Positions 1 through 64,000 of a DNA stretch of 64,000 nucleotides are shown here, piece after piece (position 1 is the stretch's first letter; the number at the start of each line of letters is the position of its first letter). Made by a program: the position numbers and the translations under genes. Under the pieces are notes generated by a model that made no database searches, was not told where the DNA came from, and was given only the letters and a program-made list of their open reading frames with translations. Source of the stretch: Falsiruegeria mediterranea M17 (lineage in GTDB: Bacteria; Pseudomonadota; Alphaproteobacteria; Rhodobacterales; Rhodobacteraceae); the NCBI RefSeq assembly GCF_900302455.1, contig NZ_ONZG01000002.1, positions 310,001-374,000 on the forward strand, written 5' to 3'.

Positions 1-2
1 TC

Positions 3-272
3 ACGCTTCAGTTGGATTGCAGCCACAGCCTGAATGCTCTTGCCGCGCTCGGTGTGCCGATCGAGGCCCCGAACCGGCGTATCTGCCATTGGTCCAGCTA
101 TATGCGCCCCGGTGTATTCAACCTCTATGACCGTCTGCTGTGCTCCGACAGGCCACTGTCGCTTGCCGCCTTGCAGGACGCCCTGCCCGACCAGACAGCG
201 GCGCGTTGGTCACGTTTGTTTGCACTGCCCCGGTATGACTTTCCCTTGCCGTTTGCGCAGAATACCCCATGA
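3..272 (+). CDS. C-terminal end of an unrecognised protein (5' truncated)
   Basis: An open frame runs from the window edge to a TGA at 270-272, so only the last 89 or so residues are visible. The segment is rich in Leu, Arg, Tyr and Trp (for example CHWSSYMRPGVFNLYDRLL) and has no signal, membrane segment or motif that I recognise. Codon use matches the neighbours. The following GST gene starts 48 bases later on the same strand. I do not assign a function; the upstream part of the gene is needed. Confidence 0.55.
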   Translation, partial: TLQLDCSHSLNALAALGVPIEAPNRRICHWSSYMRPGVFNLYDRLLCSDRPLSLAALQDALPDQTAARWSRLFALPRYDFPLPFAQNTP

Positions 273-320
273 TCCGCTTCTGAACATTGCGCCAGAGGTG
301 CGCGCCAGAGGGGGACAGGC

Positions 321-1022
321 ATGCCGAAACCAATCGACCTTTATTATTGGCCGACACCCAACGGGTGGAAGGTGTCCATCGCGCTGGAAGAGATGGGGCT
401 GCCCTATAACCTTCACCTGATCAACATCGGCAAGGGCGATCAGTTCGATCCTGAATTTTTGAAGATCGCCCCCAACAACCGAATGCCTGCCATCACCGAT
501 CCCGATGGACCGGGTGACGCACCGGTCTCGCTTTTCGAAAGCGGGGCGATCCTGATGTATCTGGCGCGCAAGACCGGGCGGTTCTATGGCGAAACCGAGC
601 GGGACCGCTTGACGGTCGAACAATGGCTCATGTGGCAGATGGGCGGCGTTGGCCCGATGGCGGGACAGGCGCATCACTTTCTGAAATATGCGCCCAACAT
701 GGACCCGCCGCAGGATCTGCCCTATCCCAAGGACCGCTATCGCGCCGAGGTTGCGCGTCTCTATGGTGTGCTGGATCGGCGTCTGGCCGACAATGAATTT
801 GTGGCCGGCGGGTTCTACTCGATCGCGGATATGGCAATCTGGCCCTGGGCTTGCCTGTGGGAGGGACAGCAGCAGACGCTGGACGACAAGCCACATTTCG
901 CACGCTGGCTGGAACAGGTTGGCAGCCGTCCCGGGGTGCAGGCGGGTCAGTCGCTCAAGATCGAGCTGCGCGGCGATCACCGCAGCAAACAGGCGCAGGA
1001 TACCCTGTTCAAACGGAAATAG
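321..1022 (+). CDS. yfcG: YfcG-type glutathione S-transferase / disulfide-bond oxidoreductase
   Basis: 233 residues with the two-domain GST layout. The thioredoxin-like N-terminal domain (about 1-85) carries PTPNGWKVSIALEE, APNNRMPAI and LFESGAILMYLA; the helical C-terminal domain carries WLMWQMGGVGPMAGQAHHF and the YSIADMAIWPW motif near residue 175. This spacing is the signature of the YfcG/YghU (Nu-class) family, which reduces disulfides with two bound glutathiones and has little classical transferase activity. Cytoplasmic, no signal peptide. It is one of three GST-like genes in the window (also 7649 and 22987), along with glutathione reductase at 19208. Family assignment is firm; the substrate is unknown. 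Confidence 0.9.
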   Translation: MPKPIDLYYWPTPNGWKVSIALEEMGLPYNLHLINIGKGDQFDPEFLKIAPNNRMPAITDPDGPGDAPVSLFESGAILMYLARKTGRFYGETERDRLTVEQWLMWQMGGVGPMAGQAHHFLKYAPNMDPPQDLPYPKDRYRAEVARLYGVLDRRLADNEFVAGGFYSIADMAIWPWACLWEGQQQTLDDKPHFARWLEQVGSRPGVQAGQSLKIELRGDHRSKQAQDTLFKRK

Positions 1023-1047
1023 TGCTGCGCGGAACCTCTGTCAGCGC

Positions 1048-1623
1048 TCAGATGTCTTCCTGCTGGACTTTGTCCGGTTCAAGATCTGCCTCGACGCCGT
1101 CAAGCTGAACAGCGACCAGCCCCATCTTGCGAGCAGCGGCGAGGCTCAGGATGCCGGAATCCAGGCCTTCGGGCTTTTGGTACCGGCGTACGGCAGCCCG
1201 TGTGCGCGCGTCCATCTCGCCATTGATTGGCCCGCGATACAGATAGCGCGCAGCCAGGGCGCGTTGAACTGACGAGACAAACTCGGGCGTCATCTCGTGT
1301 GCGCAGGGCGTCTGGAACCAGGTTTCCTGGCGCGGGCGGACAATCTGCTGCTGGGTTTCGGTCTTGAAGATGGCAGGCTGTTGCACGGTGCCATCGGCCA
1401 GGACTTCGGCCGGTTGCAGCATCACCTGATTGGTGACGGTTTCGATGATGGCAGGCGTCACGTCCTTGCCCCAACAGGTGTTGGGCGCAGCACCCGGAGG
1501 GGCCTCGGCGTTGAAGCGTGTGACCTCAGGCTCGTTCAAGGCCCCCAGATCGGGCACGGCCGAGGCGCAGGCGCCAAGACCGATCAGCGCAAGCGCGCTC
1601 AGGGTGATACGAAACTGGGTCAT
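1048..1623 (-). CDS. Peptidoglycan-binding lipoprotein
   Basis: 191 residues. The N-terminus (MTQFRITLSALALIGLGAC) is a lipoprotein signal with lipobox LGAC, so the mature protein should start at Cys19 and be anchored in the outer membrane or periplasm. The C-terminal half contains a PG_binding_1-like fold: residues about 120-165 (EFVSSVQRALAARYLYRGPINGEMDARTRAAVRRYQ) match the three-helix repeat that binds peptidoglycan. No catalytic domain is attached. It converges on the GST gene, with 25 bases between the stops. Likely an envelope-anchoring protein conserved in Rhodobacterales; the exact role is not visible. Confidence 0.8.
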   Translation of the reverse strand: MTQFRITLSALALIGLGACASAVPDLGALNEPEVTRFNAEAPPGAAPNTCWGKDVTPAIIETVTNQVMLQPAEVLADGTVQQPAIFKTETQQQIVRPRQETWFQTPCAHEMTPEFVSSVQRALAARYLYRGPINGEMDARTRAAVRRYQKPEGLDSGILSLAAARKMGLVAVQLDGVEADLEPDKVQQEDI

Positions 1624-1689
1624 GCTCGGGCCTCTGTGGGCGTTTGGCGTGATCTTATCGCAAAATCACACCTCGCGCAAAGGGAGACA

Positions 1690-2067
1690 TCAGGGCGCAC
1701 CTTGCGGGGCCAGCAAATGATCCAGCATGGGCGAGATATCCTCGATCTCTTCGGCAATCACATGGGTCACGGAATGGGCCCGCTGCATCCGGCCCGTAAC
1801 CCGCAAGAGCCGCCCGGCAATGACTGCACGGCGGAAACGTTCATAGATCTTGCGCCAGACCACGATGTTGACCACCCCGGTCTCATCCTCGAGCGTGAGA
1901 AAGATCACCCCCTTGGCGGTTCCGGGCCTTTGCCGCAGGATCACCAGCCCCGCCACCGTGATCCGCGCGCCCTCTGGCGGTTCCTCCAGCCGGGCGGCCA
2001 CCAGACAGGCCGGCGGGCGGGGCCAGCCGCCTGTACCAGTGGTTTGGTGAATCGGTGTCACGAACAT
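1690..2067 (-). pseudogene. dnaE2: Orphan C-terminal OB-fold segment of error-prone polymerase DnaE2 (ImuC)
   Basis: 125 residues from ATG 2067. Residues about 35-118 (ITVAGLVILRQRPGTAKGVI..., then LEDETGVVNIVVW, YERFRRAVIAGRLLRVTGRMQ, THVIAEEIEDIS) match the extreme C-terminal OB domain of DnaE2. The polymerase, PHP and finger domains are absent, and upstream there is only a 160-base gap before the ferredoxin gene on the other strand. The reading frame itself is undamaged. A GTTC-N7-GTTC SOS box lies 36 bases upstream of the ATG, so the fragment appears still to sit behind a LexA-regulated promoter. Best read as the residue of a collapsed imuA-imuB-dnaE2 operon; a functional stand-alone OB protein is the alternative. 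Confidence 0.72.
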
Positions 2068-2102
2068 CACGGCCCTGCCCTGTTTTGAGGTAACAATTAC
2101 AA

Positions 2103-2117
2103 GAACAAAGATAGAAC
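2103..2117 (-). promoter_or_regulatory. LexA (SOS) box, GTTC-N7-GTTC
   Basis: On the minus strand the sequence reads GTTC-TATCTTT-GTTC, an exact match to the direct-repeat LexA operator of alphaproteobacteria. It stands 36 bases before ATG 2067 of the DnaE2-like fragment and is oriented with it. It lies 110 bases from the divergent ferredoxin start, so control of that gene is less likely. It sits in a locally AT-rich stretch suited to a promoter. Confidence 0.72.
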
Positions 2118-2223
2118 ATACGCTACGAAAGTCCAGACGCGTCCCCCGGGGTCGCAAATGACACTGGCATCGCCCATGTCCCTTGTCTAAGGAGTTTGCG
2201 GAACATCGCAAAGGAAGACGTGA

Positions 2224-2549
<326 letters not shown>

Positions 2550-2550
<1 letters not shown>

Positions 2551-3302
2551 TGCTGCGGGGGGCGCCGCGCCACCCGTCGCGCCCCTGGCCCGCGCCCATC
2601 CGCGGCGCGGTGATGGCTTTGTGTCTGTGGCCAATGTCGCAAGCAGCCACGTCACAAACCACACAACCAGCAGTCACCGCCGAATATGACGAGCCGACCC
2701 GGCGCTATCCTCATGGTGTGTTGGGAGACGACGTGGAATACGGCGCATTGGTGATCCGGTCAGCCGGTCAGACCATCACTGTGCGCCTCCCCCAGGACCG
2801 AGTGTTTGAGGACCTTGCCCCCCGGCTTGCCGATCTGGACGGCGACGACGTGCCCGAAATCGTCACCATCGAAAGCCAGGCGCAAACCGGTGCGCAACTG
2901 GCTGTTTATGATCTGACCGGCCAAAAGATCGCCTCCACCCCCCATATCGGCACCCGCAACCGTTGGCTGGCCCCGGCTGGCATCGGCGACTTGGACGGCG
3001 ACGGGTTTGTAGAGATCGCCTATGTCGACCGCCCACACCTGGCCAAAACACTGCGCATCTGGCGGTACAGGGACGGCACATTGACCGAGATTGCCACCCT
3101 CCCCGGCCTGACCAACCACCGGATTGGCGAGGACTTTATCTCGGGCGGGCTGCGCGCGTGTGGGGACACACCAGAGCTGATCCTCGCCTCGGGCAATTGG
3201 CGGCGTATCATTTCCGTCCGCTATGACGGCCAAGGCTGGACCCAAAGCGACCTCGGACCTTTCAACGGGCGCCAAAGCCTGGACGTTGCACGCAACTGTT
3301 AA
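2550..3302 (+). CDS. Exported FG-GAP/VCBS-repeat protein
   Basis: 250 residues. An Arg/Pro-rich N-terminus precedes a hydrophobic stretch (MALCLWPMSQAA, residues 22-33) that looks like a signal peptide, so the mature protein is probably periplasmic. Two calcium-binding-like LADLDGDDVPEIVTIES and IGDLDGDGFVEIAYVDR motifs (about residues 92 and 148) are FG-GAP/VCBS blades, suggesting a small beta-propeller. It shares one base with the ferredoxin stop codon, so translation may be coupled. An inner ATG at residue 22 is an alternative start. No enzymatic motif is visible. Confidence 0.75.
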
Positions 3303-3316
3303 TCCTGGACGCAACC

Positions 3317-3390
3317 GCGCCGCGCATCAGCGCGGCGCCCGGCCCAACCTGAGGCGGCGCCGCCAGGCGTCAACGATGGGCGGGAGCATC
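3317..3390 (+). repeat. Palindromic intergenic repeat, copy A (degenerate)
   Basis: First hairpin GCGCCGCGC-atca-GCGCGGCGC (3317-3338), then the core CCCAAC-TGAGG, a short GGCGGC-GCCGCC hairpin, and GGGCGGGAGC at 3378-3387. This is the least conserved copy of the family also seen at 8307, 14166, 29359, 49846 and 55176. It follows the stop of the FG-GAP gene by 15 bases. Confidence 0.7.
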
Positions 3391-3449
3391 TCGCCCCTCC
3401 AGCCACTCCCAAGGTTCGCTGAACAGGACAGACTTGTCGTTCAAAGAGG

Positions 3450-3782
3450 TTACTGGGTGACCTGCACTTCCAGATATCGAAAGTTCTGCGGTACAACTTC
3501 GCCACCATAGGAAAAGCACTCAAGAGTAACTTCGTCCTTTTCAACAAATGCGACAAATCCGGTCAGCAAATCACCGACGGTTCCCGAGATGATTGGATGG
3601 TTTAGAACGCGTCGATCCAGAACCAAACTGTTGTGCCGCACAGTTAACAGGTACCCGCTCCCGCAGAAGTCCAGAGATACCAATTCACCTTCCTTGCTCA
3701 ATTGTATGATCTGGCGTTCTGAAAGCACCCCTTCACCAAGACGCACGAGAACATCAATCTCAAAATCCTCGAAAGTACTCAT
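3450..3782 (-). CDS. Hypothetical protein in an AT-richer patch
   Basis: 110 residues, Val/Leu-rich with no signal peptide or membrane segment; it begins MSTFEDFEIDVLVRLGEG and looks like a small folded alpha/beta protein. I recognise no family. The patch from about 3430 to 3950 has clearly lower GC and different codon use from its neighbours (frequent AAA, TTT, AGA), which suggests recent acquisition. It is a single gene between a repeat copy and purD. No strong ribosome-binding site is visible before the ATG. Confidence 0.55.
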   Translation of the reverse strand: MSTFEDFEIDVLVRLGEGVLSERQIIQLSKEGELVSLDFCGSGYLLTVRHNSLVLDRRVLNHPIISGTVGDLLTGFVAFVEKDEVTLECFSYGGEVVPQNFRYLEVQVTQ

Positions 3783-3916
3783 CTAGTACGGTCTGCAAAG
3801 CGGATGCTCACCGATAGACAGACCGATGGCCAAATACCAATTTGGGCTCATTCTTGACACTTGAAGGTAGATTAAACACCCACTTCACATTGGACGCGCC
3901 TGGGCTTCCCAAAATC

Positions 3917-3942
3917 AAAAAAGGCCCCTCACGGGACCTTCT
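3917..3942 (-). terminator. Rho-independent terminator of purD
   Basis: On the minus strand the hairpin AAGGTCCC-gtga-GGGGCCTT (one mismatch) is followed by a T run, 29 bases past the purD stop. Confidence 0.7.
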
Positions 3943-3970
3943 CCAGTCAATGTTCAAAGCCAAACTTGGC

Positions 3971-5233
3971 TCACAGCGCGCGCCAGCCGATGTCGCGGCG
4001 ATAGAACCCACCGGGCCAGTCGATGGCCTCGACCATCTCATAGGCTCGATCCCGTGCCTCTTGCAGCGAAGCCCCCCGCGCCGTCACGTTCAGAACGCGC
4101 CCGCCCGAGGCCAGCACTGCGCCGCTCTCGGCTTTGGTGCCCGCATGGAACACCATGTTCGAGCTGTCCTCGGGCAGCGCCTCCAACCCCTTGATCTCGG
4201 TACCCTTCTCATAGGAACCCGGATAGCCCTTGGCCGCCATCACCACGGTGATTGCGTGATCGTCGGCCCAGTTCACCTGCGCCTCGCCCAAGCGCCCCTG
4301 CGCCGCGGCATGCATCAGGTCCATCACCTGTGCCCCCAAACGCATCATCAGCACCTGGCATTCGGGATCGCCAAAGCGCACGTTGTATTCCACCAGACGC
4401 GGCTGGCCGTCCTTGATCATCAGCCCAACATACAGCACGCCCTGAAACGGCATGCCGCGCTCGGCCATCTCGGCCATGGTCGGGCGCACGATCTGATCCA
4501 TCGCGAGCGCCTCGATCTTGTCACTCAGCACCGGGGCCGGAGAATAGGCCCCCATGCCGCCGGTGTTCAGACCTGTGTCGCCTTCGCCCACGCGCTTGTG
4601 GTCTTGCGCGGTGCCGATAGACAGGATGTCCTCGCCATCGCAGAGCACGAACAGCGAGGCCTCTTCGCCTTCCATGAACTCTTCGATCACCACTTCAGCA
4701 CCCGCTCCGCCAAAGGCACCGCCGAACATGTCGTCGATGGCATCCAGCGCGGTCTGCTCGTCCATTGCCACGATCACACCCTTGCCTGCGGCCAGACCGT
4801 CAGCCTTGACCACGATCGGCGCGCCTTGGTCGCGGATATAGGCCTTGGCGGCGTCGGCCTCGGTGAAATGCCCATAGCCTGCCGTCGGCGCATTGGCCGC
4901 ATCGCAGATTTCCTTGGTGAAGCTCTTGGATGCCTCAAGCTGGGCCGCGGCCGCCGAAGGGCCAAAGACCAGAATGCCCGCCTCGCGCAGGCGATCCGCA
5001 ACACCGGCTGCCAGCGGCGCCTCAGGGCCGACAATGACAAAATCAATCGCGTTCTCTTCGGCAAAGCTGACCACCACGCCGCCACTTTCGATGTCGATGG
5101 TCGCGCAATCGGCGATCTGCGCGATACCTGCGTTGCCCGGCGCCACGATCAGCTTGTCGCATTTGGGGTTCTGCAGCACAGCCCAGGCCAGGGCATGCTC
5201 ACGCCCACCACTGCCGAGAATGAGGATGTTCAT
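3971..5233 (-). CDS. purD: Phosphoribosylamine-glycine ligase (GAR synthetase)
   Basis: 420 residues, normal PurD length. It joins phosphoribosylamine and glycine with ATP, the second step of de novo purine synthesis. The start (MNILILGSGGREHALAW) carries the canonical GSGGREHA motif. The ATP-grasp domain shows PIVVKADGLAAGKGV and EEFMEGEEASLFVL; LNTGGMGAYSPAP and EYNVRFGDPECQ are the family signatures. ATG 5233 is preferred over the longer open frame because the GSGGREHA motif sits directly after it. It is monocistronic here, downstream of a decayed locus. Confidence 0.96.
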   Translation of the reverse strand: MNILILGSGGREHALAWAVLQNPKCDKLIVAPGNAGIAQIADCATIDIESGGVVVSFAEENAIDFVIVGPEAPLAAGVADRLREAGILVFGPSAAAAQLEASKSFTKEICDAANAPTAGYGHFTEADAAKAYIRDQGAPIVVKADGLAAGKGVIVAMDEQTALDAIDDMFGGAFGGAGAEVVIEEFMEGEEASLFVLCDGEDILSIGTAQDHKRVGEGDTGLNTGGMGAYSPAPVLSDKIEALAMDQIVRPTMAEMAERGMPFQGVLYVGLMIKDGQPRLVEYNVRFGDPECQVLMMRLGAQVMDLMHAAAQGRLGEAQVNWADDHAITVVMAAKGYPGSYEKGTEIKGLEALPEDSSNMVFHAGTKAESGAVLASGGRVLNVTARGASLQEARDRAYEMVEAIDWPGGFYRRDIGWRAL

Positions 5234-5329
5234 GAGGGGTCTCCAACGCAAGAATGTCCCGCGCGGTCTAGCCCTCCAAGGCCCGCCCCGCAAGAGGAGC
5301 GCGGCCATTCACCACGCCCATCGTTCAGA

Positions 5330-5735
5330 TGTTCTGAAAATCTCCGTGTCGTCCCGCGCCCGAGTTGAACCGCTCAGCCCCTGCCGTGCCCTCTTCCTCG
5401 ATGGCACCCTGGCCGTGCGCCCATTCATGTTCCAAGGCTTCGTGCACCGGCATGCCCCACGTCGCAATGATCGGGCGCGGTCCGCGCCCTCGGGCACGAC
5501 CCTTTCCGCCAAACCGATCTGCCAGCACTCCTCAGCAGGGACTTTTCGACCTGTCGTGGCAAGTTCCAACACCTTGCCCTACCCCACCAGACGCTGCAGC
5601 CGAACGGTGCCACCGTCCATCAGTGTGATCCCCATCGACGTCAAAAGACGCCAAATGGGCAGTGCCAGCCATCACCCGGTTGTCGCACCACATGGCCAGT
5701 TCCATGCCCCACACAACCGTCAGCCTCTCAATTGC
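5330..5735 (-). pseudogene. Enoyl-CoA hydratase/isomerase remnant
   Basis: Pieces of a crotonase-family protein are spread over three frames on the minus strand. In order they are GMELAMWCDNRVMAGTA (near 5700), TLMDGGTVRLQRLVG followed by an in-frame TAG, LATTGRKVPAEECWQIGLAERVVPEG (near 5560-5490), and HEALEHEWAHGQGAIEEEG (near 5450-5390). At least two frameshifts and one stop separate them, and the N-terminal half is missing. It is dead beyond reasonable doubt. A TetR remnant lies immediately upstream on the same strand, so an old regulator-enzyme pair is decaying here. Confidence 0.8.
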
Positions 5736-5759
5736 ACCTCAAACAGCCGGTCAGCGCAG

Positions 5760-6030
5760 TAGGTGTAAAACCCGCGAACCTAGGTTTGGGCCCACCCCAT
5801 CGGTGCTTTTTGCTTTCGTTACCTGCGTGACCCCATGTGCGTTCAAAGGTTCCAGGGATTCAGCCAGCAGTGCACCACAAAGATCATACTTGCCGTCGAA
5901 CATGGAATAGATCGCGCCGAAGGTCACACCTGCTGCCCTGGCAATCGCGCGCCTCGAACTCGGCCATTGCGGCATCCAGAACGATACACCGTTTGAGTTC
6001 GGCAAAAGCCTGAGGTTTCCCGGTCTTCAT
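5760..6030 (-). pseudogene. TetR-family regulator remnant
   Basis: From ATG 6030 one frame reads MKTGKPQAF, then VLDAAMAEFEAR, the first helix of a TetR DNA-binding domain. The rest of the helix-turn-helix (RAIARAAGVTFGAIYSMFDGKYDL) is in another frame, so a frameshift and a deletion of roughly a dozen codons fall inside the domain. The ligand-binding domain is lost after about 50 more residues. It precedes the broken enoyl-CoA hydratase. The xseA coding start lies 112 bases away on the other strand. Confidence 0.75.
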
Positions 6031-6141
6031 GGCTTTGACCTTTGGCCTTGGGGTCAGATGCAGGTAAATGAGGGCCGCATCGGCTTGGCCTTGCGCGCAC
6101 GACAGATTAAGCTGTGCTTACAGGCAAGACAGGGCGCAGGA

Positions 6142-7647
6142 ATGGACCTTCTCGACGATCCCACACCGGGGCAGAACATGCCCGAATACAGCGTTTCCGA
6201 GCTCTCCGGCGAGGTAAAGCGTACGCTCGAGGGCACATTCGGGCGGATTCGCGTGCGTGGCGAAGTGGGGCGCGTGTTCAAGGCGCGCTCGGGCCACCTG
6301 TACTATGACGTCAAGGACGATCGCAGCGTGCTCGCCTGCACCACCTGGAAGGGTCAGATCAGTGGCCTGTCGGTGGTGCCCGAAGAAGGGCTCGAGGTCG
6401 TGGTAACCGGGCGGCTTACGGCCTTTGGTGCGCAATCGAAATACAACATGAACGTGGATGAGGTCGCAGTGGCCGGCCAAGGCGCGCTGATGGCGCTCTT
6501 GGAAAAGCGCAAGAAACAGCTTGAGGCTGAAGGGCTCTTTGCGTCTGAGCGCAAAAAGCCGCTGCCATATCTGCCGCAAATCATCGGCGTCGTGACCTCG
6601 CCCTCGGGGGCTGTGATCCGGGACATCCTGCACCGATTGCGTGACCGCTTTCCGCGCAAGGTGCTGATCTGGCCTGTCGCCGTGCAAGGTGCGAACTGCG
6701 CCCCCGAAGTCGCCCGCGCCATCGATGGTTTCAACCAGCTGACCCCCGGCGGTTCTCTGCCCCGACCCGATCTTTTGATCGTGGCGCGCGGCGGTGGCTC
6801 GGTCGAAGATCTGTGGGGCTTCAATGAAGAGGTGGTCGCGCGCGCCGCCGCCGCCAGCGACATCCCCCTGATTTCTGCCGTGGGACACGAGACAGACACC
6901 ACGCTCATCGACTATGTCTCGGATCGGCGGGCCCCCACGCCGACAGCAGCCGCCGAGCTTGCCGTGCCGGTGCGCCTGGAACTCGCTGCCTGGATCGAAG
7001 AACAAGGCGCCCGCCTGTCGCGCGCCACCACGGACGGCGTGCAGCGTCGCTCGCAACGCCTGCGCGATCTGTCCCGCGCCCTGCCCCGCGCAGAGACCCT
7101 GTTGGACACACCACGGCAACGGTTGGATCAGGCTGCTGAACGCCTGCCCAATGCGCTGATCCGGGGGGTGCAGAACCGGCGGGTGAAACTGCTGGATGCC
7201 TCGGCGCACCTGCGCCCGTCCACATTGCGCGCGTTAGTCGAAGGACGCCGGGATCGCTGTCACAACCTGTCCTCTCGCCTGTCGTTGCGGCCCATTCAGC
7301 GGGAGCTTACAGTTCGGAAAGATCAGCTGACACGTCTGACCGAGCGTATGAACACAACCCAAACCGCGCGCCTGGACCGGTTGCGTCAACAGATCGAGGC
7401 CACAGATCGGCTGCGCGAGACACTCAGCTACAAGGCAACGCTCAAACGCGGCTATGCCGTGGTGCGCGGCGATGGGCAGGTGGTAACAACCAAGGCGCAG
7501 GCCGAACAACACAGCGCGCTGGAGATCGAGTTCGCAGATGGGGTTTTGAGTACCGGCGCCTCCGCGACAAACGATGTTAAACCAACGCCGAAACCCGCGT
7601 CGAAAAAGGCAAAACCCACCCCGCCCAACCAGGGTTCCCTGTTCTGA
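6142..7647 (+). CDS. xseA: Exodeoxyribonuclease VII large subunit
   Basis: 501 residues. XseA with XseB degrades single-stranded DNA to oligonucleotides. The N-terminal OB-fold (about 10-110: EYSVSELSGEVKRTLEGTFG, VRGEVG, HLYYDVKDD) is followed by the catalytic domain with GVVTSPSGAVIRDI, ARGGGSVEDLWGFN, SAVGHETDTTLIDYVSDRRAPTPTAAAE and a long helical region. The C-terminus KRGYAVVRGDG is the family end block, followed by a Lys/Pro tail. ATG 6142 has GGCGCAGG upstream and puts the OB motif at the expected distance. No xseB is in the window. A GST gene starts one base after the stop. Confidence 0.95.
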   Translation: MDLLDDPTPGQNMPEYSVSELSGEVKRTLEGTFGRIRVRGEVGRVFKARSGHLYYDVKDDRSVLACTTWKGQISGLSVVPEEGLEVVVTGRLTAFGAQSKYNMNVDEVAVAGQGALMALLEKRKKQLEAEGLFASERKKPLPYLPQIIGVVTSPSGAVIRDILHRLRDRFPRKVLIWPVAVQGANCAPEVARAIDGFNQLTPGGSLPRPDLLIVARGGGSVEDLWGFNEEVVARAAAASDIPLISAVGHETDTTLIDYVSDRRAPTPTAAAELAVPVRLELAAWIEEQGARLSRATTDGVQRRSQRLRDLSRALPRAETLLDTPRQRLDQAAERLPNALIRGVQNRRVKLLDASAHLRPSTLRALVEGRRDRCHNLSSRLSLRPIQRELTVRKDQLTRLTERMNTTQTARLDRLRQQIEATDRLRETLSYKATLKRGYAVVRGDGQVVTTKAQAEQHSALEIEFADGVLSTGASATNDVKPTPKPASKKAKPTPPNQGSLF

Positions 7648-7648
7648 G

Positions 7649-8290
7649 ATGCTGACGATCTGGGGCCGCAAGACGTCGTCGAATGTACAGGCCCTGATGT
7701 GGTGCGTCGGAGAGTTGGGCCTGCCTTATACGCGTCACGACGCGGGCCTTATCCACGGCGGGTTGGACACGGATGCTTTTGGCGCGCTCAACCCCAACCG
7801 CACGGTTCCGGTGCTGCAGGACGGGGACGGCGCGCCGATCTGGGAAACCGGCGCAATTCTGCGGTATCTGGCGGCGACCTACGGCGACGACGGCTTTTGG
7901 CCGCAAGATTCGCACCCGCGCGCACAGGTCGACAAATGGGCCGAGTGGGCCAAGATCAACATCGCGATGGAGTTCACCGTTCCGGTGTTCTGGCGCGTGA
8001 TCAGAACCGCGCCGCAGGATCAGGACACCGACGCAATTCGGACAGCGGTTCGAGAATTGGAACACAAGCTGATGATTGCGGACAGACAGCTTTCGCATGC
8101 ACCCTTCTTGGCAGGTCCCGAGCTTACACTGGCCGATATTCAGCTGGGTCATGTCCTGCATCGCTACTACGACATCGAGATTGTGCGCGCTGATTTCATG
8201 CACCTGCGCCAATATTACGACGACCTGTGCCAACGTCCGGCTTACCGGGAACACGTGATGGTGTCATACGACTCACTGCGTATCCGTTAA
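7649..8290 (+). CDS. Glutathione S-transferase family protein
   Basis: 213 residues. The N-terminal thioredoxin fold contains WGRKTSSNVQALMWCVGELGL and NPNRTVPVL, then a WETGAILRYLA block; the C-terminal helical domain contains LAGPELTLADIQLGHVLHRY, the usual N-capping region. The catalytic position reads S-S-N-V, so Ser is the likely thiol-activating residue. Similar to Roseobacter GSTs of the GstA/theta-like group. It starts one base after the xseA stop (TGAGATG) and is probably co-transcribed with it. The substrate is unknown. Confidence 0.85.
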   Translation: MLTIWGRKTSSNVQALMWCVGELGLPYTRHDAGLIHGGLDTDAFGALNPNRTVPVLQDGDGAPIWETGAILRYLAATYGDDGFWPQDSHPRAQVDKWAEWAKINIAMEFTVPVFWRVIRTAPQDQDTDAIRTAVRELEHKLMIADRQLSHAPFLAGPELTLADIQLGHVLHRYYDIEIVRADFMHLRQYYDDLCQRPAYREHVMVSYDSLRIR

Positions 8291-8306
8291 AAAGATCCAA
8301 GACGGG

Positions 8307-8512
8307 GGCACTCCCGCCCGTCGTCGATGCCCCTTGCGGGACACCTCCTCCCGTTGGGCCGGGCCGCGCTGCGCGCGGCGGGGCGGTTGGCGCTTGTGGT
8401 TGAACGACTGCCACACGCGGGACCGCGCCGAGCGACAAGCGAGGCGCGCGGCCCAAGGCCGCTAGCGGTGCTGGCGAAGCCAGGACCGCTCGGGCGCGGG
8501 AGCACCCCGAGA
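8307..8512 (+). repeat. Palindromic intergenic repeat, copy B (double, inverted)
   Basis: The left half, in reverse orientation, has GGGCGGGAG, the TGCCCC-ttgc-GGGACA hairpin, the CCCAACGGGAGG core and a GC-rich stem (8310-8385). A second, divergent half in forward orientation ends CGCGGGAGCACCCCGAG at 8496-8512. Bases 8311-8365 match copy D (29361-29415) at all but one position. It follows the GST stop by 16 bases. Confidence 0.75.
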
Positions 8513-8639
8513 TATGTATCCCCTACACAGAAATGAGATCGCTTTTGCGCCGCACCTGACCATCGGACCTCTCGGGACCTTTGTGTTTGATCCGAGGGTT
8601 GCATAGTCTGATTTTTTGGTTGGAATGGAAGGGAGCACC

Positions 8640-8965
8640 ATGGGACTGGTTCGTCATGGCAGTACCACGTCCTGTTCCCCGGCAGTTGATTTGCATAGCA
8701 AACCTGCCCAGAGGGCACGCACGCAGTCAGAGCAGCAATGCAGCGATCCATGGCCTTGCAGGCGATAGCAGAGTTGAGCCAGGAACTTGGCATCAATCCC
8801 AAGACCGTTGCCAAATTGCCCAAGCGACAATGTCCACTGGATGTCTCGTCTTCCAGACATGACCGCACGATCAAGGGCGCGACAGGAAAGCGGTACGACA
8901 TCGACAACCACCTTCGCCTGCGCTGGCATCTCGCTGACGTTCTGAACGCCAACAATCGCGCGTGA
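8640..8965 (+). pseudogene. IS481-family transposase remnant
   Basis: From ATG 8640 the frame reads MGLVRHGSTT, as at the start of IS481 transposases. After a frameshift, 8720-8815 encodes AVRAAMQRSMALQAIAELSQ and ELGINPKTVAK, the helix-turn-helix. It then jumps to the C-terminal end of the same protein family (ATGKRYDIDNHLRLRWHLADVLNANN), so several hundred bases, including the DDE catalytic core, are missing. It cannot encode an active transposase. I did not find clear terminal inverted repeats. Bases 8513-8639 and 8966-9078 around it hold no gene that I can support. Confidence 0.65.
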
Positions 8966-9078
8966 CGTTTGAAGTTGCTCAACCGTCCCATTCCTTGCGA
9001 ATGCATCCACAAAACCCGGACGCCAGAGCCGGAACGCATCATCCCGCATCCAATCCACCAGATCCCGCGAGCGAACGC

Positions 9079-9474
9079 CTAGACCCCGACGTCCGGCCCA
9101 TAACAGATCATCTCTTCGTCGAGGTCTTCTGCCTCATAGAGCTCGGTGCCCTCTGGGTCATCCTCGAACCGGGCGATCAGGCCGCGGGATGTCTGCTCAA
9201 AGCTCCAGCATTGTGGATCAAGGCGTTCCTCGTAGATGAAACATATCTGCCCGCCTTGTTCATACCAGACGCCTTCCTTGCAATCTCCATCCAGAAAGGA
9301 CCAGACCACCCGGCGCCCCGCCATATAGCGTTCGACGCCATAGACCTCACCTCCGTTACCGTAAAACAGTGTCTTGCCTTGGGTGTAGGCATCGAACTCT
9401 TCGGCCGTCATAAGGCCTTGGGCCGCGACCGGGGCCGCACACAGCGACAGGAGAATCATCAGGCGCATCATCAT
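9079..9474 (-). CDS. Small exported protein of unknown function
   Basis: 131 residues. A signal peptide (MMMRLMILLSLCAAPVAAQ) predicts a periplasmic protein. The mature part is acidic and aromatic with three or four Cys residues (DCKEG, GQICFIYEE, PQCWSFE, MICYGPD), a pattern seen in Rhodobacterales proteins that are probably disulfide-stabilised. Three consecutive ATGs leave the exact start open; 9474 is the first. It lies 23 bases after the AlkB-like gene on the same strand and is probably in one operon with it. No catalytic motif is recognised. Confidence 0.72.
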   Translation of the reverse strand: MMMRLMILLSLCAAPVAAQGLMTAEEFDAYTQGKTLFYGNGGEVYGVERYMAGRRVVWSFLDGDCKEGVWYEQGGQICFIYEERLDPQCWSFEQTSRGLIARFEDDPEGTELYEAEDLDEEMICYGPDVGV

Positions 9475-9497
9475 GAGCACAAGTCTCGCAAATTGCG

Positions 9498-10508
9498 TCA
9501 GCTCTTGCCACGCCCCGCAGACCATTGATCCACGCGTGGATCCATGATCCGGCGCCAAAGGGGCGGCACCAGCGCCAGTACGGCCATCACAGGCATGGCA
9601 TGGGGCCAGGTCGGCATGTCCTCTTGCAGCTCGAGCGTCGCAAAAATGCGACCGGGGTGCATGTGGTGATCAGAATGGCGTGGCGCGTTCAGCATCATCG
9701 CGCCCGAATACCACTGTGGCGCGTTCCACGAATGCGCAGGCCCCGCAGGTTCCAGTCGGCCGCCGGGCCGTTGGACACGACGCAGACCATAGTGCTGGAT
9801 GTAGTCCGCAAGCAACAGCTGCGTCTGCGCGAACCCCGCCAATCCCACCCAGATCAAAACGCCCTTGTGGCCCCACAACAGCGCAGCCAGCGCCAGACAG
9901 AACAACGCCCCACCAACATAGACCCGATAAGGATGCCCACCCCGCCCTTGCCGGGCAACGGTTTCAGCTTCGTATCCGGCCAGAAACGAACCGACCCAGG
10001 CCCGCGGCCAGAACCGATAGAACCCCTGGCCTCGCCGCGCCGAATTTGGGTCCTGATCCGTGGCCACATGCACATGGTGGACCCGCCGGTGCGCGGATAC
10101 GTGGTGACCAAACAAGAGCGACACATAGACCGCCGTCCCCAACGCCCGCTCAAACCGGCCCGCGCGGTGGATCAGCTCATGCGCGTTGGAATTGGACACC
10201 TGTCCCAGAAACAGCCCGGCGGCCGCGGCCAAGCCGATCTTGCTGCCCAGCGTCAACTCTGCCGAGGTCAAAGCCTGCACCGCCCCAATCAGCACCGCAA
10301 AATGCGCGATCCCCAGGGCAACGCTCAACAGACGGGCAGTGCCCGCGTTGTCACCCTCGCTCGGCAGCGGTCTGGACGTCAGGCGATCCATCAAAACCAC
10401 AAACACCGTCATGTGCAGCAACGCCAGAAAGCTCCACCCGCCACCCCATTGGGCGGCGAGCCCTAATGTCACAACAGGGGAAAGGCTGGCAAAGGCAAAC
10501 CAGAACAT
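9498..10508 (-). CDS. alkB: AlkB-like membrane di-iron hydroxylase (alkane 1-monooxygenase family)
   Basis: 336 residues with about six hydrophobic helices. All histidine boxes of the membrane fatty-acid desaturase/hydroxylase superfamily are present: HELIH near residue 110, HRRVHHVHV near 140, and NAPRHSDHHMHP near 277, plus the AlkB-type HYGL element near 239. These ligate two irons that activate O2 for terminal hydroxylation of alkanes or other alkyl substrates. An electron donor would be a rubredoxin or ferredoxin; none is adjacent, although a 2Fe-2S ferredoxin lies at 2227. Substrate range cannot be read from sequence; Roseobacter AlkB paralogues are diverse. Confidence 0.88.
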   Translation of the reverse strand: MFWFAFASLSPVVTLGLAAQWGGGWSFLALLHMTVFVVLMDRLTSRPLPSEGDNAGTARLLSVALGIAHFAVLIGAVQALTSAELTLGSKIGLAAAAGLFLGQVSNSNAHELIHRAGRFERALGTAVYVSLLFGHHVSAHRRVHHVHVATDQDPNSARRGQGFYRFWPRAWVGSFLAGYEAETVARQGRGGHPYRVYVGGALFCLALAALLWGHKGVLIWVGLAGFAQTQLLLADYIQHYGLRRVQRPGGRLEPAGPAHSWNAPQWYSGAMMLNAPRHSDHHMHPGRIFATLELQEDMPTWPHAMPVMAVLALVPPLWRRIMDPRVDQWSAGRGKS

Positions 10509-10655
10509 GAATCACGGTCCATTTTGCGCCACGAGCAGTGCAGCGGTCTGGCGATAACTTGGCGTCAGCCATGCGGAATTGTCAAACGCCAGAGGTTGCG
10601 CCCAACTGTGATTTCAGTGCCTTCTTGTCGAAACGTTTCACCACCCCGAGGCCCC

Positions 10656-11291
10656 ATGACCCAAGTTCTGTTCTGGTTTGCCGCCGCAAACGCCCTAGCC
10701 TACCTGTTCCTGACGGCCCGACATGCAAGCACCCTGAGAACGGTCACCAAAACCCTGTCGGTGGCGGCTCTTGCCGTGATCGCCGGGCTGGCTGGCCTTT
10801 GGGTTCTGTGTTTGGCGCTCGCACTTTGTGCGGCGGGCGATGCGCTTTTGTCTCGGGAAACGGACCAGACGTTCATGGCCGGGATCGGAGCTTTTGCCCT
10901 AGGGCATCTGGCCTACATCGCCGTGTTCCTGTCGCATCCGGCAAGCGATCTGGCTCTGATCAGTGCGCAGATCCTGCCATTGGTTATGTTGATCGGCCTT
11001 GGCGTCGTGATGGCGATCCTGCTCCCGCCCCGAGCAGGTGAGTTGAAGGGGCCTGTCCTGGCCTATATCCCCATCATCCTGGGGATGGGCATCGCCGCGC
11101 TTGCGCTGCCCCAGAGCGGCGCGCTGATCTGGGTGTTCCCGGCCGCGATGTCGTTTGTCGCCTCGGACCTGATCCTGGCGACCGAGAAATTCCTGCTGCG
11201 CCCGGGCCACCCCCTGTTGCGGGCAACGCCTTATGCGGTGTGGCCTCTTTACTGGGGTGCGCAGGCCGGGTTTGTCATTGCGTTCGTGTGA
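10656..11291 (+). CDS. YhhN/TMEM86-family membrane protein
   Basis: 211 residues, almost entirely hydrophobic with about eight predicted helices. Motifs AAGDALLSRE (near 68) and FVASDLILATEKF (near 167), each with an intramembrane Asp, are the conserved blocks of the YhhN family, whose eukaryotic member TMEM86B is a lysoplasmalogenase. ATG 10656 is chosen because it begins the first helix and follows GAGGCCCC. The gene runs divergently from the AlkB-like hydroxylase. Lysoplasmalogenase activity is an inference from the family. Confidence 0.8.
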   Translation: MTQVLFWFAAANALAYLFLTARHASTLRTVTKTLSVAALAVIAGLAGLWVLCLALALCAAGDALLSRETDQTFMAGIGAFALGHLAYIAVFLSHPASDLALISAQILPLVMLIGLGVVMAILLPPRAGELKGPVLAYIPIILGMGIAALALPQSGALIWVFPAAMSFVASDLILATEKFLLRPGHPLLRATPYAVWPLYWGAQAGFVIAFV

Positions 11292-11349
11292 CCCTTTGCA
11301 ACCGGCTTGAATAGGCATTAGGTGGGGACAGCACTTTGCGGAGACCACG

Positions 11350-12528
11350 ATGGCGTTTTTTTCCAAGCTCAAAGACCGGTTGTTCAAATCCTCGTCCAAG
11401 CTCGAACAGGGGCTGGATGCGATTGTCGAGGATGGCGGCGAAGAAGAGACGCTGACGCCCGACCCTCAGCCCGCTCCGGAAGCGGAAGCACCAGCGCCAA
11501 CCCCTGCGGCAACGACACCTGAACCCGAGGTCACACCTGCACCTGCGCCGCAGCCCAAGGAACCGGAAGCAACCCCGGTTGAACCCGCAAAACCAGTTGC
11601 CGCACCAAGCCCAGAACCCGTAGCCCAAGCGCAAGAAACCAAGGGCATCCTGGGTCGCCTCTTCAAACGTGACGAAGCCCGCACCGTCACCCGCCGGGTG
11701 CTGGATGACGACATGATCGAACAGCTCGAAGAGCTGCTGATCGCCTCGGACATGGGCGTCGACACGGCGCTTCGCGTGACCTCGAACATGGCCGAGGGGC
11801 GCTTTGGCAAGAAGCTGTCGACAGATGAGATCAAGCAGATGCTGGCCGACGAGGTCACTCGCGTGATGGAGCCCGTGGCCAAACCGCTACCGCTTTATTC
11901 CAAGCGCCCGCAGGTGGTGCTGGTGGTGGGTGTAAACGGCTCGGGCAAGACCACGACCATCGGCAAACTGGCAAGCCAGTTCAAATCCGCAGGCAAAAAG
12001 GTGGTGATCGCCGCAGGCGACACATTCCGCGCAGCGGCTGTGGAACAGTTGCAGGTCTGGGGCGAACGCGCGGGCGTCCCCGTGCTCACCGCCCCCGAAG
12101 GATCCGACCCCGCCAGCCTGGCGTTCGACGCCATGACACGCGCACAAGAGGACGGTGCTGACCTCTTGATGATCGACACCGCAGGCCGCTTGCAGAACCG
12201 CGCCGACCTGATGGAGGAACTGGCCAAAATCGTTCGCGTCATCCGCAAAAAGGACGAGACCGCGCCGCATAACACGCTACTGGTTCTGGACGCCACAACC
12301 GGCCAGAACGCGCTGAACCAGGTCGAGGTGTTCCGCAATATCTCGGACGTTTCGGGCCTGGTGATGACCAAGCTCGACGGCACCGCCAAGGGCGGCGTTC
12401 TGGTGGCGCTGGCCGACAAGTTTGGCCTGCCGATCCATGCCATCGGCGTCGGCGAACAGATCGACGACCTGGCCCCGTTTGACCCCAAAGACTTTGCCAA
12501 GGCCCTGACCGGGGTGGGGTCCTCCTGA
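11350..12528 (+). CDS. ftsY: Signal recognition particle receptor FtsY
   Basis: 392 residues. Three parts: an amphipathic N-terminus (MAFFSKLKDRLFKSSSKLEQ), an acidic Pro/Ala/Glu linker (about 30-95) that is poorly conserved in the family, and the NG domain. The G domain shows GVNGSGKTTTIGKLA (G1, near 195), DTFRAAAVEQL, DTAGRLQN (G3) and TKLDGTAKGG (G4). It binds the SRP-ribosome complex at the inner membrane and delivers it to SecYEG. It begins 58 bases after the YhhN gene and is followed by a transporter gene on the same strand. Confidence 0.96.
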   Translation: MAFFSKLKDRLFKSSSKLEQGLDAIVEDGGEEETLTPDPQPAPEAEAPAPTPAATTPEPEVTPAPAPQPKEPEATPVEPAKPVAAPSPEPVAQAQETKGILGRLFKRDEARTVTRRVLDDDMIEQLEELLIASDMGVDTALRVTSNMAEGRFGKKLSTDEIKQMLADEVTRVMEPVAKPLPLYSKRPQVVLVVGVNGSGKTTTIGKLASQFKSAGKKVVIAAGDTFRAAAVEQLQVWGERAGVPVLTAPEGSDPASLAFDAMTRAQEDGADLLMIDTAGRLQNRADLMEELAKIVRVIRKKDETAPHNTLLVLDATTGQNALNQVEVFRNISDVSGLVMTKLDGTAKGGVLVALADKFGLPIHAIGVGEQIDDLAPFDPKDFAKALTGVGSS

Positions 12529-12613
12529 CCTCCTTTTTCTTTTTGTCTCAAATGCGGTCAGGGGCCTTGGGGCAGACAGCCCCCAGCCGCTCAACTGAGA
12601 AAGACCCCTCACC

Positions 12614-13516
12614 TTGAGCGACTGGCTGATCTCACTGGAAGGCACCGAAGCCGGTCATCAGATGGCCCTGGCGTTGGCCCTGCTTGCGGCCTTTCTGCAT
12701 GCGGTCTTTGGCGCCCTGCAAAAAGGCCGTCACGATCCTTGGCTGACACGCGGGGCGATTGATTTCTCGTACTGCCTGATGGCTGCGCCTTTTGCCCTGT
12801 TTGTGGTGCCCTGGCCCGAGCCGCATATGTGGGTGATCTTTGCCACCGTCTGGGCCATCCACATCGCCTATAAGGTGCTGCAATCCATGGCCTACACCCG
12901 TGGTGCCTATACTGTGGTCTATCCGGTGGTGCGCGGCACCGGGCCGTTGTTCACGGTGATCGGTGCCTATCTGCTGTTTGGCGAGACCTTCACGATCGCC
13001 CAATGGACGGGTGTTGCGGTCCTATTGGGCGGCATCTTCGGGCTGGCGATCTACAATCTACGAAACCTGGATACTGACCGCGCCACCCTGAAAGCCGCCC
13101 TTGGACTGGCCTTCTTCACCGGCCTTTTTGTGGCGCTTTATACGACCTATGACGCCTATGGCATCCGCGCCACTGCCGACCCGTTCACTTTTCTGGCGTG
13201 GTTTTTCATGATCGACGGGGCGACCTTTCCCTTCATCGCCTACGCCCGCTGGCGCAAGATGCCCGACCGCCCAACGCCCGGCCCTCTGATGCTGCGCGGG
13301 TTTGTAGGCGGGCTGGTGGCCTTCATGTCTTTCGGCTCGGTGATGCTGGCGACGCGCCTGGACAAAGTGGGGGAGGCCGCCGTTTTGCGCGAAACCTCCA
13401 CCGTTTTCGCTGCCCTGATTGGCTGGCTGGTGCTGAAAGAAACCGTTGGTCCGCGTCGCATCGCACTTATGGCGTTGATTGCGCTCGGGGCCGTGATAGT
13501 TGAGGTGGGCGGATAA
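12614..13516 (+). CDS. EamA/DMT-superfamily transporter
   Basis: 300 residues with ten predicted membrane helices arranged as two EamA repeats (about 15-140 and 160-298). Typical blocks are the second-repeat motifs VLRETSTVFAALIGWLVLKE and YPVVRGTGPLFTVIGAYLLFGE. The start is taken as TTG 12614, after GAGAAAG; ATG 12662 would remove 16 residues and is possible. It probably exports a small metabolite; substrate unknown. Its TAA is directly followed by the ATG of yciB, so the two genes should be co-transcribed. Confidence 0.85.
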   Translation: MSDWLISLEGTEAGHQMALALALLAAFLHAVFGALQKGRHDPWLTRGAIDFSYCLMAAPFALFVVPWPEPHMWVIFATVWAIHIAYKVLQSMAYTRGAYTVVYPVVRGTGPLFTVIGAYLLFGETFTIAQWTGVAVLLGGIFGLAIYNLRNLDTDRATLKAALGLAFFTGLFVALYTTYDAYGIRATADPFTFLAWFFMIDGATFPFIAYARWRKMPDRPTPGPLMLRGFVGGLVAFMSFGSVMLATRLDKVGEAAVLRETSTVFAALIGWLVLKETVGPRRIALMALIALGAVIVEVGG

Positions 13517-14149
13517 ATGACGGAACACACGAGCATGGCCGAAAAAATGGACATCAACCCGATCCTGAAACAGGTGCTGGAACTGGGCCCGACAGTGGCG
13601 TTTTTCCTGATTTATCTGCGGATCCGGGATGAGAGTTATCAGATCGCGGGCACAGAGTATTCGGGCTTCATCGTCGCCACGCTGATCTTTGTGCCGATCC
13701 TGCTTGCTGCCATGGGCGTGCTGTGGTTCCTGACAGGCAAACTCAGCCGGATGCAGATTTTCACCGCCTTCATGGTGATCTTCTTTGGCGGGTTGACGGC
13801 CTGGTTCAACGACGAGCGTTTCTTCAAGATGAAAACCACGCTTGTATATGGCTGTTTCTCGGTCATCCTGGGGATCGGTCTGTTGCAGGGGCGCAGCTAT
13901 CTGGCGTTCATCCTGAACGAGATGCTGCCCATGCGCGACGAGGGTTGGATGATCCTAACCCGACGGCTCTGTGCCGCCTTCGCCCTTTTGGCCGTCGCCA
14001 ACGAATTCGTCTGGCGCACAATGTCCACCGACCTGTGGGTCAAGATCGAGACCTTTGGTTTTCCCATCGCGCTGATGGCGTTCCTGATGATGCAGTTCAG
14101 CCTGTTGCAACAGTATCTGATCGAACCCGATCAAGACGAAGACGCCTGA
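13517..14149 (+). CDS. yciB: Inner membrane-spanning protein YciB (septation protein A family)
   Basis: 210 residues, about five helices. The family signatures are visible: LELGPTVAFFLIY near residue 23, then FFGGLTAWFNDERFFKMKTTLVYGCFS near 92, and WMILTRRLCAAFALLAVANEFVWR near 143. YciB/IspZ proteins are linked to cell-envelope synthesis and septation in Enterobacteria and Shigella; the biochemical role is still unclear. The start abuts the stop of the upstream transporter with no gap. A strong repeat hairpin follows the gene. Confidence 0.92.
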   Translation: MTEHTSMAEKMDINPILKQVLELGPTVAFFLIYLRIRDESYQIAGTEYSGFIVATLIFVPILLAAMGVLWFLTGKLSRMQIFTAFMVIFFGGLTAWFNDERFFKMKTTLVYGCFSVILGIGLLQGRSYLAFILNEMLPMRDEGWMILTRRLCAAFALLAVANEFVWRTMSTDLWVKIETFGFPIALMAFLMMQFSLLQQYLIEPDQDEDA

Positions 14150-14165
14150 GAAACAGCTCCGAGGG

Positions 14166-14254
14166 CGCTCCCGCCAGTCGTCGCGGTTCCTGACGGAACC
14201 TCTCCTCCTGTTGGGCGTGGCACCTTGTGGGCCTCGCCCACAAGGTGCCACGCC
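14166..14254 (-). repeat. Palindromic intergenic repeat, copy C
   Basis: Read on the minus strand: a perfect 19-bp stem with a 3-base loop (14214-14254, arm GGCGTGGCACCTTGTGGGC), the core CCCAACAGGAGG, a GGTTCC-gtca-GGAACC hairpin, then CGACTGGCGGGAGC. Same architecture as copies E and F with different stem bases. It starts 16 bases after the yciB stop and may also end its transcript. Confidence 0.78.
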
Positions 14255-14361
14255 CCCCGCCGTCCGCAGGACGCGCAGCCCAAAGGCTGTGCAATCAACA
14301 CCCGCCTAAAGCGTTGCATTGAAAATTTACTGCCCCTAGACCTGAAACAGGGGGGCATTGC

Positions 14362-15030
14362 ATGACATCACTACCTGAGACCGGCTTTCTGGCGCAGGCG
14401 TCCGATCGCCTCAAGGCCATGCTGTCCTCGCAAGCGACCGAAATCGACCTGGAGCGCGGCGCCGTGCTGTTCGAGCAAGGCGATGACGGGGATGCGCTTT
14501 ATGCCATCACGCAAGGGTCGCTCGAGTTTTCGATCCTGTCCCAGAACGGGCGCAAGCTGTCGCTCGACCTGATGGGGCCTGGAGCCATCTTTGGCGAGAT
14601 CGCCCTGTTCGATCCCGGCCCCCGCACAGCGACCGTCACCGCCATCGACCCCGCAAAGGTCCTGCGTGTGCGCAGTTCGGATGTTCTGGCCCAGATCCAG
14701 GAGCACCCCGAGCTGGCAGGTGATCTGATCCGGCTGGCCGGGCAGCGCATGCGATGGATGGGGCAACAGCACAACGAACAGGTTTTCCTGTCCGTTCCCA
14801 CCCGCCTGGCCCGCAAACTGCTCCACCTCGCCTCGGTCGATGCGGCTTGCCCCGAGACGATCAACCTGTCGCAGACCGAACTGGCCGAATATGTGGGCGC
14901 CACGCGCGAGGCGGTGTCAAAGACCATTTCCGGCTGGAAGCGCATGGGCGTGCTCGAGGCCACACGCGGCGCGTTGATCATCCGCGATTTTGATGCGCTG
15001 CGAGATCTGGCCGAGCCCGAGCAGATCTGA
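14362..15030 (+). CDS. Crp/Fnr-family transcriptional regulator
   Basis: 222 residues. Cyclic-nucleotide-binding-like beta-roll at about 28-120 (RGAVLFEQGDDGDALYAI, GPGAIFGEIALFDPGPRTATVTA) and a winged helix at about 150-215 (LSQTELAEYVGATREAVSKTISGWKRMGVLE). The GEIALFD...RTATV block resembles the cAMP pocket of Crp, and there is no N-terminal cysteine cluster of the FNR kind. So this is a Crp-like sensor rather than an oxygen sensor. AGGGGGGCATTGC before the ATG is a good ribosome-binding site. Targets are unknown. Confidence 0.88.
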   Translation: MTSLPETGFLAQASDRLKAMLSSQATEIDLERGAVLFEQGDDGDALYAITQGSLEFSILSQNGRKLSLDLMGPGAIFGEIALFDPGPRTATVTAIDPAKVLRVRSSDVLAQIQEHPELAGDLIRLAGQRMRWMGQQHNEQVFLSVPTRLARKLLHLASVDAACPETINLSQTELAEYVGATREAVSKTISGWKRMGVLEATRGALIIRDFDALRDLAEPEQI

Positions 15031-15162
15031 AACGGTTCCCCGCCGTGTGACATGGTTCACAGACGCCCATGCCCATCCGTGCAAGGCTGTCCTTGGTAAC
15101 CGTACCAGGGGGGCGCAGGAACATCCCCAGTGTTCTGTCCCAATGCACCCCGCACCACATGA

Positions 15163-15200
15163 GAAGCCATGCGCCCTCGAGATGCATGGCTTCTTTTTTT
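15163..15200 (+). terminator. Rho-independent terminator
   Basis: GAAGCCATGC and GCATGGCTTC form a perfect 10-bp stem around an 11-base loop, followed by seven T. It lies 132 bases after the Crp-family gene; the bases between show no coding capacity. Confidence 0.8.
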
Positions 15201-15212
15201 GCCGCAGACATG

Positions 15213-15244
15213 AAAAAAGGCCGCAACCGTCCCCGGCTGCGACC
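15213..15244 (-). terminator. Rho-independent terminator of degP
   Basis: On the minus strand GGTCGCAGCCG-ggga-CGGTTGCGGCC (two wobble or mismatch positions) is followed by TTTTTT, 35 bases past the degP stop. Confidence 0.75.
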
Positions 15245-15278
15245 TTCAATGAAACATCCCATCTGGGGTGCGGTCTGT

Positions 15279-16778
15279 TTACTCGTCCAGTGTCAACGCC
15301 ACGAACCGTGGCTCCCCTGCCCGGCGCACCAGCAGCAGCAGCGACTTGCGCCCTGCCTCGGTGGCCTCTTCGATGCGGTCATCCAGATCCGCCAGCGAGG
15401 TGACTTTCTGCTGACCGGCTTCGGTGATCAGATCCCCGGCGCGCAGACCTTTCTCAAAGGCCTCTGACGTCTCGTCGATGTCCATCACCACCAAGCCTGT
15501 GGCATCATCATCAAGCCCCAGCTCGGACCGCAGATCAGAGGTCAGGGCACCAAGGGACAGGCCCAGGACGTCCTTCTGAGCAGCTTCGGGTTCGGACGTG
15601 CCTTCCTCCTCACCATCGGATGCACGCTCGGCATCTTCGCGGCGACCCAAGGTCACCAGTACAGTCTGGGTGCCACCGTCGCGATAGACAACGACACGTA
15701 CAGCCTTGCCGACGGTGGTTTCACCGACCTGACGCACCAGCGCGCGGGTGTCTTTCACATCCACCCCGTCAAAGGTGACGATCACGTCGCCCGACAACAG
15801 GCCCGCCTCTTTCGCGGGACCATCCGGCACATCGGTGATCAATGCGCCTGTGGCTTTGCTCAGTCCCATGGCCTCGGCCACATCATCGGTCACGTCCTGA
15901 ATGCGCACGCCCAGCCAGCCGCGGCGCGTCTCGCCGAACTCCTTGAGCTGATCGACCACCTTGGTCACCACGTTTGAGGCCATCGAGAAGCCGATCCCGA
16001 TCGAGCCGCCATTGGGCGAAAGAATCGCGGTGTTCACGCCAACGACCTGGCCGTCCATGTTAAAGAGCGGGCCACCCGAGTTGCCCCGGTTGATGGCCGC
16101 GTCAGTCTGGATGTAGTCGTCATACGAGCCGCTGAGCGCCCGGTTGCGGGCTGAAACGATGCCGGCACTGACCGAAAAGCCCTGTCCCAGCGGGTTGCCC
16201 ATGGCAATCACCCAATCGCCCACGCGGGCGGTGTCACTGTCGCCGAACTTGACGAATTTCAGCGGGCCATTGGCCTCGACCTTCAACAGCGCAATGTCGG
16301 TTTTCTCGTCGGTGCCGATCACCTTGGCGACCAGTTCCTTGGCAGGTTGGCCTTCGCCTGGGAAGAACTCGATCAGGATCTCATCGGCTTCGGCAATCAC
16401 GTGATTGTTGGTGACGATGAACCCATCCTCGGAAATCACAAAGCCCGACCCCAGGGCCGAGCTGCGACGCGGACGGTCACCGTTGCCGTTGTTGTTGCGG
16501 TCCTGGAACTCGCGAAAGAAATCTTCGAACGGCGAGCCTTCGGGCACGATGCCTTGCGGGCCTGCGCGCCCCTCGACCAGGGTCGAGGTGGTGATGTTGA
16601 CTACCGCCGGGCTGATCTTCTGGGCCAATGGCGCCAGGCTCTCGGGACGGGCTTGGGCCACAAGGGCCTGCGCCAGCACGAACAGCGCCGACAGGGCCAC
16701 AAGCCACATCAGGCGCACCTGCGACATCCATGTGTCACGGGCCTTTGTGATGGAAATTGCACGTGCTTTGGACTGCAC
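15279..16778 (-). CDS. degP: Do-type periplasmic serine protease/chaperone (DegP/DegQ)
   Basis: 499 residues. A signal anchor (LMWLVALSALFVLAQALVAQA) precedes a trypsin-like domain with His in VTNNHVIAEADE, Asp in EKTDIALLKVE and the nucleophile in RGNSGGPLFN, then two PDZ domains (about 280-370 and 410-495). It degrades or refolds damaged envelope proteins. GTG 16778 is preferred over the ATG at 16841 because AAGGAGG lies six bases before it. It is the last gene of the minus-strand series hflK-hflC-DUF2065-degP, grouping membrane and periplasmic quality control. Confidence 0.93.
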   Translation of the reverse strand: MQSKARAISITKARDTWMSQVRLMWLVALSALFVLAQALVAQARPESLAPLAQKISPAVVNITTSTLVEGRAGPQGIVPEGSPFEDFFREFQDRNNNGNGDRPRRSSALGSGFVISEDGFIVTNNHVIAEADEILIEFFPGEGQPAKELVAKVIGTDEKTDIALLKVEANGPLKFVKFGDSDTARVGDWVIAMGNPLGQGFSVSAGIVSARNRALSGSYDDYIQTDAAINRGNSGGPLFNMDGQVVGVNTAILSPNGGSIGIGFSMASNVVTKVVDQLKEFGETRRGWLGVRIQDVTDDVAEAMGLSKATGALITDVPDGPAKEAGLLSGDVIVTFDGVDVKDTRALVRQVGETTVGKAVRVVVYRDGGTQTVLVTLGRREDAERASDGEEEGTSEPEAAQKDVLGLSLGALTSDLRSELGLDDDATGLVVMDIDETSEAFEKGLRAGDLITEAGQQKVTSLADLDDRIEEATEAGRKSLLLLVRRAGEPRFVALTLDE

Positions 16779-16905
16779 TGGAAGCCTCCTTGGAACAAAT
16801 CTGTATTGGGCGCCCGTTTGGTCGGACACCTGCATTTGCATCTAATGTAGTCAGAAAGTGCGCCCCCGCAACGTCAGATCGCAGTCAATTCAACCGCTCG
16901 TGACC

Positions 16906-17103
16906 TCAGACGCCCAATTGATGGGCCAACCAGACCAGAATAAGCCCGCTGACCAGCGCCAGAAGACCCACTTGCCGCCGTGCGACTTCAGGGATTTGTC
17001 GGAGCGCTTCGAGCATACGCTCGATAAGCGAAGGGGCCAGCGCGTACGCCAGCCCCTCGACAATCAGTACCAGCCCAAGGGCCAGAAGGATCGTTGCCAT
17101 CAT
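16906..17103 (-). CDS. DUF2065 family small membrane protein
   Basis: 65 residues with two predicted helices (TILLALGLVLIVEGLAYALA and QVGLLALVSGLILVWLAHQL) separated by a charged loop. Members sit next to hflKC in many proteobacteria, as here: its ATG ATG start overlaps the TGA of hflC. A role with the HflKC-FtsH complex is plausible from conserved context only. Confidence 0.85.
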   Translation of the reverse strand: MMATILLALGLVLIVEGLAYALAPSLIERMLEALRQIPEVARRQVGLLALVSGLILVWLAHQLGV

Positions 17104-17981
17104 TCAGACGCCGCCGCGCCTTCGGACGACTTGAGATAGTTGAAGAACTCGGAATCCGGGCTCATCACCAAGGAGCTGTTTTCGCCTTTCAAAGCACGCG
17201 CATAAGCGGTCAGTGAACGGTAGAATTCAAAGAACTCCGCATCCTTGCCATAAGCTTCGGCGAAAATGCCGTTCCGCTCGGCGTCAGCCTCACCGCGAGT
17301 GACCTCGGCTTCACGCTTCGCCTCGGACACCAGCTCTACCACGGTCCGGTCGGCTTGCGCGCGAACGCGCTGCGCCGCCTCGTTACCGCGGGCGCGTTCG
17401 TCCGTCGCTTCACGCTCACGTTCGGCACGCATCCGGTCGAATGTCGCCTCAAGGTTCTGGCTCGGCAGGTCGGTGGCTTTCAAACGCACGTCGATGACTT
17501 CAAGGCCCAGAGCCATAGCCTCGGCAATGGCCGCATTACGGATGCGCAGCATCAGCGCGGCACGGTCCGAACTCAGGATGTCCTTGGAGCTGACAGAACC
17601 CAGAACTTCGCGCGTTTCAGCACGCAAGATGCTGTCCAGGCGATCCTCGGCCGTGGCCAATCCGCCAACACCAACAGCCTGACGGAACTGTTTGACGTCG
17701 CGGATCCGGTACCGGGCAAAGGCGTCAACCACGAGACGGCGATCATCCAGCGGTGTCACTTCGAGCGGCTGAACGTCGATCGAAAGAATACGGCTGTCAT
17801 AGCGCACGACCTCTTGGATCAGCGGGATCTTGAACGCCAGACCCGGTTCTTCCTTGACGTCGATCACACGACCAAATTGCAGAACCAGCGCTTTTTCACG
17901 CTCGTCCACGATGAAAAGTGCCGACAGGGCCACCACAACGGCGACCACGATTACTGGCAGAACAAAAGTTGTTTTCCGCAT
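17100..17981 (-). CDS. hflC: HflC, SPFH/band-7 membrane protease modulator
   Basis: 293 residues. One N-terminal membrane helix (FVLPVIVVAVVVALSALFIV), then the band-7 domain (EREKALVLQFGRV..., PGLAFKIPLIQEV, LEVTPLDDRRLVVDAFARYRI) and a long charged coiled coil (about 185-240). HflC with HflK forms a membrane cage around FtsH and tunes its proteolysis. Its start overlaps the hflK stop as TGATG, so translation is coupled and stoichiometry probably fixed. Confidence 0.95.
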   Translation of the reverse strand: MRKTTFVLPVIVVAVVVALSALFIVDEREKALVLQFGRVIDVKEEPGLAFKIPLIQEVVRYDSRILSIDVQPLEVTPLDDRRLVVDAFARYRIRDVKQFRQAVGVGGLATAEDRLDSILRAETREVLGSVSSKDILSSDRAALMLRIRNAAIAEAMALGLEVIDVRLKATDLPSQNLEATFDRMRAEREREATDERARGNEAAQRVRAQADRTVVELVSEAKREAEVTRGEADAERNGIFAEAYGKDAEFFEFYRSLTAYARALKGENSSLVMSPDSEFFNYLKSSEGAAASE

Positions 17982-19138
17982 CAGTTCGACCCCTCGCTGG
18001 ATTTGCGCTGCAGTTCGTTAAGCGGCAGGTATGGGACAACACCTTGACCGTCGCCACCGGTGTTGGGATCGAGAATGACTTTGTTCACGTCACCCAAAAC
18101 CTGTTCCATGGTTTCCAGATACAGACGCTTGCGGGTTACTTCGGGTGCCTTGGAATATTCTTCCAAAACGGCCGAGAAACGGCTGGCTTCACCTTCGGCC
18201 TCGTTCACGACGCGAGCGCGATACCCTTCGGCTTCTTCCAGCAGCTGCGCGGCTTCACCGCGTGCTTCGGCGAGAACCCGGTTGGCGTAAGCATCCGCCA
18301 CGTTTTGCAGACGGTCACGTTCCTGTGCGGCGGCCTGAACGTCGCGGAAAGCGTCGATCACGGTTGGGGGCGGGTCGGCCTTGTCAAAGTTGACGCGGAT
18401 GATGTTCACACCTGAATCGTAACTGTCCAATGTCGACTGGATCAGATCCTGCAGACGATCACCGATAACACCACGATCCCTGTTCAAGATCGGCGCCAGA
18501 TCAGATTGAGCAATAATTTCACGCATCGCTGATTCCGATACCGCACGGATGGTCGGACGCGGGTCGCGCAGGTTGAACAGATATTTGGCCGGGTCGTTGA
18601 TGTTCCAAACCACCTGATAGTCGATGTCGACGACGTTCTCGTCGCCGGTCAGCATCAGGCCGTCATTGCCACCACGGGCGCCGCCCATGTCCTCGGTCTG
18701 TTCGCGGGTGACCGGGATAACCTCGGCAGTGACCAGCGGCCACGGTGCGAAGTTCAGGCCCGGTTCACCGATGGCCGAGAACTTGCCAAGAAACAGCTCG
18801 ACCGATTGTTCTTCAGGCTTGACGGTATAGATGCTGGCAAAGCCCCACAGGACCGCCGCCGCAACAAGGCCCAAGCCAATGGTACCGCGGGTAAAAAGCG
18901 GACCGCCGCCCCCACCTTGGCCAGAACCGCCGCTGCCGCCACGGTTGTCGCCACGACCACCCATCAGCACGCGCAGCTGTTCCTGACCTTTTTTCATCAG
19001 GTCATCGATCTCGGGGATCTGGGGTTTGTCACCTTCGGGAGGGCGTTGCCCGTTCCCATTGTTCCCGCCATTGCCCCGGTTGCCGCCGCCACCGGAAGAG
19101 CCTCCGCCCCCCCAGGGGCCACCGTTATTGCCCGCCAT
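17981..19138 (-). CDS. hflK: HflK, SPFH/band-7 membrane protease modulator
   Basis: 385 residues. The first 80 are Gly/Asn-rich and cytoplasmic (MAGNNGGPWGGGG...), as in all HflK proteins. One membrane helix (TIGLGLVAAAVLWGFASIYTV) follows, then the band-7 domain (EEQSVELFLGKF, GLNFAPWPLV) and a coiled coil ending at about 345. It partners HflC in the FtsH-regulating cage. It is preceded 69 bases upstream by glutathione reductase on the same strand. Confidence 0.95.
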   Translation of the reverse strand: MAGNNGGPWGGGGSSGGGGNRGNGGNNGNGQRPPEGDKPQIPEIDDLMKKGQEQLRVLMGGRGDNRGGSGGSGQGGGGGPLFTRGTIGLGLVAAAVLWGFASIYTVKPEEQSVELFLGKFSAIGEPGLNFAPWPLVTAEVIPVTREQTEDMGGARGGNDGLMLTGDENVVDIDYQVVWNINDPAKYLFNLRDPRPTIRAVSESAMREIIAQSDLAPILNRDRGVIGDRLQDLIQSTLDSYDSGVNIIRVNFDKADPPPTVIDAFRDVQAAAQERDRLQNVADAYANRVLAEARGEAAQLLEEAEGYRARVVNEAEGEASRFSAVLEEYSKAPEVTRKRLYLETMEQVLGDVNKVILDPNTGGDGQGVVPYLPLNELQRKSSEGSN

Positions 19139-19207
19139 ATGTTGTTATCCCTTCGTCAGACCGCACATTGCGGCGTCAACCTAAACCTGTGTGTTCCTGC
19201 TTGCAAA

Positions 19208-20566
19208 TCAAGCGCTGCGCACAGGCTGCTTCATTGTGACCAGTTCTTCGGACATGGTCGGGTGCACCGCCACTGTCCGGTCGAAATCTTCTTTGGTCGC
19301 GCCCATTTTGACCGCGATACCGGCCAACTGGATCATCTCGCCCGCGCCGGGGGCAACGATGTGACAGCCCAGCACCTTGCGCGTGGCCTTAGACACGATC
19401 AGCTTCATCAAAACCCGGGCCGACCGGCCAGCAAAACTCTGCTGCATCGGCTTGAACGAGGTTGCGTAAACTTCGACCGGCTCCTGTTCGGCGGCCTCTT
19501 CTTCGCTCAGGCCCACGGTGCCCATCTCGGGCTGGGTGAAGATCGCGGTCGGGATCAGGTCATGATCGGGCGATGTCGGATTGCCCTTGAACACGGTTTC
19601 CACAAAGGCCATGCCTTCGCGGATCGCAACCGGCGTCAGGTTCACCCGGTCGGTGACATCACCGATGGCATAGATCGATGGCACGCCCGTTTGGCTGTGT
19701 TGATCGACCTTGACTTCACCCTTACGGCCCAGCTCAACGCCCAGCGCCTCAAGCCCCAGACCGGTGGAGTTCGGGTTGCGGCCGGTGGCGTACATCACCT
19801 GATCAAAGAGGTTTTCGTCGCCATTGGTCGCCTTGACCCGGATCTGTTCGCCCTCTTTGCGCATCTCCAGCACGTTGGTGCCCAGATGCAGATCGATGCC
19901 GTTCTGGCACATCTCTTCGCTGACCAGACCACGCGCCTCGTCATCGAAACCGCGCAGGATCTGCGCCCCGCGATAGTACTGCGTCACCTCGACACCCAGG
20001 CCGTTCATGATGCCCGCAAACTCGCAAGCGATGTAGCCGCCACCGACGATCAGCATCTTTTGGGGCAGCTCATCGAGATGGAAAATCTCGTTCGAGGTAA
20101 TCGCCAGATCGGAACCCGGAAAATCAGGAACCGTCGGCCAGCCGCCCGTTGCGACCAGGATATGTTTCGCGGTCTTGCGGGTGCCATCAGCCAGTTCAAC
20201 CGTGTGTGGATCAACCACGATGGCGCGCTGATCAAAGCTCTCGACGCCGTTGTTCTTCAGGATGTTGCGATAGATGCCTTCCAGACGGTCCAGTTCGGCG
20301 TGCAGTTTGCCCTTGAACGCGTCCCAGTTGAAGGCGCCCGGCTGGATGTCCCAACCATAGCTTTGCGCGTCTTCGACCATGCCGGAATACTCGCTGGCAA
20401 AAACCATCAGCTTTTTGGGCACACAGCCCCGGATCACGCAGGTGCCGCCATAGCGGTCCTCTTCGGCCAGCGCCACCTTGGCCCCGGTGTCGCCCGCAGC
20501 CACCCGCGCCGCGCGCACGCCGCCCGAACCGCCGCCAATCACGAAGAGATCATAGTCAAAGCTCAT
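19208..20566 (-). CDS. gor: Glutathione-disulfide reductase
   Basis: 452 residues. FAD site GGGSGGVRAARVAA near residue 11, redox-active disulfide in GGTCVIRGCVPKK near 41-53, NADPH-binding GGGYIACEFAG near 173, second FAD motif YAIGDVTDR, and the catalytic C-terminal HPTMSEE. CVIRGCVPKK and the overall length mark glutathione reductase rather than dihydrolipoamide dehydrogenase or mercuric reductase. It keeps the GSH pool reduced for the GSTs in the region. ATG 20566 follows GAGGCGGAAACTC. Confidence 0.93.
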   Translation of the reverse strand: MSFDYDLFVIGGGSGGVRAARVAAGDTGAKVALAEEDRYGGTCVIRGCVPKKLMVFASEYSGMVEDAQSYGWDIQPGAFNWDAFKGKLHAELDRLEGIYRNILKNNGVESFDQRAIVVDPHTVELADGTRKTAKHILVATGGWPTVPDFPGSDLAITSNEIFHLDELPQKMLIVGGGYIACEFAGIMNGLGVEVTQYYRGAQILRGFDDEARGLVSEEMCQNGIDLHLGTNVLEMRKEGEQIRVKATNGDENLFDQVMYATGRNPNSTGLGLEALGVELGRKGEVKVDQHSQTGVPSIYAIGDVTDRVNLTPVAIREGMAFVETVFKGNPTSPDHDLIPTAIFTQPEMGTVGLSEEEAAEQEPVEVYATSFKPMQQSFAGRSARVLMKLIVSKATRKVLGCHIVAPGAGEMIQLAGIAVKMGATKEDFDRTVAVHPTMSEELVTMKQPVRSA

Positions 20567-20623
20567 GAGTTTCCGCCTCATCTGTCTACCTGCACCGCTT
20601 TCGCGGCTCAGAAGGGGTGTACC

Positions 20624-21151
20624 TTATCCCGCGCTGCTGTCCAGCCTGTTCAAACCGCCCACATGATAGGCCAATTGCTGTTGCCAGGGTGCGGTCACAT
20701 CCAAACGATACGTCTGAATAGCGGCGATGAGTTGGTCACATATGTCCGGATCAAGCGATTGCAACGGGATGCGCAAGCTGTGGCGGCCTTTGTCCGGGTC
20801 ATCAAGATTGATCCAACTTTTGCCAAACACCGAACTCTTGTTGCGCCGATTCAATTCAAAAGACCGCACCAATGACCAAAATACATTCACCCGAGTCCCA
20901 TCTGGTGCCTGAAACCTTATCCCTTCAGGCCCGACTGTGAAAATCAAAGGCCGGCGGGACAGGTTACGCAAGAGATCGAGAACGCCCCAACCCGCCAGAA
21001 TGATCAGAAGAACCAGATTGGGGTTCGGCAAGGTATACAGCCAAGCAGACATCCCCACCATTGCCGCGCTCTTGAGAGCCGACTGCAACAAACGGAGCGC
21101 CCGACGTGATTTGCTCTCATAATAAAGCGTTCGGCCTTTATGCCTATGCAT
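20624..21151 (-). CDS. Membrane-associated protein of unknown function
   Basis: 175 residues. Two close hydrophobic segments (about 28-60, AAMVGMSAWLYTL and LVLLIILAGWGVLDLL) are followed by a soluble beta-rich domain with PLIFTVGPEGIRFQAPDGTRVNVFW and SLRIPLQSLDPD. The layout resembles two-helix proteins with a bacterial PH-like domain (YcxB type), but I cannot confirm this. The ATG overlaps the rpiA TGA by one base, so it is translationally coupled to rpiA; gor follows 57 bases downstream. Confidence 0.75.
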   Translation of the reverse strand: MHRHKGRTLYYESKSRRALRLLQSALKSAAMVGMSAWLYTLPNPNLVLLIILAGWGVLDLLRNLSRRPLIFTVGPEGIRFQAPDGTRVNVFWSLVRSFELNRRNKSSVFGKSWINLDDPDKGRHSLRIPLQSLDPDICDQLIAAIQTYRLDVTAPWQQQLAYHVGGLNRLDSSAG

Positions 21152-21939
21152 CAATCCGCCAGGTCCGTGAACAGGTTATCGCTTTCGACAAAATCCAACC
21201 GGTCGTGTTCCACCGTGCCCTGATTGATGTCGCGCAGTTCTACCCTTCCGTCGCCAAAGCCGATCACCACCGTATCGCAGATGTCGATAAAGAGACCATT
21301 TTCCACAACACCCGGCATCTGGTTGATCACCAACGCCAGTTGGCGCGCATTGCCGATCCTGTTGAGGTGCAGATCCAGGATGTGATTGCCCTCGTCCGTG
21401 ATGAACGGCGTGTCGCCATTCATGCGCAGGGTTGAGGTGCGGCCAAGAACATCCATCGAGATCAGGGTCTCCTCGATCAGCGCCTGAGTGGTCTGCCAAC
21501 CAAAGGGGATCACCTCAACCGGCAGTGGGAAATTGCCAAGGGTTTCGACCTCTTTGCCCACATCCGCAATCACGACCATTTGATCCGACGCGGTCGCCAC
21601 GATCTTTTCCTGCAGCAAAGCACCACCGCCGCCCTTGATCAGGTTCAGATCACCGTCGAATTCATCTGCGCCATCAATCGTCAGGTCCAACCAGCGCGCC
21701 TCGTCCAGGCTGATTACCTCGATCCCAACGTCACGGGCCAGTTCCGCCGTGCGGGTCGACGTGGGCACGCCCTTGATCTTGAGCCCCTCGTCGCGCACCA
21801 TCTCTCCTAGACAGCGCACCAGCCAGGCAGCGGTCGAACCGGTGCCCAAACCCACGCGCATCCCGTCCTCGACAAAATCTGCAGCCCGTTTAGCAGCCAC
21901 GAATTTGGCCTTGTCGATCGGCGACAATTCTCCGGTCAT
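21151..21939 (-). CDS. rpiA: Ribose-5-phosphate isomerase A
   Basis: 262 residues. It interconverts ribose 5-phosphate and ribulose 5-phosphate in the pentose phosphate pathway. Conserved blocks are VGLGTGSTAAW (phosphate loop), DLTIDGADEFD (catalytic Asp pair) and LIKGGGGALLQEKIVA. ATG 21939 follows GGGGGAG at seven bases; the longer open frame upstream has no family similarity. It heads the minus-strand series rpiA, unknown, gor, hflK, hflC, DUF2065, degP. Confidence 0.95.
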   Translation of the reverse strand: MTGELSPIDKAKFVAAKRAADFVEDGMRVGLGTGSTAAWLVRCLGEMVRDEGLKIKGVPTSTRTAELARDVGIEVISLDEARWLDLTIDGADEFDGDLNLIKGGGGALLQEKIVATASDQMVVIADVGKEVETLGNFPLPVEVIPFGWQTTQALIEETLISMDVLGRTSTLRMNGDTPFITDEGNHILDLHLNRIGNARQLALVINQMPGVVENGLFIDICDTVVIGFGDGRVELRDINQGTVEHDRLDFVESDNLFTDLAD

Positions 21940-22125
21940 GGCAGCTCTCCCCCTCATAGTTGGGAACTGGTATAGGTCAGTTCCGCCGCCGGTGCGAGGT
22001 TCTTTTGTCTGCAAATGTTCCTGCATCCTCCTGCCGGTTTCGCGGCAGTTTTTGCCCAGCAAGCCAGAACAGCGAAACTGTGGTAGGATCATCCATCCCC
22101 ACCCTTAACGGAAGGAGGCATCTGG

Positions 22126-22902
22126 ATGCTGGTTTTCGACGAGGAAACAACCCGGGTATTGGACAATGCCTATCGCGGCCGCGAAATCACAACCCGGCGG
22201 TTGGCCAATCTGGATGCGCTTGCGCCTGCCCCCGGTGACAAGATCCTTGATCTGGGCTGTGGCAACGGGTTGATGACGTCCGAGCTGTCGAGGGCCGTAG
22301 GTCCAAGGGGCCATGTCACCGGCCTGGATCCAAGCACAGACATGCGCACATCTGCCGCAAAACATTGCGCTGGTCAGACAAATGTCACCTTCGTCGAAGG
22401 TATGGCCGATGACATGCCGTTCGAGGATCAGAGCTTTGACGGGGCGGTTTCGGTCCAGGTATTCGAATATATTCCAGACATCCCGGCCGCGCTTGCCGAA
22501 GTGCAGCGCGTTCTGAAACCCGGCGGACGTCTGGTGATCGGTGATATGCATTGGGACACGCTGGCGTGGTACAGCCCTCATCGCGAACGAATGCAACATG
22601 TTCTGGGCATCTGGGACGGCCATCTGGCCCATCGCGAAACCCCGGCGCATTTACCGCAAATGATGCGGGATGCGGGTTTCACCTTTGACGGCGTGCATCA
22701 AATTCCATTCTGGGACACGCGGCTGAAACCCGATGGCACCACAATGATGCTGCTGAATCTGATCGAAGCCTTTGTAGGGCAAACCGGCGCGCTGACGGAA
22801 CAAGAAGCTCACGACTGGGCGCAGGAGCAACATGACCTTGCAGAGCAGGGGCGTTTCTTTTTCAGCATCAGCCACTTTATCTGTATCGCGCATAAACCTT
22901 AG
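22126..22902 (+). CDS. Class I SAM-dependent methyltransferase
   Basis: 258 residues. SAM-binding motif I DKILDLGCGNGLMTSELS near residue 39, motif II-like HVTGLDPSTDM, the acidic NVTFVEGMADDMPFEDQSFD, and the post-motif RVLKPGGRLVIGD near 125. This is the UbiE/COQ5-like Methyltransf_11 fold. GGAAGGAGGC precedes the ATG. The substrate cannot be inferred; it diverges from rpiA and precedes a GST-like gene. Confidence 0.88.
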   Translation: MLVFDEETTRVLDNAYRGREITTRRLANLDALAPAPGDKILDLGCGNGLMTSELSRAVGPRGHVTGLDPSTDMRTSAAKHCAGQTNVTFVEGMADDMPFEDQSFDGAVSVQVFEYIPDIPAALAEVQRVLKPGGRLVIGDMHWDTLAWYSPHRERMQHVLGIWDGHLAHRETPAHLPQMMRDAGFTFDGVHQIPFWDTRLKPDGTTMMLLNLIEAFVGQTGALTEQEAHDWAQEQHDLAEQGRFFFSISHFICIAHKP

Positions 22903-22986
22903 TCTTGGACACAACATTGCGCGTTTCTTATTGGAAACGTCGCAATCGAACCCACCTGTTTGGCCCGTCAACGATAGGACAAAGTC

Positions 22987-23682
22987 ATGTCACAGGACCT
23001 GCGCCTTCATTACGCCCCTGACAACGCCTCGCTGGTGATCCGGCTGGCGTTGCTTGAGATGGGTGTGCCGTTTGACGCCGTGTTGGTGGATCGCAAAGCC
23101 CGCGCACAGGACAGCACGGCCTATCGCGCGCTCAATCCCAACGGATTGATCCCGGTTCTGGAAACGCCGCAGGGGCCACTGTTTGAAACCGCAGCGATCC
23201 TGTTGTGGCTGGTCGAAACATTCGACCAGTTGAAACCTGCAGACGCAGAGCGCGGCGCGTTCCTCAAATGGCTGTTCTTTGCTTCGAACACCTTGCATGC
23301 CGATTTGCGCATCCTGTTCTACGCGGAAAAATACATCGACGCGTCCCAGGCCGAAACCTTGCGCGCAGGCATTCGCCCGCGCCTGCGGCAGCATCTTGGT
23401 CTGCTGGATGCGATCGCCCAACAGTCGCCATCCTGGTTCAGCGCGGACAAGCCGTCGGTGATGACCTTCTATGTCGCATGCATGATGCGGTGGATGGCGC
23501 TCTACCCCGCGCGCAGTGATCGCAGTTGGTACAACATCAGCGATACACCCCATTTGCAGCGTATCCTGCAAGCGCTGGAAACCCGCCCCGCCGTACGCGC
23601 CGCCGTTGAGGCCGAAGGTCTGGGCGCCACGCCGTTCACGTCACCCATCTACGCCAATCCTCCAGAAGGCTCAGCTCAGTAA
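22987..23682 (+). CDS. Glutathione S-transferase family protein
   Basis: 231 residues. The N-terminal thioredoxin fold has LHYAPDNASLVIRLALLEMGV, then LNPNGLIPVLE and FETAAILLWL, the GSH-binding cis-Pro and Glu-Thr/Ser motifs. The C-terminal helical domain ends in LETRPAVRAAVEAEGL. A Ser/Asn pair in place of Tyr at the active site fits beta- or theta-like classes. Its stop is one base before the sdaA start, which suggests co-transcription with L-serine dehydratase. Confidence 0.83.
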   Translation: MSQDLRLHYAPDNASLVIRLALLEMGVPFDAVLVDRKARAQDSTAYRALNPNGLIPVLETPQGPLFETAAILLWLVETFDQLKPADAERGAFLKWLFFASNTLHADLRILFYAEKYIDASQAETLRAGIRPRLRQHLGLLDAIAQQSPSWFSADKPSVMTFYVACMMRWMALYPARSDRSWYNISDTPHLQRILQALETRPAVRAAVEAEGLGATPFTSPIYANPPEGSAQ

Positions 23683-23683
23683 T

Positions 23684-25057
23684 ATGTTTCTCTCTGTCTT
23701 CGACATTTTCAAAGTGGGCGTTGGCCCGTCGTCCTCTCATACAATGGGTCCGATGGTGGCCGCCGCGCGGTTCCTTGACTTGATGCGCGCCTCACCGTTT
23801 GAATTCCACGGGCTCAAGGGGTCGCTGCATGGCTCGCTGGCCTTTACCGGCGTGGGTCACGCCACCGACCGCGCCACCATTCTGGGTCTCGCGGGGTTCC
23901 TGCCTGACAGTTATGATCACGACAAGGCCGAGGCGGCGCTTGCCGCAATTGTCGAGACGCACACGGTATCGCCCGAGGGGCTGCCTGAGCTGCACTTTGA
24001 CCCAAAGACCGATCTGATCTTTGACTACGACAACACCCTGCCCGGCCACGCCAACGGCATGGCGCTGATGGCGACGGACGCGCAGGGCGACGTGATCCTG
24101 CGACAGGTCTACTACTCCATCGGTGGTGGTTTTGTCCTGACCGAAGAGGAACTGGCCGAGGGCAAGGCCACGGACGAGGGTGATCCGGTGCCCTACCCGT
24201 TCAAATCCGCCGCCGAGATGCTGGAGATGGCCGGCGAAAGCGGCAAGTCGATTGCCGAGATGAAGCGCGAGAACGAGATTTCGCGCGGCTGCGCCGTCAG
24301 CTTTGCCAAAGGCTCTGCCCGGATTTGGGAGGTCATGAATGGCTGTATCGAGCGTGGGCTGGTCACCGACGGGATCCTGCCCGGCGGGCTGAGCGTGCGC
24401 CGTCGCGCCAAGGGCATCCATGATGCGTTGCAGGCCGAACGGGGCATGAACCTGAATGCGCCGCACACCATCAATGACTGGATGAGCGTCTACGCCATGG
24501 CAGTGAACGAGGAAAACGCCGCCGGTGGTCAGGTTGTCACCGCGCCCACCAATGGCGCGGCCGGCACACTGCCCGCTGTGATCCGCTATTACCTCGACCA
24601 TGTGCCCGGCGCGTCTGAGTCCCACATCGAGGATTTCCTGCTCACCGCTGCCGCCATCGGTGGTCTGGTCAAGTTCAACGCCTCGATCTCTGGCGCCGAG
24701 GCGGGATGCCAGGCCGAGGTCGGCAGTGCTGCTGCGATGGCGGCGGCTGGCCTGTGTGCCGTGATGGGCGGAACACCGCAGCAAGTGGAAAACGCCGCCG
24801 AGATTGCGCTGGAGCATCATCTGGGCATGACCTGCGACCCGGTTAAAGGGCTGGTCCAGGTCCCGTGCATCGAACGCAACGGACTGGCCGCGATCAAGGC
24901 GGTCTCGGCCGCCTCGCTTGCCTTGCGCGGCGACGGGCAGCATTTCGTGCCGTTGGACGCCTGTATCGAGACCATGCGCCAGACCGGCCATGACATGCAC
25001 GAGAAGTACAAAGAAACCTCGCTCGGCGGGTTGGCGGTCAACGTTCCGAACTGCTGA
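23684..25057 (+). CDS. sdaA: L-serine dehydratase, single-chain iron-sulfur type
   Basis: 457 residues, with fused beta and alpha domains. It deaminates L-serine to pyruvate using a [4Fe-4S] cluster. The start (MFLSVFDIFKVGVGPSSSHTMGPM) is the highly conserved beta-domain block. The alpha domain shows SRGCAVSFAKGS, APTNGAAGTLPA, GAEAGCQAEVGSAAAMAAAG and HHLGMTCDPVKGLVQVPC, giving the cluster cysteines. ATG 23684 is favoured over the longer frame because the family starts exactly there. It provides carbon and nitrogen from serine, abundant in marine organic matter. Confidence 0.95.
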   Translation: MFLSVFDIFKVGVGPSSSHTMGPMVAAARFLDLMRASPFEFHGLKGSLHGSLAFTGVGHATDRATILGLAGFLPDSYDHDKAEAALAAIVETHTVSPEGLPELHFDPKTDLIFDYDNTLPGHANGMALMATDAQGDVILRQVYYSIGGGFVLTEEELAEGKATDEGDPVPYPFKSAAEMLEMAGESGKSIAEMKRENEISRGCAVSFAKGSARIWEVMNGCIERGLVTDGILPGGLSVRRRAKGIHDALQAERGMNLNAPHTINDWMSVYAMAVNEENAAGGQVVTAPTNGAAGTLPAVIRYYLDHVPGASESHIEDFLLTAAAIGGLVKFNASISGAEAGCQAEVGSAAAMAAAGLCAVMGGTPQQVENAAEIALEHHLGMTCDPVKGLVQVPCIERNGLAAIKAVSAASLALRGDGQHFVPLDACIETMRQTGHDMHEKYKETSLGGLAVNVPNC

Positions 25058-25128
25058 TCACGGGTGCTGACCCTAGGTCAGCTCTAGGGTGGGTTGATCC
25101 CCGTTCTACCATTCCCTAGCGTGGCGGC

Positions 25129-26043
25129 ATGTCGCATGATCGCCCCGTTCTGGGTATCCTTTTGATGTTGGGATTTTGTGTCGTCGCCCCCATGGGCGAC
25201 GCAGTGGCCAAGCTATTGAGCGGCGCAATTCCACTGGGAGAACTGTTGTTGGTACGCTTTGCCGTTCAGGCGGCGGTCCTGATCCCGCTGGTGATCGTGA
25301 CGCGGCGCCCCTGGCGCATCCGTGGTCGGCTGTTGCGACTGACGGCCCTGCGCACGGTTCTGCACATCGTCGGCATCGGCGCAATGTTCACGGCGCTGCA
25401 ATACCTGCCGCTGGCCGATGCCGTGGCGATTGCCTTTGTCATGCCTTTCATCATGTTGCTTCTGGGTAAATACGTCCTGGACGAAGAAGTGGGCGCGCGG
25501 CGCCTTGGGGCTTGCATCGTTGGCTTCATCGGCACGCTTCTGGTGATCCAGCCCAGCTTTGTCGAGGTTGGCTGGCCTGCCCTGCTGCCTCTGGTGGTGG
25601 CCGTCGTCTTTTCGCTCTTCATGTTGGTGACCCGCCAATTGGCCAAAGACACCGATCCCGTTGGCCTGCAGGCGGTTTCCGGAGTGATGGCCTCGGTCGT
25701 GCTCTTGCCCGCTCTGCTAGTCGGTCAGAACATGGGGGTCGAGCCGCTGACGCTGGTGATGCCAGACGTGACAACCAGTTGGCTGATGCTGGCGATCGGG
25801 CTTCTGGGCACGCTGGCGCATCTGCTGATGACCTGGTCGCTGCGCTATGCGCCCTCGGCCACATTGGCCCCGATGCAGTATCTCGAAATCCCTGTGGCTA
25901 CGGTCATCGGCTGGCTGATTTTCAGCGATCTGCCCAATGGCCTGGCCAGTGTCGGCATCTGCATCACGATTGCAGCCGGCCTTTACATCATCCTGCGTGA
26001 GCGGGCCACGGCACGTGCCGAGTTGAACGAAACGCCTGCATGA
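25129..26043 (+). CDS. EamA/DMT-superfamily transporter
   Basis: 304 residues, ten predicted helices in two EamA repeats. The first repeat ends GARRLGACIVGFIGTLLVIQP, and the second contains YAPSATLAPMQYLEIPVATVIGWLIF. It resembles RhaT/S-adenosylmethionine-uptake-like members by pattern, but the substrate is unknown. The last 56 bases overlap the 3' end of thiN on the opposite strand, so the two transcripts are antisense to each other at their ends. Confidence 0.87.
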   Translation: MSHDRPVLGILLMLGFCVVAPMGDAVAKLLSGAIPLGELLLVRFAVQAAVLIPLVIVTRRPWRIRGRLLRLTALRTVLHIVGIGAMFTALQYLPLADAVAIAFVMPFIMLLLGKYVLDEEVGARRLGACIVGFIGTLLVIQPSFVEVGWPALLPLVVAVVFSLFMLVTRQLAKDTDPVGLQAVSGVMASVVLLPALLVGQNMGVEPLTLVMPDVTTSWLMLAIGLLGTLAHLLMTWSLRYAPSATLAPMQYLEIPVATVIGWLIFSDLPNGLASVGICITIAAGLYIILRERATARAELNETPA

Positions 26044-26680
26044 CCAGATCAAAGGCGCCGCGTGGCACCATGACCAAAAGCCCCGGCTGGTCCATTTCCA
26101 ACGTCACCGGCCCTGTGCTGCGGTTCGACGTGCCGATCTGCCCCGAGGGGTCAAACGTCAGCTGATCAATCGACCATTCCAGCCCTGCCGACCTCCCCTT
26201 TACGCGCGCCAAAGGAAACAATGACACCACGCCGCCGGGCTCCAATGCCAGCTCGATCCGGGGTGGAGCATGAAACAGAACCTCATGCGCTCCCAACAGG
26301 ACACAAGGCGTCGCAGCCTTGCGCACCAATGTGTTGAGCACCGCCAACTGATGGTCAACACGCCCGCCCAAGAACCCCACCCCCACCACGAGCGGGGCAC
26401 GAACGTAACGCAACGCCTTGTCGAAATCGGTGGTTTCTTGTTCTCGCACCGGAAACAGCCGCTCGGATGGGATCTGACGCCGAACGTCGTCCGAGATGGA
26501 GTCGAAATCCCCGATCACGGCCTGAGGCATATGTCCCCGGGCCAAGGCCTGATCAGCCCCACCATCGGCTGCCACAAGCGTCGGGGCGACCGGTAAAACA
26601 AGGTTAAGGTCGTTTTCCCCGACATCTCCGCCGCCAATCAGCGTGATTGGTTCAGATTGCTCAACAATGGGGGGTTTCAT
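25988..26680 (-). CDS. thiN: Thiamine pyrophosphokinase
   Basis: 230 residues. It converts thiamine to thiamine diphosphate with ATP. The catalytic domain (about 1-130) shows LVAADGGADQAL, AVIGDFDSIS and EQETTDFDKALRY, the Asp-rich substrate motifs, plus GFLGGRVDHQLAVLNTL. The C-terminal TPK-B1 domain has the expected SLFPL and GLEW motifs. No TPP riboswitch is visible upstream, so this gene probably serves salvage and is not thiamine-repressed. Its last 56 bases overlap the convergent transporter gene. Confidence 0.92.
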   Translation of the reverse strand: MKPPIVEQSEPITLIGGGDVGENDLNLVLPVAPTLVAADGGADQALARGHMPQAVIGDFDSISDDVRRQIPSERLFPVREQETTDFDKALRYVRAPLVVGVGFLGGRVDHQLAVLNTLVRKAATPCVLLGAHEVLFHAPPRIELALEPGGVVSLFPLARVKGRSAGLEWSIDQLTFDPSGQIGTSNRSTGPVTLEMDQPGLLVMVPRGAFDLVMQAFRSTRHVPWPAHAG

Positions 26681-26819
26681 ATGTCGATTTAGCCTTATTT
26701 AGGAAACGAGACACAATCTGGTCACAAAATGATACGCTCAATTGCACAGATTCGGGCCGAAATTGACGCCTCGGGAATGGTAAACGGGTTGCCATAAGTA
26801 TGTAGAGGACGAGCATCCC

Positions 26820-29162
26820 ATGGTACAGAACAACAAGGTATTGACCGTCTCATACGGGACATTTTCCTGCACGTTGGAGGGGTTTGACGACTCTTTCGAC
26901 ACCATGAAAGCCATTGCCGAGTACTTTAGGGATTTGGCTGCAGACGATCGCTATTTCGGGGCGGAACCACCCCAGCCCGACGCTGACATGCTGGCGCGGA
27001 TCGCCCAGCGCGAGATTTCTCGACAAGTTGAGGCTCACACCGACGCCAAGGGGATTGTCCTGCGCGCCGCCGAAGCCGCACCCGTTACTGCCCCAGCCGC
27101 AGCCGCACCCGTTGCTCCCCCAGCCGCAGCCGCAGTGGTCGAGGCCCAGCCCGAGCCCACACCAGCCCCCGTTGTCGAGCCCGAAGTGGCCCCGGTCGAG
27201 GCGGCCCCTGTTGCCGAAGCCGAGCCCGAGGAAGCTCCAGCCGTTGCCGAGAAAAGCCCCGATGACGCGCCTGCCGCGGAAGCTGTTGAAGAGGTTGTGG
27301 AAGAGGTTTCTGCCGAAGAACCTACCGAGGCACCACGTTCAGAAGAGACCCCTGTCGAAGCACCGGTTGCAGGTATCAACGCCGAAGCATCGGTTGCTGA
27401 GATTGCCGAGGACACAGTCCAGGACGACGACGCAGAGGAAATGGACGACCAGCGCGAGGAAGAGCCTGTTGCTGAAGCCCAGCCCGAGGCAGATGACCAG
27501 CAAGACGACGTGGAGCTCGAAGCTGTTGCTGATGAGGCCCCGATCACTGCTGAGGTTGAAGACGCACCCAAGGTCGAGATCGAAGACGCGGCTGACGAAG
27601 ATACCGCAGATGAGGTCGCCGAAGCCGTCACCGATACGGCAGATGACAACGACGAAGACGCCGCCCTGGCTGCGATTGCCGCCCGCGTGGCCGACCCCGA
27701 GGCCGACGTTCCCGTAGTCGAAGCCGAGCCGGTTGAAAAAGACGACACCGTCCCGGCCGCCGACAGCATCGCCGCAAAACTTCAGCGGATCCGCGCCGTG
27801 GTGTCCCGCAACGAAAAAGCCGCCAAAACCGAGACCTACGCCGAAGATGAGCACGCCGAAGACGTGGTCACTGCCGCAGCGTCCGGTTTGAATGCTGCGC
27901 TGCAGGCAGACGACGAAGCCAAGGCCGAAGAGGAGGAGGAAGACGATGTTTCCGCCATCTTGGGCAAGCTGGATGCCGAAGAGGAGGTCGAAGCCGATGG
28001 GGCAGCGCAAGAGGACGCCCTGTTCTCCGATCTGGACGATGACGCTGATGACGCCGAGGACGAGCTGGACAATATCCTGAGCTCGGACGAACCCGCTGAA
28101 AAGCCTGCGCACCCCAAGGCCCGCGTGCTGAAGGTCAAGCGCAGCGATCTTGAGGCGGCGATTGCCGCAGGCGAGTTGCAGGCTGCAGACGATGACAGCG
28201 ATGCAGACGACGTAGAGGTCGAAGCCGCACAAGATGACGCGGCAAGCGGCAGTTCGCTTTTGCCCGAAGACGAGGCCGACCTGATGCGGGAACTGGCTGC
28301 AGTCGAAGCAGAGCTGAACGCGCAATCCAAAGACGAGGAAGATGAGCTTCCTTCGATGGAAGCTGCGCCCGAAAAGATGGCCCAGGATGCGACCGAAGCA
28401 CAGGAAGCAGAGTTCGACGACGGGGACGATAACGCCGAAGACCCTGCCATCGTGCCTGTTGCCGTTTCGCAGGACGACGCGCCCAAGCTGGAGGCCGACG
28501 ACGATGACCTGTCCCGCCTGATGGCAACCGCTGACGAAAAACTGGACGATCCCGACACGTCATCCTCGCGCGAAGCTTACACGCATCTGCGTGCTGCCGT
28601 TGCGGCTGCCCATGCGGAACGCTCTGCTGGCGGTACCGTTGGCACCCACACCAGCGACGATGACTATCGCGAAGATCTGGCGAGTGTCGTGCGCCCCCGT
28701 CGTCCCACGGCCAAGGCATCCAGCCCCCGCCCGCGCGCAGGTGGCGAACGTCCGGCACCGCTCAAACTTGTGGCCGAACAGCGGATTGACGTTCCGAGCG
28801 AGAGCCAGAATCGTGGTGCTGTTCGCCCGCGCCGCGTGGCTTCGGTAGTCGCAGATGAGACGACAGGAGAGACCGGCAAAGGATTTGCTGAATACGCATC
28901 GGAAAAAGGCGCCGTGACCCTGCCCGATCTGTTGGAGGCGGCGGCCGCCTACATGTCGTTTGTCGAAGGTCGCGAGCAGTTTTCGCGCCCGCAGCTGATG
29001 AACAAGGTGCGGCAGTTGGACAATCAAAGCTTCAACCGCGAAGACGGCCTGCGGTCGTTTGGTCAGCTGCTCCGTGACGGCAAGATCGAGAAAGCAGGCG
29101 GGGGGCGCTTTGTGGCCTCGGGTGACATCGGGTTCCATCCAAACAAACGCGCTGCTGGGTAA
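26820..29162 (+). CDS. Large acidic Ala/Glu/Asp/Pro-rich protein with conserved ends
   Basis: 780 residues in three parts. The first 80 form a compact conserved block (VLTVSYGTFSCTLEGFDDSF, AEYFRDLAADDRYFG). Residues about 85-620 are low-complexity and strongly acidic (runs of Glu, Asp, Ala, Val, Pro), probably disordered. The last 90 (FAEYASEKGAVTLPDLLEAA, REQFSRPQLMNKVRQL, FGQLLRDGKIEKAGGGRFV) form a helical domain. No signal peptide or membrane segment. Proteins with the same ends are annotated as hypothetical in Rhodobacterales as far as I know. A good terminator follows. Function unknown; scaffold or nucleoid/chaperone roles would be guesses. Confidence 0.85.
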   Translation: MVQNNKVLTVSYGTFSCTLEGFDDSFDTMKAIAEYFRDLAADDRYFGAEPPQPDADMLARIAQREISRQVEAHTDAKGIVLRAAEAAPVTAPAAAAPVAPPAAAAVVEAQPEPTPAPVVEPEVAPVEAAPVAEAEPEEAPAVAEKSPDDAPAAEAVEEVVEEVSAEEPTEAPRSEETPVEAPVAGINAEASVAEIAEDTVQDDDAEEMDDQREEEPVAEAQPEADDQQDDVELEAVADEAPITAEVEDAPKVEIEDAADEDTADEVAEAVTDTADDNDEDAALAAIAARVADPEADVPVVEAEPVEKDDTVPAADSIAAKLQRIRAVVSRNEKAAKTETYAEDEHAEDVVTAAASGLNAALQADDEAKAEEEEEDDVSAILGKLDAEEEVEADGAAQEDALFSDLDDDADDAEDELDNILSSDEPAEKPAHPKARVLKVKRSDLEAAIAAGELQAADDDSDADDVEVEAAQDDAASGSSLLPEDEADLMRELAAVEAELNAQSKDEEDELPSMEAAPEKMAQDATEAQEAEFDDGDDNAEDPAIVPVAVSQDDAPKLEADDDDLSRLMATADEKLDDPDTSSSREAYTHLRAAVAAAHAERSAGGTVGTHTSDDDYREDLASVVRPRRPTAKASSPRPRAGGERPAPLKLVAEQRIDVPSESQNRGAVRPRRVASVVADETTGETGKGFAEYASEKGAVTLPDLLEAAAAYMSFVEGREQFSRPQLMNKVRQLDNQSFNREDGLRSFGQLLRDGKIEKAGGGRFVASGDIGFHPNKRAAG

Positions 29163-29180
29163 ACCCCTGAAATTTGCAAA

Positions 29181-29210
29181 AAAGAGCCGCTCCATTGAGC
29201 GGCTCTTTTT
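29181..29210 (+). terminator. Rho-independent terminator
   Basis: AAGAGCCGCTC-catt-GAGCGGCTCTT is a perfect 11-bp stem running into TTTTT, 18 bases past the stop of the 780-residue acidic protein. Confidence 0.9.
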
Positions 29211-29358
29211 GCATTTTTTCACGCACAATCGGCGCCACGCCGGTCTTTCATCAAGGTCGGCCATGTGTTTTTAGCGCCATCCCCTCCAAAACCACAAAAC
29301 ACAGAAACCAAGGAAATCAACGTGTCCACGCCTCTTGGGACGGTACAATCGCCACAAG

Positions 29359-29580
29359 CCCTCCCGCCCGTCGTCGATGCCCCTTGCGGGGCACCTCCTC
29401 CCGTTGGGCCGGGCCTCGCTTCGCTCGGCAGGTATTTCTGGGCGCGACCGTCACTCGCCGCATCCGACGAAAGCGTGCGTCTTGAAGGGACCGCGCCGCG
29501 CGCAGCGCGGCGCCTGGCCCAAAGCCGTTCGCTGAGCTGACGCAGTCAGGTTGGCCCGGGTGCGGGAGCGCCCCCGGAGC
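29359..29580 (+). repeat. Palindromic intergenic repeat, copy D (double, inverted)
   Basis: The left half (29361-29420, reverse orientation) has CTCCCGCCCGTCGTCGATGC, a TGCCCC-ttgc-GGGGCA hairpin and the CCCAACGGGAGG core on the minus strand. The right half contains the GCGCCGCGC-GCA-GCGCGGCGC stem (about 29491-29513) and ends TGCGGGAGCGCCCCCGG at 29561-29577. Only one base in 55 differs from copy B. Bases 29211-29667 otherwise contain no gene that I can support. Confidence 0.78.
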
Positions 29581-29617
29581 GTCGCCTGACCGCTGGGTGG
29601 GAGCGCATCTATTCACA

Positions 29618-29650
29618 CAAAAAAGGCACCAGATAATCAGGGGCCTTTTG
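29618..29650 (-). terminator. Rho-independent terminator after the purA operon
   Basis: On the minus strand AAAAGGCCCCTGATTATCTG followed by GTGCCTTTTTTG forms a stem of about nine pairs with a T run, 18 bases past the DUF2842 stop. Confidence 0.7.
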
Positions 29651-29667
29651 GGATCAACGCGCCAAAG

Positions 29668-29919
29668 TCACGTTTTGTGATCATCCTGTGCGTCCGGATC
29701 AGCTTGCCCTACCCCACGGAACACCGCCTTGAAGGGCAACACCCATGCAATCCCCAAGCCAATGTAGACCAACAACTCCAACCAGATCGGCGGACGGTTC
29801 AGCAAGCTCAGGACAAACACCACCATGATGATGTAGATCGGCATCCCAAGCAAAAGGATCACAAGGGCCCACCGACGGCGGGCCTTGTAGCTTAGTCCGG
29901 GTTTCTTTTGATCAGCCAT
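29668..29919 (-). CDS. DUF2842 family membrane protein
   Basis: 83 residues. A basic cytoplasmic start (KKPGLSYKARRRWALVILL) leads into two helices (about 17-40 and 47-66), then an Asp/Gln-rich tail. The YKARRRW motif and size match DUF2842, a family confined to alphaproteobacteria. Its ATG overlaps the purA stop by one base (TGATG), so it is translated from the purA mRNA. The role is unknown. Confidence 0.85.
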   Translation of the reverse strand: MADQKKPGLSYKARRRWALVILLLGMPIYIIMVVFVLSLLNRPPIWLELLVYIGLGIAWVLPFKAVFRGVGQADPDAQDDHKT

Positions 29920-31214
29920 CAGTCTGCAAAGGGGTCCGTGACAAGAATGGTGTCCTCACGTTCGGGCGAGGTAGAGAGTAGCGCAACAGGGCAGTCGATC
30001 AACTCTTCGACCCTGCGCACATACTTGATCGCGTTCGCAGGCAGCTCGGCCCAGCTGCGTGCCCCTTCGGTGGATTCGCTCCATCCTGGCATCTCTTCGT
30101 AGATGGGCGTGCAGCGCGCTTGCTGATCCGCAGCGGTCGGCAGATAGTCCAGACGCTCACCGTCCAGATCATAGCCCACGCAGATTTTCAGTGTCTCGAA
30201 CCCGTCGAGCACGTCCAGCTTGGTCAGGGCAATACCGCTCACACCGCTGGTGGCGCAGGTTTGGCGCAGCAGAGCTGCGTCGAACCAGCCACAGCGACGC
30301 TTGCGGCCCGTGGTGGTGCCAAACTCATGTCCGCGCTCGCCCAACCGCTGACCGTCGTCATCATGCAGCTCGGTCGGAAACGGGCCTTCCCCCACGCGGG
30401 TGGTATAGGCTTTGACGATGCCCAGAACAAAGTCGATCGAATTCGGGCCAATGCCCACACCCGTGGCGGCCTGACCCGAGATCACATTGGACGAGGTGAC
30501 AAACGGATAAGTGCCAAAGTCGATGTCCAGCAAAGCACCCTGCGCGCCTTCGAACAGGATCCGCTTGCCTGCTTTGCGTTTATCATTCAGCACCTTCCAG
30601 ACAGGTGCAGCAAAGGGCAGGATTTTCGGCGCGATTTCCATGAGTTGCGCGATCAGCGCATCGCGATCCACCGCTTCGATGCCCAGGCCCTTGCGCAGCG
30701 GGTCGTGGTGCTGCAGCGCGCGGTCGACGCGCGCCTCAAGTGTTGCCTCGTCCGCCAGGTCGGCAACGCGTATCGCACGACGCCCGACCTTGTCCTCGTA
30801 GCACGGGCCGATACCGCGACCGGTGGTGCCGATCTTGGTGCCCTTGCTGGCAGCTTCTTCCCGCGCGCGATCAAGCTCGCCATGGATCGGCAGAATCAGC
30901 GGCGTGTTCTCGGCAATCATCAGCGTCTCGGGCGTGATCTCGACACCCTGCGCCTGCACGGTTTCGATTTCCTTGATCAGGTGCCAGGGATCAAGCACCA
31001 CACCGTTGCCGATCACGCTCAGCTTGCCGCCACGCACGACGCCGGACGGCAAAGCGTGCAGCTTGTAGACCTTGCTGTCGATCACAAGGGTATGACCGGC
31101 GTTGTGACCGCCCTGGAACCGCGCAATCACATCAGCACGTTCGCTGAGCCAATCCACGATCTTGCCCTTACCCTCGTCGCCCCACTGGGCGCCGACTACT
31201 ACGACATTGGCCAT
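29919..31214 (-). CDS. purA: Adenylosuccinate synthetase
   Basis: 431 residues. It couples IMP and aspartate with GTP to form adenylosuccinate, the first committed step to AMP. Signatures: [19 protein letters not shown] (P-loop, first 20 residues), [47 protein letters not shown] and the GTP motif [11 protein letters not shown] 31214 places the WGDEGKGK loop at the family position; the longer frame is unsupported. Another purine gene, purD, is at 3971 but not linked by operon. Confidence 0.96.
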
Positions 31215-31371
31215 ATCCGGTCCTTTGCTGCGAAGTATCAAACCCGCGTTCATATACATAGGCGCATGCAACAGTGAAACCGCAAATTCGCCGCAGGGTC
31301 GCCGAAACACTGGACAGCTGCGTCCATTTCAGCGATTCTGCGCGACAAAAAAGATGTGGCGGTGATTTTTT

Positions 31372-31767
31372 ATGGGCATGTTTCTGCGATGGCTGTTTGC
31401 GTTCGCGCTGCTGACGCTGACCTATAATCCGACGGACTGGAACTATGTCCGCTGGACCATCGAGAATTATCAGGCGCATTTGTCCGTGGCGGTCCTGCTC
31501 GGGCTGATCCTGACAATCGGTTACATCATATACATCCGGGCCACCCTGCGCTCGATCGGCGGGTTTGGCATGGTTCTTGTCACTGCCGTTGTCGCAGCCC
31601 TGCTTTGGGTGCTCTACGATTTCGGTCTGCTGCAGCTGGATAACAAGAATGTGCAGGTCTGGCTGGGCATCCTGGCCCTGTCCATCGTTCTGGGAATCGG
31701 TCTAAGCTGGAGCCACGTCCGGCGCCAACTGGCCGGGCAGAGCGATGTGGATGATGTGGATGAGTAA
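31372..31767 (+). CDS. Four-helix membrane protein (DUF6524-like)
   Basis: 131 residues with four predicted helices (about 4-18, 36-54, 63-84, 94-112) and an acidic C-terminus. The N-terminal FLRWLFAFALLTLTYNPTDWNYVRW is a block I associate with DUF6524 proteins of alphaproteobacteria; this assignment is from memory and moderate. It is divergent from purA. The small gene at 31760 overlaps its last eight bases. Confidence 0.75.
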   Translation: MGMFLRWLFAFALLTLTYNPTDWNYVRWTIENYQAHLSVAVLLGLILTIGYIIYIRATLRSIGGFGMVLVTAVVAALLWVLYDFGLLQLDNKNVQVWLGILALSIVLGIGLSWSHVRRQLAGQSDVDDVDE

Positions 31768-31981
31768 GTCTGAGCAAAACTTCGAACAGTTCTACTACAC
31801 CAAGGTCGGCCTAGGCGAAGGCTGCGGCTGTGCTGAAAAGATCATCGACGTGCACGAGTTCAACCGGCTGGCAGGCAAACCCCGGCTGCGCGCGCCGCGC
31901 CTGGCCTTGCCCACCCGCGCCGGTTTGCGCCGGTTCCTGCAAAAGGCAGGGCTGACCTCACGGCCCCGTTCCCGCGACTGA
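31760..31981 (+). CDS. Small basic protein with a GCGC motif
   Basis: 73 residues from ATG 31760, which overlaps the upstream stop by eight bases. The N-terminal half has KVGLGEGCGCAEKIIDVHEF, with two Cys separated by Gly; the C-terminal half is strongly basic (ALPTRAGLRRFLQK). No family recognised. The Cys-Gly-Cys pair could bind metal, but no other ligand is evident. The coupling to the upstream gene and normal codon use favour a real gene. Confidence 0.55.
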   Translation: MSKSEQNFEQFYYTKVGLGEGCGCAEKIIDVHEFNRLAGKPRLRAPRLALPTRAGLRRFLQKAGLTSRPRSRD

Positions 31982-31990
31982 ACCCGGCGG

Positions 31991-32518
31991 ATGACACGTA
32001 TCATCAAGGCAGCTGATCTTGTGCCAACGCCGTGGAAGAACGGCGGCGGCATCACGCACGAGATCGCCAGCCATGCTAGCAGTGGTGACGTGCACTGGCG
32101 CCTGAGCATTGCTGACGTGGATCGGGACGGTCCCTTTTCGTCTTTTCCGGGCCTGTCGCGCATCCTGACCGTGATTGAAGGGCGTGGTATGACGCTCCAC
32201 GCGGCCAAGACGACGCTGCACGCCCTGCCCCACCAACCACTAGCCTTCGCCGGGGATCTACCGGTCGAGGGGCGCCTGAACGATGGCCCGGTCCGAAACT
32301 TCAACCTCATCTTCAACTCGCAGCAGGTCACACCGTCCGTAAGGCTTCACCAAGGGCCGCAAACACTGGCGCTGGCGCCAACAGATCATGCCATTCACGG
32401 ACTCACCGGGGCGGTCGATTTGAACGGATCCACCCTTCACCCCGGAGATACCGCATTGATCACGGGTGGCGACATGCACCTCACTTACCAAACCCAAATC
32501 ATCTGCGTGACGTTCTGA
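31991..32518 (+). CDS. HutD/Ves family cupin protein
   Basis: 175 residues. The start (IIKAADLVPTPWKNGGGITHEIA) is the HutD/Ves signature, and WRLSIADVDRDGPFSSFPGLSRILTVIEG is the second block; the fold is a double-stranded beta-barrel. HutD is tied to histidine utilisation in pseudomonads and Ves to cold-induced expression in E. coli; no hut gene is nearby here, so the role is open. It begins nine bases after the small basic gene and converges on the nitrile hydratase operon. Confidence 0.87.
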   Translation: MTRIIKAADLVPTPWKNGGGITHEIASHASSGDVHWRLSIADVDRDGPFSSFPGLSRILTVIEGRGMTLHAAKTTLHALPHQPLAFAGDLPVEGRLNDGPVRNFNLIFNSQQVTPSVRLHQGPQTLALAPTDHAIHGLTGAVDLNGSTLHPGDTALITGGDMHLTYQTQIICVTF

Positions 32519-32520
32519 GC

Positions 32521-32580
32521 ACGCCCGCGTGGCCGCTGGCCACGCCGCGGTGTTCGCCCCTCGATGGGGCGGACAGCGCG
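32521..32580. terminator. Two tandem hairpins between convergent genes
   Basis: GCGTGGCC-gct-GGCCACGC (32528-32546) is followed by CGCCCC-tcgat-GGGGCG (32556-32572). They lie in the 67 bases between the HutD-like stop and the stop of the nitrile hydratase operon, and could end transcription from both sides. No T run is present. Confidence 0.5.
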
Positions 32581-32585
32581 CCCGC

Positions 32586-32918
32586 CTAACGGCCCAGCGA
32601 CACCGGTGCGCCGTGCGGCGTGGTCAGATAGGCCTCTTCCCAGGCGTCCTTGACCGGGGAAACCTCGCCCCTCAACGCCCCGCCATCTTCGTCCAGAACC
32701 GCCTCCAGCGTTTCAAGCCAGGCGTAAAAGTAATCATCGCCCCCATCCAACTCGCGCGACAATCCGTGCCGTTTCAAGGTGGCAGAAAACCGTTCCGCCC
32801 AGTCGGGCCAGGCAAACCTCCCGGTCTCGTTCAGATGTACTGTCAGAGCAAAGACCTGCGCATGCCAGGGCTCAGCAAAAACCGGCTCGGGTGCACTGTG
32901 TGTCACGCAGTCACTCAT
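32586..32918 (-). CDS. nthE: Nitrile hydratase accessory protein (activator/P14K type)
   Basis: 110 residues. The block PVFAEPWHAQVFALTVHLNETGRF followed by WAERFSATL and YFYAWLETLEAVL matches the NthB-like nitrile hydratase accessory family, which loads cobalt into the alpha subunit by subunit swapping and assists Cys oxidation. The ATG overlaps the nthB stop as ATGA. It is the third gene of nthA-nthB-accessory, the standard order for cobalt enzymes. The symbol is by function; several names are in use. Confidence 0.85.
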   Translation of the reverse strand: MSDCVTHSAPEPVFAEPWHAQVFALTVHLNETGRFAWPDWAERFSATLKRHGLSRELDGGDDYFYAWLETLEAVLDEDGGALRGEVSPVKDAWEEAYLTTPHGAPVSLGR

Positions 32919-33592
32919 ACCGGCTCCAGATAGCTTTGCCACAAATCCAGCACCACCTCGTCATCCGGGCTTTCCGCATCGGCCCAAAGCTCGGTTGCCG
33001 GAAACACCACCGCATAAAGCGGTTCAGGGGCCTCTCCCAGTCCATGCGCATTGCTGTCGGGCAAAACATGAGCGCCATGCCTCAGCAACACGCGCCCCAA
33101 TGCCCCTTGGGCATACGCAGGCAACCGCGTGTGCCCACCATCTACAAATCTGTTCGCCGCAGGCCGCGTGGTTCGAACCTCCTGCCCTACGACAAAGGCC
33201 GGAGCCACATTCGACGGACGATCCGCCGGGCCGCCCTTGGCCAGGACACTCGGCACGGCCTCTGCCGTCATCGCCTTATGCGCCAGGGGGTGTGGGGCAT
33301 CTCCACCCTCTCCCTTCAAGTCCTCCAGTGTCAGAACTCCGGTTTCCACCAGCAGATCCGCAAGCCCCGAGATCCATTTCTCGTAATAACTAAAGCGCGT
33401 GTAATCCTTGGGCGACAGCCGCTCTCGCGCATGGCGCGAAACATCGATGTTCCACTTGCCCAACGCGCCCGAAGCCAGCGTCACCGCCAACGCCCGTGCG
33501 TGCCAGTCCTTTTCGAACACCGGATCACCTTTGGCATCCGGCACCACAGGTCCATCGCCGAACCGTCCACCCATGTCATGCACGCGAGTCAT
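32915..33592 (-). CDS. nthB: Nitrile hydratase subunit beta
   Basis: 225 residues. The start [16 protein letters not shown] matches the conserved beta-subunit N-terminus (MxGxHDxGG). [17 protein letters not shown] lies in the helical region, and the C-terminal SH3-like barrel has GQEVRTTRP, then [20 protein letters not shown] and LWADAE. With the alpha subunit it hydrates nitriles to amides. Start and stop overlap both neighbours by four bases, giving a fully coupled operon. Confidence 0.92.
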
Positions 33593-34212
33593 GACGGGCC
33601 CCCTGCCAAGCCTGTGCCGATCATGCTGTCGCGGGTCACCAGTTCGGCAAGCTCGTCCTCCGACAGGCCCTCCGTGCCGTCTGGGCGCATAGGCAGCACC
33701 AGATACCGCACCTCGGCCGTTGAATCCCACACCCGCACGGATGTGCCCTTGGGCAGGGTCACCCCAAAATCCGCCAACACCTTGCGCGGCTCGCGCACCG
33801 CGCGGGCGCGGTAGGCGTCGGATTTGTACCAGCCCGGCGGGATGCCCAGCAAAGGCCACGGGTAACAACTGCACAAGGTACACACGACCATGTTGTGCTG
33901 CTCAGGCGTGTTTTCGACCACCACCATGTGTTCGCCCTGACGCCCATAATACCCTAGGTCGGCCACCACCGGCGTGGCATCTGCCAGCAACGCGGCCTTG
34001 AACTCCGGGTCCGTCCAGGCTCGCGCAACAACGCGTGCACCGTTCTTGGGACCGATGCGATTTTCGTAAGTATCGATCAACTCATCCAAAGCAGCCGGGT
34101 CAATGAGCCCTTTGCGGGTGAGAATCGTTTCCAGCGCCTTGACCCGCAGGGCGGGCTCGGGCGGCAACAGGGCGTGCGGGTGGTCGTGATCATCATGTGG
34201 CATACGTCGCAT
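33589..34212 (-). CDS. nthA: Nitrile hydratase subunit alpha, cobalt type
   Basis: 207 residues. The metal claw VCTLCSC supplies Cys111, Cys114, Ser115 and Cys116; the second position Thr (CTLCSC) marks the non-corrin cobalt class, whereas iron enzymes have [27 protein letters not shown] and [13 protein letters not shown] are further family blocks. The His-rich N-terminus (HDDHDHPH) may help metal capture. No amidase or aldoxime dehydratase is in the window, so the downstream step must be encoded elsewhere. Divergent from secG with 142 bases between starts. Confidence 0.93.
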
Positions 34213-34354
34213 GATTGAACCACCATCGCCCCAAGTCCAGTGTCAAATCCGTGATAGGGTTGATCACGCCACGTGATGGCAAACTCCTCCCTTGCCCCTG
34301 ACCGCAAACTTGCCTACATACCGCGCGGTACATACCACGCTCTGCAGGGTCTCC

Positions 34355-34717
34355 ATGGAAAACGTCGTCCTCATCATTCACCTTCTCCTGGCTCTTGGCC
34401 TGATCGCCGTCGTTTTGATGCAGCGGTCCGAGGGCGGGGGTCTGGGCATGGGCGGCGGTGGCGGCGGTGCCGTTTCGGGTCGCGCAGCGGCCACGGCGCT
34501 TGGAAAGTTGACCTGGATTCTGGCAGCGGCCTTCATCGTGACTTCGATCACGCTGACCATCCTGGCCGCGCAGAAGTCCGCAGGCTCGTCGGTTATCGAC
34601 CGTCTGGGCGTTCCCGCACCTGCATCCGAGCAGAGCACACCTGACGTTCCGGCAGGGTCCGACCTGTTGCCGCCCACACAAGGCGACAACGCACCGCTGG
34701 TTCCCAAAGCCGACTGA
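34355..34717 (+). CDS. secG: Preprotein translocase subunit SecG
   Basis: 120 residues. Two membrane helices (about 1-21 and 49-71) flank a Gly-rich cytoplasmic loop (RSEGGGLGMGGGGGGAVSGR), the SecG signature, followed by a Pro/Ala-rich C-terminal tail common in alphaproteobacteria. It supports SecYE during ATP-driven export. ATG 34355 is chosen because it begins the first helix. A terminator separates it from pyrG. Confidence 0.93.
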   Translation: MENVVLIIHLLLALGLIAVVLMQRSEGGGLGMGGGGGGAVSGRAAATALGKLTWILAAAFIVTSITLTILAAQKSAGSSVIDRLGVPAPASEQSTPDVPAGSDLLPPTQGDNAPLVPKAD

Positions 34718-34741
34718 ACCACTACACCTTGAATTATGGAT

Positions 34742-34775
34742 GAGAACCGCAACAGCATCTTGCGGTTCTCTTGCG
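34742..34775 (+). terminator. Rho-independent terminator of secG
   Basis: GAGAACCGCA-acagcatct-TGCGGTTCTC is a perfect 10-bp stem followed by TTG, 24 bases after the secG stop. Confidence 0.75.
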
Positions 34776-34889
34776 TTAGGCGCGCGAATCCTTTATGTGT
34801 GAAGTCCCGTGATGCAGTGGTTTTTGAGCATGTGTTCGAGGCCACCGGGCACCTGAATTTTGACCACTCACGGGGGCAGCCGAAAACTC

Positions 34890-36533
34890 ATGGCGCGTTT
34901 TATCTTCATCACTGGCGGTGTTGTTTCTTCGCTTGGCAAGGGTCTGGCGTCAGCCGCCCTGGGATCGCTGCTGCAAGCACGTGGCTATTCAGTCCGCCTG
35001 CGCAAGCTGGACCCCTATCTGAACGTTGACCCTGGCACGATGTCGCCCTTTGAGCATGGCGAAGTGTTCGTGACCGACGATGGCGCGGAAACCGACCTGG
35101 ACCTGGGCCATTACGAGCGTTTCACCGGTGTGCCTGCCCGCAAGACCGACTCGGTGTCGTCGGGTCGGATCTATTCCAACGTGCTCGAGAAAGAGCGCCG
35201 CGGTGATTACCTGGGCAAGACGATCCAGGTGGTTCCGCATGTCACCAACGAGATCAAGGACTTCATCTCGATCGGCGAGGATGAGGTCGATTTCATGCTG
35301 TGCGAGATCGGCGGCACCGTTGGCGATATCGAAGGCCTGCCGTTTTTCGAAGCCATCCGTCAGTTCAGCCACGACAAACCGCGCGGCCAGTGCATTTTCA
35401 TGCACCTGACCCTGCTGCCCTATTTGGCAGCCTCGGGTGAGTTGAAAACAAAACCCACCCAGCACTCGGTCAAGGAACTGCAATCCATCGGTATCGCGCC
35501 CGACATTCTGGTCTGCCGCTCGGAACAGCCGATCCCGGACAAGGAGCGTGAGAAAATCGCGCTCTTCTGTAACGTTCGGAAAGAAGCCGTAGTGGCGGCC
35601 TATGACTTGGGTTCGATCTATGAAGCGCCGCTGGCCTATCATGAGCAGGGATTGGATCAGGCGGTCTTGGACGCCTTCAACATCTCGCCCGCACCCAAGC
35701 CCGATCTGGCCACCTGGAACGACGTCAAGGACCGCATCCACAACACCGATGGTGAAGTGAACGTTGCCATCGTCGGCAAATACACGCAGCTCGAAGATGC
35801 CTATAAGTCGATCAAAGAGGCGCTGACCCATGGTGGGATGGCCAACCGGGTCAAGGTGAACGTGTCCTGGGTGGATGCCGAAGTGTTCGACCAAAGCGAC
35901 GCGGCACCCCATCTGGAAGGGTTCCATGCAATCCTGGTGCCCGGTGGTTTTGGCGAACGTGGCACCGAAGGCAAGATCAAAGCGGCCGAGTTTGCCCGCA
36001 GCCGAAAGATCCCCTACCTGGGCATCTGCCTGGGCATGCAGATGGCCGTTATCGAGGCCGCGCGCAATGTGGCGGGAATCAAGACCGCAGGGTCCGAGGA
36101 ATTCGACCACGAAGCGGGCGAGAAACGATTCGAGCCCGTGGTTTATCACCTGAAGGAATGGGTACAGGGCAACCACACCGTTCAGCGCAAGGCCAATGAC
36201 GACAAGGGCGGGACCATGCGCCTTGGGGCCTATGACGCGGCCCTGTCCGAAAGCTCGAAAGTGGCCGAAGTTTACGGGACCACCAGCATCGAGGAGCGTC
36301 ACCGCCACCGCTATGAGGTGGACATCAAATACCGCGAGAAGCTGGAAGCTGCCGGCCTGAAATTCTCGGGGATGTCCCCCGACGGTCGCCTGCCCGAGAT
36401 TGTGGAATGGGCAGACCATCCGTGGTTCATCGGGGTGCAGTTCCACCCCGAGCTGAAATCCAAACCCTTTGCGCCTCATCCTCTGTTTGCGGATTTTGTA
36501 CGCGCAGCCAAGGACACCTCGCGTCTGGTTTGA
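34890..36533 (+). CDS. pyrG: CTP synthase
   Basis: 547 residues. The N-terminal synthase domain starts [20 protein letters not shown] (ATP loop) and contains [20 protein letters not shown] and [15 protein letters not shown]. The C-terminal glutamine amidotransferase domain has PGGFGERG, the nucleophile in YLGICLGMQ and the His-Glu pair in GVQFHPE. It aminates UTP to CTP. ATG 34890 is set by the conserved start. The upstream 118 bases contain the secG terminator and no further gene. Confidence 0.97.
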
Positions 36534-36540
36534 TCTGTTG

Positions 36541-36640
36541 ACGGGGCGCGCGCGCCCCATCGCATCGGCCTTCCCCAGGGGATGTTCGAAAGAGCGAACC
36601 GCCTTGTCCCGTGGGACAAGAGCGGTTGCCATTTGACCAC
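36541..36640 (+). terminator. Hairpins after pyrG
   Basis: GGGGCGcgcGCGCCCC (36542-36559) and, further on, TTGTCCC-gt-GGGACAA within a larger ACCGC...GCGGT stem (about 36599-36626). They fill the 148-base gap between pyrG and the DUF1330 gene; the first is likely a terminator although no T run follows. Confidence 0.5.
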
Positions 36641-36681
36641 CCTCACGCCACTCTGCGCCTGATTGCATCAGGGAGCTTGAG

Positions 36682-36975
36682 ATGGCCAAAGGGTATTGGG
36701 TGGCGCATGTCGATGTGGACGACATGGAGACTTACAAGAATTATATCGCGGCAAACGCCGCGCCGTTTGCGGAATATGGCGCCAGATTTCTGGTGCGTGG
36801 CGGCGACCAGCAAGTCCGCGAAGGTCACGCACGCGCGCGCACCGTCGTGTTGGAATTCGAAAGCTATGAAAAGGCGATCGAGTGTTATGAGAGTATCGGT
36901 TATCAAGCCGCCAAGGACATTCGCGATCCGGTTTCAACGGGCGATCTTGTCATCATCAAAGGCTACACCGGGTAG
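36682..36975 (+). CDS. DUF1330 family protein (dimeric alpha/beta barrel)
   Basis: 97 residues, the family length. The blocks AKGYWVAHVDVDDMETYKNYI, GARFLVRGGDQQVREGH and RTVVLEFESYEKAIECYES are characteristic of DUF1330, small ferredoxin-like-fold dimers of unknown biochemical role. GGAGCTTGAG gives a ribosome-binding site. Soluble and cytoplasmic. It is followed 42 bases later by the TerB pair. Confidence 0.9.
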   Translation: MAKGYWVAHVDVDDMETYKNYIAANAAPFAEYGARFLVRGGDQQVREGHARARTVVLEFESYEKAIECYESIGYQAAKDIRDPVSTGDLVIIKGYTG

Positions 36976-37017
36976 TTCACGCTTGGCGAGACGCAAAATA
37001 TGGGGTAATTTCAGATC

Positions 37018-37458
37018 ATGCTGAAGAAGTTTTTCCAGGCGTTTCGCCCATCTGACCCTGCCCCGTTGCCCGACCCGGATGCCGAGTTGGCCTTGGGGGC
37101 CTTGCTTGTGCGCGTGGCGCAGTCCGACCGGGATTACCAGCTCGAAGAGATCAGCCTGATCGACCGCATTCTGGCCCGTCTTTATCAGCACAACGCGATC
37201 GAGGCCGCAAAAGTGCGTGCCACTTGCGAAAAACTGCATGCCGCAGCCCCCGAAACCGACACCTTTGGCCGCCTGATCCGCGAGACCACGGGACTTGAGG
37301 AACGTATGGCCGCACTGGACGCCCTGTGGGAGGTTGTTCTGGCCGACGGGGAGCAGCAGGAAGGCGAGATCAAGATCGTCGAAGAGGCGCGAATCGCCAT
37401 GGGGTTGAGCTTCAAGGACAGCGAAGCAGCCCGCCGCCGCGCGATGGAAAAAGTCTGA
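37018..37458 (+). CDS. TerB-family protein, paralogue 1
   Basis: 146 residues, all-helical. The block LALGALLVRVAQSDRDYQLEEISLIDRIL near residue 25 and the matching EVVLADGEQQEGEIKIVEEARIAMGL near 104 form the two pseudo-repeats of TerB, with acidic residues that bind metal in KpTerB. Full tellurite operons (terZABCDE) are absent, so tellurite resistance is not implied. The next gene is a paralogue of equal length, so a tandem duplication is evident. Confidence 0.85.
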   Translation: MLKKFFQAFRPSDPAPLPDPDAELALGALLVRVAQSDRDYQLEEISLIDRILARLYQHNAIEAAKVRATCEKLHAAAPETDTFGRLIRETTGLEERMAALDALWEVVLADGEQQEGEIKIVEEARIAMGLSFKDSEAARRRAMEKV

Positions 37459-37513
37459 GCGCGAACCACGGTCCCTCTTGGCGCAGCGCAATAGCGCACC
37501 TATACCTTTCAAC

Positions 37514-37951
37514 ATGTTTCGTGATTTTCTGACGCGGCTGACGCAGCCGGAGCCCGCCCAACTTCCTGACGAAGATGCCCGCCTTGCGCTGACCGCGCTT
37601 TTGGTGCGCATTGCCAAGTCGGACAATGATTACGCCCCCGAAGAGATGGCCCGCATCGACCGCATCACCGCGGCGCGCTATGGCATGTCTCCGTTCGAGG
37701 CGGCAGGTCTGCGCTCGCAGGCCGAAGGGTTGGAGTCCGAAGCCCCTGACACCGTGCGATTTACCCGCGCGATCAAGGATGCAGTGGCTTATGAGGACCG
37801 TCGCGCCGTGGTCGAGGCGCTGTGGTCAGTGGTTCTGGCCGATGGCGAACGAGCCGAGGAAGAAGACGCGCTGCTACGCCTGGTGGCCAACCTGCTGGGT
37901 GTGAATGACCGCGATTCGGCGCTTGCCCGGCAAAAAGCGGCCCGTTCATGA
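37514..37951 (+). CDS. TerB-family protein, paralogue 2
   Basis: 145 residues. It aligns end to end with the preceding gene (LALTALLVRIAKSDNDYAPEEMARIDRI against LALGALLVRVAQSDRDYQLEEISLIDRI; LWSVVLADGE against LWEVVLADGE). The ATG at 37514 begins MFRDFLTRLTQPEP, parallel to MLKKFFQAFRPSDP of paralogue 1. The last codon overlaps the start of the PhnD-like gene as ATGA, so those two are translationally coupled. Confidence 0.85.
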   Translation: MFRDFLTRLTQPEPAQLPDEDARLALTALLVRIAKSDNDYAPEEMARIDRITAARYGMSPFEAAGLRSQAEGLESEAPDTVRFTRAIKDAVAYEDRRAVVEALWSVVLADGERAEEEDALLRLVANLLGVNDRDSALARQKAARS

Positions 37952-38685
37952 CCGCGATGCTCGGCATGTATGACATGCCCGCCCTGCAAGACGCCAATGA
38001 CACCTTTTGGGCCGCGATCCGCGCGCATTTGGGGGACGGCCCCGAGACCCTGGACCGGAACCGGGACTTCTGGGACATCTGGCATGACCCAAGCATGGTG
38101 TTTTCACAGACCTGCGGTATGCCCTATCGCACCAAGCTGCATGGCACGGTTACCTTGATCGGTACGCCGGATTATGGCCTGCCCGACTGCCCACCCGGCT
38201 ACTACTACTCGACCTTTGTGGCGCGCTCGGATGATCCCCGTCCGCTGGACGAATTGGTGACCGGCACATTCGCCTATAACGAGCCGTTGTCGCAATCGGG
38301 ATGGGCGGCGCCAACGACACATCTGCACTCTCTGGGATTGACGGTGGACACTCTACTGCAATCAGGTGGCCATGCCCTGTCGGCTCAGGCGGTGGCCGAT
38401 GAGCGCGCGGACCTTGCCGCCTTGGATGCGCTGACATGGGTTCTGCTAACCGAACATCAACCGGATCTGGCGGGCAAACTGCGCGTTGTGACCAGCACGG
38501 ACCCCACGCCAACCTTGCCTTACGTCACCGCCCAATCCCGCGATCCGGCCCCGATCGCGGCCGCCGTTCGGGCCGCGATTGCCGCGATGGATGAGGACAC
38601 GCGGCAGTTGCTGCACATCCGGGGGCTGATCGACATACCCGCAGAGGTGTATTTGGCTGTCCCAACACCGCCTTCGCCCGACTAA
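37948..38685 (+). CDS. PhnD-like periplasmic-binding-fold protein without a signal peptide
   Basis: 245 residues resembling the PhnD/PF12974 substrate-binding fold: MLGMYDMPALQDANDTFWAAI, GMPYRTKLHGTVTLIGTPDY, YYSTFVARSD and GHALSAQAVADERADLAALDAL fit the two-lobe ligand-binding pattern. There is no export signal, and no ABC permease or ATPase is directly adjacent. It may be a cytoplasmic ligand-binding protein or use the fold enzymatically. Coupled to the TerB paralogue by an ATGA overlap. Confidence 0.78.
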   Translation: MTAMLGMYDMPALQDANDTFWAAIRAHLGDGPETLDRNRDFWDIWHDPSMVFSQTCGMPYRTKLHGTVTLIGTPDYGLPDCPPGYYYSTFVARSDDPRPLDELVTGTFAYNEPLSQSGWAAPTTHLHSLGLTVDTLLQSGGHALSAQAVADERADLAALDALTWVLLTEHQPDLAGKLRVVTSTDPTPTLPYVTAQSRDPAPIAAAVRAAIAAMDEDTRQLLHIRGLIDIPAEVYLAVPTPPSPD

Positions 38686-38809
38686 AAAGACAGTTCCGTA
38701 TGGTCAATTCGGCGCTTTCCGGGGCGAAACATTCGTTTTGCAAGTTGCATTGCGACAAAAATTCAGCCCTATTAGCCCATCAAAACCGGTACAAACCTTC
38801 GGATTCCAC

Positions 38810-39586
38810 GTGTCAGACACACCTCCTGTCATCCAGATCAAGAACCTGCACAAAAGCTTTGGCCAGCTCGAAGTGCTCAAAGGTGTCGATATCACGGCCC
38901 ACCGGGGCGACGTTGTTTCACTGATCGGATCGTCAGGCTCGGGAAAGTCCACACTGCTGCGCTGCTGCAACCTGTTGGAAGACAGCCAACAGGGCGAGAT
39001 CCTGTTCAAGGGCGAGCCGGTCGCATGGAAGGGTGAACACCACGGGCGTCGCCCTGCCGATCCCAAACAGGTTCTGCGCATCCGCACAAACCTGTCGATG
39101 GTGTTCCAGCAGTTCAACCTGTGGGCTCATATGACCATCCTGCAAAACGTGATGGAGGCGCCGGTCACAGTACTGGGCCGCGACAAAGCCGAGGTCGAGG
39201 AAAGCGCGCGCAAGTACCTGCATCAGGTGGGCATTGGCGACAAATGCGACGTCTATCCGGCACAGCTGTCGGGTGGCCAGCAACAGCGTGCCGCCATCGC
39301 GCGCGGCTTGTGCATGGAGCCAGAGGCGCTGCTCTTTGACGAGCCCACATCGGCGCTTGACCCCGAGCTGGAACAGGAAGTGATCAAGGTTATCAAGGAT
39401 CTGGCGGCCGAGGGGCGCACGATGATCATCGTGACCCATGACATGAAAATGGCCGCTGATATTTCCAGCCACGTGGTGTTCCTGCACCAGGGGCTGATCG
39501 AAGAAGAGGGCACGCCGGACGAGTTGTTCGGCGCACCCAAATCCGAACGCCTGCAGGGCTTTCTTTCCGCCACGCAGGCTGCATAA
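38810..39586 (+). CDS. Polar amino-acid ABC transporter, ATP-binding protein
   Basis: 258 residues. Walker A GSSGSGKST, Q-loop FQQFNLWAHMT, signature LSGGQQQR, Walker B ALLFDEPTSALD, and His switch IVTHDM are all intact. The FGQLEVLKGVDI and FLHQGLIEEEG blocks place it in the HisP/GlnQ/OccP group. GTG 38810 is chosen as the start because the family begins just there; no convincing ribosome-binding site is visible, so the start is uncertain. It is first in the order ATPase, binding protein, permease, permease. Confidence 0.92.
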   Translation: MSDTPPVIQIKNLHKSFGQLEVLKGVDITAHRGDVVSLIGSSGSGKSTLLRCCNLLEDSQQGEILFKGEPVAWKGEHHGRRPADPKQVLRIRTNLSMVFQQFNLWAHMTILQNVMEAPVTVLGRDKAEVEESARKYLHQVGIGDKCDVYPAQLSGGQQQRAAIARGLCMEPEALLFDEPTSALDPELEQEVIKVIKDLAAEGRTMIIVTHDMKMAADISSHVVFLHQGLIEEEGTPDELFGAPKSERLQGFLSATQAA

Positions 39587-39619
39587 ACTGTAAAAACAAC
39601 CACCAACGGGGAGCTACAG

Positions 39620-40342
39620 ATGAAAAAACTGATCCTGACCACGGCTGCACTGGCACTGACTGCCGGTATGGCGATGGCCGACACCGTCCGCATGGGCACC
39701 GAAGGCGCCTACCCTCCGTACAACTTCATCAATGACGCCGGCGAGATCGACGGCTTTGAGCGTGAGTTGGGCGATGAGATGTGCAAACGCGCCGGTCTGA
39801 CCTGCGAGTGGGTCAAGAACGACTGGGATTCGATCATTCCGAACCTGGTCTCGGGCAACTACGACACCATCATCGCCGGCATGTCGATCACCGCCGAGCG
39901 TGACGAAGTCATCGACTTCACTCAGAACTATCAGCCCCCCGCGGCGTCGGCCTATGTTGCCGCGGCCGAAGGTGCTGACGTGACCGGTGGCGTTGTGGCT
40001 GCTCAGACCGCAACCATCCAGGCGGGTCACGTGGCCGAATCCGGTGCAACTCTGGTTGAGTTTGCAACTCCGGAAGAAACAATCGCAGCCGTACGCAACG
40101 GCGAAGCAGATGCCGTTCTGGCCGACCGTGACTATCTGACCCCGTTGGTCGAAGAATCGAACGGCGAGCTGGTCTTTGTTGGCGACCCGGTTCCGCTGGG
40201 CGGTGGCGTTGGCATGGGCCTGCGTGAATCCGACGGCGAACTGCGCGGCAAGTTTGACGCAGCCATCACCTCGATGAAAGAGGACGGCTCGCTGAACGCA
40301 TTGCTGATCAAGTGGTTCGGCGAAGACACCCGCACCTACTGA
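39620..40342 (+). CDS. Polar amino-acid ABC transporter, substrate-binding protein
   Basis: 240 residues. Signal peptide MKKLILTTAALALTAGMAMA with cleavage before DTVRMG. The mature SBP_bac_3 domain shows GTEGAYPPYNFIND, GFERELGDEMCKRAGLTCEWV, WDSIIPNLVSGNYDTIIAGMSIT and EVIDFTQNY. This resembles the lysine/arginine/ornithine/histidine group (ArgT/HisJ, OccT). Two Cys residues (CKRAGLTC) match the conserved disulfide of that group. GGGGAGCTACAG precedes the ATG. A hairpin follows, which may limit read-through to the permeases. Confidence 0.93.
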   Translation: MKKLILTTAALALTAGMAMADTVRMGTEGAYPPYNFINDAGEIDGFERELGDEMCKRAGLTCEWVKNDWDSIIPNLVSGNYDTIIAGMSITAERDEVIDFTQNYQPPAASAYVAAAEGADVTGGVVAAQTATIQAGHVAESGATLVEFATPEETIAAVRNGEADAVLADRDYLTPLVEESNGELVFVGDPVPLGGGVGMGLRESDGELRGKFDAAITSMKEDGSLNALLIKWFGEDTRTY

Positions 40343-40355
40343 TCTTTGCGTCTTG

Positions 40356-40389
40356 CGGTCCCGCACATCATGTGCGGGACCGTTTCTTT
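40356..40389 (+). terminator. Strong hairpin between binding-protein and permease genes
   Basis: CGGTCCCGCACA-tca-TGTGCGGGACCG is a perfect 12-bp stem followed by TTTCTTT. Between binding-protein and permease genes such hairpins usually act as partial terminators or protect the upstream mRNA, giving more binding protein than permease. Confidence 0.8.
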
Positions 40390-40437
40390 GGCTGATCGTG
40401 CCCGATCGCCAAACCTGCCCCGCCCAAGGCTGACTTG

Positions 40438-41325
40438 ATGTTTTCCTACTGCGCCGATCCTGACACGCTTGGCACCTTTCGTTGGTTCTCGTGCTATCTG
40501 ACCAACGGCGTGCACATGTCGTTCTACCTGTCCTTCATCAAGGTTCTGGCCCTTCTGGCCATCACCGCGCCCGTGGCGCTGGCCTTTGGCTTTGCGGGGG
40601 CCATGTCGGCCCGGTCGCATATTCCGCCCGTAAGCTGGCTGGGCAAGGGGTACATCGCCATCGTGCGCGGTGTGCCGGACATTGCGTTTTTCCTGTTCTT
40701 TGTCATCGCATTGGATCAGGCATTCGAATGGACGCGGCACCAAATCCTCTGCCCCGATTGGACTGACCCGATCCGGCAAGGCAACGATTTTCTGGTCTGC
40801 GCGCAGGCCAAACTGCCCCTGGGCACCTCGCCCGAATGGGTCCATGAAACATACGGCTTTTTCCTCGCCGTCATCACCTTTGCCATCGTCTTTGGCGCCT
40901 TTGCTGCCAACGTGCTCTTTGGCGGCATGCGTGCCGTGCCCCATGCCCAACTGGAAACGGCTGAGGCTTACGGCATGTCCCGCCGCCAGACGTTCTGGCG
41001 CGTTCTGGTACCACAGATGTGGGTCTATGCCCTGCCCGGTCTGTCGAACCTCTGGATGGTGTTGATCAAAGCCACGCCGCTGTTGTTCCTGCTGGGCGTC
41101 GAAGACATCGTCTATTGGGCGCGCGAGCTGGGTGGCACCAAGACATCCAAGTTCACCGCGTACCCGCATGGTGACTGGCGCATGTGGTACTTCTTGTTCC
41201 TGCTGGTGTTCTACCTGGCCTTCACCCGTGTGTCCGAGATCGCGCTGGAGCGTCTGATGCAAAAGCTCAGCCACGGACAGGCCACCACAGGCGGAGAAGC
41301 GCAACGCAAGGAGGCCGTGGCATGA
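40438..41325 (+). CDS. Polar amino-acid ABC transporter, permease (HisQ-like)
   Basis: 295 residues with about five helices. The inner-membrane EAA loop is AVPHAQLETAEAYGMSRRQTFWRVLVPQM; the N-terminal region has the HEQ family block (AFGFAGAMSARS..., IVRGVPDIAFFLFF). It carries a long extracytoplasmic insert with two Cys (ILCPDWTDPIRQGNDFLVC), longer than in HisQ. The start is ATG 40438. The stop overlaps the next permease start as ATGA. Confidence 0.9.
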   Translation: MFSYCADPDTLGTFRWFSCYLTNGVHMSFYLSFIKVLALLAITAPVALAFGFAGAMSARSHIPPVSWLGKGYIAIVRGVPDIAFFLFFVIALDQAFEWTRHQILCPDWTDPIRQGNDFLVCAQAKLPLGTSPEWVHETYGFFLAVITFAIVFGAFAANVLFGGMRAVPHAQLETAEAYGMSRRQTFWRVLVPQMWVYALPGLSNLWMVLIKATPLLFLLGVEDIVYWARELGGTKTSKFTAYPHGDWRMWYFLFLLVFYLAFTRVSEIALERLMQKLSHGQATTGGEAQRKEAVA

Positions 41326-42128
41326 GCTGTCTTCAGACCATCCAGGACTATGGCCTGCGTTCCCTTGGCTATGGCGAGCGCCTGCTGCCCAAGACCGACT
41401 TTACCTTATGCGAACAGTTCACCCTGATCGGGTCAGGCATGATCTGGAACGTCTATTTCGGCGTGATGGCACTGGTGACCGGGTTTTTCTTTGCCACCGC
41501 CCTGGCGCTTGGCAAGGCATCGAGCAACATCTGGCTGCGTAAACCGTCGGAATGGTTCATCTTCATCTTCCGAGGCTCGCCGCTCTTTATTCAGTTCTTC
41601 TTTGCCTACTTCTTCTTCCTGTCTCTGAAGAAGGCTTATCCGATGTTTGACGCCTTCACCTCGGCCTGGCTGGGGGCGCTGATTGTGCTGTTCTTCAACA
41701 CTGCTGCCTATTCGGGTGAGATCTTTTACGGCGCGCTGCGCTCGATCCCCAAGGGCGACGTCGAGGCGGCGGATGCCTATGGCATGTCGGGCTGGGCGCG
41801 GTTCCGCCGCATCATCTGGCCCACCATGCTGCGTCTGGCCTGGCCTGCCTACACGAACGAGGCGATCTTTCTGTTCCACGCCACGACGCTCGTGTTCTTT
41901 TCGGCTTTCCCGGCCTGGCGGCAAAAGGGCGATGCGCTGTATTACGCCAGCTATTTTGCGGACAAGACGTTCAACCCGTTTGTGCCCTACCCTATTCTCG
42001 CCTTCTACTTCATCCTGCTCACGCTGGTGATCGTGGGCATCTTTGGCATGATCAACACGCGGCTGAACCGGCATCTGCCCAAAGCCAGGAAGGCCAAGAT
42101 GCGCTTTCGCCCCAACCTGGCGCGCTAA
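41322..42128 (+). CDS. Polar amino-acid ABC transporter, permease (HisM-like)
   Basis: 268 residues with about five helices; EAA loop SIPKGDVEAADAYGMSGWARFRRIIWPTM and the preceding FIFIFRGSPLFIQFFFAYFFF are the permease signatures. The N-terminal 40 residues (MSCLQTIQDYGLRSLGYGERLL) are an extra soluble stretch. Forms the heterodimeric channel with the preceding permease. It converges with the LysR gene, the two stop regions overlapping by four bases. Confidence 0.9.
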   Translation: MSCLQTIQDYGLRSLGYGERLLPKTDFTLCEQFTLIGSGMIWNVYFGVMALVTGFFFATALALGKASSNIWLRKPSEWFIFIFRGSPLFIQFFFAYFFFLSLKKAYPMFDAFTSAWLGALIVLFFNTAAYSGEIFYGALRSIPKGDVEAADAYGMSGWARFRRIIWPTMLRLAWPAYTNEAIFLFHATTLVFFSAFPAWRQKGDALYYASYFADKTFNPFVPYPILAFYFILLTLVIVGIFGMINTRLNRHLPKARKAKMRFRPNLAR

Positions 42129-43054
42129 GAGGTCAGCGTGACCTCAGCGGCGAACTCTGCCCGCACAACGTCGCGGATCAGATCTGCAAAGCGCGCAAAA
42201 GCTGGTGGTTCGCCGCTGGCTGCGCGCCAGGCCAACCCAATCTGCCGATAAAGCGGCGGGCGCAGATCCAAGACCGAGACATCGGGATCACGCAGGTTGA
42301 CCTCGGACCGCACGTAGAGCGCAGGCAGCAGCGTCACCCCCATGCCCAACGACACCATCTGGCGCAGCGCATCTAGGCTCGTGCCCTCGAAATCATTCCG
42401 CAAGGTGGCGCCGGTATCGACGCCCAACCCCGTGACCTGAGTATGCAGCGCAAACGCCGGACTGAGGCTGAGCAGGCTCTCCCCCGACAGATCCGCCCGC
42501 ACCGCCTGTTTGCGCTCGGCCAACGGATGCTCTCGCGCCACTGCCAGGCTGAGCGGTTCGCGAAAAAGGGTGCGCAGCCGAAGGTTATCACCGGGCACCG
42601 GCAGCTGTGTCAGAATCATGTCGTGACGCCCTGCGATCAGATCCTCAACCAATTCCTTGGGGGTGCTGTCGCGGATCACCAGCTTGAGGTCAGGATAGCT
42701 CTGATGCAACTGCCGCAGCACCCGCGGCAGCAGGTAAGGCCCGATCGTTGGTGACGACCCCAAACGAAGCGTGCCCGACATCTCGGACCGCGACGGGCCC
42801 GCGACATGCACCAACCTGTCGACCTCGCGCAGGACCCGTTCGGCCTGCGCCGCCGCCTCTCGACCGGTGGGGGTCAGGATCAAACCGCTGCGCTTGCGCT
42901 CGATCAATCTGGCGCCAAGGGCCTCTTCCAGCGCAGCGATCTGCAGGCTGAGCGACGGTTGACTGATCCCCAGCTGTTGCGCCGCGCGACGGTATTGGAG
43001 CGTGGAACTGAGCACGGCAAAGTACCGGATCTGGCGCAGGGTGATGTTGGACAC
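42125..43054 (-). CDS. LysR-family transcriptional regulator
   Basis: 309 residues. Winged HTH at about 1-60 (NITLRQIRYFAVLSSTLQYRRAAQQLGISQPSLSLQIAALEE) and a two-lobe effector domain at about 90-300. The region resembles the OxyR/CynR branch, but I see no cysteine in the effector domain, so it is not a peroxide-sensing OxyR. GTG 43054 is preferred over ATG 43075 because AGAGGGGGA lies eight bases before it. It may regulate the adjacent ABC transporter or the divergent small genes; this is inference from position. Confidence 0.88.
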   Translation of the reverse strand: MSNITLRQIRYFAVLSSTLQYRRAAQQLGISQPSLSLQIAALEEALGARLIERKRSGLILTPTGREAAAQAERVLREVDRLVHVAGPSRSEMSGTLRLGSSPTIGPYLLPRVLRQLHQSYPDLKLVIRDSTPKELVEDLIAGRHDMILTQLPVPGDNLRLRTLFREPLSLAVAREHPLAERKQAVRADLSGESLLSLSPAFALHTQVTGLGVDTGATLRNDFEGTSLDALRQMVSLGMGVTLLPALYVRSEVNLRDPDVSVLDLRPPLYRQIGLAWRAASGEPPAFARFADLIRDVVRAEFAAEVTLTS

Positions 43055-43193
43055 GCGAATTCCCCCTCTCCCCATAGATAGATATTTCCTATCTTACTTT
43101 CCATTATCATTGCCTTCATCCCGCATGAAACAAACCCATCTTTGTCTTGTGATCTTCACCGGTCACACCGTTTCATGCAGTAAGGAGGCTTTC

Positions 43194-43433
43194 ATGAAGA
43201 CCAGTCCAAAGGTCAGCAAGTTCTCACTCGGGATCAACGTGGCGCGGTTGCGCAAAAGCCACCGAGACCTGAAATCCCAGATCGCCCGAGAACTGCGCCG
43301 ACCCGCGCCGTGTACCTTGGCCCTGCAGCAACTCAAACGTCGACGCCTGCAGATCAAGGACGAGATCGCGCGCTGCCTCGACCGTTTGCGCCGCCTCGAA
43401 GCGTCCTCGACCCTCCCGCCACATATGGCATAA
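43194..43433 (+). CDS. Small YdcH/DUF465-like protein
   Basis: 79 residues, highly basic. The C-terminal LALQQLKRRRLQIKDEIARCL matches the LKKQKLxLKDEI helix that defines YdcH/DUF465, a short coiled-coil family; the N-terminal half (KFSLGINVARLRKSHRDLKSQIARELRR) also looks coiled. AAGGAGGCTTTC before the ATG is an ideal ribosome-binding site, supporting translation. It is divergent from the LysR gene. Confidence 0.7.
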   Translation: MKTSPKVSKFSLGINVARLRKSHRDLKSQIARELRRPAPCTLALQQLKRRRLQIKDEIARCLDRLRRLEASSTLPPHMA

Positions 43434-43443
43434 GGAACCAAAG

Positions 43444-43629
43444 ATGTTCTTTCCCTTCGTTTACCGCCGCTCCGGCCTCAACCCGATGCACAGCCCGGAC
43501 CTGACCGACATGCGCCGCGCCATTCTGGAAGAGGATGATGATGGGCCCGACGGTGGCTTCTACCTGTCCCAGCATGCAGACCCAAAAAACGCGAATGCGA
43601 CACAGGCGGACCTGCGCCGTCCGATGTAA
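43444..43629 (+). CDS. Small acidic protein, unknown
   Basis: 61 residues: MFFPFVYRRSGLNPMHSPDL, then an acidic middle (EEDDDGPDGGFY). ATAAGGAACCAAAG precedes the ATG and the gap to the YdcH-like gene is only 10 bases, so it is probably co-expressed. No family recognised; no membrane segment. Confidence 0.6.
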   Translation: MFFPFVYRRSGLNPMHSPDLTDMRRAILEEDDDGPDGGFYLSQHADPKNANATQADLRRPM

Positions 43630-43735
43630 CGCCAAGTCGGTCCCAGGGCGCGCGCCGGGACCGGTTTTTAGCTAGGCGTCGTGTATCGGAACCTGCCATA
43701 CTGCTGTGGCACTATCGAGCAGGGACGAGAAAGAC

Positions 43736-44956
43736 ATGGATCGCCGAACCTTTATCGCGCAGGCCTGCGCGACAGCTCTTGCCGGGTTCACACCGCTTGC
43801 CGGGACTGCGGCCGAGGGCCGCCGCCCAAACGGGTTTATCCGCACCAATTGGAGCCGCGATCCCTATAGCCGGGGGGCCTATTCCTTTTTTGCCAAGGGA
43901 TCGAAGCGACGCCATACAAGGGACCTCGCAGAGCCCGTGGGCGCCCGTGTCTTCTTTGCCGGAGAGGCCGCGCATCCGGACTACAACAGCACCGTTCACG
44001 CGGCTTTGGAATCAGGACAATTGGCCGCGCGGGCTGTGCGACGCGCCAAGCACAAACGCGTCATTGTCATTGGGGCCGGCATCAGCGGCCTTGCGGCAGC
44101 ACGGCAGCTTGCCGACGCCGGTTTCGATGTCGTGGTGCTTGAGGCTCGGGGCCGCATAGGCGGACGGATCTGGACCGACAGGCGATTGCGGCAGCCCCTT
44201 GATCTGGGGGCCAGCTGGCTGCACGGCACGCGCGGCAATCCATTGACCGGTCTCACCCGGTCTCAGGGCATGCCCCACCGCGTCACTGGCGACAGCTATG
44301 TCATCCGGGGCAAGGATGGGCGCCGTATGCGGGACGCCGACGCACCCGATTGGCTGGACCAGGTGGCTGAGGTGCAGCACGACGCCGGGGCCAGCCTGAA
44401 CGAATTGAACCTGAGCGCCTATCTGACAGATAACGACTATGACGGCGACGAGTGGATTTTCCCCAAAGGCTATGACGCAGTGTTGCGCGCCTTTAACCGC
44501 GGTCTCGACATCCGCCTGAAAACGGATGTGCGCCAGATCCAGATGACATCAACCGGTGTGCAGCTGCGGGATGCCGCAGGCACAGAGTTCGCAGCGGACG
44601 CGGTCATCGTTTCGGTCCCCTTGGGCGTTCTGAAAACCGATCACATCCGCTTTGAGCCCGCCCTGCCCAAGCCAAAGAGGCAGGCGATCGCCAAGCTTGG
44701 CATGGGACTGTTGGACAAGGTCTATCTGCGCTATGACGCCGTGTTCTGGGACGCTGACACCACTTGGATCATGACGCCCGAGAACGGCCTGCCAAAGGGG
44801 CAATTCAACCAATGGCTTAACCTAGCGCCTTACATCGGCGCGCCCCTTCTTGTGGCCTTCAACGGAGCACAGCCTGCCCGCGACCTTGCTCGCGCATCGG
44901 ACAAGCAGATCCTGAATATGGCGCAACAGACCCTGGATCGGGCCTATCCGGGATGA
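43736..44956 (+). CDS. Circularly permuted flavin amine oxidase with Tat signal
   Basis: 406 residues. A twin-arginine signal ([20 protein letters not shown]) predicts export. Residues about 33-102 hold what is normally the C-terminal end of flavin amine oxidases: [14 protein letters not shown] (38-51), the FAD-site [20 protein letters not shown] (73-92). Only then comes the usual N-terminus: Rossmann [20 protein letters not shown] (111-130), [25 protein letters not shown] (158-164). The substrate domain follows, and the protein stops at DRAYPG (401-406), just where canonical enzymes would continue into the WSxDPYSxG block. No copy of that block follows. The frame is intact. It precedes the glutamine-synthetase-like genes, so oxidation of an amine or polyamine is a reasonable guess. 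Confidence 0.88.
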
Positions 44957-44981
44957 GGTTGAAAAACGACCGCTCGCAAAA

Positions 44982-44991
44982 TTTGATCAAA
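44982..44991. promoter_or_regulatory. TTTGATCAAA palindrome, site 1
   Basis: AAATTTGATCAAATCTAGTGAC lies 59 bases upstream of the first glutamine-synthetase-like ATG. Nearly the same sequence recurs at 46409. The perfect TTTGATCAAA core suggests a dimeric repressor or activator site shared by the two units. The regulator is not identified; an Xre/Cupin PuuR-like protein is one possibility. Confidence 0.6.
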
Positions 44992-45050
44992 TCTAGTGAC
45001 AAGACCCCATCGGCTCGGCTATCTCTCGGGAAACGAGATTGGAGCGTCCC

Positions 45051-46370
45051 ATGGACCTTGCACAGTTTGACACCTTTCGCGTCGCCGCCGTTGACCTGAA
45101 CGGGCAACTTCGGGGCAAACGTGTTCCCGCAATTTACGCCGGAAAGCTGGACAAAGGCGCCGTACGCATCCCGTTCTCGGCGCTGAATGTGGACCTGTGG
45201 GGGGCGGATATCGAAAACAGCCCCCTGGTCTTTGAAAGCGGTGATGCCGACGGCGTTCTGCGCCCGACCGAACGGGGAGCCGTGCCGACGCCCTGGCTGG
45301 CGCAGCCTTCGGCGATGGTGCCGATGGCGCTCTATCACGATGACGGCGCGCGCTTTGACGGTGACCCGCGCCATGCTTTGGCCGATGTGCTGGATCGCTA
45401 CGCCGCGCGCGGGTGGACCGTGATCGCGGCAACCGAGTTGGAATTCACCCTGATCGACGACAGTGGTGATACCCCGCAACCACCCCACAGCCCAGTGACG
45501 GGACGCGCGCTTGAAGATATGGCGGTGCTGTCCATGGCCGAGCTTGACGCTTTTGACGAGTTCTTTTCCGACCTCTACGCAGGGTGCGCCGATATGGGCA
45601 TCCCGGCGCAGACCGCGATATCCGAATCCGGGATCGGCCAGTTCGAGGTCAACCTGAACCATCAGGACGCGATGCGATGCGCCGATGATACCCTGTTGTT
45701 CAAGGTTTTGGTGCGCGGCTTGGCCCGCAAACACGGGTTTGCCGCCACCTTCATGGCCAAACCCTATGACGACGATGCGGGCAACGGAATGCATGTGCAT
45801 TACTCCGTTGTTGATGCGGATGGCGTGAATGTCTTTGACAATGGCGGCCCTGACGGCACCGACCTGCTGCGCCAAGCCGTGGCTGGATGTCTGGCCGCAA
45901 TGCCCGATTGTACGCTGATCTTTGCGCCCCATGGCAATTCCTACACGCGGCTGGTTCCTGGCGCGCATGCCCCAACCGGGGCGTGCTGGGCCTATGAAAA
46001 CCGCACCGCAGCCCTGCGCATTCCCGGCGGCCCGTCTGCTGCACGTCGGATCGAGCACCGCGTCGCAGGCGGTGACACCAACCCCTATCTGATGCTGGCC
46101 GCCGTGTTGGGGGCCGCGATGGTCGGGATTGAGGACGCAATGGAGCCCCCCACCCCAATCTCTGGCAATGCCTATGCCCTGGATGGCGTGCCACAATTGG
46201 CTCCTGACTGGCCCTCGGCGGTTTCGCGCTTTGAGGACAGCGATTTAGTGGCACGCATCTTTTCCGCCGACCTGATCCGCAACTTGGCGATGACCAAACG
46301 GCAAGAGATCACGCTCTTTGCCGAACGTCCGACGGAACGTCACTGGCTCAGCTACCTGGAAACCGTCTGA
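45051..46370 (+). CDS. Glutamine synthetase family protein (gamma-glutamyl-amine ligase-like) 1
   Basis: 439 residues. A beta-Grasp N-terminus (FRVAAVDLNGQLRGKRVPA) and the catalytic domain with TELEFTLID (metal Glu), GIGQFEVNL, GNGMHVHYSV, SYTRLVPGAHAP and YENRTAALRIP. The N-terminal domain and sequence drift match PuuA/GlnT-like ligases that couple glutamate to amines rather than ammonia. No adenylylation loop is evident. ATG 45051 follows GGAGCGTCCC. It forms a unit behind palindrome site 1, ahead of an amidotransferase and a second ligase. Confidence 0.88.
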   Translation: MDLAQFDTFRVAAVDLNGQLRGKRVPAIYAGKLDKGAVRIPFSALNVDLWGADIENSPLVFESGDADGVLRPTERGAVPTPWLAQPSAMVPMALYHDDGARFDGDPRHALADVLDRYAARGWTVIAATELEFTLIDDSGDTPQPPHSPVTGRALEDMAVLSMAELDAFDEFFSDLYAGCADMGIPAQTAISESGIGQFEVNLNHQDAMRCADDTLLFKVLVRGLARKHGFAATFMAKPYDDDAGNGMHVHYSVVDADGVNVFDNGGPDGTDLLRQAVAGCLAAMPDCTLIFAPHGNSYTRLVPGAHAPTGACWAYENRTAALRIPGGPSAARRIEHRVAGGDTNPYLMLAAVLGAAMVGIEDAMEPPTPISGNAYALDGVPQLAPDWPSAVSRFEDSDLVARIFSADLIRNLAMTKRQEITLFAERPTERHWLSYLETV

Positions 46371-46408
46371 CGCCCTTGCGAGCAATGCCTTGCTCGGGTA
46401 ACGTAGAA

Positions 46409-46418
46409 TTTGATCAAA
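46409..46418. promoter_or_regulatory. TTTGATCAAA palindrome, site 2
   Basis: GAATTTGATCAAATTTGGTGAC is 11 bases from the ATG of the amidotransferase gene, so a bound protein would block the start or the promoter's downstream edge. It shares the TTTGATCAAAT-T-GTGAC pattern with site 1 (44982). Confidence 0.6.
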
Positions 46419-46429
46419 TTTGGTGACCC

Positions 46430-47119
46430 ATGAAAATCGGTATTCTGATAACCGGCCACGCCCCGGATGCCCTGATCGGCAAAACGGGCGACTATGACAA
46501 GATCTTTGCCCGGCTTCTGAGCGGTCACGGACATGACTTCGACTTTGCCGCCTATGCGGTTGTCGACAATGAATTCCCCGATGGCGCCGAGGATTGCGAC
46601 GGGTGGCTGCTGACTGGTTCAAAACATGGCGCCTACGAAGACCACGACTGGATCCCGCCGCTGGAACAGCTGATCCGCGACATCCACGCCCGCGGACTGC
46701 CCATGATCGGCGTCTGTTTTGGCCATCAGATCATTGCCCAGGCACTAGGTGGCAAAGTCGAGAAGTTCAGCGGCGGATGGGCCATCGGCCCCACCGAGTA
46801 TGACTATGGCGACCGTCAGATGACCATGAACGCCTGGCATCAGGATCAGGTGACCGAATTGCCCGACGGGGCAAAGGTGCTTGCAGGCAACGATTTTTGC
46901 AAGAACGCGGTGCTGGCCTATGGCGACACCACCTGGACCGTGCAGCCGCACCCTGAGTTCGACAACGGATTTGTCGACGGCCTGATCAAGGCGCGCGGGC
47001 GCGGGCTGGTTCCCGACACCATTCTCAACGCCGCCGAAACCCGGTTGGCAGATACCATCGACAGCCCGCAGATCGCGCGCGAGATGGCCGTTTTTTTTGC
47101 AAAAGCAGGTGCAGCATGA
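46430..47119 (+). CDS. Class I glutamine amidotransferase-like protein
   Basis: 229 residues. Catalytic Cys96 in MIGVCFGHQIIAQALGG and the His-Glu pair in VQPHPEF near residue 175 are intact. It is a stand-alone GATase1 domain of the YfeJ/GuaA-like kind, distinct from the PuuD peptidase C26 fold, but could serve the same step: hydrolysis of gamma-glutamyl intermediates made by the flanking ligases. Its stop overlaps the next start (ATGA). Confidence 0.88.
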   Translation: MKIGILITGHAPDALIGKTGDYDKIFARLLSGHGHDFDFAAYAVVDNEFPDGAEDCDGWLLTGSKHGAYEDHDWIPPLEQLIRDIHARGLPMIGVCFGHQIIAQALGGKVEKFSGGWAIGPTEYDYGDRQMTMNAWHQDQVTELPDGAKVLAGNDFCKNAVLAYGDTTWTVQPHPEFDNGFVDGLIKARGRGLVPDTILNAAETRLADTIDSPQIAREMAVFFAKAGAA

Positions 47120-48474
47120 CCGATTGGAAAGACAATCTCCCCGAAGCCGCAAAAACCTATCTGGACGGGAGGCGCCTAGATGAGGTCGAATGCGTGATCT
47201 CGGACTTGCCCGGCATCGCGCGTGGCAAAGCGGTGCCTGCCAGCAAATTTGCCAAACAGGACTATTTCCACCTGCCCGACAGCATCTTCTACCAGACCAT
47301 CACTGGCGACTGGGGAGAGGCCGCTGGCGACGACGGCTTCATTGAAAAAGACATGATCCTGAAGCCCGACATGTCTACTGCAACCGCTGCGCCCTGGACC
47401 GGCGATTGGACGTTGCAAGTGATCCACGATGCCTATGATCGCGACGGCGAGGCGATCCCGTACTCGCCGCGCAACGTGCTCAAACGCGTCGTGCAGCTCT
47501 ATCGGGACCAAGGATGGGAGCCGATCGTGGCCCCTGAGATGGAGTTCTTCCTGGTCGCCCGCAACGTGGATCCGGCCAAAGAGATCGAGCCGATGATGGG
47601 CCGTTCGGGTCGCCCGGCGGCGGCGCGACAGGCCTATTCGATGACGGCCGTGGACGAGTTTGGTCCGGTGATCGACGACATCTATGACTTTGCCGAACAC
47701 CAGGGGTTTGAGATTGACGGCATCACACAGGAAGGCGGCGCCGGTCAGCTGGAGATCAACCTGCTGCACGGCGATCCGGTCAAGCTGGCGGATGAGGTGT
47801 TCTATTTCAAGCGCCTGATCCGCGAGGCAGCCTTGCGCCACGACTGCTTTGCCACATTCATGGCCAAACCGATCGAGGATGAGCCCGGCAGCGCCATGCA
47901 CATTCACCATTCGATCCTGGACATTGAAACGGGCCAGAACATCTTTGTCGGGCCACAATGTGGCGAGACCGACGCCTTTTATCATTTCATCGCCGGGCTG
48001 CAGAACCACCTGCCCTCTGGCCTTGCGGTCATGGCGCCATATGTGAACTCTTACCGTCGCTACGTGAAAGACCATGCCGCGCCGATCAACCTGGAATGGG
48101 CGCGTGACAACCGCACAACCGGCATTCGAGTGCCCTTGTCCGGCCCGGCAGCGCGCCGGGTCGAAAACCGGATCGCGGGCATGGACTGCAACCCTTACCT
48201 GGGCATCGCGGTCTCGCTGGCGTGCGGTTATCTAGGCCTGACCGAGCAACTGCGCCCGCGTCGGCAATTCTATGGCGATGCCTATGAGGGCGAAGGCGAC
48301 ATCCCACAGGTTCTTGGCCAAGCTCTGGACATGTTCGACGGCGCCAAGGCCCTGCATGAGGTGCTGGGCCCTGAATTTGCGCGGGTCTTTTCCATCGTCA
48401 AACGCGCCGAATACGAAGAGTTTTTGCAAGTGATCTCGCCCTGGGAGCGCGAACACTTGCTGCTGAACGTCTGA
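47116..48474 (+). CDS. Glutamine synthetase family protein (gamma-glutamyl-amine ligase-like) 2
   Basis: 452 residues. N-terminal VECVISDLPGIARGKAVPASKF, then PEMEFFLVA, GGAGQLEINLLHGD, GSAMHIHHSIL, NSYRRYVKDHAAP and RDNRTTGIRVPLSGPAARRVENR. These cover the ATP, metal and glutamate sites of the PuuA-like ligases. It differs clearly from the first copy (about one third identical by eye), so the two are old paralogues, perhaps with different amine substrates. Coupled to the amidotransferase by ATGA. Confidence 0.88.
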   Translation: MTDWKDNLPEAAKTYLDGRRLDEVECVISDLPGIARGKAVPASKFAKQDYFHLPDSIFYQTITGDWGEAAGDDGFIEKDMILKPDMSTATAAPWTGDWTLQVIHDAYDRDGEAIPYSPRNVLKRVVQLYRDQGWEPIVAPEMEFFLVARNVDPAKEIEPMMGRSGRPAAARQAYSMTAVDEFGPVIDDIYDFAEHQGFEIDGITQEGGAGQLEINLLHGDPVKLADEVFYFKRLIREAALRHDCFATFMAKPIEDEPGSAMHIHHSILDIETGQNIFVGPQCGETDAFYHFIAGLQNHLPSGLAVMAPYVNSYRRYVKDHAAPINLEWARDNRTTGIRVPLSGPAARRVENRIAGMDCNPYLGIAVSLACGYLGLTEQLRPRRQFYGDAYEGEGDIPQVLGQALDMFDGAKALHEVLGPEFARVFSIVKRAEYEEFLQVISPWEREHLLLNV

Positions 48475-48511
48475 TCCCGATCAGCCTTTGATGGCTGTTG
48501 GTATCGAACTG

Positions 48512-48550
48512 ACCCGCCCCGGATCGCTCCGGTGGCGGGTTTCTTTTTGC
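48512..48550 (+). terminator. Rho-independent terminator
   Basis: ACCCGCC-CCGG-atcgct-CCGG-t-GGCGGGT forms a strong stem followed by TTCTTTTTG, 37 bases after the second ligase gene. Confidence 0.85.
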
Positions 48551-48628
48551 GGTGTCATAGAACTTTGGCTTGGCAGGGGGAGGGCTTTGTTTTAGATTTC
48601 CCAAAGGGAACCTGTAGGAATTTGAAAT

Positions 48629-49819
48629 ATGAAGACTCCCCCAAACGTCCATGCGGCTGAACCCATTCCCGCCGCAGCCCGCGAAGCCATCGACACATTG
48701 CTGACCTCTGGCGACCTGTTTCGCTATACCGCGCCCCAAGACGCGCCCGTTGCGTTGCTGGAACGTGAGTTTGCCGATCTTTTGGGGTCCAGATACGCGC
48801 TTGCCGTGTCGTCCTGCTCGGCTGCGCTGTTCCTGTCCCTCAAGGCTCTGGATCTGCCGCGTGACGCCCGTGTTCTGATCCCTGGCTTCACCTTTGCCGC
48901 TGTGCCATCATCGGTCGTGCATGCCGATTGCGTGCCTGTCCTATGCGAAGTGGGCGACAACTATCGCATCGACTTGGATGATTTTGCAGCCAAGCTCGAC
49001 AGTGTTCAGGCGGTGATCATCAGCCACATGCGTGGCCATACCTCAGACATGGACGCGATCATGGACCTGTGCCAGGCACGCGATATCCCGGTGATCGAGG
49101 ATGCTGCCCATTCGCTGGGGACCACCTGGAACGGGCGGAACATCGGGACCATCGGCAAGATCGGTTGCTTCAGCTTTCAATCCTACAAGATGATCAACGC
49201 AGGCGAAGGTGGCATCCTGATCACCGACGACGCCGATCTAGTGGCGCGTGCCATCATCATGTCTGGCGCTTACGAGCACAATTGGAAAAAACACCCCGTT
49301 CTGCAAGACAGCTTTGCCAAATGGCAGAACCAGTTGCCGCTCTATAACCTGCGGATGAGCAACCTGAGTGCCGCTGTGATCCGCCCGCAGCTGCCCGAAC
49401 TGGCGCGCCGGGTGCGCGACGGGCTGACCAATCACGACTACGTCGCCGCGCGGCTCACCACCTCAGCCTACATCGACGTGCCCGCACCGCTGCCCGCAGA
49501 ACGCCGCGCCCCGGATTCGATCCAGTTCAACCTGCAAGGATTGGACGAGGCCGAAATCCGGCAATTTGCCCAAGCTGCCGAAGCGCGTGGGGTCAAGGTG
49601 CAGGTGTTCGGGCTGAGCGATGACAACGCCCGCGCCTTTTGGAACTGGCAATTCATCCCCGACCTACCCGAGCTGCCGCAGACCCGCGCCATGCTGATGC
49701 GCGCCTGCGACGTCCGCTTGCCAGTGGCACTGACACGCGACGATCTCGATGCCGTCGCCGATATCCTGCTCGAGGCAATGGCCGAGGCCGTCGGCCCCGT
49801 GCGCAGCTACGGCACCTGA
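48629..49819 (+). CDS. DegT/DnrJ/EryC1/StrS-family PLP aminotransferase
   Basis: 396 residues, fold type I. The cofactor lysine is Lys187 in GCFSFQSYKMINAGEGG, a hallmark of the family (usual FSxxxxKxxxxGEGG). Other blocks: AVSSCSAALFLSLKAL near 60, VIEDAAHSLGTTW near 155 and GYVAARLT-like C-terminal residues. These enzymes usually aminate nucleotide-linked or other keto sugars; some act on cyclitols. No sugar-nucleotide genes are nearby, so a role in amine metabolism with the upstream ligases is possible but unproven. It has its own upstream gap with a terminator. Confidence 0.85.
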   Translation: MKTPPNVHAAEPIPAAAREAIDTLLTSGDLFRYTAPQDAPVALLEREFADLLGSRYALAVSSCSAALFLSLKALDLPRDARVLIPGFTFAAVPSSVVHADCVPVLCEVGDNYRIDLDDFAAKLDSVQAVIISHMRGHTSDMDAIMDLCQARDIPVIEDAAHSLGTTWNGRNIGTIGKIGCFSFQSYKMINAGEGGILITDDADLVARAIIMSGAYEHNWKKHPVLQDSFAKWQNQLPLYNLRMSNLSAAVIRPQLPELARRVRDGLTNHDYVAARLTTSAYIDVPAPLPAERRAPDSIQFNLQGLDEAEIRQFAQAAEARGVKVQVFGLSDDNARAFWNWQFIPDLPELPQTRAMLMRACDVRLPVALTRDDLDAVADILLEAMAEAVGPVRSYGT

Positions 49820-49845
49820 GAGTCCGACACATCAGCACGATCGGT

Positions 49846-49930
49846 GCCGCGCCGGGCGCAGCCCGGCGCCCGGCCCAACGGGAGGCGGAGTTTCGTCAGA
49901 AACTCTGCCGACGGGCGGGAGCACCCCGAG
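49846..49930 (+). repeat. Palindromic intergenic repeat, copy E
   Basis: Stem 1 GCGCCGGGC-gca-GCCCGGCGC (49849-49869), core CCCAACGGGAGG (49874-49885), stem 2 AGTTTC-gtca-GAAACT, then CGACGGGCGGGAGCACCCCGAG. The best copy for defining the family. It follows the DegT stop by 27 bases. Confidence 0.82.
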
Positions 49931-49933
49931 CAG

Positions 49934-49967
49934 CAAAAAGCCGCGCTTGTTCATCAAGCGCGACTGG
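49934..49967 (-). terminator. Rho-independent terminator of phaR
   Basis: On the minus strand GTCGCGCTTG-atgaa-CAAGCGCGGC (with a G-T pair) runs into TTTTTGCTGC, 28 bases after the phaR stop. Confidence 0.8.
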
Positions 49968-49994
49968 CAATATCTCTATATATCGATGGGGTTG

Positions 49995-50552
49995 TCAGCT
50001 CAGCTTGGAGAGCTTGTTCTGCAAATCGGCCAGCTGTTTCTTGATCTCGTCCAGATCTTCACCGCCCTCATCCGACTTGGCGCTCTCAGACGGGTCTGGG
50101 GCTGACCAGTTCGAGGACAACCCACCGGTCATCGCCTTCAGAAACGCCTCTTGCTGCGCCTGCATGGCCTCAAAGCCCGGGATCTGGGCCATCGGGTTCA
50201 TGGCGTTCATGTTTTCCATCATCTTCGACTGGCTTTCGCGCAGCATCTCAAACGAGGATTGCAGGAACTGGGGCATCATGCCCCCGCCAGGCACCATATA
50301 GCTGCGGACCAGATCGTTGAGCACATTCACTGGCAGCACGTTCTCGCCACGGCTTTCATGTTCAGCGATGATCTGCAGCAGATATTGCCGGGTCAAATCA
50401 TCACCTGTCTTCAAGTCCACGATCTGAACCTCGCGGCCATCCCGGATGAACCCGGCGATATCCTCAAGCGTCACGTAATCGCTGGTTTCGGTGTTATAGA
50501 GCCGTCGGCTGGCATAGCGCTTGATCAGCAGTGGTTTTTCTTGTTCTGCCAC
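49995..50552 (-). CDS. phaR: Polyhydroxyalkanoate synthesis repressor PhaR
   Basis: 185 residues. N-terminal PHB/PHA accumulation DNA-binding domain (LLIKRYASRRLYNTETSDYVTLEDIAGFIRDG) and the adjoining accessory block (DLTRQYLLQIIAEHESRGENVLPVNVLNDLVRSYMVPGGG) are unmistakable. PhaR senses free PHB granules and represses phasin and synthesis genes until PHB forms. GTG 50552 is chosen because GGGAGG lies nine bases before it. The C-terminal tail is coiled-coil-like. CTGC-N3-GCAG sites lie before phaR (imperfect), phaP and phaC. Confidence 0.93.
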   Translation of the reverse strand: MAEQEKPLLIKRYASRRLYNTETSDYVTLEDIAGFIRDGREVQIVDLKTGDDLTRQYLLQIIAEHESRGENVLPVNVLNDLVRSYMVPGGGMMPQFLQSSFEMLRESQSKMMENMNAMNPMAQIPGFEAMQAQQEAFLKAMTGGLSSNWSAPDPSESAKSDEGGEDLDEIKKQLADLQNKLSKLS

Positions 50553-50573
50553 CGAGTTTCCTCCCCAGGAATG

Positions 50574-50584
50574 ATGCATTGCAG
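50574..50584. promoter_or_regulatory. PhaR-type site before phaR (imperfect)
   Basis: ATGC-ATT-GCAG differs by one base from the CTGC-N3-GCAG palindrome bound by PhaR in related Rhodobacterales. Its position 22 bases before the GTG start suggests autoregulation. Confidence 0.5.
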
Positions 50585-50660
50585 CAGCGAGACTATGCGA
50601 GCGCAGAACAAAAGAAAAGAGGTCAGGTCTTGACCAGGACTTCGACACCTTGGGCTTAGG

Positions 50661-50693
50661 CAAAAAGAAAGGGCAGGTCGTTTGACCTGCCCT
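50661..50693 (-). terminator. Rho-independent terminator of phaP
   Basis: AGGGCAGGTC-aaac-GACCTGCCCT on the minus strand, followed by TTCTTTTTG, 58 bases after the phasin stop. Confidence 0.85.
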
Positions 50694-50750
50694 GCACGGG
50701 ATGCACCAAAAAGATGGGAGGAGAGGGTTCGGTGCGACCCGCTCTGTCGC

Positions 50751-51194
50751 TTACTTGGCAGCTGCTTTTTTGGCTGCGGCGGTCACGTCGTTGGTGGCCT
50801 TTTTCACAGCGGCAGTTGCGTCTTCGGTGATGTCTTTGCCGGCAGCCATGAACAGCTCAACGGTGTCCATCTGAACTTTTTTCGCGATTTCAGCAAAAGC
50901 AGCCATGTTTTCAGCAGCAACTTCGGCCGAAGCGGATGCGAAATCGGTTGCCGCTTTGGCATAGTCGGCCGGGTCGGTTTTTGCTTTCGAAACTTCGGTC
51001 AGCTTGGCCAGGGTGTCCTTGGTCCATTTGTTCGAAATCTCGGCCGATTTCTCAGCGGCTTCCAGAGCAACGTTCGACAGCTTTTCGTTCAGGGTCGCGG
51101 TCGACTTGAACGCGTCTTCCATTGCGGTGGTGTCGACGGGGAATGCGCCCATGACGTCTTTCATGATCGCGGTAAAGTCTTGGGTCTTTGCCAT
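50751..51194 (-). CDS. phaP: Phasin (PHB granule protein)
   Basis: 147 residues, helical and Ala/Lys/Glu-rich. The block MAKTQDFTAIMKDVMGAFPVDTTAMEDAFKS and the amphipathic C-terminus with AAAKKAAAK are typical of alphaproteobacterial phasin_2 proteins, which coat PHB granules. It sits between phaR and phaC with two CTGC-N3-GCAG sites in its promoter, so granule-dependent derepression is expected. Confidence 0.92.
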   Translation of the reverse strand: MAKTQDFTAIMKDVMGAFPVDTTAMEDAFKSTATLNEKLSNVALEAAEKSAEISNKWTKDTLAKLTEVSKAKTDPADYAKAATDFASASAEVAAENMAAFAEIAKKVQMDTVELFMAAGKDITEDATAAVKKATNDVTAAAKKAAAK

Positions 51195-51259
51195 TGTACT
51201 AATCCTCTTTGCTGTCCGGGCCCACCCCGGTGTTCGTCAGCTTGAGAGGAATATGCTTT

Positions 51260-51270
51260 CTGCATTGCAG
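51260..51270. promoter_or_regulatory. PhaR site 1 in the phaP promoter
   Basis: CTGC-ATT-GCAG, a perfect palindromic half-site pair, 66 bases before the phaP ATG. Its centre is 30 bases (about three helical turns) from the next one. Confidence 0.75.
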
Positions 51271-51289
51271 CATTTCAAGAATTTTCTTG

Positions 51290-51300
51290 CTGCAATGCAG
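51290..51300. promoter_or_regulatory. PhaR site 2 in the phaP promoter
   Basis: CTGC-AAT-GCAG, centre 30 bases from site 1; the sequence CTGCATTGCAG / CTGCAATGCAG is an inverted version of the same motif. Both lie in an AT-rich stretch. Confidence 0.75.
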
Positions 51301-51325
51301 AAAAAACTTCACTTACACAATAAAA

Positions 51326-53131
51326 TCAACCACTTGCCTTCACGGAAACATAAGTTCCAGGCGCAGGCGACAGTGGGGGATGCTTCGAATCGCCCGGTTC
51401 ACGCGCCGGGACCTGCTTGCCCGAGCGCTTCTTCAACCAAGCCTCCCACATCGGCCACCAGGATCCTGCGTGGTAATCTGCTTCGTTCATCCAGGTCTCG
51501 GCATCCCCTTTCAGATCGGGGTTCAGGTAGTGACCGTATTTTTTCTTGCTGGGCGGGTTCACGATGCCCGCGATGTGACCCGACTCTGAAACCACGAAGG
51601 TCTTGGACCGCGACCCCGCTTTCTGAACGCCGCGATAACAGTCCTTCCAAGCGGCGATGTGGTCGGTCTGACAGGTGATCGCCACTAACGGCACATCCAC
51701 GTCACTGATATGCAGCTTGTGCCCCATCAGCTCATAGCCATCGGTCACAAACTCGTTGCGTTGGCACAGGCCACGCAGATATTGCATCGCCATCTTCGCC
51801 GGCAGGTTCGACCCATCCCCATTCCAATAAAGCAGATCAAAGGCGGGCGGTGTCTCGCCCAACATGTAGCTGCGAATGGCCGGCGTATAGATCAGGTCAT
51901 TGGACCGCAGGAACGACATGGTGCGCCCGATCACCCAGGACCGCAGTATGCCATCCTTGCCCACCTGTTCCTCGATCCCGTCGATAAAATCATCCTGCAG
52001 GAAGGGCGTGAATTCCCCCTGCTCCGAGAAATCGGTCAAAGTGGTGAAGAACGTTGCCGACTTGATCGACTTGTCTCCGCGCTGTTTCAACAAAGAAAGC
52101 GTCAGGTTCAGCGTTGTGCCCGCGATGCAGTACCCTACGGCGTTGACCTGCTTGACCTTGCAGATCTCCTTTGCTGTTTCGATGGCTGTCAGGAAACCGT
52201 CCTGGATGTAGTCTTCCATTCCAACATCAGCCAGCTCTGCCTTGGGATTGACCCAGCTGACCACAAACAGGGTATACCCCTGCTCGGTCACCCATTTGAT
52301 CAGGCTGTTCTGGGCCTTGAGGTCGAGAATATAGAATTTGTTGATCCAGGGCGGGAACAGAACGATGGGGGTTTCATGAACCGTCTCGGTAACCGGGCTG
52401 TATTGGATCAGCTCCATCATCCGGTTGCGGTACACTACCTCGCCCGGCGTCGTTGCGACATTGCTCCCCAATTCAAACGCGCTTTCATCCGCAAGGCGCA
52501 CAACCAGTTCACCATCATTGGCCTCAAGATCGGCGACAAGGTTCTCCAACCCTTTGACCAGAGACTGGCCTTCGGTTTCAACCGCACGCTCCAACGCGTC
52601 GGGGTTGGTCGCCAGGAAATTCGTGGGCGCCATCATGTCGATGATCTGTTGCGAGAAATAGGCCAGACGGCGCTGATCATTGGGCTCCAAATCGTGTTTG
52701 GCCGTTTCGACCGCCTGCGCGATGGCCTTGGCGTTGGTCTGGTACTGCTGCTTGACGAAATGGAAATACGGGTTGTTGTCCCACATGGGGTTGGAAAAGC
52801 GGCGATCCCTCGGGGTGTCTTCGTCTGCCTCGACGCCGCCCTTGGCGAGCGCTTGCTGCGCTTCGGCAAAATTCATCACCGATTTGCCCCAAAACTCGAT
52901 CTGCTGCTCCCACAGCTTGGCGGGGTTATGAATGGCGTCATTCCAATAGGCCGTTGCTGCTCTTGCAAAAAGCTCTTGATTCGGACCATCCAAAGCAGGC
53001 GAATGAGGCGTCTTATGCGCCATGACCTCGACCAGGCGTTTCGACAGGATTTCGACTTTGGCCATATTTTCCTTAAGCCGATCAATGTGTTCGCCGGTCA
53101 ATTCCGGTGCGGTGTCTTGGCTAGTTGTCAT
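51326..53131 (-). CDS. phaC: Class I poly(3-hydroxyalkanoate) synthase
   Basis: 601 residues. The lipase-like box is GYCIAG with nucleophile Cys335 (Ser replaced by Cys, as in all PHA synthases), the Asp is in TCQTDHIAAW and the general base His in SGHIAG near residue 530. Conserved VLFPPWINKFYILDL and GDGSNLPAKM also support class I, which polymerises short-chain 3-hydroxyacyl-CoA. The N-terminus lacks a signal. It is divergent from phaZ with a shared 112-base promoter region. Confidence 0.96.
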   Translation of the reverse strand: MTTSQDTAPELTGEHIDRLKENMAKVEILSKRLVEVMAHKTPHSPALDGPNQELFARAATAYWNDAIHNPAKLWEQQIEFWGKSVMNFAEAQQALAKGGVEADEDTPRDRRFSNPMWDNNPYFHFVKQQYQTNAKAIAQAVETAKHDLEPNDQRRLAYFSQQIIDMMAPTNFLATNPDALERAVETEGQSLVKGLENLVADLEANDGELVVRLADESAFELGSNVATTPGEVVYRNRMMELIQYSPVTETVHETPIVLFPPWINKFYILDLKAQNSLIKWVTEQGYTLFVVSWVNPKAELADVGMEDYIQDGFLTAIETAKEICKVKQVNAVGYCIAGTTLNLTLSLLKQRGDKSIKSATFFTTLTDFSEQGEFTPFLQDDFIDGIEEQVGKDGILRSWVIGRTMSFLRSNDLIYTPAIRSYMLGETPPAFDLLYWNGDGSNLPAKMAMQYLRGLCQRNEFVTDGYELMGHKLHISDVDVPLVAITCQTDHIAAWKDCYRGVQKAGSRSKTFVVSESGHIAGIVNPPSKKKYGHYLNPDLKGDAETWMNEADYHAGSWWPMWEAWLKKRSGKQVPAREPGDSKHPPLSPAPGTYVSVKASG

Positions 53132-53155
53132 TTTAAGGAAACCCTCTTAATCTCG

Positions 53156-53166
53156 CTGCTATGCAG
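53156..53166. promoter_or_regulatory. PhaR site in the phaC-phaZ intergenic region
   Basis: CTGC-TAT-GCAG lies 25 bases upstream of the phaC ATG and 77 from the phaZ ATG. A bound PhaR could control both divergent genes. Confidence 0.65.
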
Positions 53167-53243
53167 AATAACGTCGTGGGTTTGCGGGGACAAAGCGACG
53201 AATGGTCCGAACTGTTCGGTGCTATCAATTAGGAGACCCATTT

Positions 53244-54530
53244 ATGCGCTATATGATGACCTACGACTTCATGGAAACCATGCGCAACACCAACCAATGG
53301 CTTGGCGCATCGGCAAATTCTCTGGCATCGTACCCGGTCTTTTCCATGATGCCAAACCCTGCGTTGAGTTGGATGGCAGCCTGGGGCGAAGTGACGGAAC
53401 GCACTTACCAGCGTATGGTCGTCAAGCCCGATTGGGGCATCCGCACCTTTACCTGCGAAGACGGCAAGGACCACCTGGTCGACATTTCTACCGTGGTGGA
53501 ACGCCCCTTTGGCGATCTGGTGCATTTCAAGGTGAACGGGCGCGAAGAACAGCCCCGCAAGGTCTTGCTGGTGGCACCGATGTCCGGGCACTATGCCACG
53601 CTGCTGCGATCCACGGTCAAGAGCCTGATCGTCAACTGCGAAGTTTACGTCACCGACTGGCACAACGCGCGTGACATCCCAGTCTCGGCCGGCAAATTCG
53701 ACGTCGAAGACTACACCCAGTACCTGGTTGATTTCATGCGCGAAATGGGCCCAGACACCCATGTGATCGCCGTTTGCCAGCCCGCGCCGCTGACACTGGC
53801 GGCAACCGCATTTCTGGCCGAACAGGACCCCGATGCACAGCCCCTGTCCCTGACCCTGATCGGCGGCCCAGTCGACCCGGACGCAACGCCCACCGAGGTG
53901 ACCGATTTTGGCCGCCGCGTGACCATGGGGCAGCTCGAAGAGACGATGATCCAGCGCGTCGGGTTCAAATACAAAGGTGTGGGGCGCATGGTCTATCCCG
54001 GCCTGTTGCAGCTGACCTCGTTCATGTCGATGAATGCCGAGCGCCATTCCAAAGCGTTCTCGGACCAGATCCAGCGCGTGATGCGCGGCGAAGCGTCGGA
54101 TCACGATGCCCACAACCGTTTCTATGACGAGTATCTGGCCGTCATGGACATGCCCGCAGAATTCTATCTGTCGACCGTCGAGCGTGTCTTCAAGAACCGC
54201 GAGATCGCCAAGAACGAATTTGTGGTGAACGGCCACAAGGTCGACATGAGCAAGATCACCAAGGTCGCGGTGAAGACCGTCGAAGGGGCAAATGACGACA
54301 TCTCGGCTCCCGGTCAGTGCATTGCAGCATTGGACCTGTGCACCGGCCTGCCGGACAGCAAAAAGGCAAGCCATGTTGAGCCCGGCGCGGGTCACTATGG
54401 CATTTTCGCAGGCCGCAGCTGGCGCGACAACATCCGCCCTCTGGTCATCGACTTCATGAACGCCAATGCCAAGCGCACCCCAGCGCGCAAACCGGCGCAA
54501 AAGGCTGCCAACAAGAACACGGCGGCCTGA
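53244..54530 (+). CDS. phaZ: Intracellular PHB depolymerase
   Basis: 428 residues, matching the PhaZ family of Cupriavidus and Rhodobacterales. The Cys nucleophile in HVIAVCQPAPLTLAA (Cys178), LLVAPMSGHYATLLR near 113 and the closing HVEPGAGHYGIFAGRSWR near residue 388 are the family blocks. It mobilises native PHB granules to 3-hydroxybutyrate units. ATG 53244 follows AGGAGA at seven bases. The Lys/Ala-rich tail is dispensable by eye. Divergent from phaC. Confidence 0.95.
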   Translation: MRYMMTYDFMETMRNTNQWLGASANSLASYPVFSMMPNPALSWMAAWGEVTERTYQRMVVKPDWGIRTFTCEDGKDHLVDISTVVERPFGDLVHFKVNGREEQPRKVLLVAPMSGHYATLLRSTVKSLIVNCEVYVTDWHNARDIPVSAGKFDVEDYTQYLVDFMREMGPDTHVIAVCQPAPLTLAATAFLAEQDPDAQPLSLTLIGGPVDPDATPTEVTDFGRRVTMGQLEETMIQRVGFKYKGVGRMVYPGLLQLTSFMSMNAERHSKAFSDQIQRVMRGEASDHDAHNRFYDEYLAVMDMPAEFYLSTVERVFKNREIAKNEFVVNGHKVDMSKITKVAVKTVEGANDDISAPGQCIAALDLCTGLPDSKKASHVEPGAGHYGIFAGRSWRDNIRPLVIDFMNANAKRTPARKPAQKAANKNTAA

Positions 54531-54532
54531 TT

Positions 54533-55114
54533 GTGGCCCGGGGGATGGATCCCTTGGGCTTTTCCTGCGGCTGTGGCGCGCTCAAGGGGCACGTCACGGC
54601 CGAGGGTGTGCGCTCTGGCAGCCATGTTCTCTGCTACTGTCCCGACTGCCGGGCGGGTGAGCTTTATTTTCAGCAACCAGACCCCGCTCCTGGCCCGGTC
54701 GACATCTTTCAGCTGAGCCCTGATACGGTGGTCATCGATCAAGGGGCCGAGCATCTGGCCGCGATCCGGCTCAGCCCCAACGGCATGTTTCGCTGGTATG
54801 CCAAGTGTTGTGACACGCCGCTGTGCACCACGATGAAATCTGCCAAGACGCCCTTTGCCGGGATGAGCGTCGACCGCTTTGACGATCCAGACCGTTTGGG
54901 ACCGGTTGTGTCCAAAGGGTTTGTCCCTGCCCCGGACGGCAGCCGGAAACACGAAACCGCCTATCGGGCGGCGTGGCCTTTGATCAAGCGAATGGCTGTT
55001 GCGCGCCTGTCTGGGCGCTGGAAGCAAACCCCGTTCTTTGACGCGAAGACGAATGCGCCGGTTGTAGAACCGCGCGTCATCGACAAATCGGAACGCGCCC
55101 CACTCTATCGCTGA
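54533..55114 (+). CDS. DUF6151-like zinc-ribbon protein
   Basis: 193 residues. Cysteine clusters FSCGCGALKG, VLCYCPDCRAG and YAKCCDTPLCTTM resemble GFA-like or DUF6151 proteins with structural zinc. No GFA catalytic signature is certain. The start is taken as GTG 54533, directly after the phaZ stop; ATG 54545 is an alternative. It is presumably transcribed with phaZ. Function unknown. Confidence 0.72.
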   Translation: MARGMDPLGFSCGCGALKGHVTAEGVRSGSHVLCYCPDCRAGELYFQQPDPAPGPVDIFQLSPDTVVIDQGAEHLAAIRLSPNGMFRWYAKCCDTPLCTTMKSAKTPFAGMSVDRFDDPDRLGPVVSKGFVPAPDGSRKHETAYRAAWPLIKRMAVARLSGRWKQTPFFDAKTNAPVVEPRVIDKSERAPLYR

Positions 55115-55175
55115 CCTCATTTCATGCGCGGCCTGTCAGCCTTGCGTCCTGCGGACGGACCAGTTGCAAGGCAGG

Positions 55176-55262
55176 GGCCAGGCTCAGGCGGGCTGTGCCC
55201 GCCTGAGCCTGGCCCAACGGGAGGAGATGTTTCGCCAGAAACATTGACGACGGGCGGGAGTG
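55176..55262 (+). repeat. Palindromic intergenic repeat, copy F
   Basis: A perfect 18-bp stem 1 with a 3-base loop (55176-55214; arm GGCCAGGCTCAGGCGGGC), core CCCAACGGGAGG, stem 2 ATGTTTC-gcca-GAAACAT, then CGACGGGCGGGAGTGC. It lies between convergent genes, so it could terminate both. Confidence 0.82.
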
Positions 55263-55270
55263 CTTGGTCC

Positions 55271-55972
55271 TTATGCGGTGCGCGCCAGCCAGTCGACCAA
55301 GGCTTGTGTGACAGCATCCGGCGCTTCCAGAGTTGGCAGATGCCCTGCATTGTCCAGAACTTGAAGCTCGGCCCCCGGGATCAATCCGGCCATGAACGTG
55401 TGTCGCTTTACCGGGGTCAACCCGTCGTGCGCGCCGCATAATACCAAGGTTGGAACCTTGATCTTGCGCAGCGTGCCCTGCTGATCCGGCCGCCGCTGCA
55501 ACGCGCGCGACTGGCGCACGAACACATCGCTGCCCATGTCCCGCGCCATGGCATAGACCTGATCCAGGATCTGCATGCGGTTGGGGTTGGGCGCCAGAAA
55601 CTCGGGCCGCATCGCCTGGCGCATCACCTCATCCAACCGCCCTGCCTTGGCACCCACGATCATCGGCTCACGCGCGGCCGCAACCTGGGGCGTATCTGCC
55701 TGCACATCCGTATCCATCAGACACAGCCGCGTGACACGCTCCGGGGCGCGGCGAAAGATCTCCATCGCGACGATGCCACCCATGCTGAGCCCGGCCAGGG
55801 CAAACCGCTGCGGCAACTGATCCAGCAGGCCTGATGCGATCTCTTCGATTCTTTCGCCGATGTGGATGGGCGCCACCATGACCGCTCGATCTCGGCCCAG
55901 CTTCAGCAGCTGATGCGCATACAGCCGGGCATCACTCATCATGCCCGGCAACAGGACCAAAGGTTCAACCAA
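55271..55972 (-). CDS. Alpha/beta hydrolase
   Basis: 233 residues. Nucleophile elbow GLSMGGIVAMEIF near residue 83, acid in LCGAHDGLTP near 188, and His in NAGHLPTLEAP near 218 complete the triad. The overall size and short lid put it near the 3-oxoadipate-enol-lactonase/esterase branch. The substrate is unknown. It ends five bases after repeat copy F. Confidence 0.87.
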   Translation of the reverse strand: MVEPLVLLPGMMSDARLYAHQLLKLGRDRAVMVAPIHIGERIEEIASGLLDQLPQRFALAGLSMGGIVAMEIFRRAPERVTRLCLMDTDVQADTPQVAAAREPMIVGAKAGRLDEVMRQAMRPEFLAPNPNRMQILDQVYAMARDMGSDVFVRQSRALQRRPDQQGTLRKIKVPTLVLCGAHDGLTPVKRHTFMAGLIPGAELQVLDNAGHLPTLEAPDAVTQALVDWLARTA

Positions 55973-56082
55973 GACTTTCCCCTTTGCCCAAATCCCACTT
56001 TGTCGACTGGCTCACTGCATACCCTCATGCGTTTGATTTGTCGGCAGAATGCCCAACCTTTACCCCTCGGGCAAGGGTGACA

Positions 56083-56715
56083 TCACGGATAGCGGATACC
56101 GCGAAACGGCGGAAAATCCACATAGCGCGCCTTACGTTTTGCCAATGGCTCCTCAGGCTCGGTTCCCGCGATCAGCAACCGGCCGCGCGGCGCGATATAA
56201 CTGTCGATCCGACGCAGCGGCTTGGGTCGCCACACCAGGTTGAAGGCGCAGAGCTTTGGAAAGAACCAGATCTCGGAATAATCAAGATGGTCATGCATCC
56301 ACCACGCCAGATCGCGCCAATCCCGACCTTGATCATACTCATCGGTAAACCAGGGAATTACGACCGAAGCGCCTGCGATCCTGTCGTCGCCCAGCCCCCG
56401 ATCCCAGATGTGGCATTCCAAAGGATGCGTGTTGCGCGCGCAGTTGAGCTTGTTGTCGTTGCCAAACTGGTTGAGCGAGGGCGAGCGATAGCCCGACCGC
56501 ACCGCAACCCGTCCAAATGTCTCCTCGAGCGGGTCCATCAGTGTCTGACAGAACGCCTGCCCTGTCTCGATCGCCAGATCGGGGTTTTCCGGGATGTTTT
56601 GCATCGCGTGAAAATTTCCAATCTCGGAGTACAGAAAATCCCGCATGTAGAAATGCCGAGACAACCGCACGCGCCCCAGCGTTTCAAGGCTCCACATGCT
56701 GCCGGGTTTACGCAT
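56083..56715 (-). CDS. M15-like peptidase/peptidoglycan-hydrolase fold protein
   Basis: 210 residues. SRHFYMRDFLYSEIGNF followed by FGRVAVRSGYRSPSLNQFGND and HPLECHIWDRG resembles the M15 (D-Ala-D-Ala carboxypeptidase/phage endolysin-like) arrangement, with SGYRS and an H-x-x-D-like pair. The usual zinc set (HxxGxAxD and a later His) is not fully visible, so activity is doubtful. No signal peptide. It follows the VOC gene by three bases on the same strand. Confidence 0.65.
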   Translation of the reverse strand: MRKPGSMWSLETLGRVRLSRHFYMRDFLYSEIGNFHAMQNIPENPDLAIETGQAFCQTLMDPLEETFGRVAVRSGYRSPSLNQFGNDNKLNCARNTHPLECHIWDRGLGDDRIAGASVVIPWFTDEYDQGRDWRDLAWWMHDHLDYSEIWFFPKLCAFNLVWRPKPLRRIDSYIAPRGRLLIAGTEPEEPLAKRKARYVDFPPFRGIRYP

Positions 56716-56718
56716 CGC

Positions 56719-57144
56719 TTAGTACCCGTTCCAACAGAACGCGCCGTCTTCGCGCAGGGTCGAGAACGGGTTATGCGCGACCTCCCATATGGTTCCGTCA
56801 GGCGCACGGAAATACCCATGATGCCCGCCCCAGAACACGTCTTGCGCAGGTTTGAGTACCTCGGCGCCAGCACTTTGGGCCGCAGTCAGCACCTCGGCCA
56901 CCTCGCCTTTGGTCCGGCAGTTGTAGCTGAGCGTGATTGCCCCCTGCCCCAAGGCCTCGGCATCCAACCCCATCTCATCCGCCAAAGCTTCGAGCTGGTA
57001 CAAACCCAACACCTGTCCGATCAGGTCAAAGGCGATGACGCCATCGGGGCTGTCGACCCGTGTCCACCCCATCGCCTCATAAAACACAGCCGCACGGGCC
57101 GGGTTGCGCACGCCAAGGGTGATCAGGCTGACCCGCTGTTCCAT
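56719..57144 (-). CDS. VOC-family (glyoxalase-like) protein
   Basis: 141 residues, one VOC module: MEQRVSLITLGVRNPARAAVFYEAMGW and the second half VFWGGHHGYFRAPDGTIWEVAHNP, with possible metal ligands His and Glu in the latter. Glyoxalase/dioxygenase superfamily; substrate unknown. The ATG at 57144 overlaps the upstream hydrolase stop (ATGA), so the two are coupled. Confidence 0.85.
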   Translation of the reverse strand: MEQRVSLITLGVRNPARAAVFYEAMGWTRVDSPDGVIAFDLIGQVLGLYQLEALADEMGLDAEALGQGAITLSYNCRTKGEVAEVLTAAQSAGAEVLKPAQDVFWGGHHGYFRAPDGTIWEVAHNPFSTLREDGAFCWNGY

Positions 57145-58136
57145 CACTCGACCCCTTGCGATTTGAGCCAGGCCAGAACGTCCCGCACGGTGCCCTCGGT
57201 CTGCCCTGGAGACATGATGTCCCCCGTGATCACATGCGAGGACGGGTCATCGCCCGGCCCCATGGTCACCGGCTGCAGCTCGACCGGGCCACCCCACCCA
57301 GCGGCAATCTGGCGGGTGATGTCCGCGCGCACGACCCGGTCATCATCCGAGAAGCGGAACAAGGCAGGGATTGATGTGGTGCCAAAATCCTGGGCCACGA
57401 CCGCCTGGACCAGCGCCGTCAACGGTACGATTGCTTCCCAGGAATAGTCGACGCTCCAATAGGCGTCCTTGTCCGGGTTGCCGCTGGCAGTTTCACGATT
57501 TCCACCCATCAATGGTGGGAACCAGATGCGCGCTGCCGGCAAGCCCGGGATCCAAGCCGCCGACGCATTGACGCCAAAGTTCGGCGAGACAAAGACCATC
57601 GCCGCCACATCCTGAGCCATCTCTGGGTTCACTGCGGCTGCTGCCGCCAGTGTTCCTCCGGTTGAGGTGCTGATGACCACCACCTTGTCCCCTACCGCGC
57701 GTGCTGCCGCCAGCCCTTCGGCCGCGTCCTGCATCCAGCCCGAGGCGGTCCCTTCGGCCATGGCGTCGCTGCCGCGTCCATGCCCCTGCAAGCGGGTGTA
57801 AACCAGATTGGCCCCCAAGGCATCGGCAATCCTGTCGGGCACCGGGCGGATTTCCTCGGACGACGCGGAAAAGCCATGAATGTAAAGTACCGAATAGGGC
57901 GTGCGCTGTTCTTTGGCGCCATCCTGCCAAATCACCCGCTTTTCCGTTCCGGATACGATGTCATCGAACCGGGATTCGATACTTTCGAAATAGACCTGTA
58001 CGCCCTCACCGAATTTGCGCGGCTCAAACGTGGGGTTCAGGTTCACCTCTTCGCGCGGACCAAAGATCCACAGGCCTGCCCCCAGAACCACCAGGACCAG
58101 CAGCAGACGCCCCAGGAGCTTACCAAGCGTCCTCAT
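57144..58136 (-). CDS. Membrane-anchored alpha/beta hydrolase
   Basis: 330 residues. An N-terminal hydrophobic segment (LGRLLLVLVVLGAGLWIFG) anchors or exports the protein. The hydrolase core shows LYIHGFSASSEEI, the elbow VVISTSTGGTLAAAA (Ser), DDDRVV for the acid and SSHVITG for the His. Start ATG 58136 puts the helix at the N-terminus; it overlaps the next upstream gene's stop (ATGA). Possibly a serine esterase or aminopeptidase of the periplasm. Confidence 0.85.
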   Translation of the reverse strand: MRTLGKLLGRLLLVLVVLGAGLWIFGPREEVNLNPTFEPRKFGEGVQVYFESIESRFDDIVSGTEKRVIWQDGAKEQRTPYSVLYIHGFSASSEEIRPVPDRIADALGANLVYTRLQGHGRGSDAMAEGTASGWMQDAAEGLAAARAVGDKVVVISTSTGGTLAAAAAVNPEMAQDVAAMVFVSPNFGVNASAAWIPGLPAARIWFPPLMGGNRETASGNPDKDAYWSVDYSWEAIVPLTALVQAVVAQDFGTTSIPALFRFSDDDRVVRADITRQIAAGWGGPVELQPVTMGPGDDPSSHVITGDIMSPGQTEGTVRDVLAWLKSQGVE

Positions 58137-58885
58137 GCTGCGGTCTCCATGACATCCGATACGGCCTGCTCGATCAGACCGAGGCACGGCCCGTCCGAGA
58201 ACCGATGGTCCGCGTCCTTGACCAGCAGCAACCGCATGTCGTCACACGTGGCATGTTCCAACAGCTGCACGGCGGTTTCGGTCGTTACCGCCGTGTCCGC
58301 CGTCCCTTGCAAGCAGCGGACCGGGAAGGGCAGCGACAGGGGGGCGCGCAGCACCAACCGGTTGCGACCATCCTCGATCATGCGTTTGGTCACGATGTAG
58401 GGCTCCATGTAGTCCGACGGCAAAGCCACCTGCCCCTCGGCCTCGAGCATCCTACGCTGTGCGTCGTCAAACCCAGCCCACCACCCGTCTTCGGTGAAAT
58501 CGGGTGCTGCGGCGATGGTCACCATCCCGGCAATCCGTTCGGCCCTTTCACGGGCCAGCAGCAGTGCTTGCCAGCCACCCATGGACGAGCCGACAACAAT
58601 CAGTGGCCCATCGGTCAGCGCGTCAATCGCGGCCAGCGTATCCTCGTGCCAATCTCCGATGCTACCCTCATCAAATACGCCAGAGCTTTCGCCGTGCCCG
58701 GAGTAGTCGAACCGCAGAAACGCCTGCCCGCGTGCGCGGCACCAGGCCTCAAGATGTACCGCCTTGGTGCCTTCCATGTCGGATTTCAGTCCGCCCAGAA
58801 ACACCACTGTCGGCCCCTGCCCATCGGATTTGTGATAGGCCAACGACCGGCCTTGCGCTGTCTTCAGAAAATCTGTTGCTGGCAC
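58133..58885 (-). CDS. Alpha/beta hydrolase (YbhB/palmitoyl-thioesterase-like)
   Basis: 250 residues. VVFLGGLKSDMEGTKA (oxyanion region), the elbow VVGSSMGGWQALLLA near 100, acid in LQGTADTAV near 203 and His in DADHRFSDG near 228. It resembles ABHD10/mycophenolic acyl-glucuronide esterase and palmitoyl-thioesterase homologues. GTG 58885 is favoured by GGGAGG five bases before it; GTG 58924 is an alternative. First of a coupled series (hydrolase, hydrolase, VOC, M15-like). Confidence 0.83.
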   Translation of the reverse strand: MPATDFLKTAQGRSLAYHKSDGQGPTVVFLGGLKSDMEGTKAVHLEAWCRARGQAFLRFDYSGHGESSGVFDEGSIGDWHEDTLAAIDALTDGPLIVVGSSMGGWQALLLARERAERIAGMVTIAAAPDFTEDGWWAGFDDAQRRMLEAEGQVALPSDYMEPYIVTKRMIEDGRNRLVLRAPLSLPFPVRCLQGTADTAVTTETAVQLLEHATCDDMRLLLVKDADHRFSDGPCLGLIEQAVSDVMETAA

Positions 58886-58965
58886 GTCGGCCTCCCAATC
58901 TTTTGCCCGATCATGCAAAGCCACGGCAGCGGCTGCAATCAGCTTTTATAGGTGACCACCTTGTC

Positions 58966-58985
58966 ACGTGACTATTTAATCACGT
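58966..58985. promoter_or_regulatory. Operator palindrome ACGTGA-N8-TCACGT
   Basis: A perfect 6-8-6 inverted repeat with AT-rich spacer ctatttaa, lying between the divergent hydrolase operon and the ArsR-SRPBCC gene, 13 bases before the latter's ATG. The likely binding protein is the adjacent ArsR-type regulator, autoregulating and perhaps controlling both directions. Confidence 0.65.
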
Positions 58986-58997
58986 ATAACTGATTCC

Positions 58998-59753
58998 ATG
59001 GACATGATCTTCAAGGCTCTTGCTGATCCGACCCGGCGCGAATTGCTGGATCGGTTACGCGCCCAGGACGGACAAAGCCTGCAACAACTGCAGGACGATC
59101 TGGACATGACCCGCTTCGGCGTCATGAAACATCTGGGTGTGTTGGAAGAGGCCGGGCTGATCGTGACCCGCAAGCAGGGACGGTTCAAACATCATTACCT
59201 GAACGCCGTGCCCCTGCAGGAAGCCATAGACCGGTGGATCGAACCTTTGATCGTCAAATCGGCAGCGCGAGCAGTGATCGACTTGAAAGCGAAACTGGAA
59301 GGACACGGCCCAATGGCAAAACCCGATTTCATGATGCAGACCTTTATCGAAACAACCCATGACCAGCTGTGGGACGCGCTGACGAAAGGCGAGCTTGCAG
59401 CGCAGTATCACTTCGCCTGCCAAAACGTTGACGGCGACCTGGCACCGGGCGGCGGGCAAAAATACATTCTGCCGGATGGCAACCCGATGCTGGAACTTGA
59501 TGTGCTCGACATCTCTCCCAAGGATCGGATTGAAATGACCTTTACACCTCATTTCTTTGGCCCGGATGCTCCGACCTCGCGGTGCGTCTATCTTCTGGAA
59601 CCTTCGGGCAGCGCTATGAAGCTGACGATCGAACATTATGATGTTCCGGCCGGTCACGAAGGGGTCGGCGAAGGATGGGCACGACTGGCATCAGCGCTCA
59701 AATCCTTCCTCGAGGTTGGACCATCCGACACCAAACGCTTTGGTTTTGCGTAA
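58998..59753 (+). CDS. ArsR-type regulator fused to an SRPBCC/AHSA1 domain
   Basis: 251 residues. The N-terminal winged helix (MDMIFKALADPTRRELLDRLR, GQSLQQLQDDLDMTRFGVMKHLGVLEEAGLI; about 1-85) has no metal-binding Cys pair, so it is not a metal sensor. The C-terminal SRPBCC domain (about 110-240: TTHDQLWDALTKGELAAQYHF, PGGGQKYIL, YDVPAGHEGVGEGWA) can bind a hydrophobic ligand. In many bacteria this fusion senses small molecules. A 6-8-6 palindrome lies just upstream. Confidence 0.9.
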   Translation: MDMIFKALADPTRRELLDRLRAQDGQSLQQLQDDLDMTRFGVMKHLGVLEEAGLIVTRKQGRFKHHYLNAVPLQEAIDRWIEPLIVKSAARAVIDLKAKLEGHGPMAKPDFMMQTFIETTHDQLWDALTKGELAAQYHFACQNVDGDLAPGGGQKYILPDGNPMLELDVLDISPKDRIEMTFTPHFFGPDAPTSRCVYLLEPSGSAMKLTIEHYDVPAGHEGVGEGWARLASALKSFLEVGPSDTKRFGFA

Positions 59754-59765
59754 GGAGGTCACGTC

Positions 59766-60167
59766 ATGAGCACCGAACTTGGTATTCTCACCTGCCTGAT
59801 GATCCTCGCCGCCTCGATGTGGATTCCATATGTCGTCGGCATCAGTTCTGATCCGTCCAAGGAAGACGCCTTTGACAGCCCCGCGGACATCAAGCGCCTG
59901 CGACCTTGGGTTCAACGGGCGCATCGCGCACATCTGAACCTGCTGGAACAAGCCATTCCTTTTGCCATCCTAGTTCTTATCATCGACCGGGTTGGCGGCT
60001 ACAGCAGCCTGACATATTGGGCCGCCATCGACTTTTTCTGGATTCGGGTCGCCCACGCTTTGGGCATGATTAGCGGTTATGCCAAGACGCCGCTGCGCCC
60101 AATCCTGTTTACGGCAGGATGGATCTGTACCTTGCTGATGGCCTACGCCGTATTCAGCGCAGCGTGA
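59766..60167 (+). CDS. MAPEG-family membrane protein
   Basis: 133 residues with four predicted helices. The block RAHRAHLNLLEQAIPFAILVLI followed by IRVAHALGMISGYAKTPLRPILFTAGW is the MAPEG (membrane-associated eicosanoid/glutathione metabolism) pattern, with Arg/Asn residues for glutathione or lipid contacts. AAGGAGGTCACGTC before the ATG is an ideal ribosome-binding site, 12 bases after the ArsR-SRPBCC stop. Co-regulated with that gene. Confidence 0.88.
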   Translation: MSTELGILTCLMILAASMWIPYVVGISSDPSKEDAFDSPADIKRLRPWVQRAHRAHLNLLEQAIPFAILVLIIDRVGGYSSLTYWAAIDFFWIRVAHALGMISGYAKTPLRPILFTAGWICTLLMAYAVFSAA

Positions 60168-60325
60168 TCCGAAATAGTGTCGCTGAAGTTTCGCAGCACG
60201 CGCGAGGGGGCGCCCCCCCCTCGCCAGACACTTGACACTGCGCGCACTCCTTGCCATGTGAGCCCTACACCATAACCCGCAACCGGGCGTTCTGTGGGCG
60301 CCAAACCGACGAGGAGAGCCAAATC

Positions 60326-62284
60326 ATGGCCTTGGATTCAAAATCCGTCTCTCTCACCTTTCCCGATGGCAATGCACGTTCCTACGACGCAGGCGTAACC
60401 CCTGCACAGGTGGCTGCCGATATCTCCACCTCTCTGGCGAAAAAGGCCATCTCGGCCACTGTCGACGGCCAGCATTGGGACCTGCAATGGCCCATCAACG
60501 CCGACGCGCAGATCGCCATTCACACCATGAAGGATGAGGCGCAGGCCAACGAGCTGATCCGCCACGATCTGGCGCACATCATGGCGCGCGCGGTGCAGGA
60601 AATCTGGCCAGACACCAAGGTCACCATCGGCCCGGTGATCGATAACGGCTGGTATTACGACTTTGACCGCGCCGAGCCGTTCACCCCCGAAGACCTGGGT
60701 GCGATCGAAAAAAAGATGAAAGAAATCATCAACAAGCGTGACGCCGTGACCACCGAGGTCTGGGACCGTCAGCGCGCGATTGATTTCTACACTGAAAACA
60801 ACGAGCCCTATAAGGTCGAGCTGATTGACGCCATTCCGGGTGATGAGCCGCTGCGCATGTACTGGCACGGCGACTGGCAGGACCTGTGCCGCGGGCCGCA
60901 CCTGCAGCACACCGGCCAGGTGCCGGGTGACGCCTTCAAGCTGATGAGCATTGCAGGCGCCTATTGGCGTGGTGACAGTGATCGCGCCATGTTGCAGCGC
61001 ATCTATGGTGTGGCCTTCACCGGCAAGGAAAAGCTCAAGGCGCACCTGCATATGCTGGAAGAGGCCGCCAAACGCGATCACCGCAAGCTGGGCCGCGAGA
61101 TGAACCTGTATCACATGCAGGAAGAGGCGCCCGGTCAGGTGTTTTGGCACCCCAACGGCTGGAAGATCTATACCACCCTGCAGGACTACATGCGTCGGAT
61201 GCAGGAGCGTGACGACTATGTCGAAGTGAACACTCCGCAAGTTGTGGATCGCAAACTGTGGGAGGCCTCGGGCCACTGGGACAAGTACCAGGAAAACATG
61301 TTCATCGTCGAAGTGGACGAGGATCATGCCCGCGAAAAGGCAATCAATGCGCTGAAGCCAATGAACTGCCCCTGCCACGTTCAGGTGTTCAACCAGGGTC
61401 TGAAATCCTATCGTGATCTGCCGTTGCGCATGGCCGAGTTCGGGTCCTGCGCCCGGTATGAACCATCGGGCGCCCTGCACGGCATCATGCGGGTGCGCGG
61501 CTTCACTCAGGACGATGGACACATCTTCTGTGCAGAGGATCAGATCGAACCGGAAACTGCCAAGTTCATCGCTTTCCTGTCCAAGGTCTATGCTGATCTG
61601 GGCTTTCACGACTGGACCATCAAGCTGTCCACGCGCCCTGAAAAGCGGATCGGCAGCGATGAAAGCTGGGACTTCTTGGAGAAAGCACTGGGTGAGGCTT
61701 GTAAGGCTGCGGGCTATGAGTACGAGATCCTCGAAGGCGAAGGCGCGTTTTATGGCCCCAAGCTCGAATTCACTCTGACCGACGCGATTGGTCGGACCTG
61801 GCAGTGCGGCACCCTGCAAGTTGATTCCAACCTGCCTGAACGGCTGGACGCGAATTTCATCGGGGCAGACGGATCGAAACACCGACCTTATATGCTGCAC
61901 CGCGCTTGCCTGGGATCGTTCGAGCGTTTCATCGGCATCCTGATCGAAGAGCACGCAGGCAAGCTGCCGTTCTGGCTGGCGCCGCGCCAGGTCGTTGTCG
62001 CCTCGATCACGTCCGAAGCGGATGATTATGTGAACGAAGTTGTTGAAACTCTACGCTCGGCTGGTGTCCGCGCCGAAGCAGACATCCGCAACGAAAAGAT
62101 CAATTACAAGGTTCGCGAACATTCGGTTGGCAAGGTTCCGGTCATTCTGGCCGTGGGTCACCGCGAAGTTGAAGAGCGCACCGTGTCGGTTCGTCGCCTG
62201 GGCGATAAGCGCACCAGCGTCGAAGGCTTGAGCGATGTAACAAAAGCCCTCGCGACCGAGGCAACACCGCCCGATCTTCTGTAA
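60326..62284 (+). CDS. thrS: Threonyl-tRNA synthetase
   Basis: 652 residues. N-terminal TGS domain ([18 protein letters not shown]), editing domain with [16 protein letters not shown] (HxxxH) and CRGPH, class II catalytic core with [27 protein letters not shown] (motif 2), [11 protein letters not shown] and [18 protein letters not shown] (motif 3), and the anticodon-binding C-terminus ([13 protein letters not shown]). ATG 60326 follows GAGGAGAG. Upstream, a GC-rich hairpin at about 60200 closes the MAPEG transcript. Confidence 0.97.
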
Positions 62285-62305
62285 CAATCGGCGCAAAAAC
62301 TTATG

Positions 62306-62340
62306 CAATCCGGCCCTGATTTGAGGGCCGGATTGTAACA
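62306..62340 (+). terminator. Rho-independent terminator of thrS
   Basis: CAATCCGGCCCT-gatttg-AGGGCCGGATTG is a perfect 12-bp stem, 21 bases after the thrS stop. Confidence 0.85.
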
Positions 62341-62361
62341 TTTCAAAAATTCCCTTATAAA
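62333..62361 (+). promoter_or_regulatory. Candidate sigma-70-like promoter for the bufferin genes
   Basis: TTGTAA and TATAAA are separated by exactly 17 bases in an AT-rich stretch about 145 bases upstream of the DUF2282 ATG. The -35 box overlaps the thrS terminator arm, which weakens the case. A GTGTC-N7-GACAC inverted repeat at 62462-62478 in the leader could be an operator. Confidence 0.4.
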
Positions 62362-62506
62362 AACATGATATTAACAGGTGCGCTGCCATGACATGGGCTG
62401 ACGGGCGCGTGAGACACGGGCTCGTGAATTCAAACCCGGCTGACGAGGGGCTACCTTGTCAGTGTCAACAACAGACACACCGAAATCACCAAGAGGATTT
62501 ACCGAG

Positions 62507-62809
62507 ATGTCGAACACCGTCAAAACCCTTGCCGTTGCAGGCGCCGTTGCCGCAGCTCTGACCGCGACCACCACCACCGTGAGCGCTCAGGCCAAAGAGA
62601 AATGCTATGGCGTTTCGCTGGCTGGCGAGAATGACTGCGCCGCAGGCCCCGGCACCACTTGCGCGGGCACCTCGACTGTCGACTATCAGGGCAACGCATG
62701 GACCCTGGTTGACGCAGGCACCTGTGAAACCATGGACCTGCCTACAAAGGCCGACGGCTCTGCCCGCAAAGGGTCGCTGGAAGCACAAGAGCGTGACCTG
62801 CCGGCATAA
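62507..62809 (+). CDS. bufA1: Bufferin precursor (DUF2282, BufA1 type)
   Basis: 100 residues. A signal peptide ([21 protein letters not shown]) leads to a short mature part with four Cys: Cys33 (KEKCYGV), Cys44 (ENDCAAG), Cys52 (TTCAGTS) and Cys73 (GTCETM), the invariant DUF2282 pattern. Bufferins are exported copper-binding RiPPs in which the associated MNIO enzyme converts Cys to thiooxazole before export. GAGGATTTACCGAG precedes the ATG. Followed by DUF692 and DUF2063 genes as expected. Confidence 0.92.
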
Positions 62810-62903
62810 GCCGCACAGCTTACCAAGACGAATTCTGGGGGCGGGTGGCGCGAATCGCCCGCCCCTTTACCAATCTTTTCAAGCCTTTCCCTGAGGTCCT
62901 GAC

Positions 62904-63761
62904 ATGCTGGACGATACCCGCAAATCAAACCACCTGCCCCTGACGGCCGGGGTCGGGTACAAGCCGCAGCATTTCTCGGACATCCTTGAAAATGCCGGTC
63001 CCGTGGGCTGGCTGGAAATTCACGCGGAAAACTACATGGGGGATGGCGGACGCCCGCTGGCGCAATTGCGCCACATGGCGGAGCGGTTCCCGATCTCGGT
63101 CCACGGCGTGGGCCTGTCCATCGGTGGAGAAGGGCCGCTGGATGCCGACCATCTGGATCGGCTCAAGCAACTGATCGGCTGGTTGAACCCGGCAAGTTTC
63201 TCGGAACACCTGGCTTGGTCCACTCACGGAGCAGAGTTTCTGAACGATCTGTTGCCCCTTCCTTATACCGACGCCTCGCTTGCCCGGATCTGCGACCACA
63301 TTGATCAGGTCCAGACCCACGTCGGGCGGCAGATGCTGTTGGAAAACCCGTCAAGCTATCTGGCCTTTGCCGAAAGCACCTGGTCCGAACCCGGTTTCCT
63401 GCACGAAGTTGCGCAGCGCACCGGCTGTGGTTTGCTGCTGGATGTGAACAACGTCTTTGTCTCGGCCACCAATCTCGAGTTTTCACCCCAAGGCTACATC
63501 GACGCCTACCCGCTTGACCTGGTTGGGGAAATCCACCTGGGCGGGCATGACGAGGATGAAGACGACCATGGCAAGCCTCTGCTGATCGACAGCCACGGGC
63601 GCGAAGTGGTTGATCCGGTCTGGTCCCTGCTCGATTATGTGCTGGAACGCTCGGGCCCCAAACCATTGCTCATCGAATGGGACACCGATGTCCCCGACTG
63701 GCCGATCTTGCGAGCCGAGGCCGAGCGCGGTCAGGCTGCGCTGGAACGGGTACCGGCATGA
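62904..63761 (+). CDS. bufB: DUF692 multinuclear non-haem iron oxidase (BufB)
   Basis: 285 residues, TIM-barrel MNIO family. Metal ligands are visible at SVHGVG (His67), SEHLAW (Glu101, His102), LLENPSSY (Glu147), LLDVNNVF (Asp180), EIHLGGH (His211, His215), DSH (Asp229, His231) and IEWD (Glu258). It should modify cysteines of the adjacent DUF2282 precursor with O2. The stop overlaps the next start as ATGA. Confidence 0.94.
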
Positions 63762-64000
63762 CAGTCACCCAGGATCAATTCCGCGCGGCGCTGCTGGATT
63801 CAGCGCAGGCTGTACCGGAAGGATTGTTGGATGCAAATCATGGCCCGGCCGGTCGCCGGTTCAACGTCTATCGTAACAACGTCGCCGTCTCGCTGACCGA
63901 GGCGATGCATCAGGCCTTTCCGGTGGTCACCAAGCTTCTGGGTGCCCAAAACATGGACGGCTTGGCGGGCATCTTCCTGCGCCAGCATCCACCATCGTCG
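63758..64000 (+). CDS. bufC: DUF2063 bufferin partner (BufC), truncated by the window
   Basis: The first 81 residues are visible ([43 protein letters not shown]). RFNVYRNNV and the helix after it are the DUF2063 signature, a putative DNA-binding-named domain that in bufferin and other MNIO systems helps deliver the precursor to the enzyme. ATGA overlap with bufB. The rest of the gene, and perhaps a DoxX or other membrane gene, lies beyond the edge. Confidence 0.88.

Follow-up and report, generated by a model that had tools for sequence, protein, structure and literature searches.

The permuted gene and its domain order

The window, i.e. the whole 64-kb stretch of DNA analysed here, contains at 43736-44956 on the forward strand one uninterrupted open reading frame (ORF), for which the coordinates, the stop and the motif positions agreed with an earlier sequence-only reading of this DNA. 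Judged from its sequence, the product appears to be an amine-oxidising enzyme of the MAO/LSD1 superfamily with the last part moved to the front of the chain (Table 1). Residues 1-29 were read as a putative twin-arginine signal on the basis of the Tat consensus. All main motifs of the PF01593 enzymes (LSD1/LSD2, spermine oxidase, maize polyamine oxidase (PAO), MAO) are present, namely Rossmann GAGxxG, GGR, GASWxHG, GxGxxxK, WxxDPYSxGxYS and FxGEA. These enzymes were also the best PDB sequence and fold matches, but their parts stand in the opposite order and they have about 45 aa more substrate domain than the proteins of the window's group.

Table 1. Features of the permuted gene and its downstream neighbours in the window
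Feature	Position	Strand	Basis or remark
Circularly permuted flavin amine oxidase gene	43736..44956	+	406 aa, stop included
Residues 1-29, twin-arginine (Tat-type) signal	43736..43822	+	MDRRTFIAQ, hydrophobic stretch, TAA before mature chain
Residues 30-102, canonical C-terminal FAD block, placed first	43823..44041	+	PF01593 positions 372-442 of 443, E 1.5e-16
Residues 103-106, junction of old C-terminus and Rossmann strand 1, almost linker-free	44042..44053	+	Alignment A5
Residues 107-406, Rossmann half (GAGISG) and shortened substrate domain, end DRAYPG	44054..44953	+	PF01593 up to position 366 of 443
Codon of K328 in LGMGLLDK	44717..44719	+	Motif aligned in sequence with LSD1/LSD2 lysine
Glutamine-synthetase-like ligase, class I amidotransferase, second glutamine-synthetase-like ligase	45051..48474	+	Downstream, same strand

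The whole protein scored 236.7 bits against PF01593 (gathering cut-off 19.8) in three matching stretches. Searched separately, residues 30-102 matched with 61.2 bits, and residues 103-406 matched in two stretches, the best of them with 183.9 bits and ending at profile position 366. The Rossmann half and the C-terminal FAD block are thus both present, and the separate match bore out that the block at the front is the true C-terminal block. The order of the two parts is reversed with respect to the canonical order of PF01593 (Rossmann first, block last), and we therefore filed the protein as a permuted variant of this superfamily. Rejoining the chain in canonical order raised the Pfam score from 236.7 to 254.2 bits, with a single stretch spanning profile positions 180 to 442, and also raised the scores against the PDB sequences of LSD2 (from 149.0 to 159.9 bits) and maize PAO (from 106.7 to 119.4 bits). 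The circular permutation proposed in the sequence-only reading is supported by this order of profile positions, 372-442 followed by those up to 366, and by the homologues described below. The expectation that the rejoined chain would align without gaps failed, as the alignment has one deletion of about 45 aa in the substrate domain.

The sequence-only reading had seen no second copy of the block, and tblastn (E<=0.05) found no second copy of either half: each half occurred once in the window, and in one place each in 20 of 20 loci, including the window's own stretch (L055). A normal C-terminal block at the end of the chain was ruled out by tblastn, by the PF01593 matches of the halves and by a structure alignment of a weak model.

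Distribution of the permuted order

The homologues were found to share the permuted order, which we tabulated in 40 distinct ORFs, 25 with a Tat-type N-terminus and 15 without a signal; L025 (without a start) and L032 (cut by a contig end) are incomplete. Among 394 genomes of the window's family, 15 matches were obtained at E<=1e-60, all of them permuted, including L032. The window's class yielded 4 matches at 1e-30 among 385 genomes, of which 3, including the window's own, were permuted and one (L040) was canonical, and the phylum yielded 11 matches at 1e-20 among 398 genomes (5 permuted, 6 canonical). Around genome G827, the class gave one permuted and one canonical match at 1e-30 among 185 genomes, the order 6 permuted and one canonical among 7 junction-profile matches at 1e-20 in 194 genomes, and the family (f194) 11 permuted and 2 canonical among 13 matches in 119 genomes. 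All 4 matches among 17 genomes of the family of G542 were permuted. As counted in these samples, which overlap between family, class, order and phylum, permuted genes are patchy, with canonical relatives beside them. The window's own genome also encodes a canonical-order relative, on contig C20.

Carriers include Tropicibacter, Roseibium (two), Roseobacter and a Henriciella metagenome-assembled genome; all five copies are permuted, the Henriciella copy with a frame break. Three scans of viral contigs gave no permuted relative: L091 is canonical, and L092, cut by a contig end, shows the block last. L091, an IMG/VR contig that may be host DNA, encodes its canonical-order amine oxidase with a twin-arginine-like N-terminus. 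On plasmids, 224 and 42 records matched; three of these, two from Haloarcula and one from Nostoc, reached a cover of 80% or more, and all three were canonical. On a Synechocystis plasmid (L043, 2884-3797), an FAD oxidoreductase is annotated as two short overlapping genes and is probably broken.

Two groups of permuted proteins

The Tat-type group belongs in its named members to the Alphaproteobacteria, and the signal-less group to another class of the same phylum. A twin-arginine N-terminus was found in 24 of the 25 Tat-type ORFs, with L025, in which the start is missing, as the exception; the twin-arginine N-terminus of the window protein, RR followed by a hydrophobic stretch, is supported. 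The hydrophobic maximum ranged from 1.14 to 2.06 in the Tat-type group versus -1.53 to 1.02 in the signal-less group. Seven of the 15 signal-less ORFs have an RR in frame upstream, which we took as chance since the true start is unknown. The sequence-only reading had regarded the permutation as stabilised behind a Tat signal. This did not hold, as 15 of the 40 permuted ORFs lack a clear signal-like N-terminus, and the permutation is therefore not dependent on Tat.

The groups also differ in the substrate domain. From the Rossmann strand to the first GY we counted 134-138 aa in all Tat-type ORFs but L034 (24 of 25; 119 in L034) and 167-183 aa in all 12 measurable ORFs of the 15 signal-less ones, compared with 169-187 aa in 13 of 14 measurable canonical relatives (of 18; 266 in L051). 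About 45 aa of substrate domain are hence missing in the Tat-type group. The distance from the W motif to the Rossmann strand was 69-75 aa in all 40 permuted ORFs, with exactly 70 aa in 21 of 25 Tat-type and 8 of 15 signal-less ORFs, and that from the W motif to the C-terminus of canonical relatives was 64-68 aa in 16 of 18 (80 and 92 in the other two). These distances indicate that the old ends were joined almost without linker, the former C-terminal helix leading nearly straight into Rossmann strand 1. In alignment A5 the junction was gapless between 5 of 6 diverse members, the sixth (L087) being three aa longer. L087, L088 and L101 make up a permuted subgroup that has diverged strongly: its motif reads WNxNPxFxGVYS instead of WxxDPYSxGxYS, and its junction is longer (72-73 aa).

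Structure models and catalytic features

Two AlphaFold models were obtained, both weak (mean pLDDT 48.4 and 57.2; pTM 0.51 and 0.60). Foldseek and VIA-align searches with these models gave LSD2, PAO, LSD1 and nicotine oxidoreductases as best matches, and the modelled Rossmann half and substrate domain (residues 107-406) aligned to PAO, LSD1, LSD2 and NicA2. Residues 102-406 extended to residue 379 in maize PAO, 737 in LSD1 and 406 in NicA2, which argues that no normal C-terminal block is hidden at the end of the chain. Because the models are weak, we infer the closed fold of the permuted chain rather than read it from them.

K328 lines up in sequence with the lysine of LSD1 and LSD2, and we take it to be the position of the catalytic-region lysine of LSD1/PAO near flavin N5. 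The motif lysine was recovered by pattern in 38 of 40 permuted ORFs (24 of 25 Tat-type, 14 of 15 signal-less). In MAOs of the human type a Cys in the C-terminal block binds FAD covalently. The window protein differs from these in lacking the block cysteine, with SRGAYSF and no Cys in residues 30-102.

Origin of the permutation

In a maximum-likelihood tree of the rejoined chains (48 rows), the Tat-type clade was supported with 99/97 and the signal-less clade with 87/87, and the best tree contained two changes of order. Trees in which all permuted rows were held together were not rejected (p-AU 0.090 with 48 rows, 0.111 with 44 rows) and made up 0 to 1% of the bootstrap trees; with the permuted rows grouped without L087, p-AU was 0.033 in the 44-row tree. 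A single origin is favoured by the near-equal junction and the shared cut loop, whereas the tree is more in line with two. We put forward only tentatively, and at less than even confidence, that the fold underwent circular permutation on two occasions, each time at the same loop: in a line that became Tat-exported and lost part of the substrate domain, and in a line without signal that belongs to another class. If this is true, the fold has one preferred place for reopening the chain. The Roseibium genes are nested among genes of the window's family in the 48-row tree, which suggests horizontal transfer.

A tandem duplication followed by loss of the outer halves, which the sequence-only reading offered as the origin, is plausible. 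Five candidate regions with block plus Rossmann motif and a stop inside were inspected for tandem canonical genes as intermediates: L094 and L095 have one canonical gene each, and in L096, L097 and L098 the scan showed no gene for a flavin amine oxidase. The nearest canonical neighbours of the permuted genes in the trees are L040, L041, L044 and L091, which are canonical in order and have a twin-arginine-like N-terminus. Their linker, IPDPxxxxITRW, is similar to the beginning of the mature sequence in permuted L036, but they differ from the permuted proteins in having the C-terminal block last and a full-length substrate domain.

Gene neighbourhood

All 4 same-genus loci have the ligase and amidotransferase genes downstream of the oxidase (Table 1), whereas tblastn at E<=1e-10 gave no hit to these genes at 20 other permuted loci, some of them with short or cut flanks. 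A possible operon of the oxidase with these genes is accordingly confined to the own genus. The class I amidotransferase gene overlaps that of the second ligase by 4 bases, and a DegT-type aminotransferase follows. From their sequences, the genes at 45051-48474 could possibly encode a gamma-glutamyl-amine pathway; the two ligases scored 168 and 164.5 bits against NCBIfam GGputSyn, far below its cut-off of 650. The arrangement suggests amine nitrogen use via gamma-glutamyl amides in the own genus. An all-against-all ORF comparison of 22 loci found no neighbour family in more than 4 loci, and this, together with the lack of hits to the ligase genes at the 20 other permuted loci, led us to reject a conserved operon. 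As the neighbours are not conserved beyond the genus, they point only weakly to a pathway.

Upstream on the same strand, 37948-42128 encodes a phosphonate-type binding protein, an amino-acid-type ABC ATPase, a family-3 solute-binding protein and two permease-like ORFs, which lie upstream on the same strand in 4 of 4 same-genus loci; a LysR gene (42125-43075) was present in 2 of these 4. L068 and L070 are deep-branching permuted genes that lie a few kb from CxxCH proteins and have several other neighbours in common.

Proposed function and alternatives

We consider it probable that the window protein belongs to the flavin amine oxidase superfamily as a natural circular permutant, that it folds, binds FAD and oxidises an amine, and that in the window's group it is exported by Tat. 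The segment closing the FAD site is encoded first; the Rossmann half comes next and the substrate domain last, an order kept in 40 ORFs. The natural N- and C-termini would both lie in the FAD domain, so that joining them with hardly any linker would leave the fold intact, and the cut would fall in the loop that connects the final helix of the substrate domain with the strand returning to the FAD domain. The chain would then fold, bind FAD and oxidise an amine like its canonical relatives; FAD binding is predicted to be non-covalent because the SRGAYS motif has no Cys. The loss of about 45 aa in the substrate domain could change or abolish amine oxidation.

Three other explanations were weighed. 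A rearranged pseudogene, or an artefact of gene calling or assembly, is conceivable in view of the frame break in one homologue, L025 from a metagenome-assembled genome, but its probability is negligible given that 40 distinct ORFs have the permuted order in common and that dN/dS is 0.10-0.15. Against three same-genus genes the window gene gave ratios of 0.153, 0.107 and 0.098, the last two being rough as the underlying dS is high (1.46 and 2.96), and a fourth, more distant pair was saturated. The reordered layout is a real conserved variant, not a broken gene. The displaced block might instead complete the FAD site of a neighbouring chain, giving a domain-swapped dimer rather than a closed monomer, and models as weak as these do not settle where the block lies; the near-linker-free junction (69-75 aa, 40/40) is nevertheless close to a direct joining of canonical ends (64-68 aa, 16/18), which makes such a dimer very improbable.

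The same permuted fold could also act as a periplasmic dehydrogenase passing electrons to a c-type cytochrome, like NicA2 and Pnao, which likewise carry an N-terminal twin-arginine signal on an FAD amine oxidase, as described in PMC12224317. NicA2/Pnao-type enzymes differ from the window protein in having an adjacent cytochrome c gene; by a rough pattern filter, none was found within 5 kb in the window. With this filter, and with some flanks short or cut by contig ends, 21 of 24 permuted loci, the window included, had no signal-bearing CxxCH ORF within 5 kb. Such ORFs occurred near L064, L068 and L070, but that of L064 is doubtful and those of L068 and L070 resemble cbb3-oxidase subunits. According to PMC12224317, most of the Tat-type amine oxidases tested that have no cytochrome c gene next to them reacted well with O2, and one reacted poorly; together with the result of the pattern filter, these data lead us, despite the one exception, to favour O2 as acceptor and to regard electron transfer to a cytochrome as unlikely. 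For a Tat-exported amine oxidase of the window's group, the likeliest role is that of an FAD enzyme which would be folded and loaded with FAD in the cytoplasm, exported in the folded state and active on a presumed amine substrate in the periplasm, with O2 as the most likely electron acceptor. Within its own genus, the enzyme may serve the use of amine nitrogen by way of gamma-glutamyl ligases.

Relation to known proteins and significance

Few flavoenzyme folds have been studied as much as the MAO/PAO/LSD1 fold. In the literature searched, with preprints and most subscription papers outside its scope, we found no account of a permuted enzyme of this fold. The main text of PMC12224317 on NicA2/Pnao-type enzymes has no occurrence of 'permut'. 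Circular permutation with the fold or binding site kept has been described for SAM methyltransferases (PMC1282579) and for the flavin-reductase split barrel (PMC13327496); the chains are reordered there too, but folds and chemistry are different.

Surveys based on whole-chain alignment that are blind to order may misplace or drop permuted proteins. With its new termini, the permutant provides a scaffold for fusions and biosensors. As a conserved natural permutant, it shows that synthesis can start with the C-terminal FAD segment, and makes it testable whether synthesis order has an effect on FAD loading ahead of Tat export.
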